Origin: Alphaproteobacteria bacterium
GTDB lineage: Bacteria; Pseudomonadota; Alphaproteobacteria; DSM-16000; Inquilinaceae
Direction of reading: 5' to 3'
NCBI GenBank assembly: GCA_028284045.1
Contig: JANQSN010000021.1
Coordinates: forward strand, 1 to 64,000
DNA: 64,000 nucleotides
Shown: positions 1 through 64,000 of the stretch, piece by piece
Position numbering within the stretch: the first letter of the stretch is position 1
Layout: the number at the start of each line of letters is the position of its first letter
Program-made: the position numbers and the translations under genes
The notes under the pieces: model-generated
Told to the model about the DNA's origin: nothing
Seen by the model: only the letters and a program-made list of their open reading frames with translations
Database searches by the model: none

Positions 1-750
1 GTACACCGGCCGGTTCGCCTGCTTCGGCACGAAATAGTACATCATGCCGAGGAAGCCGGCGGTCAGGAAGAAGCCGACCGCGTTGTGGCCGTACCACCAC
101 TGGGTCAGCGCGTCCTGCACCCCGGAGAACAGCGAGTAGCTCTTCACCCCGGTGAACGATACCGGCACCGCCAGATTGTTGACGATGTGCAGCATCGCGA
201 TGGTCAGGATGAACGCCAGATAGAACCAGTTGGCGACGTAGATATGCGGCTCGCGGCGCTTCATCAGCGTGCCGGCGAAGACGACCAGATAGACGACCCA
301 GACCAGCGTCAGCCACAGGTCGACGTACCATTCCGGCTCGGCGTATTCGCGGCCCTGGGTGATGCCCAGGACATAGCCGGACGCCGCCAGCAGGATGAAG
401 AGCTGATAGCCCCAGAAGACGAACCCGGACAGCGTCGCCCCGCCGAACAGCGGGACGCGGCAGGTGCGCTGGACCACGTAGAACGAGGTGCCGAGCAGCG
501 CGTTGCCGCCGAAGGCGAAGATGGCCGCGGAGGTGTGGACCGGCCGGAGGCGCCCGAAGCTGGTGTACTCCAGGCCGAGATTGAGCACCGGGAACGCCAG
601 TTGGAAGGCGATGATCACGCCCATCAAGAACGCCACGACGCCCCAGAACATGGTGGCGATCGTGAAGAGCTTGATGATCCCCTCGTTGTAGTCGACCGCG
701 TCGGCGCGGGCGGCGGCAGGGGCGGCCGCTTGAGAGATCGCTTGAGCCAT
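1..750 (-). CDS. ccoN: cbb3-type cytochrome c oxidase subunit I, N-terminal 250 residues
   Basis: Reverse-strand reading gives the first 250 residues of CcoN, the haem-copper catalytic subunit of the high-affinity cbb3 terminal oxidase in the cytoplasmic membrane. The frame is open to the window edge, so the C-terminal half lies outside. The ATG at 750 starts a short Ala-rich leader, followed by a hydrophobic segment, a conserved stretch with [15 protein letters not shown] (an expected low-spin haem His ligand) and, near the cut end, [22 protein letters not shown], which is characteristic of CcoN rather than aa3 subunit I. ccoO, ccoQ and ccoP would be expected further left. A FixK/FNR-type box lies about 125 bases upstream, as expected for an oxygen-limited oxidase operon. 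Family call is firm. Confidence 0.95.
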
Positions 751-871
751 CAGTTCTTCTCGGGGTCTCCGGCGCTTGGCGTGCCGCGTTGGAGTCGACG
801 CGACCGCAGGCCGGAGGCGCGGGCCGAGCTTCTCCCGCGCGGAACAGTCGAGCGTCGGGTCCCGTCTATCA

Positions 872-885
872 TTGATCTATCTCAA
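872..885. promoter_or_regulatory. FixK/FNR-type box upstream of ccoN
   Basis: The sequence TTGATCTATCTCAA matches the TTGA-N6-TCAA core bound by FNR/FixK-family regulators and differs from the full TTGAT-N4-ATCAA anaerobox at one base. Its centre is about 128 bases before the ccoN start codon. FixK/FNR control of ccoNOQP is well established in alphaproteobacteria; that it acts here is inferred from sequence and position. The rest of the 751-988 gap shows nothing else clear. Confidence 0.7.
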
Positions 886-988
886 AACTCTGAATCCGCA
901 GCGGCTGATCGCGGCGGCGTCCGCGGCCGATTGAGGCAGCAGCCGGCGGCTCCACCCGTACCGCGCGAGGCGGGTGCGCCTCGCCGGA

Positions 989-1783
989 TCAATAGTCGGT
1001 CGGGCTGCCGAAGCCGTCGATGTACGCGTGGTGGCCGATCAGGACGGTACCTGTCCACTTGAACAGGGCGAAGCCCGGCGGCTCGCGCACCCAGGCATCG
1101 GCGAAGGTCACGTCGTCCAGAACCAGCGGGATCTGATGCGCCGTCGACGGGGCGATGCTGGCGACGGTGCCGCCGAATCGCACCTGGATCGCCCGGTGGA
1201 CATGGCCGCAGATGACCCGGTGGACCTGAGGATGGCGGGCCACCACGGCGGCCATCTCGCCGCCGCCGGCACAGCCGATGCGGTCCATGAACGCGATGCC
1301 GGTCGCGAACGGCGGGTGATGCATGGCGATCAGGGTCGCCCGGTCCGGCGCCTCGGCCAATCGGGCGTCCAGCCAGCTCAGATGCGCCTCGCCGACCTCG
1401 CCGCCGCTGAGGCCCGGCACGGTGGTGTCGAGCGCGACGATGCGCACCGCGTGGTCTTCCAGGACGTAGTTGAGGGGGCCGCCATGGGTCGGCAGATAGC
1501 CGTGCCCGGGGAAGGCGTCGACCAATGCCGTGCGCTCGTCGTGATTGCCGGGCAGCACGACGAAGGGGCAGGCCAGCGCCGCCAGGCGGCGCGCCACCCC
1601 GGCATACTGCGCCGGACGCCCCTGGTCGACCAGATCGCCGGTGACGATCACCAGGTCCGGGGCCGGCCTCAGCGTGTTCAGCCGCGCCACCGCGCGGTCG
1701 ACAGCGGCATTGGTGTCCACCGCCTCCATGGCCAGGCGGCCGTCCTCGACCGCGTGCAGGTCGGTGATTTGGGCGATCAGCAT
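989..1783 (-). CDS. CpdA-like class III cyclic nucleotide phosphodiesterase (metallophosphoesterase)
   Basis: 264-residue calcineurin-like metallophosphoesterase, probably cytoplasmic, with no signal peptide. The metal-binding blocks are in the expected order: D8-x-H10, G49-D50, G79-N80-H81-D82, H155-H156 before two prolines, and G193-H194-V195-H196. Spacing and length fit the class III family of CpdA (3',5'-cAMP phosphodiesterase) and related enzymes; cAMP itself as substrate is inferred, since some members act on glycerophosphodiesters. The ATG at 1783 has a purine-rich GAGAG just upstream. It is divergent from the creatininase-family gene at 1892 and shares a 108-base promoter region with it. 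It lies downstream of ccoN on the other side of the FixK box and on the same strand, so the two are not an operon in the order ccoN first. Confidence 0.85.
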   Translation of the reverse strand: MLIAQITDLHAVEDGRLAMEAVDTNAAVDRAVARLNTLRPAPDLVIVTGDLVDQGRPAQYAGVARRLAALACPFVVLPGNHDERTALVDAFPGHGYLPTHGGPLNYVLEDHAVRIVALDTTVPGLSGGEVGEAHLSWLDARLAEAPDRATLIAMHHPPFATGIAFMDRIGCAGGGEMAAVVARHPQVHRVICGHVHRAIQVRFGGTVASIAPSTAHQIPLVLDDVTFADAWVREPPGFALFKWTGTVLIGHHAYIDGFGSPTDY

Positions 1784-1891
1784 TGATGGCTCTCAAGGTA
1801 GGGCAGGGCAACGGGGTCTTGAGCTTAGGCGTCGCCGGCGACAGCTTGATGACGGCGGCGGGAGAATATCGCCCCGGCGGGAGGACCAGGG

Positions 1892-2719
1892 ATGACGCAT
1901 CGCCAGGATGATCGGGCGGTCGGCGGGCAGCGATGGGCGGCGCTGACCAGCGCGGAGCTGGCCCGGCGGATCGACGACCGCACCATCGCCGTCCTGCCGG
2001 TCGCGGCGATCGAGCAGCATGGGCCGCATCTGCCGTTGGATGTCGATCTCGCCATCAACCGGGCGATCGTCGCCGCCGCGTTGGCGCGCCTGGGCGCGGT
2101 GCCGTCGGTCCTGGTGCTGCCGACGCTGCCGATCGGGCTCAGCCCGGAGCATACGGCCTTTCCCGGGACGCTCAGCCTGTCGGTAGAGACGGCGCTGGCA
2201 CTGTGGCGGGAGGTGGCGGCGGGCGCGATCCGTTCGGGCATCCGCAAACTGGTGGTGTTCAACAGCCATGGCGGCCAGACGGAGCTGGCCGGGATCCTGG
2301 TGCAGGAGCTGCGGGCCCGCCATGGGATCCTGGCGGTCGCGGCCTCCTGGTTCGACTTCGGGCTGCCCGACGGCGCCGTCGCCGCCGGCGAGGCGGCGCA
2401 CGGCATCCATGCCGGCGCCGTGGAGACGGCGTTGATGATGGCGATCGCGCCCGACAGCGTGCGCGCGGGCGAAGTCGGGGCTTTTGCGTCCCGCTCGGCC
2501 GCCATTGCGGCGGACTTCGTGCGGATCGGGCCGCTGGGACCCGCGGCGATCGGCTGGCAGACCCAGGATCTCAACCCGGCTGGTGCTTGCGGCGATGCCA
2601 CCGCGGCCACGCCGGCCCTGGGCCAAGCGATCCTGGATCATCTGGCAGACGCGTTGGTGGCGCTGCTCGGGGAGGTCGACCGGCTGACCTGGCCGCCCGC
2701 CCCGGATGCGGACGGATAG
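1892..2719 (+). CDS. creatininase-family amidohydrolase
   Basis: 275-residue member of the creatininase / formamide amidohydrolase family, metal-dependent hydrolases that open cyclic or linear amides. Family blocks are all present: E41-Q-H43-G-P-H at the first metal site with D50/D52 after it, GLSPEH near 82-87, N124-S-H126-G-G, and H173-A-G-x-x-E178. The same fold includes creatininase, the riboflavin-biosynthesis amidase ArfB and the mycofactocin peptidase MftE, and the context does not choose among them. A GGAGG about 8 bases before the ATG at 1892 supports the start. It converges with the TadG-like gene with only 18 bases between the stops. Confidence 0.85.
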   Translation: MTHRQDDRAVGGQRWAALTSAELARRIDDRTIAVLPVAAIEQHGPHLPLDVDLAINRAIVAAALARLGAVPSVLVLPTLPIGLSPEHTAFPGTLSLSVETALALWREVAAGAIRSGIRKLVVFNSHGGQTELAGILVQELRARHGILAVAASWFDFGLPDGAVAAGEAAHGIHAGAVETALMMAIAPDSVRAGEVGAFASRSAAIAADFVRIGPLGPAAIGWQTQDLNPAGACGDATAATPALGQAILDHLADALVALLGEVDRLTWPPAPDADG

Positions 2720-2737
2720 GATGCGATCTCGGGGCGG

Positions 2738-4075
2738 CTACTCGACCAACAGCGCGGTCGCGCCGCCGATGGTGATGCCGCTCGACCCGTAGGCGGGGCA
2801 GTTATCGGCGCGGCCGAAGCTGTCGATGCTGTTGAACTCCAAGCGAAAGCCGGCGATCGCCGCGCAGTCGGTCTGGGCGGAGTAGTCGATGCTGCTGAAG
2901 CTGATGCGCTGCGACGGCGCGTAGACCAAACCGTTCATGGTCAGCGAATCGATGCTGCTGAACGAAGACGTCTGGTAGCTGGAGTCCCGGTCGACATAGA
3001 GCAGGATGCCCGGGAAGTCGTAGGACGAATCGGCGGGCGCGCGCAGGTTCACGCTGTCGATGCTGCTGAACGAGAAGGTGCCGACCTGTGCCGGCGAGGA
3101 CCCGGTCAGCACGAGGCTGACGCCGGAGCCGGTGCCGCTGCAGTTGCAGCGCAGGCTGCCCATGGAGCTGAACTCTAGGTCGCCGTTGACGATGTAGTAA
3201 GTGCCCGGGTTCAGCGTGCCCGAGCCGCTCATGCGCAAGCCCCCGCAGTAGACGCCCGGCGAGATGGTGCCGCTGGTGACGCGGTCGTTCCAATCGCAGC
3301 CGCCGGGCGCCGGATCGGCCAGAGAGGCGAAGGGGTCGTCAACCGGCGCCTGATCGGTCTGCGCCGGCTGGTCGAGATCGAACCGGTCGATCGACCCTGC
3401 CCGGTAGCCGCCGGCGGTGTAGAGCGATCCGGCGTGAAACCGGTCGAGGCTGTTGATGGTGATCGCCCGGCTGTGGGTGGAGTTGGCGATCGGCACGCAG
3501 TCGTGAAGCTCCGCCTGGTCCATGCTGTTGAACCGCATTGCCCCGGATGTCTCGCTGCCGTCCAGTGCCAAGAGGCATCCGGGCTGCCCGGACGCGCCGG
3601 CGAGCGCGACGGCCGAGACGGAGATGTCGGTTTCCTGCAGGCCCATCACATTGGCGAACAGCAGCGGCAGCGGATTGCCGTTGGCGCTGGACCGGCGGGC
3701 GGTGACGCGCACCGCGTTCGCCGGCGTCGCGCCCGGCGAGAAGGTCCGGGCATCCTTGTCCCAGTGGCCGACCATCACGTCGCTGGGGTTGATGATGTTG
3801 CCGTGATCGGCGACCGGCATGTTGCGCGTGCCATACTGGACGGCGCGCGCCCGGGCGGTCGGTGGGTCGGCGACCTCGCCGACCGCCGCCAGCGCGGCGG
3901 CATCGGCGCTGAGCTGAAGCTGGCGGCTGACCATTCGGGCATTGCTGAGATCGATGACCATGGCGGTCACGCCCAGAAGAACCGGCATGGCCAAGGCGGC
4001 GATCACCAGCACCGCACCCCGCCGATCCGTCGCCAGATCCGCCGCGCGGTGCCCGATCCGGCGCCGCCGGATCAT
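2738..4075 (-). CDS. TadG-like envelope protein with FSSID repeats
   Basis: 445 residues. Residues 18-60 form the TadE/G N-terminal module: RRGA, one membrane segment (21-40), then the heptad-like segment SNARMVSRQLQLSADAAALA, which marks TadG-type pseudopilin-related proteins. The C-terminal half (about 165-445) looks like an exported beta-rich domain with paired cysteines (167/193, 260/277, 310/312, 404/426). It carries a recurrent F-[NS]-S-[IM]-[DG]-[SYQ] motif at about 182, 302, 336, 372, 393 and 414, with looser versions at 208 and 228. TadG relatives often have Ser/Gly-rich repeats here; this FSSID form is unusual to me. The start overlaps the stop of the upstream TadE-like gene (TGATG), so translation is probably coupled. 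The longer frame to 4219 was rejected because it covers the TadE gene. A role in tight-adherence pili or in a surface layer is inference, since no tadA/B/C or flp gene is in view. Confidence 0.8.
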   Translation of the reverse strand: MIRRRRIGHRAADLATDRRGAVLVIAALAMPVLLGVTAMVIDLSNARMVSRQLQLSADAAALAAVGEVADPPTARARAVQYGTRNMPVADHGNIINPSDVMVGHWDKDARTFSPGATPANAVRVTARRSSANGNPLPLLFANVMGLQETDISVSAVALAGASGQPGCLLALDGSETSGAMRFNSMDQAELHDCVPIANSTHSRAITINSLDRFHAGSLYTAGGYRAGSIDRFDLDQPAQTDQAPVDDPFASLADPAPGGCDWNDRVTSGTISPGVYCGGLRMSGSGTLNPGTYYIVNGDLEFSSMGSLRCNCSGTGSGVSLVLTGSSPAQVGTFSFSSIDSVNLRAPADSSYDFPGILLYVDRDSSYQTSSFSSIDSLTMNGLVYAPSQRISFSSIDYSAQTDCAAIAGFRLEFNSIDSFGRADNCPAYGSSGITIGGATALLVE

Positions 4076-4527
4076 CACAAGCCCTCCATGCGCATGACGG
4101 CCGAGGCCGGCATGGTCGCCGTGTCGAACAGACCCAAGAGGTCGAACGGCACCGCGTCCGACATCGGCACCGTCAGCGTCACCGACACATCGGTCTGGCC
4201 GGCCGAGGGGTCCGGCCACGCGGCCGCCACGGACGGTGTCACCCAGCTCTTCATGGTGTTGTGGACGAAGCTGGTCACCTCCGACGGCGTGGTCAGATCG
4301 CCGACGGCCATGCGGCGCGCGGCGTCCTGGGCGGTGTCGAGCATGCTGCTGCGCAGGTAGAGCGCCATGCCGAACTGGATGATGCCGGCCAGGACCAGCA
4401 CCATCACCGGCATCAGGAAGGCGAATTCCAGCATCGCCGCGCCCCGCCGGTCGCCGACCCAGCGGCGGGCCGCCGCGCGCAGCCGCGCCGGCTGCGGGGG
4501 GTGGGTGAGGAAACGACGCGTCGCCAT
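4075..4527 (-). CDS. TadE-like pseudopilin protein
   Basis: 150-residue TadE-family protein. After a basic N-terminus, residues about 29-55 read RRGAAMLEFAFLMPVMVLVLAGIIQFG: the conserved Glu five residues into a single membrane helix is the hallmark of TadE/prepilin-like proteins. A short periplasmic domain follows. TadE pseudopilins assist Flp pilus assembly and are usually processed by TadV, which is not in view. The start at 4527 is preferred over 4623 because the longer form would enter the neighbouring gene. It ends one base into the start codon of the TadG-like gene, and the upstream small membrane protein ends 20 bases before it, so the three form one operon. Confidence 0.85.
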   Translation of the reverse strand: MATRRFLTHPPQPARLRAAARRWVGDRRGAAMLEFAFLMPVMVLVLAGIIQFGMALYLRSSMLDTAQDAARRMAVGDLTTPSEVTSFVHNTMKSWVTPSVAAAWPDPSAGQTDVSVTLTVPMSDAVPFDLLGLFDTATMPASAVMRMEGL

Positions 4528-4547
4528 GGCCTGCCTGTGCCCGTCGC

Positions 4548-4895
4548 TCAGCCCGACGCCAGCAAGAGCCGTGTGGCGGTCTGCATCAAGAACAGCAACG
4601 CAAACCCGACGATCACGCCGCACAGGGCCAGGAACAGGGCGTTGCCCGCCGTGCGCACCGGGTGCTTGCGCCGTTCCTCGGCCAGACGGCGTGGGCAGCG
4701 GCGTTCCCGCCCGGCGACGATGGTCAGGTAGTAGCGGCCGAAGACCAGCGGGATCGACAGGCGCAGATCCACCGCATGGTCGCGGCTCCAGTCCCGACCC
4801 TGGACGGCATCGGCCGTGTCGACGGCCGACCGGGGCGGCGCCGGTGTCGGCGCGCCGTCTTCGGTCGCTGCGGACGTTCTGAGGATGTCGGTCAA
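4548..4895 (-). CDS. unknown small membrane protein, first gene of TadE/TadG cassette
   Basis: 115 residues with no family I can name. A polar, Pro/Ala-rich N-terminus is followed by a conserved-looking stretch around residues 45-80 (IPLVFGRYYLTIVAGRERR, then Arg/Lys-rich) and one membrane helix at about 86-106. The basic stretch before the helix predicts an N-in orientation. The only start that keeps the whole frame is TTG at 4895, with AGGA a few bases upstream. A short inverted repeat (GGTGGT-CAA-ACCACC, 4915-4929) lies about 20 bases before it and could be an operator or 5' hairpin. Spacing and strand make it the promoter-proximal member of the TadE/TadG-like operon. Confidence 0.65.
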   Translation of the reverse strand: MTDILRTSAATEDGAPTPAPPRSAVDTADAVQGRDWSRDHAVDLRLSIPLVFGRYYLTIVAGRERRCPRRLAEERRKHPVRTAGNALFLALCGVIVGFALLFLMQTATRLLLASG

Positions 4896-5038
4896 GGGGA
4901 TCCTACCCGGCGAAGGTGGTCAAACCACCATCGTCCAGCATGGTAAAGACCCGTTTAGAATTGCTTAACTTCTGCCAAATCTCGCCGTTTTCGCGTCTTT
5001 CACGCCAAGTCGGTGGCGGCTTTAGTATCTTGACTGTG

Positions 5039-6688
5039 TTATCCTTCTGCGATCGCGACTCCGAAGGGAGGCAGGTCGACGGCATCGCGCGCGCCGGTCC
5101 AGACGATGGCCGGGGCGGGGGCGGCGGCGCTGCTCACCGGCCGCTCAAACGCCCAACGGGCGGGCTGGTTGGAGAGGTTCGCCACCACCGTCGCCCGGTC
5201 GTCGCCGGCGGTACGCTCGATCGCGAACACAGGGCCCTGCGGCGGCAGGATCCGCGCCGATCCGCCGACCAGCGCTGCCCGGCCCCGTCGCCAGGCAAGC
5301 CAGCGGCGGGTGAAGGCCAGCACACTGTCGTCATCCGCCGCCTGAGCGTCGGCGGCAAGCGGCCGGTGCGCCGGATCGACCGGTAGCCAGGGCTCGACGT
5401 CGGAAAAGCCGGCATGCGGGGCAGCCGTCTGCCATGGCATCGGTGTGCGAGCGCCGTCGCGGCCCTCATAGTCCGGCCAGAAAGCCCGCCCGAAGGGGTC
5501 CGCCAGCCGCTCGAACGGCACATGGGCCTGGGGCAGGCCCAACTCGTCGCCCTGATAGAGGCACACCGTGCCGCGCAGGCTGGTGATCAGCGCGATCAGC
5601 AGGCGGGCGAGCGCGCGGTCGTCGCCGGCGAGATGCGGCAGGGCGCCGTAGCGGGTGACTGCCCGGGTCCAGTCGTGGTTGGAGACGGCATGGGTCAGCC
5701 AGCCCTCTGGCCCCAGCTCGCGCTCGTTGCCGGCCAGGCGCTCGGCCAGCCAGGCGGCGTCGAGCTGCGGTTTGGTCAATTGGAAGGTGTAGCAACTGTG
5801 CAGCCGGCCGGGGGCGAGGTAGCGGCCGGTCGCCTCAAGGCTGTCGGCGTCGGCTACCTCGCCCAGCAGGAAGCGGTCGGGCCAGCGGTCGACATGGGCG
5901 CGCAGCCGCGCCAGCAGTGCCGGCATGTCGGGATGCGCCCGGTCGTAGAGGTGCTGCTGATAGCTGTAGGGGCTGACCCGCGCGCCGACGAAATGCTCCA
6001 GGTCTCGGTCGTCGGCCGGGGGATTGTCCCGCAAGTCCCCGTCGGCCAACAGCCGCGAGATGGCGTCGAGGCGGAAGCCGTCGACGCCGCGGTCGAGCCA
6101 GAAGCCCGCCGCCTCGAAGATCGCCCGTTCGACCGCCGGATTGTGCCAGTTCAGCGCCGGCTGGCTCGCCAGGAAATGGTGCAGATAGTATTGCCGGCGT
6201 CGTCCCTCCCAGGTCCAGGACGCGCCGCCGAAGACCGCCTGCCAGTTGTTGGGCGGCGTGCCATCCGGTTTCGGGTCGGCCCAGACATACCAGTCGGCGC
6301 GTGGGTTCGTCCGGTCCTGCCGGCTCTCGGCGAACCAGGGGTGCCGGTCGGAGCTGTGGCACAGCACCAGGTCCAGCAGCACCTTCAGGCCGCGCCGATG
6401 GGCGCCGTCGATCACCCGGTCCATGGTGGTGAGATCGCCGAAGCGCGGATCGATGTCGCAGAAATCGGCGACGTCGTAGCCGAAATCGTCGAGCGGCGAC
6501 GGAAACACCGGCGACAGCCAGATCGCATCGACCCCCAGCCCGGCGATGTGGTCGAGCCGGTCGAGCAGGCCGGTAAGATCGCCCCAGCCGTCCCCGTTCC
6601 CGTCGGCGAAGCTGAGCGGGTAGACCTGATAGAGCACGGCGCCGCGCCACCAAGCGTGCGCGTCCGCCGGCTTTCCGGTCGCCGTCAC
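5039..6688 (-). CDS. GH13 alpha-glucosidase / oligo-1,6-glucosidase-like enzyme
   Basis: 549-residue cytoplasmic glycoside hydrolase of family 13. The (beta/alpha)8 barrel motifs are intact: DLVLCHSSDRHPWF (about 106-119), GFRLDAI with nucleophile D208, LLGEV with acid/base E277, and SNHDW with transition-state D339. The HPWF after region I and overall size point to the alpha-glucosidase branch acting on maltose, isomaltose, sucrose or trehalose; the exact sugar is not readable. The start is GTG at 6688 and overlaps the stop of the agmatine deiminase gene by four bases (GTGA), so the two are translationally coupled, an odd pairing of functions. The C-terminal beta domain is complete. Confidence 0.9.
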   Translation of the reverse strand: MTATGKPADAHAWWRGAVLYQVYPLSFADGNGDGWGDLTGLLDRLDHIAGLGVDAIWLSPVFPSPLDDFGYDVADFCDIDPRFGDLTTMDRVIDGAHRRGLKVLLDLVLCHSSDRHPWFAESRQDRTNPRADWYVWADPKPDGTPPNNWQAVFGGASWTWEGRRRQYYLHHFLASQPALNWHNPAVERAIFEAAGFWLDRGVDGFRLDAISRLLADGDLRDNPPADDRDLEHFVGARVSPYSYQQHLYDRAHPDMPALLARLRAHVDRWPDRFLLGEVADADSLEATGRYLAPGRLHSCYTFQLTKPQLDAAWLAERLAGNERELGPEGWLTHAVSNHDWTRAVTRYGALPHLAGDDRALARLLIALITSLRGTVCLYQGDELGLPQAHVPFERLADPFGRAFWPDYEGRDGARTPMPWQTAAPHAGFSDVEPWLPVDPAHRPLAADAQAADDDSVLAFTRRWLAWRRGRAALVGGSARILPPQGPVFAIERTAGDDRATVVANLSNQPARWAFERPVSSAAAPAPAIVWTGARDAVDLPPFGVAIAEG

Positions 6689-7701
6689 GCGGCCGGCTGC
6701 TGCTGGGTGATGCAGTGGATCACCCCGCCACCCAGCACGATGTCGGCGGCGTCGATCTGCACGATCTGCCGGCCCTCGAACACCTCGTGCAGGACACGGA
6801 CCGCGCGATGGTCCTCCGGTGCCCGGAAGGTCGGCAGGATCACCGCGCCGTTGGCGAGGTAGAAGTTGATATAGGACAGCACCAGGCGGCGGCCGTCGGG
6901 CCCGCGCCGGCGCGCCGGGGCCGGCACGGTCACGACCTCCAGCCGGCGGCCGCGAGCATCCTCCGCCGATTTCAGGATCTCGATATTGCGCCGCAGGACC
7001 GGCGCCATCGGGTCCGTCTCGTGATGGCTGGCCAGCGCGATCACCACGCCTGGCCGGGCGAAGCAGGCGACGACATCGACATGGCCGTCGGTCTCGTCGT
7101 CCTCGTGGCCCTCAGGCAGCCAAATCACCCGCTCCACGCCGAGCAGGTCGAACAGGCGCCGGTCGACATCCGCGCGGGTCAGGCCTGGATTGCGGTTGGC
7201 GTTCAGCACCGCGGTCTCGACCACCAGCGCCGTGCCCTCGCCGTCGACATGCACCGCCCCGCCTTCCAGCACCAGGTCGCTGGTGAAGACCTGGGCGCGG
7301 GCGCGCTCGGCGACGATCCGGCCGATTTCGGCATCGTTGGCGTGGTCGGGATACTTGCCGCCATAGCCGTTGAAGCGCCAATGCACGGCGCCCAGACCGC
7401 CCTGACCGTCGATCAGGAAGCTCGGGCCGGTGTCGCGCATCCAGCTATCGTCGATGTCGTGGGCCAGCACGTCGACGCCCTTGCCCAAGAGGAGCGAGGC
7501 GTCGACCACCTCGTCATGGCGGCAGACCATGGTCACCGGCTCGAACTCGGCGACGGCGCGGGCGACGTCGGCATAGGCGGCGCGGGCGCCCTCCAGCTTG
7601 TCGCCCCACAGCCCGGTGCGGCACGGCCAAGCCATCCAGCAGCGGGTGTGCGGATGCCATTCCGCGGGCATGGCGAAGCCGGCCTGCTGCGGCGTCGTCA
7701 T
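6685..7701 (-). CDS. aguA: agmatine deiminase
   Basis: 338-residue member of the peptidyl-arginine/agmatine deiminase family, converting agmatine to N-carbamoylputrescine and ammonia on the arginine-to-putrescine route. It shows the guanidine-binding DDSWMRDTGP block (84-93), the EGG (146-148), the metal-free catalytic HEDDETDGHVD segment (199-209) and the nucleophile Cys330 in GGGVIHCITQQQP. Length and motif order match AguA. It lies 140 bases after potI on the same strand, consistent with a polyamine catabolic/uptake unit. An aguB (carbamoylputrescine amidase) is not adjacent; the next gene is a glucosidase. A small hairpin (GGTCTC-GG-GAGACC, 7801-7814) lies in the gap before it. Confidence 0.93.
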   Translation of the reverse strand: MTTPQQAGFAMPAEWHPHTRCWMAWPCRTGLWGDKLEGARAAYADVARAVAEFEPVTMVCRHDEVVDASLLLGKGVDVLAHDIDDSWMRDTGPSFLIDGQGGLGAVHWRFNGYGGKYPDHANDAEIGRIVAERARAQVFTSDLVLEGGAVHVDGEGTALVVETAVLNANRNPGLTRADVDRRLFDLLGVERVIWLPEGHEDDETDGHVDVVACFARPGVVIALASHHETDPMAPVLRRNIEILKSAEDARGRRLEVVTVPAPARRRGPDGRRLVLSYINFYLANGAVILPTFRAPEDHRAVRVLHEVFEGRQIVQIDAADIVLGGGVIHCITQQQPAA

Positions 7702-7841
7702 GGCCGCGTCCGGTGGCGGCCGGGCATCGTCCGGCCCCTTGGATCGGGTCGTAGGGTCACGAGCGCTGGCTCCGGGTCGAAGTCGGTCGGGGGACGCCGC
7801 GGTCTCGGGAGACCCGGTTTACCGCAATTCGGGCGCGGCGG

Positions 7842-8705
7842 CTACACGCGGGCCAAGTCGGCGGCCCGCCCGCCCGCCGCAGCGGCGGCCTGCATGTCGT
7901 GCTGGCGGCGCCGGTCCTGGCGGTGCAACAGGATGCCGGCGGTGACGATGCCGGTGGTCACCAGCGCGACGATCACGGTGGCCAGCGCGTTGATCTCCGG
8001 CGTGACGCCGAGGCGGACGCTGGAGAAGACCACCATGGGCAGGGTCGTCGACCCCGGCCCGGACACGAAGCTGGCGATCACCAGATCGTCCAGCGACAGC
8101 GTGAAGGCGAGCAGCCAGCCGGCCACCAGGGCCGGCGAGATGATCGGCAGGGTGATCACGAAGAAGATCTTCAAGGGCCGGGCGCCGAGATCCATCGCCG
8201 CCTCCTCGATGCTTTCGTCGAGGCCGACCAGGCGCGACTGGATGACCACGGCGACATAGGCGGTGGCGAAGGTGACATGGGCGATGGTGATGGTGGTGGC
8301 GCTGCGCCCGCCGGGCCAGCCGATCGCCTGCTCAAGGGCGACGAACAGCAGCAGGAGCGACAGGCCGGTGATCACCTCCGGCATCACCAGGGGTGCGGTG
8401 ATCATGCCGGTGAACAGGGTGCGGCCGCGGAACCGGCCGAAGCGGGCCAGCACCAGCCCGGCGACGGTGCCGATGACCACGGCGAGGCTGGCGGTGACCG
8501 CGGCGATGCGCAGCGACAGTCCGGCCGCCTCCAGGATCTGGTCGTTGCGGAACAGCTCCCCGTACCACTTCACCGACCAGCCCGACCACACGGTGACCAG
8601 CCGGCTTTCGTTGAACGAGTAGATGATCAGCAGCCCGATGGGCACGTAGAGGAAGGCGTAGCCGAACGCCATCAGGCTGAACAGCGGCCAACGGCGCCCG
8701 CTCAT
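7842..8705 (-). CDS. potI: putrescine ABC transporter permease PotI
   Basis: 287-residue inner-membrane permease of the MalG/PotC-like superfamily with about six membrane segments and the EAA loop (EEAAMDLGARPLKIFFVITLP, around residues 166-186) that contacts the ATPase. The ATG at 8705 overlaps the stop of potH by four bases (ATGA). A longer open frame to 9872 was rejected since it runs through potH. It partners PotH to form the channel for putrescine or another polyamine. Confidence 0.93.
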   Translation of the reverse strand: MSGRRWPLFSLMAFGYAFLYVPIGLLIIYSFNESRLVTVWSGWSVKWYGELFRNDQILEAAGLSLRIAAVTASLAVVIGTVAGLVLARFGRFRGRTLFTGMITAPLVMPEVITGLSLLLLFVALEQAIGWPGGRSATTITIAHVTFATAYVAVVIQSRLVGLDESIEEAAMDLGARPLKIFFVITLPIISPALVAGWLLAFTLSLDDLVIASFVSGPGSTTLPMVVFSSVRLGVTPEINALATVIVALVTTGIVTAGILLHRQDRRRQHDMQAAAAAGGRAADLARV

Positions 8706-9715
8706 CGCGCGTCGGCCTTCTGCTGGCGCGACTGGATGTGTTGGAACGCCATGATCGGCGCGACCAGGAAGATCAGGAGCGCGATGGCCACAGCGGATGC
8801 GACGGGCCAGTCGCGGTTGTTGAAGAACTCGTTCCACAGGACGCGGCCGATCATCAGCGTGTCCGGTCCGCCCAACAGCGCGGGGATGACGAACTCGCCG
8901 ACCGCCGGGATGAACACCAGCAGCGAGCCGGCGAGGATGCCCGGCAGGCTGAGCGGCAGGGTGACCGTCAAGAACGCCTTGAACGGCCGGCAGCCGAGAT
9001 CGGCGGCGGCTTCCAGAAGTGCCGGGTCCAGCCGCTCCAGCGTCGCGTAGAGCGGCAGGATCATGAACGGCAGATAGGAGTAGGTGATCCCGACATAGAC
9101 GGCGAAGTCGGTGTGCAGGAACTGAATCGGCTGGTCGATCACGCCGAGGCCGATCAGCAGGTTGTTTAGAAGCCCGTTCTGCTTGAGGATGCCGATCCAG
9201 GCGTAGACCCGGATCAGGAACGACGTCCAGAACGGCAGGATGATCAGCATCAACAGCGGCATGCGCCAGGTCACCGGCGCTCGGGCGATGCCGTAGGCGA
9301 TCGGGTAGCCGATCAAGAGGCACAAGACCGTCGAGACCGCCGCAATCTTCAGGCTGTTGAGATAGGCGGCGGCGTAGAGGCTGTCTTGGGCGAGGAAGAG
9401 GTAATTGCCGAGATTGAGCCGGATCTCCAGATACGCGCCCTCCACCCATTCCACCAGCGGGGCATAGGGCGGTCGGGCGATCAGCGGCTCGGAGAAGCTG
9501 ATCTTCAAGACGATGGCGAACGGGATCAGGAAGAACAGCAGGAGCCACAGATAGGGCAGGGCGATCACCAGCGTGCGGCCGCTGAGGCCGAGCCGGCCGG
9601 CCAGCGCCGCCCCGGCGACCCACAGCCGGCGCAGCGGATCGAGCCCGCTGGCGGTCAAGGCCGGCGCCCCCCGGCTCAGCCGGTCGCCGAGCGGCAGGAA
9701 GCCCTTGCGGCTCAT
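8702..9715 (-). CDS. potH: putrescine ABC transporter permease PotH
   Basis: 337-residue inner-membrane permease, PotB/PotH type. A cytoplasmic N-terminus of about 50 residues precedes the first helix (LVIALPYLWLLLFFLIPFAIV), and an EAA loop (LLEAAADLGCRPFKAFLTVTLP) lies in the C-terminal third. ATG at 9715 (start of MSRKGFLPL) is chosen; the frame extends to 9805 but that extension would translate part of the hairpin region. The gene follows potG after a 157-base gap containing two strong hairpins, and overlaps potI by four bases. Confidence 0.93.
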   Translation of the reverse strand: MSRKGFLPLGDRLSRGAPALTASGLDPLRRLWVAGAALAGRLGLSGRTLVIALPYLWLLLFFLIPFAIVLKISFSEPLIARPPYAPLVEWVEGAYLEIRLNLGNYLFLAQDSLYAAAYLNSLKIAAVSTVLCLLIGYPIAYGIARAPVTWRMPLLMLIILPFWTSFLIRVYAWIGILKQNGLLNNLLIGLGVIDQPIQFLHTDFAVYVGITYSYLPFMILPLYATLERLDPALLEAAADLGCRPFKAFLTVTLPLSLPGILAGSLLVFIPAVGEFVIPALLGGPDTLMIGRVLWNEFFNNRDWPVASAVAIALLIFLVAPIMAFQHIQSRQQKADAR

Positions 9716-9741
9716 CGACGGTAGCCCGTCGATGTCCGTTT

Positions 9742-9767
9742 GAGACCGGGTCCACGGACCCGGTCTC
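9742..9767. repeat. short perfect hairpin between potG and potH
   Basis: Twelve-base arms GAGACCGGGTCC and GGACCCGGTCTC with two bases between them form a perfect palindrome. It lies directly beside the larger hairpin at 9776-9850. On the pot transcript it would fold about 27 bases before the potH start codon. Confidence 0.8.
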
Positions 9768-9775
9768 GCGGCGAC

Positions 9776-9850
9776 GCCGGCCCTCGCCCCCGCCCGGCCC
9801 CCCATTCAAGCATACTGTCGTTGGGGGGCCGGGCGGGGGCGAGGGCCGGC
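9776..9850. repeat. 29-bp perfect inverted repeat between potG and potH
   Basis: The left arm (9776-9804) and right arm (9822-9850) are perfectly complementary over 29 bases, almost all G/C, with a 17-base AT-richer loop. There is no U-run after the stem on either strand, so it is not a textbook intrinsic terminator. Within an ABC-transporter operon such stems commonly protect the upstream mRNA from 3' exonucleases or lower expression of the downstream permease genes; either role here is inference. It could also be a dispersed palindromic element. No second copy was seen in the window. Confidence 0.85.
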
Positions 9851-9872
9851 CTCGGCGGTCGCGGACAAACAC

Positions 9873-11048
9873 TCATGTCTGCAGGATCACGCCGGCGAAG
9901 GCCGGCCATGTCACATGGACGGCGTCTTCCCAGGTGATCGGCAGCTCGGTCATCCGCGTCACGTTGGGGGCGGTGACCCGGACCATGCTGCCGTCGGCCA
10001 GGCGGATCAGATAGATCGACGCGTTGCCGAGATAGGCGATCTCGTCCACCGTGCCCTGCACCGCGTTGCGCGGGTCGGCCGGCGGGTCCTTGGCGATCGC
10101 CATCTTCTCCGGCCGCACCGCGACATGGACACGCGTGCCGATGGGCACGGAGCCGGCGTGGCTGACCTCGATCTCCGTGCCGGCGGCGTCGGCGGCCACC
10201 ACGACATGGTCGGCGGCATCCTCCACCACCCGGCCGCCGAACAGGTTCACCTGGCCGATGAACTCCGCCACGAACCGGGACTGCGGATACTCGTAGATTT
10301 CCGCCGGGGTGCCGACCTGGACGATCCAGCCGGCATCCATCACGGCGATGCGCGAGGACATGGTCATCGCCTCCTCCTGGTCATGGGTGACCATGACGAA
10401 GGTGATGCCCACCTGCTCCTGGATGTTGACCAGCTCGAACTGGGTCTCCTCGCGCAGCTTGCGGTCGAGCGCCGCCAAGGGCTCGTCCAGCAGCAGCAGC
10501 TTGGGCCGCTTGACCAGGCTGCGGGCCAGCGCGACGCGCTGGCGCTGGCCGCCGGACAGTTGGTGGGGCTTGCGCTTGCGCTGGGGGGCGAGCTTGACCA
10601 GCTCCAGTGCCTCCGTCACGCGGTGACGGATCTCCGCGCCCGGCACGCGGTCCTGGTGCAGCCCGAAGGCGACGTTCTGCTCCACCGTCATATGCGGAAA
10701 CAGCGCATAGGACTGGAACATCATGTTGACCGGCCGCTCGTAGGGCGGGATCTCCGACATGTCCACGCCGTCGATATAGATGTGCCCGGCGGTCGGCTGC
10801 TCGAAGCCGGCCAGCATGCGCAACAGCGTGGTCTTGCCGCAGCCCGACCCGCCGAGCAGCGAAAACAGTTCGCCCCGGTAGATCGACAGGCTGACATCGT
10901 CGACGGCGGTGAAGGCGCCGAAGGTCTTCGACACCCCCTCGATGCGCACATAGGGCGCCTCGCCGGGGTCCTGCCAGGGCTCCAGCTTGGTCTGCCGGCG
11001 GTTCGGCTGCACCGCGCCGGAGGCCGCCGGCAGGGCCGTGTCGGTCAT
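9873..11048 (-). CDS. potG: putrescine ABC transporter ATP-binding protein PotG/PotA
   Basis: 391-residue ABC ATPase that drives polyamine import. Walker A GGSGCGKTT (66-74), Q-loop FQSYALFP (111-118), signature LSGGQRQR (164-171) and Walker B LLLLDEP (184-190) are present, with the switch His in VTHDQEEA. The C-terminal 110 residues form a TOBE-type regulatory domain, as in PotA/PotG. The N-terminal extension of about 30 residues also fits PotG. It lies 43 bases downstream of potF on the same strand. Confidence 0.94.
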   Translation of the reverse strand: MTDTALPAASGAVQPNRRQTKLEPWQDPGEAPYVRIEGVSKTFGAFTAVDDVSLSIYRGELFSLLGGSGCGKTTLLRMLAGFEQPTAGHIYIDGVDMSEIPPYERPVNMMFQSYALFPHMTVEQNVAFGLHQDRVPGAEIRHRVTEALELVKLAPQRKRKPHQLSGGQRQRVALARSLVKRPKLLLLDEPLAALDRKLREETQFELVNIQEQVGITFVMVTHDQEEAMTMSSRIAVMDAGWIVQVGTPAEIYEYPQSRFVAEFIGQVNLFGGRVVEDAADHVVVAADAAGTEIEVSHAGSVPIGTRVHVAVRPEKMAIAKDPPADPRNAVQGTVDEIAYLGNASIYLIRLADGSMVRVTAPNVTRMTELPITWEDAVHVTWPAFAGVILQT

Positions 11049-11091
11049 CGCAACCGGAGCTTCGCGCGGGCTGCGGGGGCCGGATGGGGCG

Positions 11092-12213
11092 CTACTGGCC
11101 GGTGGTGATGCGCGTCCAGGTGCGGGTGCGCTCCCGCTCGAACCGCTGGCTGACCACGCTGACGGAGAACAGCCGCTCCAACACGGCCTGCGGCGGGAAG
11201 ATGCGCGGGTCTTCGGCGACCTCCGGATCGATCAGGTCCAGCGACGCCGGAACCGCGTTGGCATAGGCGACATAGTTGGTGATGCCCGCCATGGTCGCGG
11301 GGTCGAGGACGAAGTTGATGAAGGCGTGGGCCGCCTCCGGGTTCGGCGCGTCGGCCGGGATGGCCAGGGTGTCGAACCAGACGACGGTGCCTTCCTCGGG
11401 GATCACATAGGTGATCTCGTGGCCGTTGCCGGCTTCGTCCGCGCGGGCGGCGGCCTGCAGCACGTCGCCCGTCCAGCCGATCGCCAAGCAGATGTCGCCA
11501 TTGGCCAGATCGTTGATGTATTGCGAGCTGTGGAAGTACTTCACGTAAGGGCGGACCGACATCAGCAGCGCTTCCGCCGCGGCCAGGTCTTCGCTGTCCT
11601 CGGTGTTCGGGTCGAGGCCGAGATAGTGCAGCGCCAGCGGCAGGATCTCGGTGGCGGCGTCCAGCATGGTGACGCCGCAATCCTCGAACTGGGCGACGAC
11701 CTCCGGATCGAACATCATGTCCCAGCTATTGACCGGCGCATCGGGCATGCGCTCTTCGATCATCGCTACGTTGTAGCCGAAGCCGTTGGTGCCCCATTGG
11801 TAGATCACGGCGTGCTGGTTGCCGGGATCGGCCCGCGCCACCTGTTCCATCAGCACGGGATCGAGGTTGGCGACGTTGGGGATCTGGTCGAGGTCGAGGG
11901 GCTGGTAGATGCCGGCCTCGACCTGCCGGGCCAGGAACGGCTGCGCCGTCGGTACGACGACGTCGTAGCCGGCGCTGCCGGCCAACAGCTTGGCCTCCAG
12001 GACGTCGTTGCTGTCATAGACGTCGTAGGTGACGTCGATCCCGGTGGCGGCGGTGAAGTCTTCCAGCGTGGTCTCGCCGATATAGTCCGACCAGTTGTAG
12101 ACATTGACGGTGTCCGCCGCGGCCGGGGCCCAGCCGAAACCGAGGCCGAGGGCCAGCGGCGACAGGGTGGCGAGGCGAAGCGCGGTGCGCGGCGAGAGGC
12201 GAGGGTCGGACAT
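11092..12213 (-). CDS. potF: periplasmic putrescine-binding protein PotF
   Basis: 373-residue solute-binding protein. The N-terminus has a Sec signal peptide with probable cleavage after AAA near residue 34, followed by the mature start DTVNVYNWSDYIGE, which matches PotF/PotD binding proteins. Conserved PotF stretches such as YDVYDSN, FHSSQYINDLANGDIC and AIGWTGDV carry the aromatic and acidic residues that hold the diamine. The ATG at 12213 follows a GGGAGA purine stretch; a longer frame to 12345 has no signal-peptide logic. First gene of potFGHI. The 188-base divergent gap to the MDR gene at 12402 should hold its promoter; I saw no convincing operator there. Confidence 0.94.
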   Translation of the reverse strand: MSDPRLSPRTALRLATLSPLALGLGFGWAPAAADTVNVYNWSDYIGETTLEDFTAATGIDVTYDVYDSNDVLEAKLLAGSAGYDVVVPTAQPFLARQVEAGIYQPLDLDQIPNVANLDPVLMEQVARADPGNQHAVIYQWGTNGFGYNVAMIEERMPDAPVNSWDMMFDPEVVAQFEDCGVTMLDAATEILPLALHYLGLDPNTEDSEDLAAAEALLMSVRPYVKYFHSSQYINDLANGDICLAIGWTGDVLQAAARADEAGNGHEITYVIPEEGTVVWFDTLAIPADAPNPEAAHAFINFVLDPATMAGITNYVAYANAVPASLDLIDPEVAEDPRIFPPQAVLERLFSVSVVSQRFERERTRTWTRITTGQ

Positions 12214-12401
12214 CGTCGGTCGATCTCCCAGGAAGGCCGGTCGGGACGACCGGGATCGGCGGTGGCGCTGCTGGGACGCCATCGACGGGTCAGGATCCCG
12301 CCAGCGGAGTCGCAAGACAAGCCGTAGAACGGCCCGTGGGGTCAAGAGACAATGGCCCGTGATCTCGGCGCTGTCGACAAAGGTAAGGTTGGGGGGCGGC
12401 G

Positions 12402-13445
12402 ATGACGGTTCCGCACAGGATGACGGGCGTTCAACTGGTGTCCCATGGTGGCCCCGAGGCGCTGGTGGTCAACCCGGCGCTGCGCGTGCCGACGCCCGCT
12501 CGCGGAGATGTTCTGGTCCGCGTCGGGGCGGCGGCGGTCAACAACACCGACATCAACACGCGGACGGGCTGGTATTCGAAGGGCGACGCGGACGCTGCGG
12601 ATGCCAGTTGGTCCGGCCACGCCTTGCAGTTCCCGAGGATCCAGGGGGCGGATGTCTGCGGCGCCGTGGTCGCGGTGGGGGCTGGCGTGCCGGAGAACCG
12701 AATCGGCCAGCGCGTTCTGATCGAGCCATGCTTGCGCTCAGCGGACGGCGAAGTCTTGGCGCGTCCCTGGTATCTCGGCTCGGAATGCGATGGCGGGTTC
12801 GCCGAATTCGTCCGGGTTGCCTCGGTGCATGCCTATGCCGTCGACAGCGCGTTGAGCGACGCGGCGCTGGCGTCGTTTCCCTGCTCCTACTCCACGGCGG
12901 AGAACATGCTGACCCGCGCCGCGGTGGAACCCGGGGAGACGGTTCTGGTGACCGGGGCCTCGGGCGGCGTGGGCTCTGCGGCGGTCCAGCTTGCCCGGGC
13001 GCGCGGCGCGGCGGTCGTCGCGGTCACCAGCCCGGCGAAGGCAGAGGCTCTTCGCGGGCTGGGCGCGGGCTTGACGGTCGGGCGGGATGCGAACCTCGTC
13101 GAGACGCTGGGCCGGGACAGTGTCGACGTCGTGCTGGACCTGGTCGCGGGGGCGCAATGGCCGCAGTTTCTCGACATCCTTAGACCCGGCGGCCGCTATG
13201 CCGTGTCCGGCGCGATCGGCGGGCCGCTCGTCGAACTGGATGTCAGGACGCTCTATCTGAAGGACTTGAGCTTCTTCGGCTGCACCGTCCTGCAGCCCGG
13301 GGTGTTCGGCACGCTCGTGCGATTGATCGAGCGCGGCGCGATCCGCCCGCTGGTCGCCGAAACCTGGCCGTTGACGGCCATCCATGAGGCCCAGGCCCGG
13401 TTCTTGAAGAAGGATCACATCGGCAAGATCGTCCTTAGCCCATGA
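12402..13445 (+). CDS. MDR-superfamily alcohol dehydrogenase / quinone oxidoreductase-like protein
   Basis: 347-residue medium-chain dehydrogenase/reductase. The N-terminal GroES-like domain contains NNTDINTR and GADVCGAVVAVG, and the Rossmann domain has TGASGGVGSAAVQLA (about 182-196). The N-terminal domain lacks the full set of catalytic and structural zinc cysteines of zinc ADHs, so it may be a zinc-free reductase of the quinone oxidoreductase branch; substrate unknown. NADPH preference is a family expectation only. ATG at 12402 sits after a G-rich stretch. It is divergent from potF and converges with the lipoprotein gene, 25 bases between stops. Confidence 0.82.
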   Translation: MTVPHRMTGVQLVSHGGPEALVVNPALRVPTPARGDVLVRVGAAAVNNTDINTRTGWYSKGDADAADASWSGHALQFPRIQGADVCGAVVAVGAGVPENRIGQRVLIEPCLRSADGEVLARPWYLGSECDGGFAEFVRVASVHAYAVDSALSDAALASFPCSYSTAENMLTRAAVEPGETVLVTGASGGVGSAAVQLARARGAAVVAVTSPAKAEALRGLGAGLTVGRDANLVETLGRDSVDVVLDLVAGAQWPQFLDILRPGGRYAVSGAIGGPLVELDVRTLYLKDLSFFGCTVLQPGVFGTLVRLIERGAIRPLVAETWPLTAIHEAQARFLKKDHIGKIVLSP

Positions 13446-13470
13446 TGGGCTGCGGTCTTCCGACAGCCGG

Positions 13471-14328
13471 CTAGAACCGGGCGTCGGCGACTTGCCGGAG
13501 CGCGCGCAGCGGCGGCAGGGCGGGCGGCCGCGGGATATCGCCGAGCGCGGCGACGCGGGGCGAAGCGTCGCCAAGCGTGGCGACGCGGCGCGGCGGCAGG
13601 GTCGGCGGCAGCGGGACGGCGTTTGGCGGGTCCGTGCCGTCCGCGGCCGGGTTGGCCGGTCGCCGGGGCGGCATCGGCGGGTCGATGGCCGGGGCGGTGC
13701 TGGCGGATGGCAGGGCGGCGACCGAAAGGGCCGATGCGGGCAACGGGTCGAGCGGAACCGGATCGACCGGCAGCGGGGCGGCCGCCAGGGTGACGGTTGG
13801 CGCGGCCAGCGGCAGCGGATCGGCCGCGGCGGGTCCGGCTGTCGCAACGGTGATCGGCGCGGTCGGCAATGCTGTCGACGGGGCCAGGGCGGCGACGGCG
13901 CCGGCCGGGGCATTGGCTGGCAGGACGGCCCGCCGCCCGTCGTCCGTAGCGAAGCCGCCGGTGGCCGCGACGGTCGTCGTTCCGGTGGTGGTTCGGGGCG
14001 CGGCGGCGAGAACCGCCGGGTCGGCGACCGCCCATTGGCGTTCCTCGACCTCCATGCAGATCTCTCGGTCGTCGAAAACCCGCCACAGGGCGCAGTCTTC
14101 GCCCACCACCGCCGACAAGGCATGGTCGCCGAGGGTCTTGCCCGTGGTGGCGGCGCTGACGCCGTCCGCCGCGTAGCTGACGATGGTGACCGCCAACGGA
14201 ACACCGCAGCCGGACAGCGCAACCCCGGCGACGATCAGCCCGGCGAGCCGACCCAGGGTCGGGCCGATCCTGCGGTGCCCGGGCCGTGCGCCGGCCGGAG
14301 CGTCATCGCCGGGAAGTTCTATGTTCAT
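13471..14328 (-). CDS. putative lipoprotein with Pro/Ala-rich C-terminal region
   Basis: 285 residues, no named family. After a basic N-terminus a hydrophobic run ends in a lipobox-like LSGC (Cys about 41), predicting export and lipidation. Residues about 42-100 are the only compact part, with a motif TTGKTLGDHALSAVVGEDC followed by LWRVFDDREIC and two cysteines that may pair; I have the impression this motif recurs in small alphaproteobacterial lipoproteins, which needs a search. From about 105 on it is low-complexity Ala/Pro/Thr/Val sequence ending in a near-repeat (RVATLGDASP, RVAALGDIP). Such a tail may span the periplasm or bind peptidoglycan (inference). Confidence 0.6.
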   Translation of the reverse strand: MNIELPGDDAPAGARPGHRRIGPTLGRLAGLIVAGVALSGCGVPLAVTIVSYAADGVSAATTGKTLGDHALSAVVGEDCALWRVFDDREICMEVEERQWAVADPAVLAAAPRTTTGTTTVAATGGFATDDGRRAVLPANAPAGAVAALAPSTALPTAPITVATAGPAAADPLPLAAPTVTLAAAPLPVDPVPLDPLPASALSVAALPSASTAPAIDPPMPPRRPANPAADGTDPPNAVPLPPTLPPRRVATLGDASPRVAALGDIPRPPALPPLRALRQVADARF

Positions 14329-14729
14329 GTTTTGATCCAGTCAGCACAGCATTATTTACCCAATATCTCAAATATTGTTGGGAAAAGAAATCGCGATATA
14401 CGCCGAGAGGAGCAATTTTTTTCTTACGTGTGGCGTTCAGGGTGTCGATTGCCAAAGAATGGTCGGGATTTCGTACGGCGAAGCGCTTCAGCCGGCGCTG
14501 AGGAGGATCGGTCAACTGTCGAAGAATGATCAGAATTCCCCCCCATCGACCGGATCGGCAGCTATATTTGGTGTTCCTTGCCGGACAAGGCTCCCCATCC
14601 GGGCCGATCGGGAGGGTGGGTTGACGGTGGCGAGGTGGGTGTCTATTATTAGAACAAAATAGGAACATAGGGCGTCGGGCCGGCTCTCCCGGTGCGGTTC
14701 CGCTTCCCTCGCTTCATCACCGGCATGCC
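14329..14729. other. AT-rich intergenic region between lipoprotein gene and imuA
   Basis: About 400 bases with no convincing gene, markedly richer in A/T than the flanks between roughly 14340 and 14670. It must hold the divergent promoters of the lipoprotein gene and imuA. It contains an inverted repeat (CAATAT-CTCAA-ATATTG, 14361-14377), a seven-T run near 14415, and the LexA box at 14652-14666. Short open frames here lack homology I recognise and were left out. Confidence 0.7.
14652..14666. promoter_or_regulatory. alphaproteobacterial LexA (SOS) box
   Basis: GAAC-AAAATAG-GAAC is an exact match to the direct-repeat LexA site of alphaproteobacteria, GAAC-N7-GAAC (GTTC-N7-GTTC on the other strand). 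It lies 63 bases upstream of the imuA start, a normal position for SOS control of the imuA-imuB-dnaE2 mutagenesis genes. Binding is inferred from the sequence. Confidence 0.88.
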
Positions 14730-15617
14730 ATGACCGTTTCCCAGCCCGCCGATCGGCCCGAGCCCGCGGGCGGTGACTCCCCCGGCCGCCGCCGGACCGC
14801 CGATCCGATCGCGCTGGGCCGGCTGAAGGCCCGTCTGCGCCAACTCGACGGTGCCGATCTGCGGCGCCGCTCGGCGGTGCCGCTGGGCGTGCCGGCGATC
14901 GATCGGGCGTTGCCCGGCGGCGGGCTGGCCGGGGCGGCGCTGCACGAGATCCTGGCGGCGGACGGCGATCCAGCGGCTGACGGCTTCGTTGCCGTCTGCC
15001 TCGCCCGGCTGGCGGCGGTCCGGTCCCGGCCGGTGCTCTGGGTCGCCGGGACGCCGGGGCCGTATCCGCCGGGGCTGGCCGCCTTCGGGCTCGATCCGGC
15101 GCGGCTGATCCTGGTGGCTGCGCCGCGCCCGGCGGAACGGCTCTGGGTGATGGAGCAGGCGGTGCGCGCCGCCGGCGACGGGTCGGTGCTGGCGGCGGTC
15201 GCCGGGGCGGTCGACGGGATCGATGCGGTCGCCAGCCGGCGGCTGCATCTGGCGGCGGAGGCCGGCGGAGTCCCCCTTCTGGTGCGGCGGGCGGGCCGGT
15301 CGGCGGCGGGCGCCGGCAGCGTCGCGGTGACCCGCTGGCAGGTCGCCAGCCTGCCGGGCATTCCGCTCTGCCTGGACGACGGCCGGGCGGAGCCGGGGGT
15401 GCCGCCGGCGCGCTGGCGGCTCGACCTCCTGCGCTGCCGTGGCGGCCGGCCGGCCGGCTGGATCGTCGACTGGGCGGGGCGCGGGATCGGGTTGGTGGCA
15501 GCCGACCCCTTCGAGACCGATATGGGCGGCCTCGAACAGTGCAGGCCAAGCCTCTCGCCAGCCCTTACAAGCCGGGCTAAGGTGCCGGTTTGCGGCGCGG
15601 GTGTAGCTCAATGGTAG
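14730..15617 (+). CDS. imuA: ImuA-like SOS mutagenesis protein, orphan
   Basis: 295-residue frame of the ImuA family, RecA-related proteins that work with ImuB and DnaE2 in error-prone translesion synthesis. Recognisable stretches are GVPAIDRALPGGGLAGAALHEI (about 53-74), LWVAGTPGPYPPGLAAFGLDPARL, SRRLHLAAEAGGVPLLVRRAG and RWRLDLLRCRGGRPAGWIVDW. imuB and dnaE2, which normally follow, are absent: the next gene is tRNA-Gly. The frame has no stop before that tRNA and its last seven codons lie inside it, so the true C-terminus after about residue 265 may have been lost or replaced. A perfect LexA box stands upstream. It could be a remnant of an imu operon or act with imuB/dnaE2 elsewhere. Confidence 0.8.
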   Translation: MTVSQPADRPEPAGGDSPGRRRTADPIALGRLKARLRQLDGADLRRRSAVPLGVPAIDRALPGGGLAGAALHEILAADGDPAADGFVAVCLARLAAVRSRPVLWVAGTPGPYPPGLAAFGLDPARLILVAAPRPAERLWVMEQAVRAAGDGSVLAAVAGAVDGIDAVASRRLHLAAEAGGVPLLVRRAGRSAAGAGSVAVTRWQVASLPGIPLCLDDGRAEPGVPPARWRLDLLRCRGGRPAGWIVDWAGRGIGLVAADPFETDMGGLEQCRPSLSPALTSRAKVPVCGAGVAQW

Positions 15618-15670
15618 AGCAGTAGCCTTCCAAGCTACCTACGTGGGTTCGATTCCCATCACCCGCTCCA
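15597..15670 (+). tRNA. tRNA-Gly (anticodon TCC)
   Basis: Complete cloverleaf of 74 bases with encoded CCA: acceptor arms GCGGGTG and CACCCGC pair fully, the D arm GCTC-GAGC, the anticodon stem TAGCC/GGCTA-type with loop CTTCCAA (anticodon TCC), and a T arm with GTTCGATTC. Its first 21 bases overlap the end of the imuA frame. In many proteobacteria a glycine tRNA stands near tuf-tRNA-Trp-secE, which fits the next genes. A TAAGGT -10-like hexamer lies at 15578-15583, but no good -35 is seen. Confidence 0.97.
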
Positions 15671-16029
15671 CGGACGAGGCGCCGATTTCCCCCGCGAAGG
15701 CTGGCGATCCGGCCCTTGCAATCGAGCCGCGCAGTCGCTAGAAGAGCGGTTCCGCGACCGGTCGCCGGTGCGCGGACAATATTGTATTGCGGGTTGACAG
15801 GCTCACGCTTGCCGGCCGAGGCGCGGCGGCCGACGGGTCGCCGCACCGGCACGACCGATCAAGCGACGGGACCCGGTGTGACCGGACCGATCCATGTCGG
15901 CGACGGCGCTCTAAAGGTCACGCATACGGGGCCGAAGGATCCGGGGCCGGACACATTCCTGGACGGTCGCCCAGATGAGGTCGCTGCCAAGCGGGGCCGT
16001 CCCCGGTGGGCGCCGGCCGCACGAGCGGA
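15671..16029. other. intergenic region between tRNA-Gly and tRNA-Trp
   Basis: 359 bases without a gene. In many related genomes a tuf copy lies at this position; no part of EF-Tu is readable here. The region holds a probable promoter at 15716-15744 and an isolated TTGACA at 15794-15799 with no good -10 after it. The rest shows nothing recognisable. Confidence 0.6.
15716..15744 (+). promoter_or_regulatory. probable housekeeping sigma promoter for tRNA-Trp-secE-nusG
   Basis: TTGCAA, 17 bases, TAGAAG. The -35 matches the consensus at five of six and the -10 at four of six with ideal spacing. It lies about 285 bases before tRNA-Trp. It is the best promoter candidate in the gap but has not been tested against alternatives. 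Confidence 0.45.
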
Positions 16030-16105
16030 AGGAGTGTAGCTCAATTGGTAGAGCACCGGTCTCCAAAACCGGGGGCTGGGGGTTCGAGCCCCTCCACTCC
16101 TGCCA
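16030..16105 (+). tRNA. tRNA-Trp (anticodon CCA)
   Basis: 76-base cloverleaf with encoded CCA. Acceptor arms AGGAGTG and CACTCCT pair, the anticodon loop is CTCCAAA with anticodon CCA, and the T arm GGGGGTTCGAGCCCCT is strong. tRNA-Trp immediately before secE-nusG is a conserved proteobacterial arrangement. Confidence 0.97.
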
Positions 16106-16319
16106 GCGGCACTGGTCCCACCAGCGGCACTTGGTGGACCGCTGGTCGGCGCGTCGTCCTCCGGTAGGGCGGGCGTGCCCTTGCCGGCGGGTGAGCCGGC
16201 GGCAGACTTAAGGATCGGGTTCGGCGGATGCGGCACGGCACCGCCCCGATTGAACCGCCCGGATCGACGGCCCGATGGGCCGCTTGCCGGGCCTTCCAGT
16301 GAAAGAGTGAACAGGGGCG

Positions 16320-16517
16320 ATGGCAAAGACCGGCCCGGTCCAATTCTACCGCCAAGTGCGTCAGGAGATCGCCAAGGTCACATGGCCGTCCCGCAAGGAG
16401 ACGGGGGTGACCACGATCATGGTGTTCATCTTCGTCGTGTTGATGGCCATCTTCTTCCTGATCGTCGACCAGATCATCGGCTGGGTGGTTCGTCTGATCC
16501 TCGGGCTTGGGGGGTAA
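16320..16517 (+). CDS. secE: preprotein translocase subunit SecE
   Basis: 65-residue single-span SecE, the essential small subunit of the SecYEG channel. It has the conserved amphipathic cytoplasmic segment QVRQEIAKVTWPSRKET (12-28) followed by one membrane helix (about 33-55). This is the short form typical of alphaproteobacteria, compared with three spans in E. coli. ATG at 16320 follows AGGGGCG. nusG begins nine bases after its stop. Between tRNA-Trp and secE there are 214 bases in which I see no gene. Confidence 0.96.
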   Translation: MAKTGPVQFYRQVRQEIAKVTWPSRKETGVTTIMVFIFVVLMAIFFLIVDQIIGWVVRLILGLGG

Positions 16518-16526
16518 CGTCGCACG

Positions 16527-17057
16527 ATGGCCACGCGTTGGTATGTGATCCACGTCTATTCCGGCTTTGAGAAGAAGGTCGCCCAGGCGATTCGGGAGCA
16601 GATCGAGCAGAAGGGATTGCAGGAATACTTCGAGGACGTCTCCGTCCCGACCGAGGAGGTGGTGGAGATGCGGCGCGGCCAGAAGGTCAGCGCCGAGCGG
16701 AAGTTCTTCCCCGGTTACGTGTTGGCGAAGATGCAACTGACCGACGACACGTGGCACCTGGTGAAGGACACGCCCAAGGTCACCGGATTTCTGGGCGCGC
16801 GCGGCAAGCCGACGCCGATCTCCGATGCCGAAGCGGACCGCATCCTCCAGCAGGTGCAGGAGGGGATCGAGCGGCCGAAGCCGTCGATCACCTTCGAGAT
16901 CGGCGAGCAGGTGAAGGTGGCCGACGGGCCGTTCGAGAGCTTCACCGGCTATGTCGAGGAGGTCGACGAGGAGCGCACCCGCCTGAAGGTAGCGGTGTCG
17001 ATCTTCGGCCGGGCGACCCCGGTGGAGTTGGAGTACGGGCAGGTCGAGAAGATCTGA
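16527..17057 (+). CDS. nusG: transcription termination/antitermination protein NusG
   Basis: 176 residues with an NGN domain (WYVIHVYSGFEKKVAQAI at 5-22, FFPGYVLAKM at 63-72) that rides on RNA polymerase, a linker, and a C-terminal KOW domain (GEQVKVADGPFESFTGYVEEVD, about 124-145) that contacts Rho or ribosomal protein S10. Length is standard. It is co-transcribed with secE; rplK follows after 144 bases. Confidence 0.97.
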   Translation: MATRWYVIHVYSGFEKKVAQAIREQIEQKGLQEYFEDVSVPTEEVVEMRRGQKVSAERKFFPGYVLAKMQLTDDTWHLVKDTPKVTGFLGARGKPTPISDAEADRILQQVQEGIERPKPSITFEIGEQVKVADGPFESFTGYVEEVDEERTRLKVAVSIFGRATPVELEYGQVEKI

Positions 17058-17201
17058 TCTGTCCGTTTGAGATCGCGCGGTAGGCGGTAGTGCGAAGTCC
17101 AGCACCGCGGCCGACACCAAACACCGCGCTTACCCGGCCCGCCGGGCGGCCGCTTCGTCGGAGAGGCCGTCCCGCCAGGGCGAATTTGGGGATAGGATGA
17201 G

Positions 17202-17633
17202 ATGGCAAAGAAAGTTGTCGGTTTGATCAAGCTGCAGGTGCCGGCGGGCGCGGCCAATCCGTCGCCGCCGATCGGCCCCGCGCTGGGCCAGCGCGGCCTG
17301 AACATCATGGAGTTCTGCAAGGCGTTCAACGCCGAGACGCAGAACCTGGAGAAGGGGATGCCGATCCCGGTGGTGATCACCGCCTATGCGGATCGCTCCT
17401 TCAGCTTCGTCACCAAGACGCCGCCGGCCAGTTATTTCTTGAAGAAGGCGGCCGGCCTCGACAAGGGCAGCCAGACGCCGGGCAAGGGGACGGTCGGCAA
17501 GGTCACCGTCGCCCAGCTTCGCGAGATCGCCGAGACCAAGATGGTCGATCTCAACGCCCATACGATCGACAGCGCGGTGGAGATGATGCGCGGATCGGCC
17601 CGCTCCATGGGCCTTCAGGTGGTGGAGGACTGA
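17202..17633 (+). CDS. rplK: 50S ribosomal protein L11
   Basis: 143 residues, full length. The N-terminal domain contains [24 protein letters not shown], with the proline-rich loop that binds thiostrepton-type antibiotics at the GTPase centre, and the C-terminal 23S-rRNA-binding domain ends in [14 protein letters not shown] at 17202 follows GGGGATAGGA. It lies six bases before rplA. Confidence 0.98.
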
Positions 17634-17639
17634 CGCGTC

Positions 17640-18353
17640 ATGGCCAAGGTGGCAAAGCGCCTGGACGAGGCGCGCAAGGGGATCGACCGGGACCGCGCCT
17701 ATCTGCTGGGCGAGGCGATCGGTCTGTTGCGCGACCGCGCCAAGGCGAAGTTCGACGAGACCATCGAGATCGCCATGAAGCTGGGCGTCGACCCGCGCCA
17801 TGCCGACCAGATCGTGCGCGGCATGGTCCAGTTGCCCAACGGCACCGGCAAGCCGGTCCGCGTCGCGGTGTTCGCCCGCGCCGACAAGGCGCAGGAGGCG
17901 ACGGACGCCGGCGCCGATATCGTCGGTGCCGACGACTTGGCCAAGGAGATCCAGGAAGGCCGGCTCGACTTCGACCGCTGCATTGCCTCGCCGGACATGA
18001 TGGCGGTGGTCGGCCGGCTCGGCCGCATCCTCGGCCCGCGCGGCCTGATGCCGAACCCCAAGCTGGGCACCGTGACGCCCGACGTCGCCGGCGCGGTGCG
18101 CGCCGCCAAGGGCGGGTCGGTGGAGTTCCGGGTAGAGAAGGCCGGCCTGATCCATGGCGGCGTCGGCAAGGCGAGCTTCCCGGTCGACCAGTTGGAAGAG
18201 AATGTGCGCGCCTTCGTCGACGCCATCGCCAAGGCGAAACCGAGCGGGGCGAAGGGCACGTATATCCGCAAGGTGATGCTGAGCTCGACCCAGGGGCCGA
18301 GCGTGTGGGTCGATCTCGGCTCGATCCAGGATGCGACGCCGGCGGCGGCCTAG
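17640..18353 (+). CDS. rplA: 50S ribosomal protein L1
   Basis: 237-residue L1 of the ribosomal stalk, recognised by [30 protein letters not shown] and the RNA-binding [15 protein letters not shown]. In many bacteria L1 also represses its own L11 operon by binding the mRNA; that is family knowledge. It is followed by a long leader before rplJ. Confidence 0.98.
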
Positions 18354-18737
18354 AGGCCGCGGCGATACGGGAGTTCGGGCGGGCTTTCAGCGCGCCTGAT
18401 GGATCGGACGGTGTTCGCCCCCTCGGGGGCGGCGCCGTTCGGAACCGCCGGCCGGGAGGCCGGCGCGGTACCTGTCCGAGACGGTGGGTCGGCTATCCGA
18501 AAGGGGCCGTAAATCCCGCCATAGACGGGAGGACTGGCCAGCGCGGCGACGATCGGGGGCGGCAGGAGCCGATCCCGGGGATCGCCGTTTGCGAGGACTT
18601 CTGGGGCAGGTGAACTGGGAAGGAATGGACGGCGGGTCTGCCAGGCCGGCCGGCGGTTCCTTCTTCGATAGAGCGGGGCGCTGGGGTCGGCCTTCGGGCC
18701 GTCCCGGGGGCCCGGGACGTTGCGAGGAGGCGATCCC
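18354..18737 (+). promoter_or_regulatory. rplJ leader, probable L10-type control region
   Basis: 384 bases with no gene between rplA and rplJ. The 3' part folds into two adjacent hairpins: CGGCC-TTCG-GGCCG (18688-18701, a UUCG tetraloop) and GTCCCGGG-GG-CCCGGGAC (18701-18718), ending four bases before the GGAGG that serves rplJ. In bacteria the rplJL mRNA leader binds the L10-L12 complex for feedback control, and the position fits. The specific kink-turn of the known L10 leader was not identified, so assignment is inference. A promoter for rplJL may also lie here, but none is convincing. Confidence 0.5.
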
Positions 18738-19283
18738 GTGAAGCGATCCCAGAAGGAAGACAAGGTCGCCCGCATGCAAGAGGCGTTTCAGGACGCCGAA
18801 TGCCTCATCGTCGTTCACCACAAGGGGATGACGGTGGCGCAGTCGCTGGACCTGAGGCGGACCTTGCGGGAGGCCGGGGCAAGCTTCCAGGTGACCAAGA
18901 ACCGGTTGGCCCGCATTGCGGTGAAGGGCACCCCGTTCGAGGGCCTGGAAGATCTGTTCACCGGACCGACGGCCGTTGCGGCGGCCAATGATCCGGTCGC
19001 GGTCGCCAAGGTGGCGACCGAGTACGCGAAGAAGTCCGACAAGCTCGACATCGTCGGCGCGGGGCTGAGCGGTCGCGTCATCGACGCCCAAGGCGTCGAG
19101 GCCCTGGCCAAGCTGCCGCCGATCGACGAGCTGCGAGCGAAGATTCTGGGGCTGTTGCAGGCCCCGGCGTCGAAGCTCGTGGGTGTCATGGAGGCACCGG
19201 CCGGTCAGTTGGCGCGGGTGGTGGGTGCACCCCCGTCGCAACTGGCGCGGGTCTTCCAAGCTTATGCCCAGTCGGGCGGCTGA
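18738..19283 (+). CDS. rplJ: 50S ribosomal protein L10
   Basis: 181-residue L10, base of the L7/L12 stalk. It has the N-terminal rRNA-binding domain (MTVAQSLDLRRTLREAGASFQVTKNRLARIA) and the C-terminal helix ending QLARVFQAYA that holds L7/L12 dimers; the repeated QLARV segments there may be extra dimer sites. The start is GTG at 18738, seven bases after a strong GAGGAGG; the upstream ATG at 18720 would put this ribosome-binding site inside the gene. Confidence 0.96.
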   Translation: MKRSQKEDKVARMQEAFQDAECLIVVHHKGMTVAQSLDLRRTLREAGASFQVTKNRLARIAVKGTPFEGLEDLFTGPTAVAAANDPVAVAKVATEYAKKSDKLDIVGAGLSGRVIDAQGVEALAKLPPIDELRAKILGLLQAPASKLVGVMEAPAGQLARVVGAPPSQLARVFQAYAQSGG

Positions 19284-19359
19284 CGCCGGCAGATGCCGCC
19301 GTATGGCCGCAAAATCAACACTTTGAACCCGGAAGTCCTGGCAAACGAGGAGCAGATCA

Positions 19360-19755
19360 ATGGCCGATCTCGATCGTCTGGTTGAGGAACTGTCGTCGCT
19401 GACGGTTCTGGAGGCAGCGGAGCTGTCGAAGCTGTTGGAAGAGAAGTGGGGCGTCTCGGCTGCGGCCGCCGCGCCGATGATGATGCCCGGCATGATGGCC
19501 GGCGGTGCCGGCGGCGGCGACGCCGCTCCGGCGGAAGAGGAGAAGACGGAGTTCGACGTCATCCTCGCCTCCGCCGGCGACAAGAAGATCAACGTCATCA
19601 AGGAGGTCCGCGCCATCACCGGGCTCGGCCTGAAGGAGGCGAAGGATCTCGTCGAAGGCGCGCCGAAGTCGGTCAAGGAAGGCGTCAACAAGGACGAGGC
19701 GGAGAGCCTCAAGGCCAAGCTGGAAGAGGCCGGCGCCAAGGTGGAGGTCAAGTAA
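19360..19755 (+). CDS. rplL: 50S ribosomal protein L7/L12
   Basis: 131-residue stalk protein. An N-terminal dimerisation helix pair is followed by a hinge (about 32-53) rich in Ala, Gly and Met (PMMMPGMM) and then the C-terminal factor-binding domain [35 protein letters not shown]. Slightly longer than the usual 120-126 because of the hinge. ATG follows a GAGGAG. An attenuator-like hairpin lies 60 bases after it, before rpoB. Confidence 0.98.
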
Positions 19756-19813
19756 CGCTGCGATGGCATTTCCATCGGCCTATGCCGAGCCATCTGGTGT
19801 TGGAAGCGAGTGC

Positions 19814-19869
19814 GCGGCGGTCGCCGGTGCCCCGTCCCGGGGGTCGGCGGCCGCCGCTCGTCGCGTTTT
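19814..19869 (+). terminator. attenuator-like hairpin between rplL and rpoB
   Basis: Arms 19814-19825 (GCGGCGGTCGCC) and 19846-19857 (GGCGGCCGCCGC) pair over 12 bases with one G-U, enclosing a smaller stem CCCCG-TCC-CGGGG; TTTT follows at 19866-19869. E. coli has a partial terminator and an RNase III site at this location, which sets the lower rpoBC level relative to L12. A similar role is inferred. Confidence 0.55.
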
Positions 19870-19998
19870 GTAAGGTCAAGCTCGCCGGCCGCGGCGGGTG
19901 GAGAGCAGCTTTGTAGGGCGGACCGGCAGCGGTACCGCCGCCGAGCTTTTCGCCAAGCTTTCGAGTGTGAAGCCCCTCGGGCGTCTTAAGGAGCGGAC

Positions 19999-24195
<4,197 letters not shown>

Positions 24196-24250
24196 GCCAC
24201 AGGGTGCACCCGCCGGCATCGGCGGGTGCGGTCCTCGCAAACGAGTTTGA

Positions 24251-28636
<4,386 letters not shown>

Positions 28637-28696
28637 GGCGGTTTGGGGCGGCGGGGTGCGTGGGCCACCCGGCCGCTCCCCCCCGATCGTCCCTGC

Positions 28697-28817
28697 CGTC
28701 ATGCCCGCACTCGATGCGGGCATCCATGGGCCGGCCACGGGCACGGTTGCTCGCAATGATCCTCCGCCAGCACCCGTGGAGTGCCGTGGATGCCCCGATC
28801 AAGTCGGGGCATGACGA
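28697..28817. repeat. nested palindromic intergenic repeat downstream of rpoC
   Basis: A 120-base element with inverted ends CGTCATGCCC (28697-28706) and GGGCATGACG (28807-28816). Each half folds on itself (ATGCCCGC-7-GCGGGCAT at 28701-28723; ATGCCCCGA-5-TCGGGGCAT at 28790-28812), and GGCATCCATGG / CCGTGGATGCC plus CCACGGG / CCCGTGG allow the whole unit to fold into one long structure. Similar motifs are familiar to me as dispersed intergenic palindromes in alphaproteobacterial genomes. It may also act as the rpoBC terminator or mRNA-stability element (inference). This window has only one clear copy. Confidence 0.75.
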
Positions 28818-28965
28818 CGTCTCGGGGTGCGACCCGCGTAAGGACGAAGGGTCTTGCCGGAACCGGACAGCCGTCGGTCGAGCCCGGCCATGATGGGTCG
28901 GAGGCGGTTGGGGACGGGATACGCGCCAACGCTCGTAAAGCTGGTCTTACTGGAGGCCGAACCGC

Positions 28966-28994
28966 TTGACGGGCAACCGGGCCATCCCTATAGT
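28966..28994 (+). promoter_or_regulatory. housekeeping sigma promoter of the str operon
   Basis: TTGACG, 17 bases, TATAGT: five of six matches at each hexamer with ideal spacing. It lies 343 bases before rpsL, leaving a transcribed leader of roughly 335 bases. The remainder of the 28637-29337 gap, apart from this promoter and the palindromic repeat, contains no gene; TTGACA at 29058-29063 lacks a good -10. Confidence 0.75.
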
Positions 28995-29337
28995 CCGCGC
29001 CGCCCGGTTAGGGAGCTGGCAGTAGGTCGGGTGCGCCCGGCCTAGACGCGCTACTCGTTGACAGCTGGGGCCATTGCGGAGGCGATAGCCGGCCTGGATC
29101 GGCGACGCTCCGCTTCCAACGCGTGACATGGATCCCGCGGCGCATTGTCGAAGATGCGACCCGGCGCGGGGCTTTTGTCGTTGGATCGCCCATCGTCATT
29201 CGTGTGGCACGGTCGCCGATCGCTTCGGCCGACAGCCGTCTTGACGGCTGCAGGCTCGCGGCGTTAGGCGGCGCCGGACGGCGTTCCCCGGGCAGGGGTT
29301 GTGGAATAGGTCGAGGTCGAAGGGGCAAGAGGCGGCA

Positions 29338-30205
<868 letters not shown>

Positions 30206-30239
30206 CCCCGGCGACCGCCCCAGACGGGAACACTCCACC

Positions 30240-32315
30240 ATGCCCCGAAGCACTCCCATCGAGCGCTACCGAAACATCGGTATCATGGCGCATATCGATG
30301 CCGGCAAGACCACGACGACGGAGCGCATCCTCTACTACACCGGCCGGTCCTATAAGATCGGCGAGGTGCATGAGGGCACCGCGGTCATGGACTGGATGGC
30401 GCAGGAGCAGGAGCGCGGCATCACCATCACGTCGGCCGCGACGACGTGCTTCTGGAACGACCACCGCGTCAACATCATCGACACGCCGGGCCATGTCGAC
30501 TTCACCATCGAGGTGGAGCGGTCGTTGCGCGTGCTGGACGGCGCGGTCGCGGTGTTCGACAGCGTCGCCGGCGTCGAGCCGCAGTCGGAGACGGTGTGGC
30601 GCCAGGCCGACAAGTACCGTGTGCCGCGGATGTGCTTCGTCAACAAGATGGACCGTGTCGGCGCCAACTTCGAACGCTGCGTGCAGATGATCGAAGACAG
30701 GCTGGGCGCGCGGCCGCTGGTGCTGCAACTGCCGATCGGCAGCGAGAGCAGCTTCGCCGGCGTGGTCGACTTGGTGGCCAACCGGGCGATCATCTGGCTT
30801 GACGAGACCCTGGGCGCGAAGTTCGAGTATCGCGACATCCCCGCGGAGATGGCCGATGAGGCCGCGGCGGCGCGCGAGGCGCTGATCGAGATGGCGGTTG
30901 AGCAGGACGACGCCGCGATGGAGGCGTATCTGGAGGGCACCGAGCCCGACATCGATACGCTGAAGGCTTGCATCCGCAAGGGCACCATCGGCCTGCACTT
31001 CGTGCCGGTGGTCCTGGGCTCGGCGTTCAAGAACAAGGGCGTCCAGCCGATGCTGGATGCCGTCGTCGACTTCATGCCCTCGCCGCTCGACATCGGCGAC
31101 GTCAGCGGCGTGAGGCCGGACAGCGACGAAGCGGACACCCGGCCGCCGGAGGATGCAGCACCATTCTCCGCGCTCGCCTTCAAGATCATGACTGACCCCT
31201 TCGTCGGCTCGCTGACCTTCGCGCGGGTCTATTCCGGTACGCTGGAGAGCGGCTCCTACGTGCTGAACTCGGTGAAGGAGCAGCGCGAGCGGATCGGCCG
31301 CATGCTGCTGATGCACGCCAACTCGCGCGAAGAGGTGAAGGACGCCACCGCCGGCGACATCGTCGCCCTGGTCGGCCTGAAGTCGACCACTACCGGCGAC
31401 ACGCTGTGCGAGCCGTCGAAGGCGATCGTGCTGGAGCGCATGGAGTTCCCCGAGCCGGTCATCGAAGTGGCGGTGGAGCCCAAGTCGAAAGCCGATCAGG
31501 AGAAGATGTCGACGGCGCTGGGCCGCCTGGCGCAGGAGGATCCGTCCTTCCGAGTCGCGGTCGATGTCGAGAGCGGCCAGACGGTCATCAAGGGCATGGG
31601 CGAGCTGCATCTGGAGATCCTGGTCGACCGGATGAAGCGCGAGTTCAAGGTCGACGCCAATGTCGGCGCGCCGCAGGTCGCCTATCGCGAGACCATCGGC
31701 GCCCGGGCGGAGGTCGACTACACCCACAAGAAGCAGACCGGCGGCTCCGGCCAGTTCGCCCGCATCAAGCTGGTATTCGAGCCGGGCGAGCGCGGCAGCG
31801 GCTTCAACTTCGCCAGCAAGATCGTCGGTGGCGCCGTGCCGAAGGAATACATTCCCGGCGTGGAGAAGGGCCTGACCCAGGCCAAGGATGCCGGCGTCAT
31901 CGCTGGTTTCCCGGTGATCGATTTCAGCGTGGCGCTGATCGACGGCGCTTACCACGACGTCGACAGCTCGGTGCTGGCCTTCGAGATCGCCACCCGCGCG
32001 GCCTTCCGCGAGGCGCTGGCGAAGGCCAAGCCGGCCTTGCTGGAGCCGATCATGAAGGTCGAGGTGGTGACGCCGGAAGAGTACATGGGCGACATCATCG
32101 GCGACCTGAACAGCCGGCGCGGCCAGGTGCAGGGCATGGACAGCCGCGGCAATGCCAGCGTCATCCAGGCGATGGTGCCGCTGGCCAACATGTTCGGATA
32201 CGTCAACACGCTGCGCTCGATGTCCCAGGGCCGGGCGCAGTACACGATGTTCTTCGATCACTACGAGCAGGTGCCGCAGCAGGTTGCCGAAGAGGTCAAG
32301 GCAAAGCTGGCGTAA
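30240..32315 (+). CDS. fusA: elongation factor G
   Basis: 691-residue translational GTPase that drives tRNA-mRNA translocation and ribosome recycling. G-domain motifs are [12 protein letters not shown] (17-28), the switch block [19 protein letters not shown] (81-88) and NKMD; domains II-V follow, ending at the usual length. Located 34 bases after rpsG, as in the standard str operon. Confidence 0.98.
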
Positions 32316-32443
32316 TCCCGGCCGATCTGCTATCCCGCCGCGCCCTGCCTGGCCGGCGGGACGGCGAAGCGGCCTCGGGCGTCAACAGGACCTCGGGCGC
32401 GTGTGTTGAGACGGTGTTGCTGAGACACGGAGACGGATAAACG

Positions 32444-33634
32444 ATGGCGAAGGCGAAGTTCGAGCGGAGCAAGCCGCACTGCAATATCGGCACGATCGGG
32501 CACGTCGATCACGGCAAGACGTCGTTGACCGCCGCGATCACCAAGATCCTGGCCGAGGCCGGCGGCGCGCAGTACACCGCCTACGACCAGATCGACAAGG
32601 CGCCGGAGGAGAAGGCGCGCGGCATCACGATCTCGACCGCGCATGTCGAGTATGAGACCAGCAACCGGCACTATGCCCATGTCGACTGCCCGGGCCATGC
32701 CGACTATGTGAAGAACATGATCACCGGCGCGGCGCAGATGGACGGGGCCATCCTGGTCGTCTCCGCCGCCGACGGTCCGATGCCGCAGACCCGCGAGCAC
32801 ATCCTGCTCGCCCGCCAGGTCGGCGTGCCGGCGATCGTGGTCTACCTGAACAAGTGCGATCAGGTGGACGACGAGGAGCTCTTGGAGCTGGTGGAGCTGG
32901 AGGTGCGTGAGCTTCTGTCCAGCTACGACTTCCCCGGCGACGATATTCCGATCGTCAAGGGCTCCGCGCTGGTGGCGCTGGAGGAGGGCGAGGCCAAGCT
33001 TGGCAAGGACAGTGTGCTGGCGCTGATGGATGCGGTCGACAGCTATGTCCCGCAGCCGGAGCGGCCGAAGGACCTGCCCTTCCTGATGCCGATCGAGGAC
33101 GTGTTCTCGATCTCCGGGCGCGGCACCGTGGTGACCGGCCGGATCGAGCGGGGCATCCTCAAGGTCGGTGACGAGGTGGAGATCATCGGCATCCGCCCGA
33201 CCACCAAGACCACCTGCACCGGCGTGGAGATGTTCCGCAAGCTGCTCGACCAGGGCGAGGCGGGCGACAACATCGGCGCGCTGCTGCGCGGCACCAAGCG
33301 CGACGACGTGCAGCGCGGCCAGGTGCTGGCGAAGCCGGGGTCGATCACCCCGCACACCAAGTTCACCGCGGAAGCCTACATCCTGACCAAGGACGAAGGC
33401 GGGCGGCACACGCCGTTCTTCACCAACTACCGGCCGCAGTTCTACTTCCGGACCACCGACGTGACCGGTGTCGTGGAGCTGCCCGACGGCACGGAGATGG
33501 TGATGCCGGGCGACAACACCCGGATGACCGTCACGCTGATCGCGCCGATCGCCATGGACGAAGGCTTACGCTTCGCCATCCGCGAAGGCGGCCGCACGGT
33601 CGGCGCGGGCGTCGTCGCCGGCATCATCGAGTAG
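32444..33634 (+). CDS. tuf: elongation factor Tu
   Basis: 396-residue GTPase delivering aminoacyl-tRNA to the ribosome. Motifs [11 protein letters not shown] (19-29 region), [32 protein letters not shown], and complete domains 2 and 3. Kirromycin-relevant residues look ordinary. This is the only tuf in the window; the copy often present before tRNA-Trp is missing. A strong hairpin follows at 33656-33687. Confidence 0.98.
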
Positions 33635-33655
33635 CGTATCTGGGGTATCGAGTGA

Positions 33656-33687
33656 CGAGGGGCGCCTCCGCCCGGGGGCGCCCCTCG
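33656..33687 (+). terminator. terminator-like hairpin between tuf and rpsJ
   Basis: Perfect 11-base arms CGAGGGGCGCC (33656-33666) and GGCGCCCCTCG (33677-33687) with a ten-base loop, beginning 21 bases after the tuf stop. It lacks a U-run, so it may be a weak or Rho-assisted terminator at the str/S10 boundary, or an mRNA 3'-end stabiliser that keeps EF-Tu levels above the S10 genes. Function inferred. Confidence 0.6.
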
Positions 33688-33734
33688 CCCATGGCAGGCC
33701 AGGGCGGCATGAACCGCGCGAAGGCGACGAGACG

Positions 33735-34043
<309 letters not shown>

Positions 34044-34129
34044 GGCAGCGGGGAACGCCGCCGCCTTGAGGGATCAATGGGGTGGCCGCCGAGCCTGAGG
34101 GCCGGTGGCCGGAGATGGGAAACGGTGTC

Positions 34130-35065
34130 ATGCGCTCGGGTGTGATCGCTCGAAAGGTCGGAATGACCCGCGTGTTCGGCGAGGATGGCCGGCACGTGCC
34201 GGTCACCGTCCTGCAGCTCGAAGGCTGCCAGGTGGTCTCGGTCCGCACGGCGGAGCGGGATGGCTATTGGGCCGTCCAGCTCGGCGCGGGCAAGGTCAAG
34301 GTGAAGAACGTGACCAAGCCGCAGCGCGGCCATTTCGCCAAGTCGGAGGTCGAGCCGAAGAAGCGGCTGACCGAGTTCCGGGTGGCGGAGGATGCGCTGT
34401 TGCCGGTCGGCGAAGAGGTGCTGCCCAGCCATTTCGTGGCGGGCCAGCCGGTGGACGTCACCGGCACCTCGATCGGCAAGGGCTTTGCCGGGGCGATGAA
34501 GCGGCACAACTTCGCGGGCCTTAGGGCATCGCACGGCGTGTCGATCAGCCACCGCGCGCACGGGTCGACGGGCCAGTGCCAGGATCCGGGCCGCGTCTTC
34601 AAGGGCAAGAAGATGGCCGGCCATCTCGGCGACGAGCGGGTCACGGTGCAGAACCTGCAGGTGGTCTCGGTGGATGACGAGCGCGGGCTGATCCTGGTGC
34701 GCGGCGCGGTGCCGGGCTCGGCCGATGGCTGGGTGATGGTGCGCGACGCGGTCAAGCGGCCCCGCCCGAGCGAGGCGCCGTATCCGGGCGCGACGCGCCG
34801 GCTGGAGAAGACGGCCGCGCCGGCTGCCGACGCGCCGGCGGCGGAAGAGACGAGTGAAGAGACGGCGGCCGAGGCCCCGGTGATGGGGGATCCGGCGGCC
34901 GAGACCCCGGCAGCGGAGACCGCGCCGGTCGAGGATGTGGGCGACGCCGCACCGGCTGAGGACGCAAGCGTCGTGGACGCAAGCGCCGAAGACGCAAGCG
35001 CCGAGGAGCCGCCGGCTGCCGACGCGACGCCGTCGGACGACACGGTGACCGGGGGCGGGAACTGA
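34130..35065 (+). CDS. rplC: 50S ribosomal protein L3 with long acidic C-terminal tail
   Basis: 311 residues. The first about 222 are a complete L3 ([49 protein letters not shown] in separate blocks, KMAGHLG), needed for early 50S assembly and the peptidyl-transferase centre. The remaining about 87 residues are Ala/Glu/Pro/Asp-rich, with short repeats ([22 protein letters not shown]); most L3 proteins stop near 210-230. The start at 34130 matches the conserved N-terminus; in-frame GTG 34082 and ATG 34115 upstream are possible but add non-conserved residues. rplD begins four bases after the stop. Confidence 0.95.
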
Positions 35066-35069
35066 GGCG

Positions 35070-35687
35070 ATGAAGCAACCGGTCAAGACGCTGGACAACG
35101 CCGAGAGCGGCGAGATCGAGCTGGATGACTCGATCTTCGGGCTCGACGTGCGCGCCGACATCCTGCACCGCATGGTGCGCTGGCAGCTTGCCAAGCGCCG
35201 GCAGGGCTCCCACAAGACCAAGACCATGGGCGAGGTGCGCGGCACCACCAAGAAGCCGTTCCGCCAGAAGGGCACCGGCCGGGCGCGCCAGGGCTCCTCG
35301 CGCGCGCCCCAGTTCCGCGGCGGTGGCACGGTCTTCGGGCCGGTGGTGCGCAGCCACGAGATCGACCTGCCGAAGAAGGTGCGGCGGCTGGCGTTGAAGC
35401 ATGCGCTGTCGGCCAAGGCGGCCGATGGCAGCCTGCTCGTGCTCGACCGCGCGGCCAGCGACACCCACAAGACCAAGGTGCTGGCCGCCCAGTTGGCGAC
35501 GCTCGGCATCACCTCGGCCCTGGTGGTCGACGGGGCGCTGGACGAGGCGTTCCAGCGGGCGGCGCGCAATCTGCCGAAGATCGACGTGCTGCCCGAGGTC
35601 GGCATCAACGTCTACGACATCCTGCGGCGCGACACGCTGGTGCTGACCCGCGACGCCGTCGACAAGCTGGAAGCGAGGCTGCGATGA
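35070..35687 (+). CDS. rplD: 50S ribosomal protein L4
   Basis: 205 residues. L4 lines the exit tunnel; the loop [27 protein letters not shown] in blocks is the signature. In enterobacteria it also autoregulates the S10 operon. Its stop overlaps the rplW start (ATGA). Confidence 0.98.
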
Positions 35688-36001
35688 GCCAGGCCAAGCG
35701 GGCGCCGGTGACGCTGGAGCGGGCCTACGACCTGATCCGCTCGCCGGTCATCACCGAGAAGTCGACCATGGTGTCGGAGCACAATCAGGTGGTGTTCCGG
35801 GTGCCGCTCGACGCCTCGAAGATCGAGATCAAGGCGGCGGTGGAGCTGCTGTTCAAGGTCCAGGTGCGCGCGGTCAACACGCTGCGCCAGAAGGGCAAGA
35901 CCAAGCGTTTCCGCGGCATCATCGGCCGCCGCAGCGATGTGAAGAAGGCGATCGTGACGCTGGCGGAAGGCCAGCAGATCGACGTCACCACCGGGCTTTA
36001 G
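35684..36001 (+). CDS. rplW: 50S ribosomal protein L23
   Basis: 105 residues. L23 sits at the tunnel exit and docks trigger factor and SRP. Motifs [27 protein letters not shown] and the basic loop GKTKRFRG are present. Four-base overlap with rplD. Confidence 0.97.
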
Positions 36002-36013
36002 GGACCGGCCGCC

Positions 36014-36844
36014 ATGCCGTTGAAGACATACAATCCGGTCACGCCCGGGACACGCCAACTGGTCACCGTCGACCGGTCGCAGCTCCACAAAGGCCGGCCG
36101 GTCAAGAAGCTGACCGAGGGGCTGACCAAGAAGGGCGGCCGCAACAATCACGGCCGCATCACGGCGCGCCGCATCGGCGGCGGCCACAAGCGGCTCTACC
36201 GGGTGATCGACTTCCGCCGGCGCAAATGGGACGTGCCGGCGACGGTAGAGCGGCTGGAATACGACCCCAACCGCACCGCCTTCATCGCGCTGATCGCGTA
36301 TGAGGACGGCGAACAGGCCTATATTCTGGCGCCGCAGCGTTTGGCGCCGGGCGACAAGGTGATCGCCGGCGACCGCTGCGACGTGAAGCCGGGCAACGCG
36401 ATGCCGCTGCGCAACGTGCCGATCGGCTCGATCATCCACAATATCGAGCTGAAGCCGGGCAAGGGCGGGCAGATCGCGCGGTCGGCCGGCACCTATGCCC
36501 AGCTCGTCGGCCGGGCCAGCGGCTATGCCCAGATCAAGCTGGGATCCGGCGAGATGCGACTGGTGCGGGGCGAGTGCATGGCGACCATCGGCGCCGTCTC
36601 CAACCCCGATCAGGCCAACATCAATCTCGGCAAGGCGGGGCGCCACCGCTGGATCGGCAAGCGGCCGTCGGTGCGCGGCGTCGTCATGAACCCGGTCGAT
36701 CACCCGCATGGCGGCGGCGAAGGCCGCACCTCGGGTGGCCGCCATCCGGTGACGCCGTGGGGCAAGCCGACCAAGGGCCGGCGCACGCGCAACAACAAGG
36801 CGACGGATAAGCTGATCATCCGTAGCCGCCATAAGGCCAAGTGA
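36014..36844 (+). CDS. rplB: 50S ribosomal protein L2
   Basis: 276 residues, standard size. Contains the essential peptidyl-transferase-proximal segment [34 protein letters not shown] in blocks, including the conserved His of HPHGGGEG. Confidence 0.99.
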
Positions 36845-36888
36845 TCGGCGGGCCAGAGGTTTAGACTGGAAGGACTCGGGGCTGCACC

Positions 36889-37167
36889 ATGGCACGCTCG
36901 GTATGGAAGGGGCCGTTCATCGACGGCTACCTGTTGAAGAAGGCGGAGCAGGCGCGCGACAGCGGCCGCAACCAGGTGATCAAGACCTGGTCGCGCCGGT
37001 CGACGATCCTACCGCAATTCATCGGCCTGACGTTCGGCGTCTACAACGGCCACAAGTTCCTGCCGGTGCTGGTGACCGAGAACATGGTCGGCCACAAGTT
37101 CGGCGAGTTTGCGCCGACCCGGACCTATTACGGCCACGCCGCCGACAAGAAGGCGAAGAGGAGATAG
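36889..37167 (+). CDS. rpsS: 30S ribosomal protein S19
   Basis: 92 residues. [17 protein letters not shown] and [30 protein letters not shown] are typical. Located between rplB and rplV, as expected. Confidence 0.98.
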
Positions 37168-37173
37168 GCCGCC

Positions 37174-37554
37174 ATGGGCAAACCGTCCCGCGAACGGCGC
37201 CTGGAGGACACGGAGGCGCGCGCTTACGCCAAGATGCTGCGCACCAGCCCGCGCAAGCTGAACGAGGTTGCGGCGATGATCCGCAACAAGCCGGCCGACC
37301 GGGCTTTGGCGGATCTGCAGTTCTCCAACCGGCGGATCTCCGATGACGTACGCAAGGTGCTGCAGGCGGCGATCGCCAATGCGGAGAACAACCACGAGCT
37401 GGACGTCGACCGGCTCTATGTCGCGGAAGCCTATGTCGGCAAGAGCGTCGTGATGCGCCGGTTCCGGGCGCGCGCCCGCGGCCGGGTGGGCCGCATCGAG
37501 AAGCCATGGTCGAACCTGACCGTGATTGTCCGCGAGCGCGAGGGGACGGCCTGA
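37174..37554 (+). CDS. rplV: 50S ribosomal protein L22
   Basis: 126 residues. The core [34 protein letters not shown] and the tunnel hairpin region with [14 protein letters not shown] (macrolide-sensitive constriction) are intact. rpsC starts two bases after its stop codon. Confidence 0.98.
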
Positions 37555-37556
37555 CC

Positions 37557-38291
37557 ATGGGTCAGAAGATCAATCCGATCGGCCTTCGGGTCGGCATCAA
37601 CCGCACCTGGGACAGCCGGTGGTTCGCCAACCGCGACTACGCCAACCTGCTGCACGAGGACCTGCGCATCCGGCGCTTCCTGGAGAAGCGGCTCCACCAG
37701 GCCGGGATCAGCCGCATCGTCATCGAGCGGCCGGCCAAGCGGGCGCGCGTCACCATCCACACCGCGCGCCCCGGCGTGGTGATCGGCAAGAAGGGCGCGG
37801 ATATCGAGAAGCTGCGCCAGGACCTGGGCCGCATGACCGGCGGCGAGGTCAGCTTGAACATCGTGGAGATCCGCAAGCCGGAGATCGACGCGAAGCTGGT
37901 GGCGGAGAACATCGCCGGCCAGTTGGAGCGGCGAGTGGCTTTCCGCCGGGCGATGAAGCGGGCGGTGCAGAACGCCATGCGGCTGGGCGCGCAGGGTATC
38001 CGGATCAACTGCTCCGGCCGGCTGGGCGGGGCGGAGATCGCGCGAACGGAGTGGTATCGCGAAGGCCGGGTGCCGCTGCACACGCTGCGCGCGGATGTCG
38101 ATTTCGGCACCGCTACAGGCAAGACGACCTACGGCGCCTGCGGCGTGAAGGTCTGGGTCTTCCGCGGCGAGGTGCTGGCGCATGACCCGATGGCGCAGGA
38201 CAAGCGCCTGGCGGAACTGCAGTCCGGCGAACGCTCCGGCGGGCGCGGCGACCGCGATCGCGACCGTGACCGCGAACGGATGGCGCGCTGA
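37557..38291 (+). CDS. rpsC: 30S ribosomal protein S3
   Basis: 244 residues. [23 protein letters not shown] start, KH domain with [14 protein letters not shown], and the C-terminal [10 protein letters not shown]. The tail after about 215 is charged ([14 protein letters not shown]). The conserved start is 37557; a longer in-frame start at 37506 would overlap rplV. Confidence 0.98.
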
Positions 38292-38346
38292 CCAGGGGGA
38301 TCGGGTGGCCCAGGCCGCCGGCGACGATTGATGGGTTGATGGATCG

Positions 38347-38769
38347 ATGCTGAGTCCGAAACGACCGAAGTTCCGCAAACAGCACAAGGGCCGCGTCAAG
38401 GGCGTTGCGACGTCCGGCACGCAGCTTAACTTCGGCGCCTATGGCCTGAAGGCGGTTGAGGCGGGGCGGATCACGGCGCGCCAGATCGAGGCGTCGCGCC
38501 GCGCCATCACCCGGCATATCCGCCGGCAGGGGCGGGTGTGGATCCGCGTCTTCCCGGACGTGCCGGTGACGTCGAAGCCGGCCGAGGTGCGCATGGGCAA
38601 GGGCAAGGGCTCGCCGGAATACTGGATGTGCCGGGTTCGCCCGGGCCGCATCATGTTCGAGCTGGACGGCGTGCCGGCGGAGCTGGCGCAGTCGGCGTTC
38701 CTCTTGGCCGCGGCCAAGCTGCCGATGCGCACCCGCTTCGTCACCCGCAACCCGGAAGGGGGAGCGTGA
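38347..38769 (+). CDS. rplP: 50S ribosomal protein L16
   Basis: 140 residues. [16 protein letters not shown] start, [28 protein letters not shown] and the [22 protein letters not shown] block. The 55-base gap before it has two further in-frame-looking ATGs in tandem (GATTGATGGGTTGATGG), but only this start gives the conserved N-terminus. Confidence 0.98.
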
Positions 38770-38774
38770 GGACC

Positions 38775-38984
38775 ATGGACGCTGAGGACGTTCGCGCGAA
38801 GACCGAGGACGAGTTGCAGGACACGTTGCTGCAACTGAAGAAGGAGCAGTTCAATCTGCGCTTTCAGAAGGCGTCGGGTCAGCTTGAGAACACGACGCGC
38901 GTGCGTCAGGTGCGGCGCGACATCGCGCGCATCAAAACGGTGATGACCGAGCGTCGGTCGGCTGCGGCCGGCACCGGCGCGTGA
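38775..38984 (+). CDS. rpmC: 50S ribosomal protein L29
   Basis: 69-residue helical hairpin protein at the tunnel exit: [51 protein letters not shown] in blocks. ATG at 38775, six bases after the rplP stop. Confidence 0.96.
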
Positions 38985-39006
38985 CGGGCGAGAGGACGGT
39001 AAGGCA

Positions 39007-39342
39007 ATGCCGCGGCGAGTGATGACGGGCAAGGTCGTGTCCGACAAGATGGACAAGACGGTGACGGTGCTGGTGGAGCGCCGGCTGATGCATCCCGTCT
39101 ACAAGAAGTTCATCCGGCAGTCGAAGCGCTTCCTGGCGCATGACGAGGACAATCTGTGCCGGATCAACGATCGCGTCTCGATCATCGAGGCGCCGCCGCG
39201 CTCGCGCCGCAAGCGCTGGGAGGTGCTGGCCGACACGCTGCAGTCGGCAACCCGCGCGCGGGATGACGCGCCGGCGGCAGCATCCGACGCGGGCGCAGGC
39301 GCGACCCCCGACGCCGCCCCCGATGCGGCAACGAGCGCGTGA
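39007..39342 (+). CDS. rpsQ: 30S ribosomal protein S17 with Ala-rich tail
   Basis: 111 residues. The OB-fold core (GKVVSDKMDKTVTVLVERRLMHPVYKKFIRQSKRFLAHDE in blocks; EAPPRSRRKRWEVL) ends near residue 78; the other 30-odd residues are Ala/Asp/Pro-rich, not part of the usual 80-90-residue S17. Confidence 0.96.
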   Translation: MPRRVMTGKVVSDKMDKTVTVLVERRLMHPVYKKFIRQSKRFLAHDEDNLCRINDRVSIIEAPPRSRRKRWEVLADTLQSATRARDDAPAAASDAGAGATPDAAPDAATSA

Positions 39343-39368
39343 ACTGACGGGCACGCGGAGGACCGATC

Positions 39369-39737
39369 ATGATTCAGATGCAGACGAACCTGGACGTCGC
39401 CGACAATTCCGGTGCGCGCCGGGTGCAGTGCATCAAGGTGCTGGGCGGCGCCGGCCGGCGCTTCGCCGGCGTCGGCGATGTCATCGTCGTCTCGGTGAAG
39501 GAGGCGATCCCGCGCGGCCGCGTCAAGAAGGGCGACGTGCATCGTGCGGTGATCGTGCGCACCGCCAAGGAGATCCGCCGCACCGACGGCAGCGCGATCC
39601 GCTTCGACCGCAACGCGGCGGTGCTGATCAACCGCCAGGGCGAGCCGATCGGAACGCGCATCTTCGGCCCCGTGACGCGTGAGCTGCGCGCCAAGCGGTA
39701 CATGAAGATCATCTCGCTGGCGCCGGAGGTATTGTGA
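39369..39737 (+). CDS. rplN: 50S ribosomal protein L14
   Basis: 122 residues, standard. [27 protein letters not shown] and the C-terminal [19 protein letters not shown]. First gene of the spc segment. Stop overlaps the rplX start region. Confidence 0.98.
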
Positions 39738-40078
39738 TGACGGCAACGCGCAAGGAACGCGTGAAGCTGCGCGTGCGGCGGGGCGATCAGGTGATGGTGA
39801 CCACCGGACGCGACCGCGGCAAGCGCGGCGAAGTGTTGAAGGTGCTGCCGGCCGACGCGCGCGTCATCGTGCAGGGCGTCAACATGATCAAGCGCCATCA
39901 GCGCCAGACCGCGCGCGATCAAGGCGGGATCATCGAGCGCGAGGCGCCCATCCACGTGTCCAACGTGGCCCATATCGACCCTGCCAGCGACCGGCCGACC
40001 CGCGTCGGGTTCCGGACGCTGGAGGACGGACGCAAGGTGCGCTTCGCCAAGCGCTCCGGCGAGATCATCGATCGGTGA
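39734..40078 (+). CDS. rplX: 50S ribosomal protein L24
   Basis: 114 residues from GTG 39734, or 113 from ATG 39737, which overlaps the rplN stop by one base (TGATG) and is perhaps the better start. KOW motif in [30 protein letters not shown] and EAPIHVSNV are typical. Confidence 0.97.
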
Positions 40079-40632
40079 GCGATAGAACCATGGTGGCACG
40101 TCTGAGAGAGCGCTACGCGTCGGATATCCGGCCGGCCCTGATGGAGGGCTTCGGCTACAGCAATCTGATGCAGACGCCGCGGCTGGAGAAGGTCGTCTTG
40201 AACATGGGCGTCGGCAAGGGCGTCCAGGACAGCAAGAAGGTCGCCTCGGCGGTTCAGGACATGACCCTGATCGCCGGCCAGAAGCCGATCGTCACCCGGG
40301 CGAAGAAGTCGATCGCGGCGTTCAAGCTGCGCGAGGGCATGGCGATCGGCGTCAAGGCCACGCTGCGCGGCGACCGGATGTACGAGTTCCTCGACCGCCT
40401 GGTCACGGTGGCGCTGCCGCGCATCCGCGACTTCCGCGGGCTGAAGAACGCCAGCTTCGACGGGCGCGGCAACTACTCGCTGGGGATCCGCGAGCAGATC
40501 ATCTTCCCGGAGATCGCCTACGACCGCGTGGACGAGATCCGGGGTATGGACATCGTCATCTGCACCAGCGCGCGGACCGATGAGGAAGCCAAGGCCCTCC
40601 TGAAGGCCTTCGACTTCCCGTTCGCCGCCTGA
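40075..40632 (+). CDS. rplE: 50S ribosomal protein L5
   Basis: 185 residues from GTG 40075, which overlaps the rplX stop by four bases (GTGA); ATG 40090 is an alternative five residues in. [49 protein letters not shown] and the C-terminal [15 protein letters not shown] identify L5, the 5S-rRNA-binding protein. Confidence 0.98.
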
Positions 40633-40654
40633 CGCGCCGGAGGATCGCAAACCC

Positions 40655-40960
40655 ATGGCTAAGAAGAGTGCGGTAGAGACCAACCGGCGGCGCGAGCGGC
40701 TGGTGAAGAAGTACAAGGCGACGCGCGAGCGGCTGAAGGCGATTGCCGAAGACCGCAGCCTGCCGGCGGAGGAGCGCTTCCTGGCGCGTTTGAAGTTGGC
40801 GGAGCTGCCGCGCAACGGGTCGAAGACCCGGGTGCGCAATCGCTGCGAGGTCAGCGGCCGGCCACGGGCGTTCTACCGCCGTTTCCGCATGAGCCGGATC
40901 GCGTTGCGCGAGCTGGGATCGACCGGGCAGGTGCCGGGTCTTGTCAAGTCGAGCTGGTAG
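40655..40960 (+). CDS. rpsN: 30S ribosomal protein S14 (zinc-free type)
   Basis: 101 residues, the longer C-minus form without the CxxC pairs. Ends in the conserved [34 protein letters not shown] in blocks. Located between rplE and rpsH, as standard. Confidence 0.97.
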
Positions 40961-40975
40961 GGAGGGTTCTCGGCA

Positions 40976-41374
40976 ATGTCGCTGAGCGATCCGTTGGGCG
41001 ATCTCCTCACCCGTATCCGCAACGGGCAGAGGGCGGGCAAGTCGACCGTCGCCTCGCCGTCGTCGCGGCTGCGGGAGAACGTGCTGAGCGTGCTGCAGCG
41101 CGAAGGCTATATCCGCGGCTACAGCGCGACCGAAGAGCAGGCGGGGATCCGCTCGCTCCAGGTCGAGTTGAAGTATCACGAGGGCGCGCCGGTGATCCGG
41201 CGTATCGACCGCGTGTCGAAGCCGGGCCGGCGCGTCTATTCGAAGATCAAGGACCTGCCGCGGGTCTACAACGGGCTGGGCATCGCCATCCTGTCGACGC
41301 CGCGCGGGGTGATGTCGGACGCCGAGGCCCGCGCCGCCAATGTCGGCGGCGAGGTGCTGTGCCATGTCTTTTGA
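40976..41374 (+). CDS. rpsH: 30S ribosomal protein S8
   Basis: 132 residues. [19 protein letters not shown] start and the C-terminal [27 protein letters not shown]8 regulates the spc operon in E. coli by mRNA binding; whether it does so here is not visible. Confidence 0.98.
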
Positions 41375-41418
41375 CCGGTACGGGCACGCGGGCCTGGGCA
41401 AGCGGGAACTCTGAAACG

Positions 41419-41952
41419 ATGTCGCGGATTGGCAAGCATCCGGTGGCGATCCCCGCCGGTGTCGATTTCAAGATGGACGGGCGGACGCTCAGCGCCAAGG
41501 GCAAGCTGGGCGAGCTGTCCATGGTGGCGTCGGAAGAGGTGTCGATCGAGGTCGCCGACGGCCGCGTTGCGGTCAGTCCGCGCGGCGAGAGCCGGCGTGC
41601 CCGCAACATGTGGGCGACCACGCGGACGCTGATCAGCAACCTGGTGACGGGCGTCTCGGCCGGCTTCTCCAAGCGCTTGGAGATCACCGGCGTGGGCTAC
41701 CGGGCGGCGGTGGACGGCAGGGCGCTGGTGCTGCAGCTCGGCTACAGCCACGAGATCCGCTACCCGATCCCCGACGGCATCACCATGAAATGCGAGCGGC
41801 CGACGCTGATCGAGATCAGCGGCGCCGACAAGCAGCGGGTCGGCCAGATCGCCGCGGAGATCCGCAGCTATCGGGGGCCGGAGCCGTTCAAGGGCAAGGG
41901 TATCCGCTACGAGAACGAGCGGATCATCCGCAAGGAAGGCAAGAAGAGGTAG
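41419..41952 (+). CDS. rplF: 50S ribosomal protein L6
   Basis: 177 residues. [17 protein letters not shown] start; [28 protein letters not shown] and the C-terminal [29 protein letters not shown]. The upstream ATG at 41359 in rpsH sequence was rejected. Confidence 0.98.
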
Positions 41953-41963
41953 GGACCGGTTCC

Positions 41964-42326
41964 ATGCTCTCCGTAAAGGAATTGATGGCGCGCCGCCGGG
42001 TGCGGACCCGGTCGAAGCTGCGCCGCCAGCGCACCGACCGGCCGCGGCTGTCGGTGTTCCGCTCCAGCCCCCAGATCTCCGGCCAGGTCATCGACGATGC
42101 CCGCGGCCAGACGCTGGTCGCCGTCTCCAGCCTCGACAAGCAGATGCGGGCCGAGCTGAAGACCGGCGCGACCGTGGAGGCGGCGCGGGCGGTCGGCAAG
42201 CTGCTGGCCGAACGCGCTCGGGAGGCCGGCGTGGAGAAGGTCGTGTTCGACCGCGGCGGCTACCAGTTCCATGGCCGGGTGAAGGCGTTGGCCGATGGTG
42301 CGCGCGAAGGCGGACTGGATTTCTGA
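41964..42326 (+). CDS. rplR: 50S ribosomal protein L18
   Basis: 120 residues. [12 protein letters not shown] basic N-terminus, [27 protein letters not shown] and the end [26 protein letters not shown], typical of 5S-binding L18. Confidence 0.98.
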
Positions 42327-42384
42327 CGGGCTCGGCGCCGGCATCGACCGGGCTTCGGGACACATTAGGGAAGGTCGTTGAGAC

Positions 42385-42948
42385 ATGGCGCGGAACCCAC
42401 GCGAGCGCGACGGGCGCGGCGATCGCGAAGACAGCGAACTGATCGAGAAGCTGGTCAGCATCAATCGCGTCGCGAAGGTGGTGAAGGGCGGCCGGCGGTT
42501 CGGCTTTGCCGCGCTGGTGGTGACCGGCGACGGCCGGGGTCGGGTCGGCTACGGCTCCGGCAAGGCGCGTGAGGTGCCCGAGGCGATCCGCAAGGCGACC
42601 GACCAGGCCAAGCGCACCATGGTGCGGGTGCCGCTGCGCGAGGGCCGGACCCTGCATCACGACATGCGCGGGCAGTTCGGCGCGGGCCGGGTGGTGCTGC
42701 GCGCCGCACCGGCGGGGACCGGGGTGATCGCGGGTGGCCCGATGCGCGCGATCTTCGAGGCGCTGGGCGTCAACGACGTCGTCGCCAAGTCGCTCGGCAC
42801 CTCCAACCCGCACAACATGATCAAGGCGTGCTTCGACGCCCTGACGCGCATCGAAGGGCCACGCTCGGTGGCGGCGCGGCGCGGGCGGCGGGTCGGCGAC
42901 ATCATCGGCCGGCGCGAGAGCGAGGCGGCGGCCGAGGCGCAGGAGTAA
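42385..42948 (+). CDS. rpsE: 30S ribosomal protein S5
   Basis: 187 residues. RNA-binding [30 protein letters not shown] and [29 protein letters not shown]. Standard length; ATG at 42385. Confidence 0.98.
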
Positions 42949-42951
42949 CCG

Positions 42952-43209
42952 GTGATGGCCGAAGCGAAGGAAGCAACGGCGCCGTCGATCGCCAAGGGCA
43001 CGGCGGCTAAGACGCCGGGCGCGCAGACACCGACGATCCGCGTGCGCCAGATCGGCAGCCCGATCGGCCGGCGGGGCGACCAGCGGGCGACGCTGATCGG
43101 GCTGGGGTTGAACAAGATGCACCGCACGCGCGTGCTGCCGGACACCCCGGCGGTGCGGGGCATGATCAACAAGGTGAAGCACTTGGTGCAGGTCGACGGC
43201 GACTGCTGA
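42952..43209 (+). CDS. rpmD: 50S ribosomal protein L30 with N-terminal extension
   Basis: 85 residues from GTG 42952 (84 from ATG 42955). The L30 core [52 protein letters not shown] starts near residue 28; most L30 proteins are about 60 residues, so roughly 25 Ala/Lys/Thr-rich residues are extra. Three bases after rpsE. Followed by palindromic repeats rather than directly by rplO. Confidence 0.95.
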
Positions 43210-43223
43210 CGCCGGCCATCAGG

Positions 43224-43275
43224 TCTAGAGCGTTTTCGAGCCGGGTGGACTCACCCGGCGACTCGGAAAATGCGT
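43224..43275. repeat. palindromic repeat between rpmD and rplO, first unit
   Basis: TCTAGAGCGTTTTCGAG, CCGGGT-GGACTC-ACCCGG, then CTCGGAAAATGCG: the outer parts are imperfect inverted copies around a perfect six-base inner stem. The AGAGCGTTTTC...GAAAATGCG form resembles a dispersed intergenic repeat common in alphaproteobacterial genomes (from memory; needs a genome search). Confidence 0.6.
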
Positions 43276-43290
43276 GAGAACAAGATGATG

Positions 43291-43328
43291 GGGCATATTG
43301 GGCTGATCAGGGTCAGCCCAGTATGCCC
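43291..43328. repeat. 16-bp inverted repeat between rpmD and rplO
   Basis: Arms GGGCATATTGGGCTGA (43291-43306) and TCAGCCCAGTATGCCC (43313-43328) pair at 15 of 16 positions with one G-U possible, loop of six. It ends 27 bases before rplO. No U-run follows, so full termination is not expected in an operon that continues; partial attenuation or mRNA processing is possible. Confidence 0.75.
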
Positions 43329-43355
43329 TAGCAGGTCTTCGGGATTGGAATAGCC

Positions 43356-44015
43356 ATGCGGCTGAACGAATTGCGGGATAACGCCGGCGCCAACAAACGG
43401 CGCATGCGGGTCGGCCGCGGCCTCGGCTCGGGCAAGGGTAAGACCGGCGGCCGGGGCCAGAAGGGCCAGAAGAGCCGGACCGGCGTGGCGCTGAAGGGCT
43501 TCGAGGGTGGCCAGATGCCGCTCTACCGGCGGCTGCCCAAGCGCGGCTTCAACAACGCGAAGTTCGCCAAGGACTATGTCGAGGTCAATCTCGGCCGGGT
43601 CCAGGCGGCGATCGATGCCGGGCGGCTGGACGGCAGTGCGCCCATCGATGCCGCGGCGTTGCGTGCCGCGCGCGTGATCGACCGGCCGCGCGACGGCGTG
43701 CGCCTGCTGGCCAAGGGGTCCGTGCGTCAGGCGCTGACCTTCCAGGTGGCCGGCGCGTCCCGCCCGGCCATCGCGGCGGTGACCGAGGCCGGTGGCCGGG
43801 TTCTCCTGCCGGGCGGCGAGGCCGCGGCCCCGCCGGCGGCCGAAACGCCCTCCCCGAAGGCGGAGGAGGTGCCGCAGGCACCCGCGCCGCAGCCGCCGGC
43901 CGCCAAGGCCGAGGCGGCTAGCCCCGACGCGGCCGAAGCGGCGGACACCGGCACCAAGAGCGCGCCGGCCGCCGAGACCGAAGCGTCGTCTGACGAGGAT
44001 AAGCCGGCCTCGTAG
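43356..44015 (+). CDS. rplO: 50S ribosomal protein L15 with long C-terminal tail
   Basis: 219 residues. The core ([61 protein letters not shown]) ends near residue 153; the remaining about 65 residues are Ala/Pro/Glu-rich, similar in composition to the L3 tail. The usual length is 145-165. Normally followed by secY; here a PAS-domain gene intervenes. Confidence 0.95.
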
Positions 44016-44310
44016 CCGAGCCGGCGAGCCCTGAGTTCTCACCGAAGCGCGGCCGTCTCAGGCGATGGCCGCCAGGGCTTGAACCCTGCGCTCAACCATT
44101 GTCGGAGCGCAGTTGACGCGGGTTTGGGGGCAACGGGACCCGTTTGCTCTCCGAGCCGACCGCGCGCTCGTCCCATATTCAATCGATGAATCGCCAGATC
44201 GATCGCCAGGCGGCATAGTACTGGTGCCCGCAACAGGCTGTCTGGCGAACGGCCGGATCCCGGTCTACGGCGAGGCGACTCGGGGCAGCCCCGAGAGGGT
44301 GAGACCGACG

Positions 44311-44829
44311 ATGAACCGACTGCTTCGTCTGACGCCGACGCCGCCCCGCAAGGCCGGCGATCTCAGCTTCCTGGAGAGCTGCCCGGAGGAGATCGCATCG
44401 ATCTTCGGCTATTGGCGGTCGCGATGCGGACCGGGCGGCATGCCGCGGCGGCGAGACATCGATCCCCTCGACTTCCCAGGTCATCTGCCGGGCATCATGC
44501 TGGTGGATGTCAACCCGGCGGTGACAGGCTCCGTCGGGGCCTACCGCTACCGTCTGGTCGGTACCGCGATGGTGGAGATCCGGGGTCGCGATCCGACCGG
44601 TCTGCCGGTCGAAGAGGGGTTCTGCGGACCGGATTTGGAGGATGTGCTGGATTGCTACGACAGCGTGCGGCACAGCCGGACTGTCCTCTATGACGCGGCC
44701 ACCTATTGGTCAACGGCGGACCGCTGGGTCGACCACTGCACGATCTTCCTGCCGCTGTCGGAGGATCAGGAGTCGGTGAGCCAGATCATGGTCTACTCGC
44801 GGCGCGCGCCGACCGCACACGAGACCTGA
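44311..44829 (+). CDS. PAS-domain protein (PAS_5-like) inserted between rplO and secY
   Basis: 172 residues. The pattern FGYWRSRCGP...MPRRRDIDPLDFPGHLPGIMLVDV followed by AYRYRLVGTAMVEIRGRDPTGLPVEEGF matches a PAS family I associate with stand-alone alphaproteobacterial proteins (PAS_5): a sensory module with no attached kinase, cyclase or HTH in this protein. Start ATG 44311 has GAGAGGGTGAGA before it; the frame is open further up to 44113 but that part has no similarity I recognise. Preceded by 295 bases without a gene (44016-44310) and followed by 199 bases before secY, so it may have its own promoter. Ligand and partner unknown. Confidence 0.75.
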   Translation: MNRLLRLTPTPPRKAGDLSFLESCPEEIASIFGYWRSRCGPGGMPRRRDIDPLDFPGHLPGIMLVDVNPAVTGSVGAYRYRLVGTAMVEIRGRDPTGLPVEEGFCGPDLEDVLDCYDSVRHSRTVLYDAATYWSTADRWVDHCTIFLPLSEDQESVSQIMVYSRRAPTAHET

Positions 44830-44885
44830 GCGCGCACGGCGGCGCCCTCGCGGAATTGCGTCTGGCGGCGCGCCGGGGCAGTCGC

Positions 44886-44891
44886 TACAGT
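44886..44891 (+). promoter_or_regulatory. possible -10 element of a secY promoter
   Basis: TACAGT followed by CCGCGCCG, the same downstream sequence as after the TATAGT of the str promoter. No good -35 stands 16-18 bases upstream. Because the PAS gene separates rplO from secY, an internal promoter here would be useful, but the evidence is weak. Confidence 0.25.
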
Positions 44892-45028
44892 CCGCGCCGA
44901 AAGGGCGGCCGGCGGTCAGCCGGCTGTCAGGACAGCGCGTCCTCTCGATCGCGAAAGCGCGGCCCCCGGGGTTCCCGGCCGGCCCGCGCGTCCGCGACGG
45001 ACGCCTTCGGCCCGGGTGGAGGACTCCC

Positions 45029-46372
45029 ATGGCTTCGGCCGCCGAACAACTCGCCGCCAACATGAATTTCGGGGCCTTCGCCAAGGCCACCGAGCTTAAG
45101 CGTCGGATCTGGTTCACGCTGGGCGCGCTCATCGTCTACCGGCTGGGCACCTATATCCCGATTCCCGGCATCGACCCGCTGGTCCTGGAAGAGGTGATGC
45201 AGGCGCAGGGCGGCGGCCTGCTCGGCGTCTTGAACATGTTCTCCGGCGGCGCGCTCGGCCGGATGACCATCTTCGCCCTCAACATCATGCCGTACATCTC
45301 CGCGGCCATCATCATGCAGCTTCTGACGGCGGTGTCGCCGACGCTGGAGGCGCTGAAGAAGGAGGGCGAAAGCGGCCGCAAGAAGATCAATCAGTACACG
45401 CGGTACGGCACCGTGCTGCTGGCGACCGTACAGGCGTACGGGCTGGCCATCGGGCTGGAGGGACTGCAGGGATCCACGGGATCGGCGGTGTCCGACCCGG
45501 GCCTGTTCTTCCGCGCGACGACCGTCATCACCGTGGTCGGCGGGACCATCTTCCTGATGTGGCTGGGCGAGCAGATCACGTCGCGCGGCGTCGGCAACGG
45601 CATCTCCTTGATCATCTTCGCCGGCATCGTCGCGGAGCTGCCGCGCGCCCTGGTCGGCACGCTGGAATTGGGGCGCACCGGGGCGATCTCCACGCTGTTC
45701 ATCATCATCATGTTGGTGATGGCGATCGCCGTGGTGACCTTCATCGTCTTCATGGAACGCGCCCAACGGCGCTTGATCGTCCAGTACCCGAAACGGCAGG
45801 CCGGCAACCGGATGTTCGGCGGCGAGAGTTCGCATCTGCCGCTGAAGCTGAACACCGCCGGTGTGATCCCCGCGATCTTCGCCTCATCGCTGCTGCTGCT
45901 GCCGACGACGCTGATCGGCTTCTCCGGCGGCGACGGCCCGGACTGGGTCCAGTTCATCGCCGGTCAGCTCCAGCATGGGCAGATTCTGTTCATGGCGGTC
46001 TATGCGGCGCTGATCATCTTCTTCTGCTTCTTCTACACGGCAATCGTCTTCAACCCGGAGGAGACAGCGGACAACCTGCGCAAATACGGGGGCTTCCTGC
46101 CCGGCATCCGGCCGGGACGGAACACCGCGGACTATCTCGACTTCGTGCTGACGCGGCTGACGGCCGTCGGGGCGCTGTATCTGGCGGCCGTCTGTCTGAT
46201 GCCGGAGGTCTTGTTGGCTGAGTTCGCGCTGCCCTTCTACTTCGGCGGCACCAGCCTGCTGATCGTCGTCGTCGTCACCATGGACACGGTGGCGCAGATT
46301 CAGTCTCATCTGCTGGCGCATCAATACGAAGGCCTGATCAAGAAGGCGAAGCTGCGGGGGAGGCGTGGATGA
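45029..46372 (+). CDS. secY: preprotein translocase subunit SecY
   Basis: 447 residues, ten membrane segments, the protein-conducting channel of SecYEG. Landmarks are the plug/TM2 region (GALGRMTIFALNIMPYISAAIIMQLL), the cytoplasmic loop ERAQRRLIVQYPKRQ, and the C-terminal GTSLLIVVVVTMDTVAQIQSHLLAHQYEG. Translation is coupled to adk by a four-base overlap (ATGA). Confidence 0.98.
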   Translation: MASAAEQLAANMNFGAFAKATELKRRIWFTLGALIVYRLGTYIPIPGIDPLVLEEVMQAQGGGLLGVLNMFSGGALGRMTIFALNIMPYISAAIIMQLLTAVSPTLEALKKEGESGRKKINQYTRYGTVLLATVQAYGLAIGLEGLQGSTGSAVSDPGLFFRATTVITVVGGTIFLMWLGEQITSRGVGNGISLIIFAGIVAELPRALVGTLELGRTGAISTLFIIIMLVMAIAVVTFIVFMERAQRRLIVQYPKRQAGNRMFGGESSHLPLKLNTAGVIPAIFASSLLLLPTTLIGFSGGDGPDWVQFIAGQLQHGQILFMAVYAALIIFFCFFYTAIVFNPEETADNLRKYGGFLPGIRPGRNTADYLDFVLTRLTAVGALYLAAVCLMPEVLLAEFALPFYFGGTSLLIVVVVTMDTVAQIQSHLLAHQYEGLIKKAKLRGRRG

Positions 46373-47034
46373 ATCTTGTCCTGCTGGGGCCGCCGGGGGC
46401 GGGCAAGGGGACTCAGGCGAAGCGCCTGGAGAACCGTCACGGTATCAAGCAGTTGTCCACCGGCGATATGCTGCGCGAGGCGGTCAGCAGCGGCTCGCCG
46501 CTGGGCCAGCAGGTCCGCAGCATCCTGGAGAACGGGCAGCTCGTCTCCGACGACATCATGACGGAGATGATCGCCGACCGGATCGATCAGCCGGATTGCG
46601 CCGCGGGGTTCATCCTCGACGGGTTTCCGCGCACCGTCGGCCAGGCACAGTCGCTGGAAGCGCTGTTGGTCAAGAAGGGCACCCGCGTGGACGCCGTGAT
46701 CCAGCTGAAGGTCGACGATCAAGTGCTGATCGATCGGATCGTCGGCCGGTTCGCCTGCGCCAACTGCGGCGAGAACTACAACAAGCAGTTTCGCCCGACC
46801 AAGGTGCCGGGCGTCTGCGATGTCTGCGGCAGCACCGAGTTCACCCAGCGAAGCGACGACACCGAAGAGACGGTGCGGGCGCGGCTCGCCGGGTTCTACG
46901 AGATGACCCAGCCGATCCTGCCCTATTACCGCGATCGGGGTCTGTTGTACGAGATCGACGGCCTGCAGTCCTTCGACCAGGTGACGGCCGAGATCGAGGC
47001 CGTGCTCAGCCGATCGAGCGCGGCGGCGAGCTGA
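46369..47034 (+). CDS. adk: adenylate kinase, long zinc-binding type
   Basis: 221 residues. P-loop GPPGAGKGT (7-15), NMP-binding STGDMLR, DGFPRT (84-89), and a lid domain with four cysteines C130, C133, C150, C153, so it is the long form with a structural zinc. Catalyses ATP + AMP to 2 ADP. Overlaps secY. Confidence 0.97.
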   Translation: MNLVLLGPPGAGKGTQAKRLENRHGIKQLSTGDMLREAVSSGSPLGQQVRSILENGQLVSDDIMTEMIADRIDQPDCAAGFILDGFPRTVGQAQSLEALLVKKGTRVDAVIQLKVDDQVLIDRIVGRFACANCGENYNKQFRPTKVPGVCDVCGSTEFTQRSDDTEETVRARLAGFYEMTQPILPYYRDRGLLYEIDGLQSFDQVTAEIEAVLSRSSAAAS

Positions 47035-47115
47035 TCCCTGCTGGCGGATCGGCGCGGGCGCGGCCGGCGAGGGGCAAGGATTGCGGGTCCCTTGCGGGAA
47101 GGGCCGTTTGCCCGC

Positions 47116-47143
47116 TTGACAACCGGCAACCGGGGGGTAAGGT
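47116..47143 (+). promoter_or_regulatory. probable promoter of the alpha operon (rpsM-rplQ)
   Basis: TTGACA (47116-47121), 16 bases, TAAGGT (47138-47143). The -35 is perfect and the -10 partial. It lies about 193 bases before rpsM in a 302-base gap (47035-47336) that has no gene; the rest of the gap shows no other clear feature. Confidence 0.6.
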
Positions 47144-47336
47144 GTCGCCTCCCCGGACCCAAGCTGGTCTCCGGCCGCTCGTGCGTTGCCTTTTCCTCGG
47201 TGCCGGTATCGGCGGCGATCGCGAACGGGCGCGGCGAACGCAGCGGTCGCGGCGACGCGGGCTGCTGCGGCGGCCGGGATGCCGCGCCGGATGGCGGCTC
47301 TTGGGTTGTTTTTGAGAGTCTTCGAGGAGAGTTGCA

Positions 47337-47705
<369 letters not shown>

Positions 47706-47810
47706 TCGAGGGCAGGGGGCGCGCGCGGCCGCGACCGGCGGCCGATCGCCCGAACAGGGGCACACCGAACAGCGCCCGGCGCGGGCCGATCAACGGGAAC
47801 TCACGACGAC

Positions 47811-48206
47811 ATGGCAAAACAGGCCGCGGCCGCCCGCGTGCGGCGGCGTGAACGCAAGAACATTTCTTCCGGTGTCGCGCATGTCAGCGCCACCTTCAAC
47901 AACACCATGATCACCATCACCGACGCCCAGGGCAACACCATCTCCTGGTCCTCGGCCGGCGCCATGGGGTTCAAGGGCAGCCGCAAGTCGACCCCCTATG
48001 CCGCGCAGATCGCGGCGGAGGATGCCGGGCGCAAGGCCCAGGAACACGGCATGCGGACGCTGGAGATCAATGTGAAGGGCCCGGGATCGGGCCGCGAGAG
48101 CGCGCTTCGCGCCCTTCAGGCGGTCGGCTTCATGGTCACCTCGATCCGCGACGTCACGCCGATCCCGCATAACGGGGTCCGGCCGCGCAAGCGGCGGCGG
48201 GTCTGA
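47811..48206 (+). CDS. rpsK: 30S ribosomal protein S11
   Basis: 131 residues. [43 protein letters not shown] in blocks and the end [18 protein letters not shown]. 105 bases after rpsM. Confidence 0.98.
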
Positions 48207-48405
48207 TCGGCCGAACCGCGCCGGCGCGGCAACGGGCCGGAGGGCGGCCGGTGATGGGGCCGGCCGGATAGGAGTTCAACCCGGCAGCAGCCGGGAGCGC
48301 GGGCATCTCGAGGCCCACCGCGACGGCGGCGCGGTGCGGGCTGCCGGGGCCGAGGGATCACCCCGAAGGCCGCGCCCGAGCACAACACGAAGGATTGGGC
48401 ACGAC

Positions 48406-49431
48406 ATGACCCCGGTCATCTCTCGCAATTGGCAGGAACTGATCAAGCCGGCCGGCCTGGAGATCCAGTCCGGCCCGGATCCGCAGCGCTCCGCCGTGAT
48501 CGTCGCGGAGCCGCTGGAGCGCGGCTTCGGCATGACCATCGGCAACGCGCTGCGCCGCATCCTGTTGTCGTCGCTGCAGGGCGCGGCCGTCACCTCGCTG
48601 CAGATCGACGGCGTGCTGCACGAGTTCTCGTCGATCCCGGGCGTGCGTGAGGATGTCACCGACATCGTGCTGAACGTCAAGGCGCTGGGCCTGCGCATGC
48701 ATGTCGAGGGCCCGAAGCGCATGCGCCTGCATGCCGAAGGTCCCGGCCCCGTGCTCGCCGGGCAGATCATTACCGGCCCCGATATCGAGATCATGGATCC
48801 CGACCTGGTGATCTGCCATCTCGACGACGGCGCGCGGCTCAACATGGAGCTGGCGGTGTCGATGGGCAAAGGCTATGTGCCGGCGACCTTGAACCGGCCG
48901 GAGGACGCGCCGATCGGGCTGATCCCGGTGGACGCGCTCTACAGCCCGATCCGCAAGGTCTCCTACAAGGTCGAGAACACCCGCGTCGGCCAGGTTACCG
49001 ACTACGACAAGCTGTCGATCGACCTGGAGACCAACGGCGCCGTCTCGCCGGAGGATGCAGTCGCGCTGGCCGCGCGGATCCTGCAGGACCAGCTTCAGCT
49101 CTTCATCAACTTCGAGGAGCCCCGGGCCGAGCGGCGCGAGGAAACCTCCGAAGAGATGCCGTTCAACAAGAACCTGCTGCGCAAGGTGGACGAGTTGGAG
49201 CTGTCGGTCCGCTCCGCCAACTGCCTGAAGAACGACAACATCGTCTATATCGGCGACCTGGTGCAGAAGACCGAGGCGGAGATGCTGCGCACGCCGAATT
49301 TCGGGCGCAAGTCGTTGAACGAGATCAAGGAGGTGCTGACCGGCATGGGTCTGCATCTCGGCATGGAGATCCCGAGCTGGCCGCCGGAGAACATCGAGGA
49401 CTTGGCCAAGAAGCTTGAGGAGCCGTACTGA
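48406..49431 (+). CDS. rpoA: DNA-directed RNA polymerase subunit alpha
   Basis: 341 residues. N-terminal assembly domain ([29 protein letters not shown]), linker, and C-terminal domain (about 255-320) with [30 protein letters not shown], which contacts UP elements and activators. ATG 48406 gives the conserved start; an upstream in-frame ATG at 48334 was rejected. Confidence 0.99.
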
Positions 49432-49462
49432 CCGCCGGCCGCGACCGGCACAGAACTTACCA

Positions 49463-49479
49463 GGCCCGACGGTCGGGCC
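49463..49479. other. small perfect palindrome between rpoA and rplQ
   Basis: GGCCCGAC-G-GTCGGGCC, eight-base arms around one base. It could be a weak hairpin that adjusts rplQ expression relative to rpoA; function unknown. Confidence 0.5.
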
Positions 49480-49594
49480 GACCCCGATAACGATCGCGTG
49501 CACGCGCCGATCCTTGTGAAGGACGGCGGTGGCGCCGGGGCTATCGCCATCGGCCTTGCCCGTTCAAGGCCCCGGGAAGTGAGGAGGTGCCGCC

Positions 49595-50038
49595 ATGCGC
49601 CACGGCGTCAGCGGTCGCAAGTTCAACCGAACGACCAGTCACCGCCGCGCGATGTTCGCCAACATGGCGGCGGCGCTGATCACCCATGAGCAGATCCGCA
49701 CCACCCTTCCCAAGGCGAAGGACCTGCGCCCGGTGGTGGAGCGGCTGATCACGCTGGCGAAGAAGGGTGGCTTGGCCAACCGGCGCCGCGCCCATGCCTT
49801 CCTGCGCAGCGACGCCGTTGTGGCCAAGCTGTTCGCCGAGGGCGATGATAGCCTGGCGGCGCGCTACCGCAGTCGGTCCGGCGGCTATACGCGGGTGCTC
49901 AAGGCCGGTTTCCGCTACGGTGACGCGGCGCCGATGGCGATCATCGAACTGGTGGACCGCGATCCCGCGGCGAAGGGCGCGGCCGACCGGGCGCGCGTCG
50001 AGGCGGAGCGCGAGGCCGACGAGGACGACGAGGACTAA
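49595..50038 (+). CDS. rplQ: 50S ribosomal protein L17
   Basis: 147 residues. [58 protein letters not shown] in blocks. The C-terminal 15 residues are acidic (DEDDED). Last gene of the alpha operon; ATG after GGAGGTG. Confidence 0.98.
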
Positions 50039-50109
50039 CGTCCTCGCTTCTGCGTCGACGGTCCGCCCCGCGGGAAATCGTGGTCGTGCGGGGGAGGGCC
50101 AGCGCAAGG

Positions 50110-51552
50110 ATGGGTGCTAAGCGGCAAGGGGTCAGGACAGCCGTCATCGGCTGTCTGGGCCTGTTGGCAGCCCTGATGGCGGGCCTGCCGGCGCGGGCGG
50201 AGACTGCGCCCGCGGTGCCGGAGAGCCGGGCGGAGATCACGCTCAGCTTCGCGCCATTGGTCGAAGCGACGGCGCCGTCGGTGGTGAACATCTACGCCCA
50301 GCGCGTGGTGCGCGAGCAGATGGCCTCGCCGCTGTTCGCTGATCCGTTCTTCCAGCGCTTCTTCGGCACGCCGCTGCCCCATCCGCTGCAGCGCGACCGC
50401 GTGCAGAACTCGCTGGGGTCCGGCGTCGTCGTCACGCCGGACGGGCTGGTGGTCACCAACCACCACGTCATCGCCAATGCCGACGAGATCAAGGTCATCC
50501 TGTCCGATCTCAGCGAGTATGCCGCGACGCTGGTGCTGTCGGACGAGCGGACGGATCTGGCGGTGTTGCGCCTGGCCGGGCTGGGCGACCGCACGCTGTC
50601 AACGCTGGAACTGGCCGACAGCGATGGGCTGGCGGTCGGCGACCTGGTGCTGGCGATCGGCAATCCGTTCGGCGTCGGCCAGACGGTGACCGGCGGCATC
50701 GTCTCCGCGCTCGCGCGCACCGCGGTGGGCGTCAGCGACTACAACTTCTTCATCCAGACCGATGCGGCGATCAACCCGGGCAATTCCGGCGGGGCGCTGG
50801 TCGACATGTCGGGCCGCCTCGTCGGCATCAACACCGCGATCTTCAGCCGCAGCGGCGGCTCGCTCGGCATCGGTTTCGCGGTGCCGTCGAACATGGTTCG
50901 GGCGGTCCTGGCATCGGCTGCGCGGGGCGGCATGGTGCTGCGGCCCTGGCTAGGCGCGGAGGGCCAGCAGGTGACGGCGGAGATCGCCGAGACCCTGGCC
51001 GTCGCCACGCCGGGCGGCGTGCTGGTCAATCGGGTCCACCCCGCGGGTCCGGCCGCCCGCGCCGGGGTGGCGATCGGCGACATCATCGTCTCGCTCGGCG
51101 GGCAGCCGGTGATCGATCCGGAAGGCCTGCGGTTCCGCGTCGCGGTGCAGCCGCTGGACGGCGAGGTTGCGCTGACGGTCTTGCGGGACGGCACGGAGCG
51201 GGTGCTGATGCTGGACGTCGAATTGCCGCCGGAGGAGCCGCCGCGCAACCCGACGGAGATCCGCGGGCGGGTGCCGCTGGCCGGCGCGGTGGTCGGTAAC
51301 CTGTCGCCGGCGGTGGCGGAGGATCTGTCGCTGTCGGTGCCGGAGACGGCGGGGGTGGTGGTGCTGGACGTGCTGGCCGGCACGCCGGCCGACCGCCTGG
51401 GCATCGAGGTCGGCGATCTGGTGCTGCGCCTGAACGGCGAGGCGATCGCCGCCGTCGAGGGACTGGCGGCGGTGCTGCAGCAGCCGGTCCGGCGCTGGCA
51501 GATCGCCATCCGCCGCGGCGACCGGATCTTGGAGACCACCATCGATGGCTAG
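50110..51552 (+). CDS. DegQ/HtrA-type periplasmic serine protease
   Basis: 480 residues. A signal peptide (TAVIGCLGLLAALMAGLPARA, cleavage after ARA) sends it to the periplasm. Trypsin-like domain with catalytic H119 (TNHHV), D149 (RTDLAV) and S226 in GNSGG, then PDZ1 (about 270-350) and PDZ2 (about 385-475). It degrades or refolds misfolded envelope proteins. ATG 50110 is chosen; GTG 50080 upstream would add ten basic residues before the signal peptide. Eight-base overlap with rarA. The rplQ-htrA-rarA-rluC order is familiar in alphaproteobacteria, often with crcB before rluC; crcB is absent here. Confidence 0.94.
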   Translation: MGAKRQGVRTAVIGCLGLLAALMAGLPARAETAPAVPESRAEITLSFAPLVEATAPSVVNIYAQRVVREQMASPLFADPFFQRFFGTPLPHPLQRDRVQNSLGSGVVVTPDGLVVTNHHVIANADEIKVILSDLSEYAATLVLSDERTDLAVLRLAGLGDRTLSTLELADSDGLAVGDLVLAIGNPFGVGQTVTGGIVSALARTAVGVSDYNFFIQTDAAINPGNSGGALVDMSGRLVGINTAIFSRSGGSLGIGFAVPSNMVRAVLASAARGGMVLRPWLGAEGQQVTAEIAETLAVATPGGVLVNRVHPAGPAARAGVAIGDIIVSLGGQPVIDPEGLRFRVAVQPLDGEVALTVLRDGTERVLMLDVELPPEEPPRNPTEIRGRVPLAGAVVGNLSPAVAEDLSLSVPETAGVVVLDVLAGTPADRLGIEVGDLVLRLNGEAIAAVEGLAAVLQQPVRRWQIAIRRGDRILETTIDG

Positions 51553-52870
51553 CCGGTCGGCGAGCGGCGCCGGCGGTCTGTTCGATGCGTTGGCGCCGCC
51601 GGCGCCGCTCGCCGACCGGCTGCGGCCGACCCGGCTCGACGGCGTGGTCGGGCAGGATCATCTGCTGGGCCCCGACGCGCCGATCGGGCGGATGGTCGGC
51701 GACGGCCGGCTGGCCTCGCTGGTGCTGTGGGGGCCGCCGGGCTGCGGCAAGACGACCATCGCCCGCCTGCTGGCCGATGCCGTCGGCCAGACCTTCGTTC
51801 AGCTTTCGGCCGTCTTTTCCGGGGTGGCCGACCTGCGCGGCGTCTTCGACGAGGCCCGCCGCCGCCGCCAGGCGGGCCAGGGCACCGTGCTGTTCGTCGA
51901 CGAGATCCATCGCTTCAACCGCGCCCAGCAGGACGCCTTCCTGCCGGTGGTGGAGGACGGCACCCTGACGCTGATCGGGGCGACCACGGAGAACCCGTCC
52001 TTCGAGTTGAATGCCGCGCTGTTGTCCCGGCTGCAGGTGATGGTGCTGCGCCGGCTCGATGATACGGCCCTGTCGGCGCTGCTGGACCGTGCGGAGGCGG
52101 CGGAGGCCCGGTCCCTGCCGCTGACGGCCGAGGCGCGCCAGCAGCTCAAGGCGCTGGCCGACGGCGACGGCCGCTATCTCTTGACGCTGGTGGAGGAGGT
52201 CGCCCGCGCCGGCACGGCGGCACCGCTGACGCCCGGCGATCTGGCGGCCATCGTGCAGCGCCGGGCGCCGGTCTACGACAAGGCGCAGGAAGGCCACTAC
52301 AATCTGATCAGCGCGCTGCACAAGAGCCTGCGCGGCTCCGACCCCGATGCCGCGCTCTACTGGTTCGCCCGCATGATGGCCGGTGGCGAGGATCCCCGCT
52401 ATGTCGCCCGGCGCCTTGTCCGCTTCGCAGTGGAGGATGTCGGGCTGGCGGAGCCCGCCACGCTCGACCACACGCTGGCGGCCTGGCAGGCCTATGAACG
52501 CCTCGGCTCGCCGGAGGGGGAGCTGGCGATCGCCCAGGCGGTGGTGCATCTCGCAGTCGCACCGAAGTCGAACGCCGTCTATGCCGCCTTCAAGCAGGCC
52601 ACGGCGGCGGCGGCGGAGAGCGGCAGCCTGGCCCCGCCGGCGCATATCCTGAACGCGCCGACGCGCCTCATGCGCGATCTCGGCTACGGTCGCGGCTATC
52701 GCTACGACCATGACGAGCCGGGGGGCTTCTCCGGCCAGGACTATTTTCCCGAAGGCATGGGCCGCCGTCGGTTCTATCGCCCCAAGGGTCAGGGGGCCGA
52801 AGGCGAGATTGCGGAGCGGTTGGCCGACTGGGCGCGCCGCCGGGCCGAGATCGCCGGCGGGGACCCGTGA
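51545..52870 (+). CDS. rarA: replication-associated recombination protein RarA (MgsA)
   Basis: 441-residue AAA+ ATPase related to clamp loaders, acting at stalled replication forks. Walker A GPPGCGKTT (63-71), Walker B VLFVDEIHRF (115-124), sensor 1 GATTENPSFELN, and the C-terminal tetramerisation domain ending YFPEGMGRRRFYRP. Overlaps both neighbours (htrA by 8 bases, rluC by 4). Confidence 0.96.
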   Translation: MASRSASGAGGLFDALAPPAPLADRLRPTRLDGVVGQDHLLGPDAPIGRMVGDGRLASLVLWGPPGCGKTTIARLLADAVGQTFVQLSAVFSGVADLRGVFDEARRRRQAGQGTVLFVDEIHRFNRAQQDAFLPVVEDGTLTLIGATTENPSFELNAALLSRLQVMVLRRLDDTALSALLDRAEAAEARSLPLTAEARQQLKALADGDGRYLLTLVEEVARAGTAAPLTPGDLAAIVQRRAPVYDKAQEGHYNLISALHKSLRGSDPDAALYWFARMMAGGEDPRYVARRLVRFAVEDVGLAEPATLDHTLAAWQAYERLGSPEGELAIAQAVVHLAVAPKSNAVYAAFKQATAAAAESGSLAPPAHILNAPTRLMRDLGYGRGYRYDHDEPGGFSGQDYFPEGMGRRRFYRPKGQGAEGEIAERLADWARRRAEIAGGDP

Positions 52871-53886
52871 CGCGCGCCGCGGCCGGGGACGGGTCGGCCG
52901 GGCCGGCGGTCACCCATCGCACGGTCGATGCCGGCGACGACGATGTCCGGCTCGACCGCTGGTTCCGGCGCCACTTCCCGGCGCTGAGCCATGGGCGGCT
53001 GGAGAAGCTGTTGCGCACCGGCCAGGTTCGGGTGGACGGCAAGCGGGCCCGCGCCGCCCAGCGCCTCGCGGCCGGGCAGACGGTGCGCGTGCCGCCGCTG
53101 CCGGAGCCGGCGGACCGCCCCGCCCCGGCGGAACATCCGGACCTGTCGGCGGACGAGGCCGCGTTCGCCGCGTCGCTGGTGCTGCATCGCGATCCGTCGG
53201 TCCTGGTCCTGGCGAAGCCGGCCGGGCTGGCGGTGCAGGGCGGTTCCGGCGTGCGCCACCATCTCGACCGTCTGTTGGATGCCTTGGCGGGCGCTGAGGG
53301 CGAGCGGCCGCGGCTGGTGCACCGGCTGGACCGCGACACCTCCGGCGTGCTGGTGCTGGGGCGCACGGCGCGCGCGGCCGCCCGGCTGGCGGCGGCCTTT
53401 CGCGCGCGCGATGCGGTGAAGCTCTATTGGGCGGTGGTGGTCGGCCGGCCGCAGCCGGCGGCGGGGCGGATCGATCACCCGCTGGCCAAGCGGCCCGGGG
53501 CCGGTGGTCGGGAGCGGATGGCGGCGACGCGCGAGGATGCGGCGGAGGCCCGCCGCGCGGTTACCGATTTCTGGACGCTGGACGCCGTCGGCCGGCGCGC
53601 CGCCTGGTTGGCGCTGCGTCCCCTGACTGGGCGGACCCACCAGTTGCGGGCGCATGCCGCGCTGATCGGCACGCCGATCCTCGGGGACGGGAAATACGGG
53701 GGTGCGTCGGCCTTCCTGCCGGGCGATGCGGTGGCCCGCCGGCTTCACCTGCATGCGCGCCGCCTGGCGGTCGCCCATCCCGATGGCGGGGTGCTGGATG
53801 TGACCGCTCCGCCGCCGGAGGCCTTCGCGCAAACATTGGCGACCTTGGGTCTGTCGGCGGAGGACCCGGACGCGCTGGCCTACTGA
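52867..53886 (+). CDS. rluC: RluC/RluD-family 23S rRNA pseudouridine synthase
   Basis: 339 residues. N-terminal S4 RNA-binding domain (about 25-75: VRLDRWFRRHFPALSHGRLEKLLRTGQVRVDGKRA in blocks) and catalytic domain with HRLDRDTSG, catalytic D155, plus GRTHQLRAHAALIGTPILGD. Start GTG 52867 overlaps the rarA stop (GTGA). RluC is preferred by context; RluD or RluA specificity cannot be excluded. Confidence 0.9.
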   Translation: MTRAAAGDGSAGPAVTHRTVDAGDDDVRLDRWFRRHFPALSHGRLEKLLRTGQVRVDGKRARAAQRLAAGQTVRVPPLPEPADRPAPAEHPDLSADEAAFAASLVLHRDPSVLVLAKPAGLAVQGGSGVRHHLDRLLDALAGAEGERPRLVHRLDRDTSGVLVLGRTARAAARLAAAFRARDAVKLYWAVVVGRPQPAAGRIDHPLAKRPGAGGRERMAATREDAAEARRAVTDFWTLDAVGRRAAWLALRPLTGRTHQLRAHAALIGTPILGDGKYGGASAFLPGDAVARRLHLHARRLAVAHPDGGVLDVTAPPPEAFAQTLATLGLSAEDPDALAY

Positions 53887-53908
53887 TCGGGTCGGCCGGA
53901 CGGGACGG

Positions 53909-54643
53909 TCAGATCGCCGGCGGTGGCTCCGCCGGCGCGACCAGCCCGGCGGCCAGCAGATGGGTGGCCGCCTCGGTGCGGTTGCGGGCCTGCAGCTTCC
54001 GCAGCAGGTTACTGACATGCACCTTGATCGTGATCTCGCTGACGCCGAGCCGGCGGGCGATCTCCTTGTTGGACTGTCCGCGGGCCAGGAATTCTGCCAC
54101 TTGGCGTTCGCGGCGCGACAGCTCCGCCTGCATCGGCGGCGGCGGTGCCGCGGTGCAGTCCACGATCAGATCCGGCGGCGCATAGCGCAGGCCCGCCAGC
54201 ACAAGCTGGATGATCTGGACCAGCGCCACCGGGCTGACGTCATCCGGCACCAGTGCCGACACGCCGGAGCGGATCAGGCTTTGGGCGCATAGTCGCGTGC
54301 ACTCGCTGTAACAGATGACGATGCGGGCGCGGGGCGCCTCGATGCCGCTGCTGGCCAGCCAATCGCTGGGCACGGTGGAACAGGTGTCGCAGCCGCTGAG
54401 GATCACCAGATCGGCCGGATCGGGCCGGAGCCCGCGCACGGCACCGTTGGCGTCGGGCGTCACCACCGACACGACGGCCTGCGGCATCAGATGCTGCACC
54501 GCCGACCGCAGGGGTCGCGTCGGCAGAGGCGGTTGTACGATGAGGATGCGCGGGCGCAGACACTCGCGCCGCGTCGCCGCCGGCGGGTCGGGGCGCGCGA
54601 CCGGCCAGGAGGCGATATCGTAGGCTTGAAACGGGGGGGTCAT
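53909..54643 (-). CDS. LuxR-type transcription regulator with degenerate, cysteine-bearing receiver
   Basis: 244 residues. C-terminal LuxR/NarL HTH (about 174-232: LSRRERQVAEFLARGQSNKEIARRLGVSEITIKVHVSNLLRKL in blocks). The N-terminal 30-155 has the outline of a response-regulator receiver, but the strand that should end in the phospho-accepting Asp reads DLVILSGCD, with Ser/Gly in the phosphorylation position. The domain has C85-x2-C88 and C111-x3-C115-x3-C119, so redox or metal sensing is conceivable (inference). No cognate kinase gene is adjacent. It converges with rluC (22 bases). A 15-base palindrome lies 46 bases upstream. Confidence 0.85.
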   Translation of the reverse strand: MTPPFQAYDIASWPVARPDPPAATRRECLRPRILIVQPPLPTRPLRSAVQHLMPQAVVSVVTPDANGAVRGLRPDPADLVILSGCDTCSTVPSDWLASSGIEAPRARIVICYSECTRLCAQSLIRSGVSALVPDDVSPVALVQIIQLVLAGLRYAPPDLIVDCTAAPPPPMQAELSRRERQVAEFLARGQSNKEIARRLGVSEITIKVHVSNLLRKLQARNRTEAATHLLAAGLVAPAEPPPAI

Positions 54644-54688
54644 CCAGGATTGCCATCCTTGTAGCGAACTTCGCGGTGGTCGCCGCGA

Positions 54689-54703
54689 CGGTGACGGTCA
54701 CCG
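54689..54703. promoter_or_regulatory. palindromic operator candidate upstream of the luxR-type gene
   Basis: CGGTGAC-G-GTCACCG is a perfect 15-base palindrome centred 53 bases before the regulator's start codon, with a second short one (GCGAA-C-TTCGC) at 54664-54674. Autoregulation is an inference from position. Confidence 0.4.
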
Positions 54704-55249
54704 AGGGGGGAGTTGCGCGACCATCACAGCTCATCTACTAGCAAGAATTGGCCACATTGCAAGCTCTGCAAGTGCCGAAAAATCGAAATAAATTTGTATT
54801 TTTACTATGATTATCTCCGAAACGCCGAACAATTTGAAATCGCCTTGGTGATAGAAACATCGTTTCGTTTACCATTTAGAAATAAAAGCAGTAGAACAAA
54901 GGTTAGTGCGCAAGACGTGTTGTTGGGTTTTCTGTCCTAAGATTTGTCCGGACGGGAGCGGGTCTATATCGGCATCAATGTCGCTATGACCCGCGACCCG
55001 CCATGCGCCGGGCCCTCGCGGCCTACGTGTATGTATGCGCTAATCGTGGTAGGGATATGGCGCCGCCGACCGACCGGTCAAGCTGGCTCCCGGCCAGGGT
55101 TTAACAGGGCCGCCGCGCCGTAGGCTCCGGTTGCGGGCCGGCGCCGCCGGCGCGCCGGGGGACTGCCGGCGGGTCGGGAACAGGGCCGGGCGTCGCCCAG
55201 GGCCCTGAGGCGAAGACGGCGGCAGGTCACCGACGGGGCGAAGCACCGG
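54704..55249. other. AT-rich intergenic region before the methyltransferase gene
   Basis: About 540 bases with no convincing gene. From roughly 54720 to 54950 base composition is strongly A/T-shifted compared with the genome-like flanks, with runs such as AAATAAATTTGTATTTTT. A 75-residue frame at 54713-54940 has four Cys/His residues but no family and no ribosome-binding site I trust. GCGGGTC (54958-54964) and GACCCGC (54988-54994) form a loose hairpin. From 55070 to 55249 the sequence is GC-rich and shows nothing. Confidence 0.6.
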
Positions 55250-56161
55250 ATGTCCGAGACGACCGGCAGCGGTTGGAAAGCACGCCTGAAGGCTTGGTGG
55301 GAGGGAACTGCCGTTCGATCCGGCGCCCCTCAGCCGGCCAAGCGCGACATGAACGAGATTCGCGCGGAGCAGATCGAGCAGGATCTCGGCAACTCCGTGT
55401 TCTGGTCGGCCGAGCGCATCAAGGTTGTCGAATCGGTATGGGGCGAGGAAATGCACCTGCCGGGCGACAAGGACTACATCGCGACGCTGATCAAGCCGTT
55501 CGGGCTGGATCAGTCGATGAGCGCGCTCGATCTCGGGGCCGGGCTGGGCGGTGCGACCCGCGTCATCAACCGCTCGACCGGCGCCTGGGTCACCGGCTTC
55601 GAGGCCGATCAGGTGCTGCAGCGCGCCGGCTTGGCCCGATCGATCAAGGCCGGGCTGGAGCGCAAGGCGCCGATCGAGCTGCTGGACTGGGCGGACCTGT
55701 CGTTCGACAAGCGCTACGACGCGGTGTTCAGCCGAGAGGTCATGTACACGGTGCGCGACAAGGAGTCGTTGATTTCCGCTATCGCCAAGGCGATGAAGCC
55801 GCGCGGCCATTTCCTGTTCACCGACTATGTCTTGAAGCATTCGGCCAAGCCGGCCACCACCGTCGAAGACTGGCGGGAAAATGAGCCGATCCGGCCCTAT
55901 CCGATGACCGTGGCGCAGGCCAGCGAGTTCTTGGAAAACGCGAAGTTCGACGTGCGCACGGTCGAAGACATCTCCGAGAAGCATCACGCGATGGTGCTGG
56001 GGGCGTGGGACAGGCTGACGCGGACCCTGCAGGATATGGCGCATGATCCGGAGATCAGCGCCCTGGTGATCGAGGAAGGCGAGCTTTGGCAGCGTCGCAT
56101 GGCGGCGCTGGAGAGCGGCGATCTCCGGCTCTACCGGTTCTACGCGCTGGCGCCGTCATGA
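55250..56161 (+). CDS. SAM-dependent methyltransferase
   Basis: 303 residues. Class I Rossmann methyltransferase: motif I LDLGAGLGGATR (93-104), acidic residue GFEAD (116-120) for the ribose, and motif IV-like YDAVFSREVMYTVRDK. The DLGNSVFW...ERIKVVESVWG N-terminal part and the LxxAM(K)PRGHFLFTDYV motif recall methyltransferases of small amines such as the phosphoethanolamine/sarcosine type; the substrate is not settled. ATGA overlap with the GNAT gene makes a two-gene unit. Confidence 0.8.
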   Translation: MSETTGSGWKARLKAWWEGTAVRSGAPQPAKRDMNEIRAEQIEQDLGNSVFWSAERIKVVESVWGEEMHLPGDKDYIATLIKPFGLDQSMSALDLGAGLGGATRVINRSTGAWVTGFEADQVLQRAGLARSIKAGLERKAPIELLDWADLSFDKRYDAVFSREVMYTVRDKESLISAIAKAMKPRGHFLFTDYVLKHSAKPATTVEDWRENEPIRPYPMTVAQASEFLENAKFDVRTVEDISEKHHAMVLGAWDRLTRTLQDMAHDPEISALVIEEGELWQRRMAALESGDLRLYRFYALAPS

Positions 56162-56793
56162 CCGTGCCGGGCGGCGCGGACGCATCCGCCCTCGCCGGTC
56201 CGGGGGATCGCCTGATCCCGCTGCCGGCGGGGCGGATCGCCAGCGTCGTCACCTATCTGGAGATGCGCACACCGCCGACCGATCCGCCATTGGCGGCGCC
56301 GCCGGGCTGGACGCTGACGCCGGCGCCGCGTCCGGAGACCGCGTTCTATCGTGATCTGTTCCGCCGCGTGGGCGGGCCCTGGCTGTGGTACAGCCGCCTC
56401 TGCCTCGACGACGGCGGCTTGCGGCGGATCCTCGACGACCCTGCGGTCGAGGTGCAGGTGCTCCGCGTCGGCGGACGGGCGGAAGGCTTTTTCGAGCTCG
56501 ACCGCCGGTCGCCGCCGGACGTGGAACTCGCCTTCTTCGGCGTTGCGCCCGCGCTGATCGGTCGGGGCGCCGGACGTCTGCTGATGTCCAACGCCCTGGC
56601 ATCGGCCTGGCGCGGCGGCACGGACCGGGTATGGGTGCACACCTGTACCCTGGACCATCCGGCGGCGCTGGGCTTCTACTGCAAAAGCGGGTTCCGGCCC
56701 TACGCCGGCGCCGTGGAGGTCAGCGACGATCCGCGCGCGACCGGCGTGCTGGGCGCCGACGTGGCGCCGCAGGTTCCCCGCTTCGGCGACTGA
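56158..56793 (+). CDS. GNAT-family N-acetyltransferase
   Basis: 211 residues. The C-terminal 130 residues have the GNAT fold: VELAFFGVAPALIGRGAGRLLMSNAL is motif A with the acetyl-CoA pyrophosphate loop, followed by motif B HTCTLDHPAALGFYCKSGF. The N-terminal about 50 residues are unassigned. It starts in the stop of the methyltransferase gene (ATGA). Acceptor unknown. A hairpin that serves as a probable bidirectional terminator follows. Confidence 0.8.
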   Translation: MTVPGGADASALAGPGDRLIPLPAGRIASVVTYLEMRTPPTDPPLAAPPGWTLTPAPRPETAFYRDLFRRVGGPWLWYSRLCLDDGGLRRILDDPAVEVQVLRVGGRAEGFFELDRRSPPDVELAFFGVAPALIGRGAGRLLMSNALASAWRGGTDRVWVHTCTLDHPAALGFYCKSGFRPYAGAVEVSDDPRATGVLGADVAPQVPRFGD

Positions 56794-56800
56794 CCGGCGG

Positions 56801-56826
56801 GGGCGCATGACGGGTGTCATGCGCCC
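56801..56826. terminator. bidirectional terminator hairpin between GNAT gene and icd
   Basis: Perfect arms GGGCGCATGAC (56801-56811) and GTCATGCGCCC (56816-56826) with a four-base loop, exactly between two convergent genes. U-tract is lacking, so Rho may help; stem stability is high. Confidence 0.7.
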
Positions 56827-56833
56827 AACGGGA

Positions 56834-58051
56834 TCAGAGTCCCATGCGCGCCTTCAGGCCGGTGTCCAGCGCCTCCAGGAACTGGCGCGTGGTCATCCAG
56901 GGCTGATCGGGACCGATCAGGATCGCCAGGTCCTTGGTCATCTTGCCCGCCTCGATGGTATCCACGCACACCGACTCCAGGGTGCTGGCGAATTCTTCGA
57001 CGTCCTGGGTGTCGTCGAACCGCGCCCGGTAGTGCAGGCCCCGCGTCCAGGCGAAGATCGAGGCGACAGGGTTGGTCGAGGTTTCCTTGCCCTGCTGGTG
57101 CATGCGGTAGTGCCGGGTGACGGTGCCGTGGGCGGCCTCCGCCTCCACGGTGTGGCCATCGGGCGTCATCAGGACGGACGTCATCAGGCCGAGGGAGCCG
57201 AAGCCCTGGGCCACGGTGTCGCTCTGCACATCGCCGTCGTAGTTCTTGCAGGCCCACACGAAGCCGCCCTGCCATTTCAGGGCCGAGGCGACCATGTCGT
57301 CGATCAGCCGGTGTTCGTAGGTCAGGCCCGCCTCGTCGAAGGCCCGGCTGAACTCGCGGTTGAAGACCTCCTGGAAGAGGTCCTTGAAGCGGCCGTCATA
57401 GACCTTGAGGATCGTGTTCTTGGTCGACAGGTAGACCGGCAGGCCGCGCTGCAAGCCGTAGTTGAAGCAGGCGCGGGCGAAGCCGACGATCGACTCGTCG
57501 AGATTATACATGCCCATGGCGATGCCGGCCGACGGGCTGTCGAAGACCTCGTGGGTCTCCGGCGGGCCGCCGTCTTCCGGCGTGAAGGTCAAGGTCAGCT
57601 TGCCCGGTCCTGGAAACTTGATGTCGGTCGCCCGGTACTGGTCGCCGAAGGCGTGGCGGCCGATGATGATCGGTTGGCGCCAGCTCGGCACGTAGCGGGG
57701 CACGTTGGTGCAGATGATCGGCTCGCGGAACACGGTCCCGCCGAGGATGTTGCGGATCGTGCCGTTGGGCGACCGCCACATCTTCTTCAAGGAGAATTCG
57801 GCGACCCGATCCTCGTCGGGTGTGATGGTCGCGCATTTGACGCCCACGCCCACCGACTTGATCGCGTTGGCGGCGTCGACCGTCACCTGGTCGTCGGTCT
57901 GGTCCCGCGACTCCATGCCGAGATCGAAGTAGCGCAGATCGATATCGAGATAGGGCAGGATCAGCTTTTCCTTGATGAACGCCCAGATGATCCGAGTCAT
58001 CTCGTCGCCGTCGAGCTCGACGACCGGTTCTTTCACCTTGATCTTCGACAT
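56834..58051 (-). CDS. icd: NADP-dependent isocitrate dehydrogenase (class II, dimeric)
   Basis: 405 residues, TCA-cycle enzyme producing 2-oxoglutarate and NADPH. Recognised by [36 protein letters not shown] near the start in blocks, the isocitrate-binding SPNGTIRN (S94), YDGRFKDLF, the metal-ligand region [10 protein letters not shown]-like [10 protein letters not shown] and [11 protein letters not shown]. This is the eukaryote-like class common in alphaproteobacteria. ATG 58051 has AGGAG upstream; the open frame to 58426 was rejected. Confidence 0.97.
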
Positions 58052-58263
58052 GTCTGGAGAAACTCCTGATCTCTGAGGCTTCAGCGGCGATCGCCATCGC
58101 CGTCCAGTGGCCGGCGCGGGCGGGCCCGGGCGCCGATATCGCGAGAGGGGCCGGACGGTGCCGCGACGACGGGTCGGGCACCCGGGGGACGCGGCCGGCC
58201 GGGAATGGCGGCGAAGTCTACTCCCAGGCCGCCGCGCGACGCCAGTTCCGGAGTGAAACGGCT

Positions 58264-58848
58264 CTACAGGCGCCCGGGATGGGCGGCGATGCTGGGGGCT
58301 GGGGCGTCGGCCAGGGCCGGTAGCACCGCGTCCACGGACTGCACCACCTGCCACAGCGCATGCACCGCCGGGCCGGCGAAGCGGTTGTCGACGATGTGGT
58401 CGACCAGCCCCAGGAGCGGCCCCCAATAGCCATCCTGGTCGACCAGGACGACCGGCTTGTCATGCAGGCCGAGCTGGCGCCAGGTGACGATCTCGATGGT
58501 CTCGTCCAGGGTGCCGAGCCCGCCGGGCAAGGCGACGAAGGCGTCCGCCCGCTCGAACATCAGGCGCTTTCGGGTGTGCATGCTGTCGACGACCAGCAGT
58601 TCCGTGAGCCCGTCATGCTGCACCTCGCGATGGTGCAGGTGGCCGGGGATGATGCCCACCACCTGACCGCCGGCGGTCAGCGTGGCATCGGCGATCAGGC
58701 CCATCAGCCCGGCGCGGCCGCCGCCATAGATCAAGGTGATGCCGGCCGCGGCGAGGTGGCGGCCGAACCGCTCGGCCGCATCGGCCAGGGCGGGGCGGGC
58801 GCCGACGCTGGAACCGCAGAAGACGGCGATGGACTGAAGGGGCAGCAT
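58264..58848 (-). CDS. LOG-family cytokinin riboside 5'-monophosphate phosphoribohydrolase
   Basis: 194 residues of the LOG (lysine-decarboxylase-like, TIGR00730) family. GGGRAGLMG (42-50) and PGGLGTLDE (108-116) hold nucleotide and catalytic residues, with R94 in MHTRKR. Enzymes of this type release free nucleobase from nucleoside 5'-monophosphates; the natural bacterial substrate is not certain, and the older lysine decarboxylase label is misleading. ATG 58848 preferred; upstream sequence has no support. Confidence 0.9.
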
Positions 58849-59051
58849 GCCGCTCGTCGCTCTTGGGGCCGGCTGGAGCGCCGGCGGGGATCGCGCAACG
58901 ATACACGCCTGGGGCCTAGGCGTCACAGGCCATGGCGGCGCCCACGGGTTCGCGGGTCTGTGGCCCGGTGGCTCTTTGGTCCTCGCGGTTTGCTTGCGCG
59001 CCAGCCTGCCGGTAATCTTGTTTCGACGAAAAGGGGGAGCGCGGGGAAGGA

Positions 59052-60749
59052 ATGTCGCGGCGTTGGGTCCTTGCACTGGTGATTGCCTTTGTCGCCGCGG
59101 CGGCCGGCGGCCTCTTCGCCATCGACTGGATGGGCGAGGGCGAGCCGCCGACCACGGAAAGCGCGCCGGCCGACGAGACGACGACGGCGGCGGCGCAGAG
59201 CGGGGCCGAGGAGCCGCTCGCCGAGACCGCGGAGCCGCCGACCGAGGCCGCCGCCGCGCCGCCGGAGGCTGAGGCGCCGCAGGAGGGTGAGGCGACCCCT
59301 GAGGCCGAGGCGTCAGCGGAGGCTGAAGCGACACCTGAAACCGAGACGACATCGCAGGACGAGGTGTCGCCGGAGGCCGAGGCCGCGCCGGCGCCCGATG
59401 ATGCGGCACCGGCCGACGATCCCGACCGCCCGGCCTCGTCCGATCCTTCGGTAGATGCCCCGGAAATGGCGAGCCTGCCGCCGTCGCCTGGCGATGAGAG
59501 CGGGTCAGAGGCGCCGCCGCCTTCCGACGACGCCGCGACCGCGGCGCCGGCGCCGCCCGTGGCCTTCGCCGATGCCGGTCGGCCGCCGGTGCCCGATCCG
59601 CCGTCGCCACCGAGCGTCGGGTTCGATGCGGTTCGCGTCAGCGTCGACGGGTTGCTGACCATGGCCGGTCACGCTCCGCCGGACACCACGGTGCGGATCC
59701 TCGATCAGGCGGCGGTGTTCGGCGAGTCGCCGGCCGACGGGTTGGGCGAGTGGGTCTTCTTCCACCCCGATCCGCTGGCCCCGGGGGAGTATCGCTTGGC
59801 GCTGCAGGCGGTGGATGCCGCCGGTGCCGTGGTTGCCCGGTCCGACCGGGAGTTGCTGGTGATCGTGCCGGCGCCGGGCGAGACGCTGGCGGGTGCCGGG
59901 TCCGGCGACGGCGCAGCGCCGCCGGCGGACGGGGATACCGGCGGCGGCCCGTTGGCGCTGTTGGTGCCGGCGGGCGATCTCGGCCCGACGGAGGTGGTGC
60001 GGGCGCCGGCGGCACCGGGCGGCGCGGAAGATCTCGCCACGCCGCCAGCCGGCGTGCCGACCGGGTTGCCCAATCCCGACGACACCAACCGGGCGCCGGA
60101 GACCGATCGGGGGGTGAACCCGCTCGACGGTCAGGCTCCGGCGGATGGTCAGGCCCCGGCGGACGGCTCGCCACCGGCGGAGCCGGACCCGTCAGCCGAT
60201 CCGGATCCTGCGCGCGATGTCGCGTCTCGGCCCGATGCCCCGCCCGAGGCGCCGGAGGCGGCACCGGAGGGCCCGTCGGTCGCGATCACCACCATCGACT
60301 ACGACGACCGCGGCCGGGTCTTCGTCTCCGGCACGGCGGGGGCCAATGCGCCGCTGAGGGTCTATCTCGATGACCAGGCGGCGGCCGACGGCCATGCCGA
60401 CGAACAGGGCGCCTTTGCCCTGCAGCTCGACCGTACCGTGCCGCCGGGGCTGTTCACGCTGAGGGTCGATCAGCTCGCCGCCGACGGGAGCGTGGTGGCG
60501 CGGGCGGCGCTGCCCTTCCGGCGCGATCCGCCGGTCGATGCCCTGCCGGGGCATCGGCGCATCCAGGTACAGCCCGGCAACAGTCTGTGGATCCTGGCCC
60601 GAGAGGCGTATGGCGAAGGGCTTCAATACACCATCATCTACCAGGCGAACCGCCAACAGATCCGCGATCCGGACCTGATCTATCCCGGTCAGGTGTTCCT
60701 GGTGCCGGGCGAACCGGACCTGATCCCGGCGGGGCTGCCGCCGGGCTGA
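59052..60749 (+). CDS. LysM-domain envelope protein with long Pro/Ala/Glu-rich region
   Basis: 565 residues. One N-terminal membrane helix (about 5-24) anchors it with the rest outside the cytoplasm. Residues about 28-190 are almost entirely Ala/Glu/Pro/Thr (EAEASAEAEATPE-like), then two beta-rich sections around 195-275 (VRVSVDGLLTMAGHAPPDTTVRI) and 410-495 (ITTIDYDDRGRVFVSGTAGANAPLRVYLDD), each resembling an Ig-like domain, separated by another Pro/Ala-rich linker with APADGQ repeats. The C-terminus (503-552) is a LysM domain (VQPGNSLWILAREAYGEG ... YPGQVFLVPG) that binds peptidoglycan. It looks like a membrane-to-cell-wall spanning protein; exact role unknown. Confidence 0.85.
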   Translation: MSRRWVLALVIAFVAAAAGGLFAIDWMGEGEPPTTESAPADETTTAAAQSGAEEPLAETAEPPTEAAAAPPEAEAPQEGEATPEAEASAEAEATPETETTSQDEVSPEAEAAPAPDDAAPADDPDRPASSDPSVDAPEMASLPPSPGDESGSEAPPPSDDAATAAPAPPVAFADAGRPPVPDPPSPPSVGFDAVRVSVDGLLTMAGHAPPDTTVRILDQAAVFGESPADGLGEWVFFHPDPLAPGEYRLALQAVDAAGAVVARSDRELLVIVPAPGETLAGAGSGDGAAPPADGDTGGGPLALLVPAGDLGPTEVVRAPAAPGGAEDLATPPAGVPTGLPNPDDTNRAPETDRGVNPLDGQAPADGQAPADGSPPAEPDPSADPDPARDVASRPDAPPEAPEAAPEGPSVAITTIDYDDRGRVFVSGTAGANAPLRVYLDDQAAADGHADEQGAFALQLDRTVPPGLFTLRVDQLAADGSVVARAALPFRRDPPVDALPGHRRIQVQPGNSLWILAREAYGEGLQYTIIYQANRQQIRDPDLIYPGQVFLVPGEPDLIPAGLPPG

Positions 60750-60755
60750 GGCCGA

Positions 60756-61256
60756 TCAGGCGGCGATCTGGGGCGCTTCCAGGTAGGGGCGCACGACCCG
60801 GACATACGGCCGGATCTGCTGGATGAAGGACAGCGTCTCGTGCAACACCGAGTCGGGCGTCGGATCGCTGATGGTCCGCGGCCGGCTCATGATCCACAGC
60901 GCCTGCTGAACCCCGGGCACGAAACGCGTTTCCGGCAGCTCCTTGCACAGGCGCAACAGGCGCATCACCGCCACGCGCCGCTCCGCCGACTGTACGGTGA
61001 ACGGAATGCGCCCCAGTCGCGCCGAGATTCGGAAGCTGTAGTCGCCTTCGTCTTCCGGGGTCAGGGTCGTGGCGTAGGGCACGTCCTCAAGGGTGAACGT
61101 GTAGCGGGTCGGCTTCTGCGGATCGAACACCACGAACCGGCCGTCGGCATGGACGGCGATGGCGTCGAGCGCGGTCATGGCGTCGTCGGCGACTTGTAGG
61201 GCCAGGGTCCTGAGAGGGGTGACAGAAGCTTTCTGATAGTCTGCGCCGGCCGCCAT
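60756..61256 (-). CDS. unknown soluble protein
   Basis: 166 residues, no family I can name. Start ATG 61256 has AAGGAGA six bases upstream. Sequence is mixed alpha/beta with VHADGRFVVFDPQKPTRYTFTLEDVPYATTLTPEDEGDYSFRISARLG in the centre and a helical, Arg/Leu-rich C-terminal part (RVAVMRLLRLCKEL). No signal peptide or membrane helix. It converges with the LysM gene (six bases between) and diverges from the phosphatidyltransferase gene; normal codon use suggests a real gene. Confidence 0.7.
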   Translation of the reverse strand: MAAGADYQKASVTPLRTLALQVADDAMTALDAIAVHADGRFVVFDPQKPTRYTFTLEDVPYATTLTPEDEGDYSFRISARLGRIPFTVQSAERRVAVMRLLRLCKELPETRFVPGVQQALWIMSRPRTISDPTPDSVLHETLSFIQQIRPYVRVVRPYLEAPQIAA

Positions 61257-61363
61257 CGCATTCTCCTTCCGACCGCTGCGGTCCGGTGGCGATGGCGTCA
61301 TGCCGCCGCGCCCGCTTTCCGCCGGCCCCGCTCGTGCGATAAACGACAGTTTGCCGCCAGGCC

Positions 61364-61379
61364 TTTACGAAGTCGTAAA
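61364..61379. promoter_or_regulatory. palindromic operator candidate before the phosphatidyltransferase gene
   Basis: TTTACGA-AG-TCGTAAA is a perfect palindrome of two seven-base arms, 23 bases before the start at 61403 and within the divergent gap to 61256. It is A/T-rich for this genome. The regulator is unknown. Confidence 0.45.
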
Positions 61380-61402
61380 CCGCAGAGGGCCGACCGCCGC
61401 CA

Positions 61403-62029
61403 ATGCTCGACCGCCATCTCAGGCCCTGGATCGATCGGCCGTTGGATGCCGCCGCGCACCGGCTTTGCCGGACCGGCCTGACGGCCAACGCGGTCACGGT
61501 GGGCGGCTTCCTTCTCGGCCTGGGGGCGATGGCCGCGCTGGCCCTTCAGGCCTATGCGGTGGCAGCGGTCCTGATCGCCGCGAACCGCGTGGCGGACGGC
61601 CTGGACGGGGCGGTCGCCCGGGCGCAAGGGGGCGGTACGGATTTCGGCGGCTTCCTCGACATCGTCCTGGACTTCATCGTCTATGCCGGCGTCGTCTTCG
61701 CCTTTGCGGTCGGCCAGCCGCAGGCCGCGCTGGCGGCGGCCTTCCTCATCTTCTCCTACATCGCCAGCGGGGCGTCGTTCCTGGCCTATGCCATCGTCGC
61801 CGCCAAGCGCGGGCAGGTGACGACGGCGCGCGGTCCCAAGGCGCTCTACTTCATCGGTGGCCTGGCCGAAGGCAGCGAGACCGCGCTGTTCATGTTGGCG
61901 ATCTGCGTGTTTCCGGATGCCTTTGTGGTGCTGGCTTGGGCTTTTGGCGCCGTCTGCTGGCTGACGGCGGCGGGTCGCATTCGCTGGGCCTGGCTGGCCT
62001 TCGCCGCCCCCGCCGCGGACCCTCCGTGA
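61403..62029 (+). CDS. CDP-alcohol phosphatidyltransferase family membrane enzyme
   Basis: 208 residues, about six membrane segments. The full signature D65-x2-D68-G69-x2-A72-R73-x8-G82-x3-D86-x3-D90 is present, binding CDP-alcohol and two metal ions. Members make phosphatidylserine, phosphatidylglycerophosphate, phosphatidylcholine or inositol lipids; nothing here fixes the alcohol. Short N-terminus and lack of partner genes leave it open. A strong terminator hairpin follows. Confidence 0.92.
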   Translation: MLDRHLRPWIDRPLDAAAHRLCRTGLTANAVTVGGFLLGLGAMAALALQAYAVAAVLIAANRVADGLDGAVARAQGGGTDFGGFLDIVLDFIVYAGVVFAFAVGQPQAALAAAFLIFSYIASGASFLAYAIVAAKRGQVTTARGPKALYFIGGLAEGSETALFMLAICVFPDAFVVLAWAFGAVCWLTAAGRIRWAWLAFAAPAADPP

Positions 62030-62074
62030 GGTGCGCGGGCCGTCTTGCGTTCATCGCGGGCAGCAAAACGTGAA

Positions 62075-62109
62075 AGACCCCGGCGCAGCTCGGCGCCGCG
62101 CCGGGGTCT
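62075..62109. terminator. bidirectional intrinsic-type terminator
   Basis: Arms AGACCCCGGCGC (62075-62086) and GCGCCGGGGTCT (62098-62109) pair perfectly over 12 bases with an 11-base loop. A-rich sequence (AAAACGTGAA) precedes and TCTCTCG follows. It lies between the 3' ends of the phosphatidyltransferase gene and the small minus-strand gene. Confidence 0.85.
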
Positions 62110-62142
62110 CTCGTATGCCGCGACAGGCCCGGTGACTGGCGC

Positions 62143-62334
62143 TCAGGCGGCCAGTCGAACGCGGGTGTTCTGTCGTTTGGCGATCTCTTGCCGCAACTCA
62201 TCGAACGAGTCGAAGGTACGGCCGTCGAGGGTGAGCATCCTCTGATGGGTCGTGAAGAACATGTACCGCTGCCCGACGGCGATCAGGTCTCCCAGCCTTT
62301 CGCCGTCCACGGTTACGATGCGTTGCGCCGCCAT
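62143..62334 (-). CDS. 63-residue unknown protein
   Basis: Small basic/hydrophilic protein starting MAAQRIVTVDGERLGDLIAVGQ with ends RQNTRVRLAA. No family recognised; the pattern of beta strands and one helix (FDSFDELRQEIAKRQ) suggests a folded small domain. ATG 62334 has AGAGG about eight bases upstream and is preferred to an ATG at 62355; the longer frame to 62502 has no support. Convergent with the terminator at 62075-62109. Confidence 0.55.
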   Translation of the reverse strand: MAAQRIVTVDGERLGDLIAVGQRYMFFTTHQRMLTLDGRTFDSFDELRQEIAKRQNTRVRLAA

Positions 62335-62706
62335 TGTCCGCGCCTCTTGTTTCATGCGCCTGGATCGCCGCGGCGCGGCCGCCGCGTGCCCTGGGCAATG
62401 GAATCTCAGGAGCGATGGTCTTGATCGACCATCCCCACCGTGCAGATCTACGATTATGGGGATGCCCGCCGGCGAACACAAGAGAATACGGCAGTTCGCC
62501 AAGCACTTTGACGGTTAAGAAAGCGTAACCAGCCTGGTACTCCAACGTATGTTGCAATGCACCATAGATTTCGATCGATACGCCGAGGGTTAGTTAAACG
62601 CTTTACTGCCGCTGTTCCGACAACCAATGGGGAAGTCCCGAACTGTCCTGAAGAAATCCATGCCGCACTGCGGAAAAAACAGAATCTACCAAGTGAAACC
62701 TGTGTC
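62335..62706. other. intergenic region, partly AT-rich, no gene seen
   Basis: 372 bases between the small minus-strand gene and the 3' end of the GH3-family gene. The part from about 62505 to 62700 is more A/T-rich than its surroundings. It should contain the promoter of the small gene and a terminator of the GH3 gene; no hexamers or hairpins convincing enough to report. Confidence 0.5.
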
Positions 62707-64000
62707 TCACTTGTTCAGTCGCGCATCGGCCACGAAACCCATCAGGTCGGCGAACAGACCCGGATCGCTGATGATGCGGGGCACTTTGTTCTGTCCGCCG
62801 AGCCGGCCGCGCGCCTTCATCCAGCGCGCGAAGGTGCCCGGGGCCAGCGCCCACAAGGCCGGCGGATGCAGGCCGGTGCGATGGGCCCGGTAGTCGTCGT
62901 TCAGCCGGTTCAGCTCCGCGTCCACGGTGTCGAGGAAGGCGGCTTCGGCAGCGGGTGTCACCGCCTCCTGGGCGAACTCGCACAAGAACAGGTGCCCGCC
63001 GACGGCGGCACCGCCGGCCGACGATGAGTCGGCGCCGGCCGGGCCTGAGGCGCCGTATGCCCCGTCGGGCGTGATCGCTCCGACCGAGTAGTCGGTGATC
63101 GACAGTGCGGCGCGGGCCGCGCCCGCCGTGACCGCGGTCTCGATCTCCTCCGCAATCAAGTGCTCGCCGAAGACCGACAGCATGTAAGCGGTACGTCCGG
63201 TGATCAGCAGCCGCGGCGGCGCACGGTCGACCAAGCGTACGGTGTCGCCCAGCACATAGCTCCACAGCCCCGCATTGCAGGTGACCACCAGGGCGTAGTT
63301 CACGCCGGGCTCCGCGTCGGCGATCCAATGCCGGGTCGGCCGGTCGCTTCCCAGCTCCTCCAAGGGCACGAACTCGTAGAACAGGCCGTTGTCGAGTTGC
63401 AGCCGCAGGCCCTCGCCGGCGCCACGGTCGGCAACGGCGATGAAGCCTTCGCTGGCCGGGTAGACCTCTCGCAGGCTCGTACGGCTGTCGGCCAGCAGGT
63501 CCGCGAATCGTTGGCGGTACGGCCCGAAATGCACTGCGCCGTGGATGATCAGCTCAAGATCCGGGAAGAGGTCGGCGATGCGTCCGCCGCGGTCGCTGTG
63601 CTGGCGGGCCAGGGCATCGAACAGCATCAGCATCCAGCTCGGCGTGCCGCTGATCGCGCGGATGTTGCGGTCCGGGGCCAGCGCGGCCATCCGGCGGATC
63701 TTCTCCTCCCAATCGCCGATCAGCGCGATCTCCGGCGGCGGGAAGGCCATGGGCCGCGCCCACAGCGGCATCCGCTTGGCGACGATGCCGCTGAGATCGC
63801 CGCTGTAGATGCCGGGCGCCAGGGTGTCCAGCGCGCTCGACCCGCCGAGCATCAAGGTGCGTCCGGCGAAAATGCGGCTGTCCGGCCGGTCGGCCAGATG
63901 GTGCACCAGGGTATCCAGCGCCGCGCGGCGGTTGGCCTTTTCCATCGCCGGCGTCAGCGGGATGTATTTCGACGTGCCGCTGGTGGTCCCGGAACTCAAG
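62707..64000 (-). CDS. GH3-family acyl-adenylating protein, 5' end outside the window
   Basis: About 430 residues of a protein of the GH3 (auxin-responsive) family, part of the ANL adenylate-forming superfamily. The visible start SSGTTSGTSKYIPLT is the ATP-binding P-loop motif, so the N-terminal roughly 100 residues lie beyond 64000. Further blocks: EVYPASEGFIAV, NALVVTCNAGLWSYVLGD-like YALVVTCNAGLWSYVLGD, and LLITGRTAYMLSVFGEHL. The C-terminal domain ends with GGQNKVPRIISD. Plant GH3 enzymes couple jasmonate or auxin to amino acids; bacterial members are of uncertain substrate. Confidence 0.88.
   Translation of the reverse strand, partial: LSSGTTSGTSKYIPLTPAMEKANRRAALDTLVHHLADRPDSRIFAGRTLMLGGSSALDTLAPGIYSGDLSGIVAKRMPLWARPMAFPPPEIALIGDWEEKIRRMAALAPDRNIRAISGTPSWMLMLFDALARQHSDRGGRIADLFPDLELIIHGAVHFGPYRQRFADLLADSRTSLREVYPASEGFIAVADRGAGEGLRLQLDNGLFYEFVPLEELGSDRPTRHWIADAEPGVNYALVVTCNAGLWSYVLGDTVRLVDRAPPRLLITGRTAYMLSVFGEHLIAEEIETAVTAGAARAALSITDYSVGAITPDGAYGASGPAGADSSSAGGAAVGGHLFLCEFAQEAVTPAAEAAFLDTVDAELNRLNDDYRAHRTGLHPPALWALAPGTFARWMKARGRLGGQNKVPRIISDPGLFADLMGFVADARLNK

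Follow-up and report, generated by a model that had tools for sequence, protein, structure and literature searches.

A predicted split ImuA/ImuB-DnaE2 mutasome whose imuA gene is joined to the 5' end of tRNA-Gly

In the window, by which we mean the whole stretch of 64,000 nucleotides that was analysed, a lone imuA gene under a LexA box reads directly into a gene for tRNA-Gly, and the question raised by this locus is whether such a gene is the leftover of a deleted cassette or a working part of the SOS response. ImuA, ImuB and DnaE2 act together in SOS translesion synthesis in Caulobacter. A review (PMC3901139) supports this role of the Caulobacter proteins and has nearly every configuration of imuA, imuB and dnaE2 on record, including each gene alone with an SOS box of its own. 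Here, we argue that the imuA of the window is very probably a working SOS gene of a split mutasome and that a rearrangement in this lineage joined it to the 5' end of tRNA-Gly.

The imuA open frame runs from an ATG to a TAG on the forward strand (14730..15617, 295 codons). Its product matches the NCBIfam family NF033429 (translesion synthesis-associated) with an E-value of 3.8e-21 over model positions 11-163 of 181; the score of 75.8 bits lies under the curated cut-off of 150, as does that of the ImuA of the family genome G004 (82.5 bits), which is encoded beside imuB. Identity to this G004 protein is 59% (residues 27-259) and to the G012 ImuA, likewise encoded beside imuB, 58%; a Pfam scan of the product gave no match. 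The Walker A motif is absent, there being by eye no GK pair in the 295 residues, and in this the protein resembles a proteobacterial ImuA1 group described in PMC12926913 as being without the motif. The sole sigma-70-like match on either strand of 14560-16340 is a near-consensus promoter, TTGACG-17-TATTAT, on the forward strand at 14621..14649 (50 shuffles gave a mean of 0.0, sd 0.1), and directly after it, adjoining its -10 element, lies an exact LexA box, GAACAAAATAGGAAC (14652..14666, forward strand). Across the 4.32 Mb genome the pattern GAACNWWNNNNGAAC has 16 matches and its reversed control 5, and this box is the only one of the genome-wide matches that falls in the window. Fifteen bases identical to GAACAAAATAGGAAC are also found 5' of imuA in genome G017 (locus L015), and a gene for LexA itself, matched by its DNA-binding domain, is present on contig C23. 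The perfect LexA box and the SOS control of imuA proposed in the initial annotation of this DNA are thus borne out as sequence signs: the frame is ImuA-like, and its predicted LexA site and promoter are signs of SOS control.

It had also been observed correctly that the frame has no stop before tRNA-Gly and ends seven codons inside it, as the TAG (15615-15617) is the seventh codon within the tRNA-Gly(TCC) gene (15597..15670 on the forward strand by ARAGORN, 15597-15667 by Rfam). The truncation of ImuA that was read into this is ruled out by an alignment of 10 ImuA proteins together with codon statistics, which place the natural end near residues 248-270. In the alignment, the nearly invariant columns stop at residue 248 and natural C-termini vary beyond it; the conserved region is complete here, and the ends of homologues fall at a similar position. 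Among 24 matches to the ImuA of relatives, some of which end early where a contig ends, 23 end by residue 262 and only that of G025 (37% identical) reaches 290. GC3 is 0.91 in codons 1-259 and 0.55 in codons 276-295, and the codon log-likelihood, with a mean of +0.32, drops to about -1.0 per codon in the tail, the score being clearly negative past about codon 270 (codons 1-15 are slightly negative as well). As no part of the conserved region is lacking and the coding signal ceases near codon 270, the stretch of about codons 271-295 (15540..15614, forward strand), which lies outside conserved ImuA, is taken to be a read-through tail. By these signs ImuA is complete, and its last ~25 codons consist of non-coding and tRNA sequence that the frame has captured. 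The predicted fold of tail plus tRNA is barely stabler than shuffles (z -1.77).

That imuB and dnaE2 are missing, as initially annotated, holds locally, since neither was found at the imuA locus, but not for the genome: a search for the two located both, intact and adjoining each other, on contig C14, while imuA lies on C1. The imuB product has IMS and IMS_C domains, that of dnaE2 matches NF004225 with 1437 bits against a cut-off of 939, and a LexA box, GTTCCATATATGTTC, stands before imuB at C14:148094, with the in-frame imuB ATG 2 nt after the box. Loss of imuB and dnaE2 is ruled out by this intact pair, and the proposal that the rest of the cassette had been removed is abandoned with it. With LexA boxes at both loci and a LexA gene present, the genome is predicted to encode a mutasome split into imuA and imuB-dnaE2. 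The initial annotation had instead seen in imuA an SOS-induced remnant of a cassette otherwise removed. The corresponding rival reading, of a truncated, non-functional and decaying leftover, is one to which the gene lends itself by standing alone at the locus without a stop codon of its own. It is made very improbable by the intact imuB and dnaE2 elsewhere, by a frame that is uninterrupted over 295 codons and strongly GC3-biased up to about codon 270, by the intact promoter and LexA box and by the presence of the conserved C-terminal region. As members of a split mutasome, ImuA, ImuB and DnaE2 most likely work jointly in this bacterium, with LexA co-ordinating the two loci.

An imuA match was obtained in 14 of 17 family genomes. 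With G001, G002, G006 and G010 set aside, as their contigs end within 340 nt of the imuA match, imuB adjoins imuA in eight of the ten genomes with readable sequence after imuA (G003, G004, G005, G007, G011, G012, G013 and G016); the other two are the genome studied here (G000) and G008, where imuA is also apart from imuB-dnaE2. G004 and G012, the closest examined relatives by ImuA identity, have imuA and imuB adjacent and on the same contig as a PotD-like gene; the contig of G012 matches ImuB residues 5-90, after which no more than about 110 nt of other sequence follow before its end. Their dnaE2 is found on a different contig, where the 1.5 kb ahead of the gene contain no imuB (loci L049 and L194 in G004, L050 and L193 in G012), and judging from these contigs their cassette is broken at the other joint, imuA and imuB being together and dnaE2 apart. 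The imuB of both carries two LexA boxes of its own despite the adjacent imuA, so that loss of the link to imuA need not cost SOS control. A wider comparison used named imuA loci, the best 80 of 536 matches of an ImuA alignment to genome contigs, with best-segment identities of 36-49%, from which near relatives of the window may be missing. Directly downstream of imuA, imuB was found in 60 of these best 80 loci, in 51 of the 60 with dnaE2 too; the remaining 20 include three contig ends and three loci (L123, L142, L189) with an imuB match nearby, outside the distance rule. Several Azospirillum loci among the same best 80 of 536 (L112, L115, L124, L132, L139 and L169) show no imuB directly downstream within the available flank, which suggests that separation of imuA is recurrent in the class.

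How imuA came to abut a tRNA gene can be approached from its neighbours on either side. Two synteny markers lie on the imuA side, both on the reverse strand. The first, at 11092..12345, is PotD-like, its product being presumably a periplasmic polyamine-binding protein; it lies 2.4 kb from imuA here and has counterparts in the imuA locus of G004 (78% identity) and of G012 (74%), in both at a distance of 5-6 kb, with further genes intervening. The second is the neighbour ORF at 13471..14328, whose product we take to be lipoprotein-like; scanning it against Pfam and NCBIfam gave no match, a 50% match to its residues 20-93 lies on the imuA contig of G012, and in G004 a resembling ORF was seen by eye where tblastn gives no match at 1e-5. 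Between the two markers, a tRNA-Ser called by ARAGORN at 13230-13324 is probably false, lying inside a dehydrogenase ORF (12402-13445) and being absent from the Infernal lists.

The other side of the junction is the conserved one, with tRNA-Trp (16030..16105, forward strand) followed by secE-nusG. In nine family genomes (G002, G003, G005, G008, G011, G012, G013, G014 and G016) tRNA-Tyr and tRNA-Gly(TCC) are 50-90 bp apart, and tuf adjoins tRNA-Gly in 9/9 of them. Set against the tRNA-Tyr-tRNA-Gly-tuf-tRNA-Trp-secE-nusG cluster of G008, relative to which G002 and G011 have some 3-4 kb extra between tuf and tRNA-Trp, the window has tRNA-Gly(TCC), tRNA-Trp, secE and nusG in the same order but differs in having tRNA-Tyr with its promoter on a separate contig, no tuf between the Gly and Trp genes (15670-16030) and imuA upstream. 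One tuf is found in the window at 32444. The tRNA-Tyr gene of this genome is on contig C42 (L191, 5453-5538) with a promoter, TTGACA...TACCATAG, resembling that of G012, and it abuts a serine-recombinase gene, the frame of which extends into it in antisense. Features of C42 at 5471-7542 and 9696-11438 have the appearance of an integrative element, with two serine recombinase genes and, about 4 kb on, a T4SS coupling-protein gene. Insertion of this element may have parted tRNA-Tyr from tRNA-Gly. The two tRNA genes are also apart in G010 (3.6 kb, with no obvious mobile element in the gap by eye in the ORF list), and the available flank of tRNA-Gly in G001 contains no tRNA-Tyr; the pair thus appears to break repeatedly, and its break is not necessarily of the same age as the imuA junction. 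In G004 no TCC tRNA-Gly gene was seen, only a CCC gene and a fragment. A search of the imuA tail for remnants of a Tyr-Gly spacer gave short matches at chance level only.

Relative to the closest examined relatives, the imuA/tRNA-Gly joint is a rearrangement breakpoint, in agreement with the initial suggestion of a recombination junction at the tRNA 5' end. Comparison of gene orders indicates that it was made by rearrangement, and it is known from one draft assembly of 63 contigs, its sole source, with no exact reciprocal junction found. We propose that a chromosomal rearrangement broke the ancestral imuA-imuB just after imuA as well as the ancestral tRNA-Tyr/tRNA-Gly pair, and that imuA was thereby joined to the 5' end of tRNA-Gly with loss of its original stop. 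The alternative that imuA and tRNA-Gly were wrongly joined in assembly, for example through the similar tRNA-Gly(CCC), draws on the fact that C6 and C21 each have tRNA-Gly(CCC) at an end, so that tRNA-Gly sequence does break this assembly, and on the single assembly behind the junction. The TCC and CCC genes, however, differ at base 15 and share short identical runs only, the imuA side retains an ancestral neighbour and the tRNA side tRNA-Trp-secE-nusG, and tRNA-Tyr has, independently, another partner on C42, as expected if Tyr and Gly really broke apart. We therefore give an assembly artefact a very slight probability. On C6, tRNA-Gly(CCC) occupies C6:25-99, and an incomplete copy that corresponds to positions 30-74 of tRNA-Gly(TCC) at 87% lies 17.8 kb on, at C6:17816-17862; this suggests that an element integrated at tRNA-Gly(CCC), where both C6 and C21 end. 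Of the genome's 41 tRNA records, two (CCC, where contig ends overlap) seem to represent a single gene. No TCC gene besides tRNA-Gly(TCC) is among the 41, and a gap in the draft could hide another copy.

The junction with the tRNA has no counterpart among the imuA loci compared. No tRNA lies within 400 nt downstream of imuA in 97 other loci, these being all with 400 nt or more of sequence after the match (20 of 24 from relatives and 77 of the best 80 of 536; seven shorter ones were left out, and two of the relatives' loci are from one genome). ARAGORN found no tRNA in the 24 relatives' imuA loci with flanks of up to 1.5 kb, none was present in ten longer loci of ten family genomes, and no same-strand tRNA occurs within 4.9 kb downstream in the best 80 of 536 named loci, some of whose contigs end sooner. 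An ancestral imuA-tRNA arrangement shared with relatives was not found in any of those examined. The dispersed but normal arrangement that the initial annotation had allowed for is hence seen in one half, a complete imuB-dnaE2 elsewhere, but not in the other, as no examined relative has the imuA-tRNA-Gly junction. Open frames that enter a tRNA are not in themselves rare in a genome as GC-rich as this one: 11 of 39 tRNAs tested, that of imuA included, are entered by one of at least 220 codons. The ten other frames gave no Pfam match (nor did imuA) and no NCBIfam match at E 0.001, and imuA is the only recognised gene among the 11. Among the papers listed by literature searches on imuA/imuB/dnaE2 cassettes, their split forms and stop codons in tRNA genes, no title or visible abstract opening describes an imuA-tRNA junction, and a search for LexA read-through into tRNA found no literature. 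The split mutasome is already in print, and the junction with a tRNA gene is the new feature.

The junction raises the further question of how tRNA-Gly(TCC) is now transcribed. A match of at least 8/12 to a promoter is present within 200 bp of tRNA-Tyr in 12/12 family genomes scored, this one included (five of the 12 belong to one genus, and the promoter in G010 lies 164 bp upstream), while the Tyr-Gly spacers, five of nine of which were scored, reach 5-8/12 at best; of 2000 random sites, 227 score 8 or more and 1235 score 7 or more. By these scores, the Tyr promoter probably served tRNA-Gly as well, a likely ancestral promoter from which tRNA-Gly has probably been cut off here. Read-through of imuA transcription into the tRNA is plausible on the evidence of the sequence, and with it SOS-coupled tRNA transcription is possible, as no terminator-like site and no strong promoter were found between the two genes in scans of which that for terminators has low power (shuffle mean 0.6). 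A stronger form, in which the severed tRNA-Gly(UCC) is transcribed largely from the LexA-controlled imuA promoter and tRNA maturation competes with ImuA synthesis for the transcript, we consider doubtful. Were it true, the supply of an important tRNA would rise with DNA damage, and an RNase P cut ahead of the imuA stop would leave a non-stop imuA message, so that processing would compete with ImuA synthesis.

The chances appear evenly balanced that tRNA-Gly instead has a promoter of its own and is insulated, the overlap with imuA being a neutral accident with no transcriptional coupling. A candidate, TCGCCA-17-TAAGGT (15555..15583, forward strand), is in a good position for a tRNA promoter, 13 nt before the gene; three other tRNAs likewise have TAAGGT or TAGGGT as their best -10 match, and a tRNA of such importance should need constitutive transcription. 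Its 7/12 match is nevertheless at the level of the random sites above, the scan showed no terminator-like site between the tRNA and imuA, and in relatives only a 50-90 bp spacer separates tRNA-Gly from the tRNA-Tyr ahead of it, with the spacer scores given above. Sixteen of 38 other tRNAs tested do no better in their best promoter match, and the lack of a good match for tRNA-Gly therefore proves little. An independent weak promoter is in our view likelier than dependence on LexA, and it is compatible with the split-mutasome explanation in all but the read-through step.

In the split mutasome proposed here, DNA damage would inactivate LexA and free the promoter at 14621-14649 so that ImuA is made, while imuB, from behind its own LexA box, and dnaE2 would be expressed from C14; the three proteins would then assemble and allow copying past lesions. 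Translation of imuA would run about 25 codons on and end at the TAG in the tRNA D-arm, with a tail that is presumably harmless. Transcripts of imuA would probably read into tRNA-Gly and be cut by RNase P. With the imuA stop beyond this cut, an uncut transcript would yield the ImuA of 295 residues and a cut one a non-stop message. The locus may in this way be regarded as a natural experiment, in which a probably needed and apparently single-copy tRNA has come to lie behind an SOS promoter with the stop codon of a protein inside it, and the junction would test how tRNA supply, translation termination and RNase P processing stay compatible on one transcript.

Among known systems, the nearest is the imuA-imuB-dnaE2 (imuABC) SOS cassette, its split forms included, with which this genome shares the same three genes and LexA boxes before imuA and imuB. 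The three are not in one operon here, an arrangement that is typical of the cassette without being required, and as a split mutasome the genome adds one more case to a known arrangement; it departs from the cassette in that its lone imuA abuts a tRNA gene and has its stop codon inside it. Protein genes whose transcript continues into a downstream tRNA and is processed by RNase P offer the second comparison. Like these, the locus has a coding frame and, directly after it and in the same orientation, a tRNA, no terminator being seen between them, and what sets it apart is the stop codon within the tRNA together with the LexA box at the upstream promoter.
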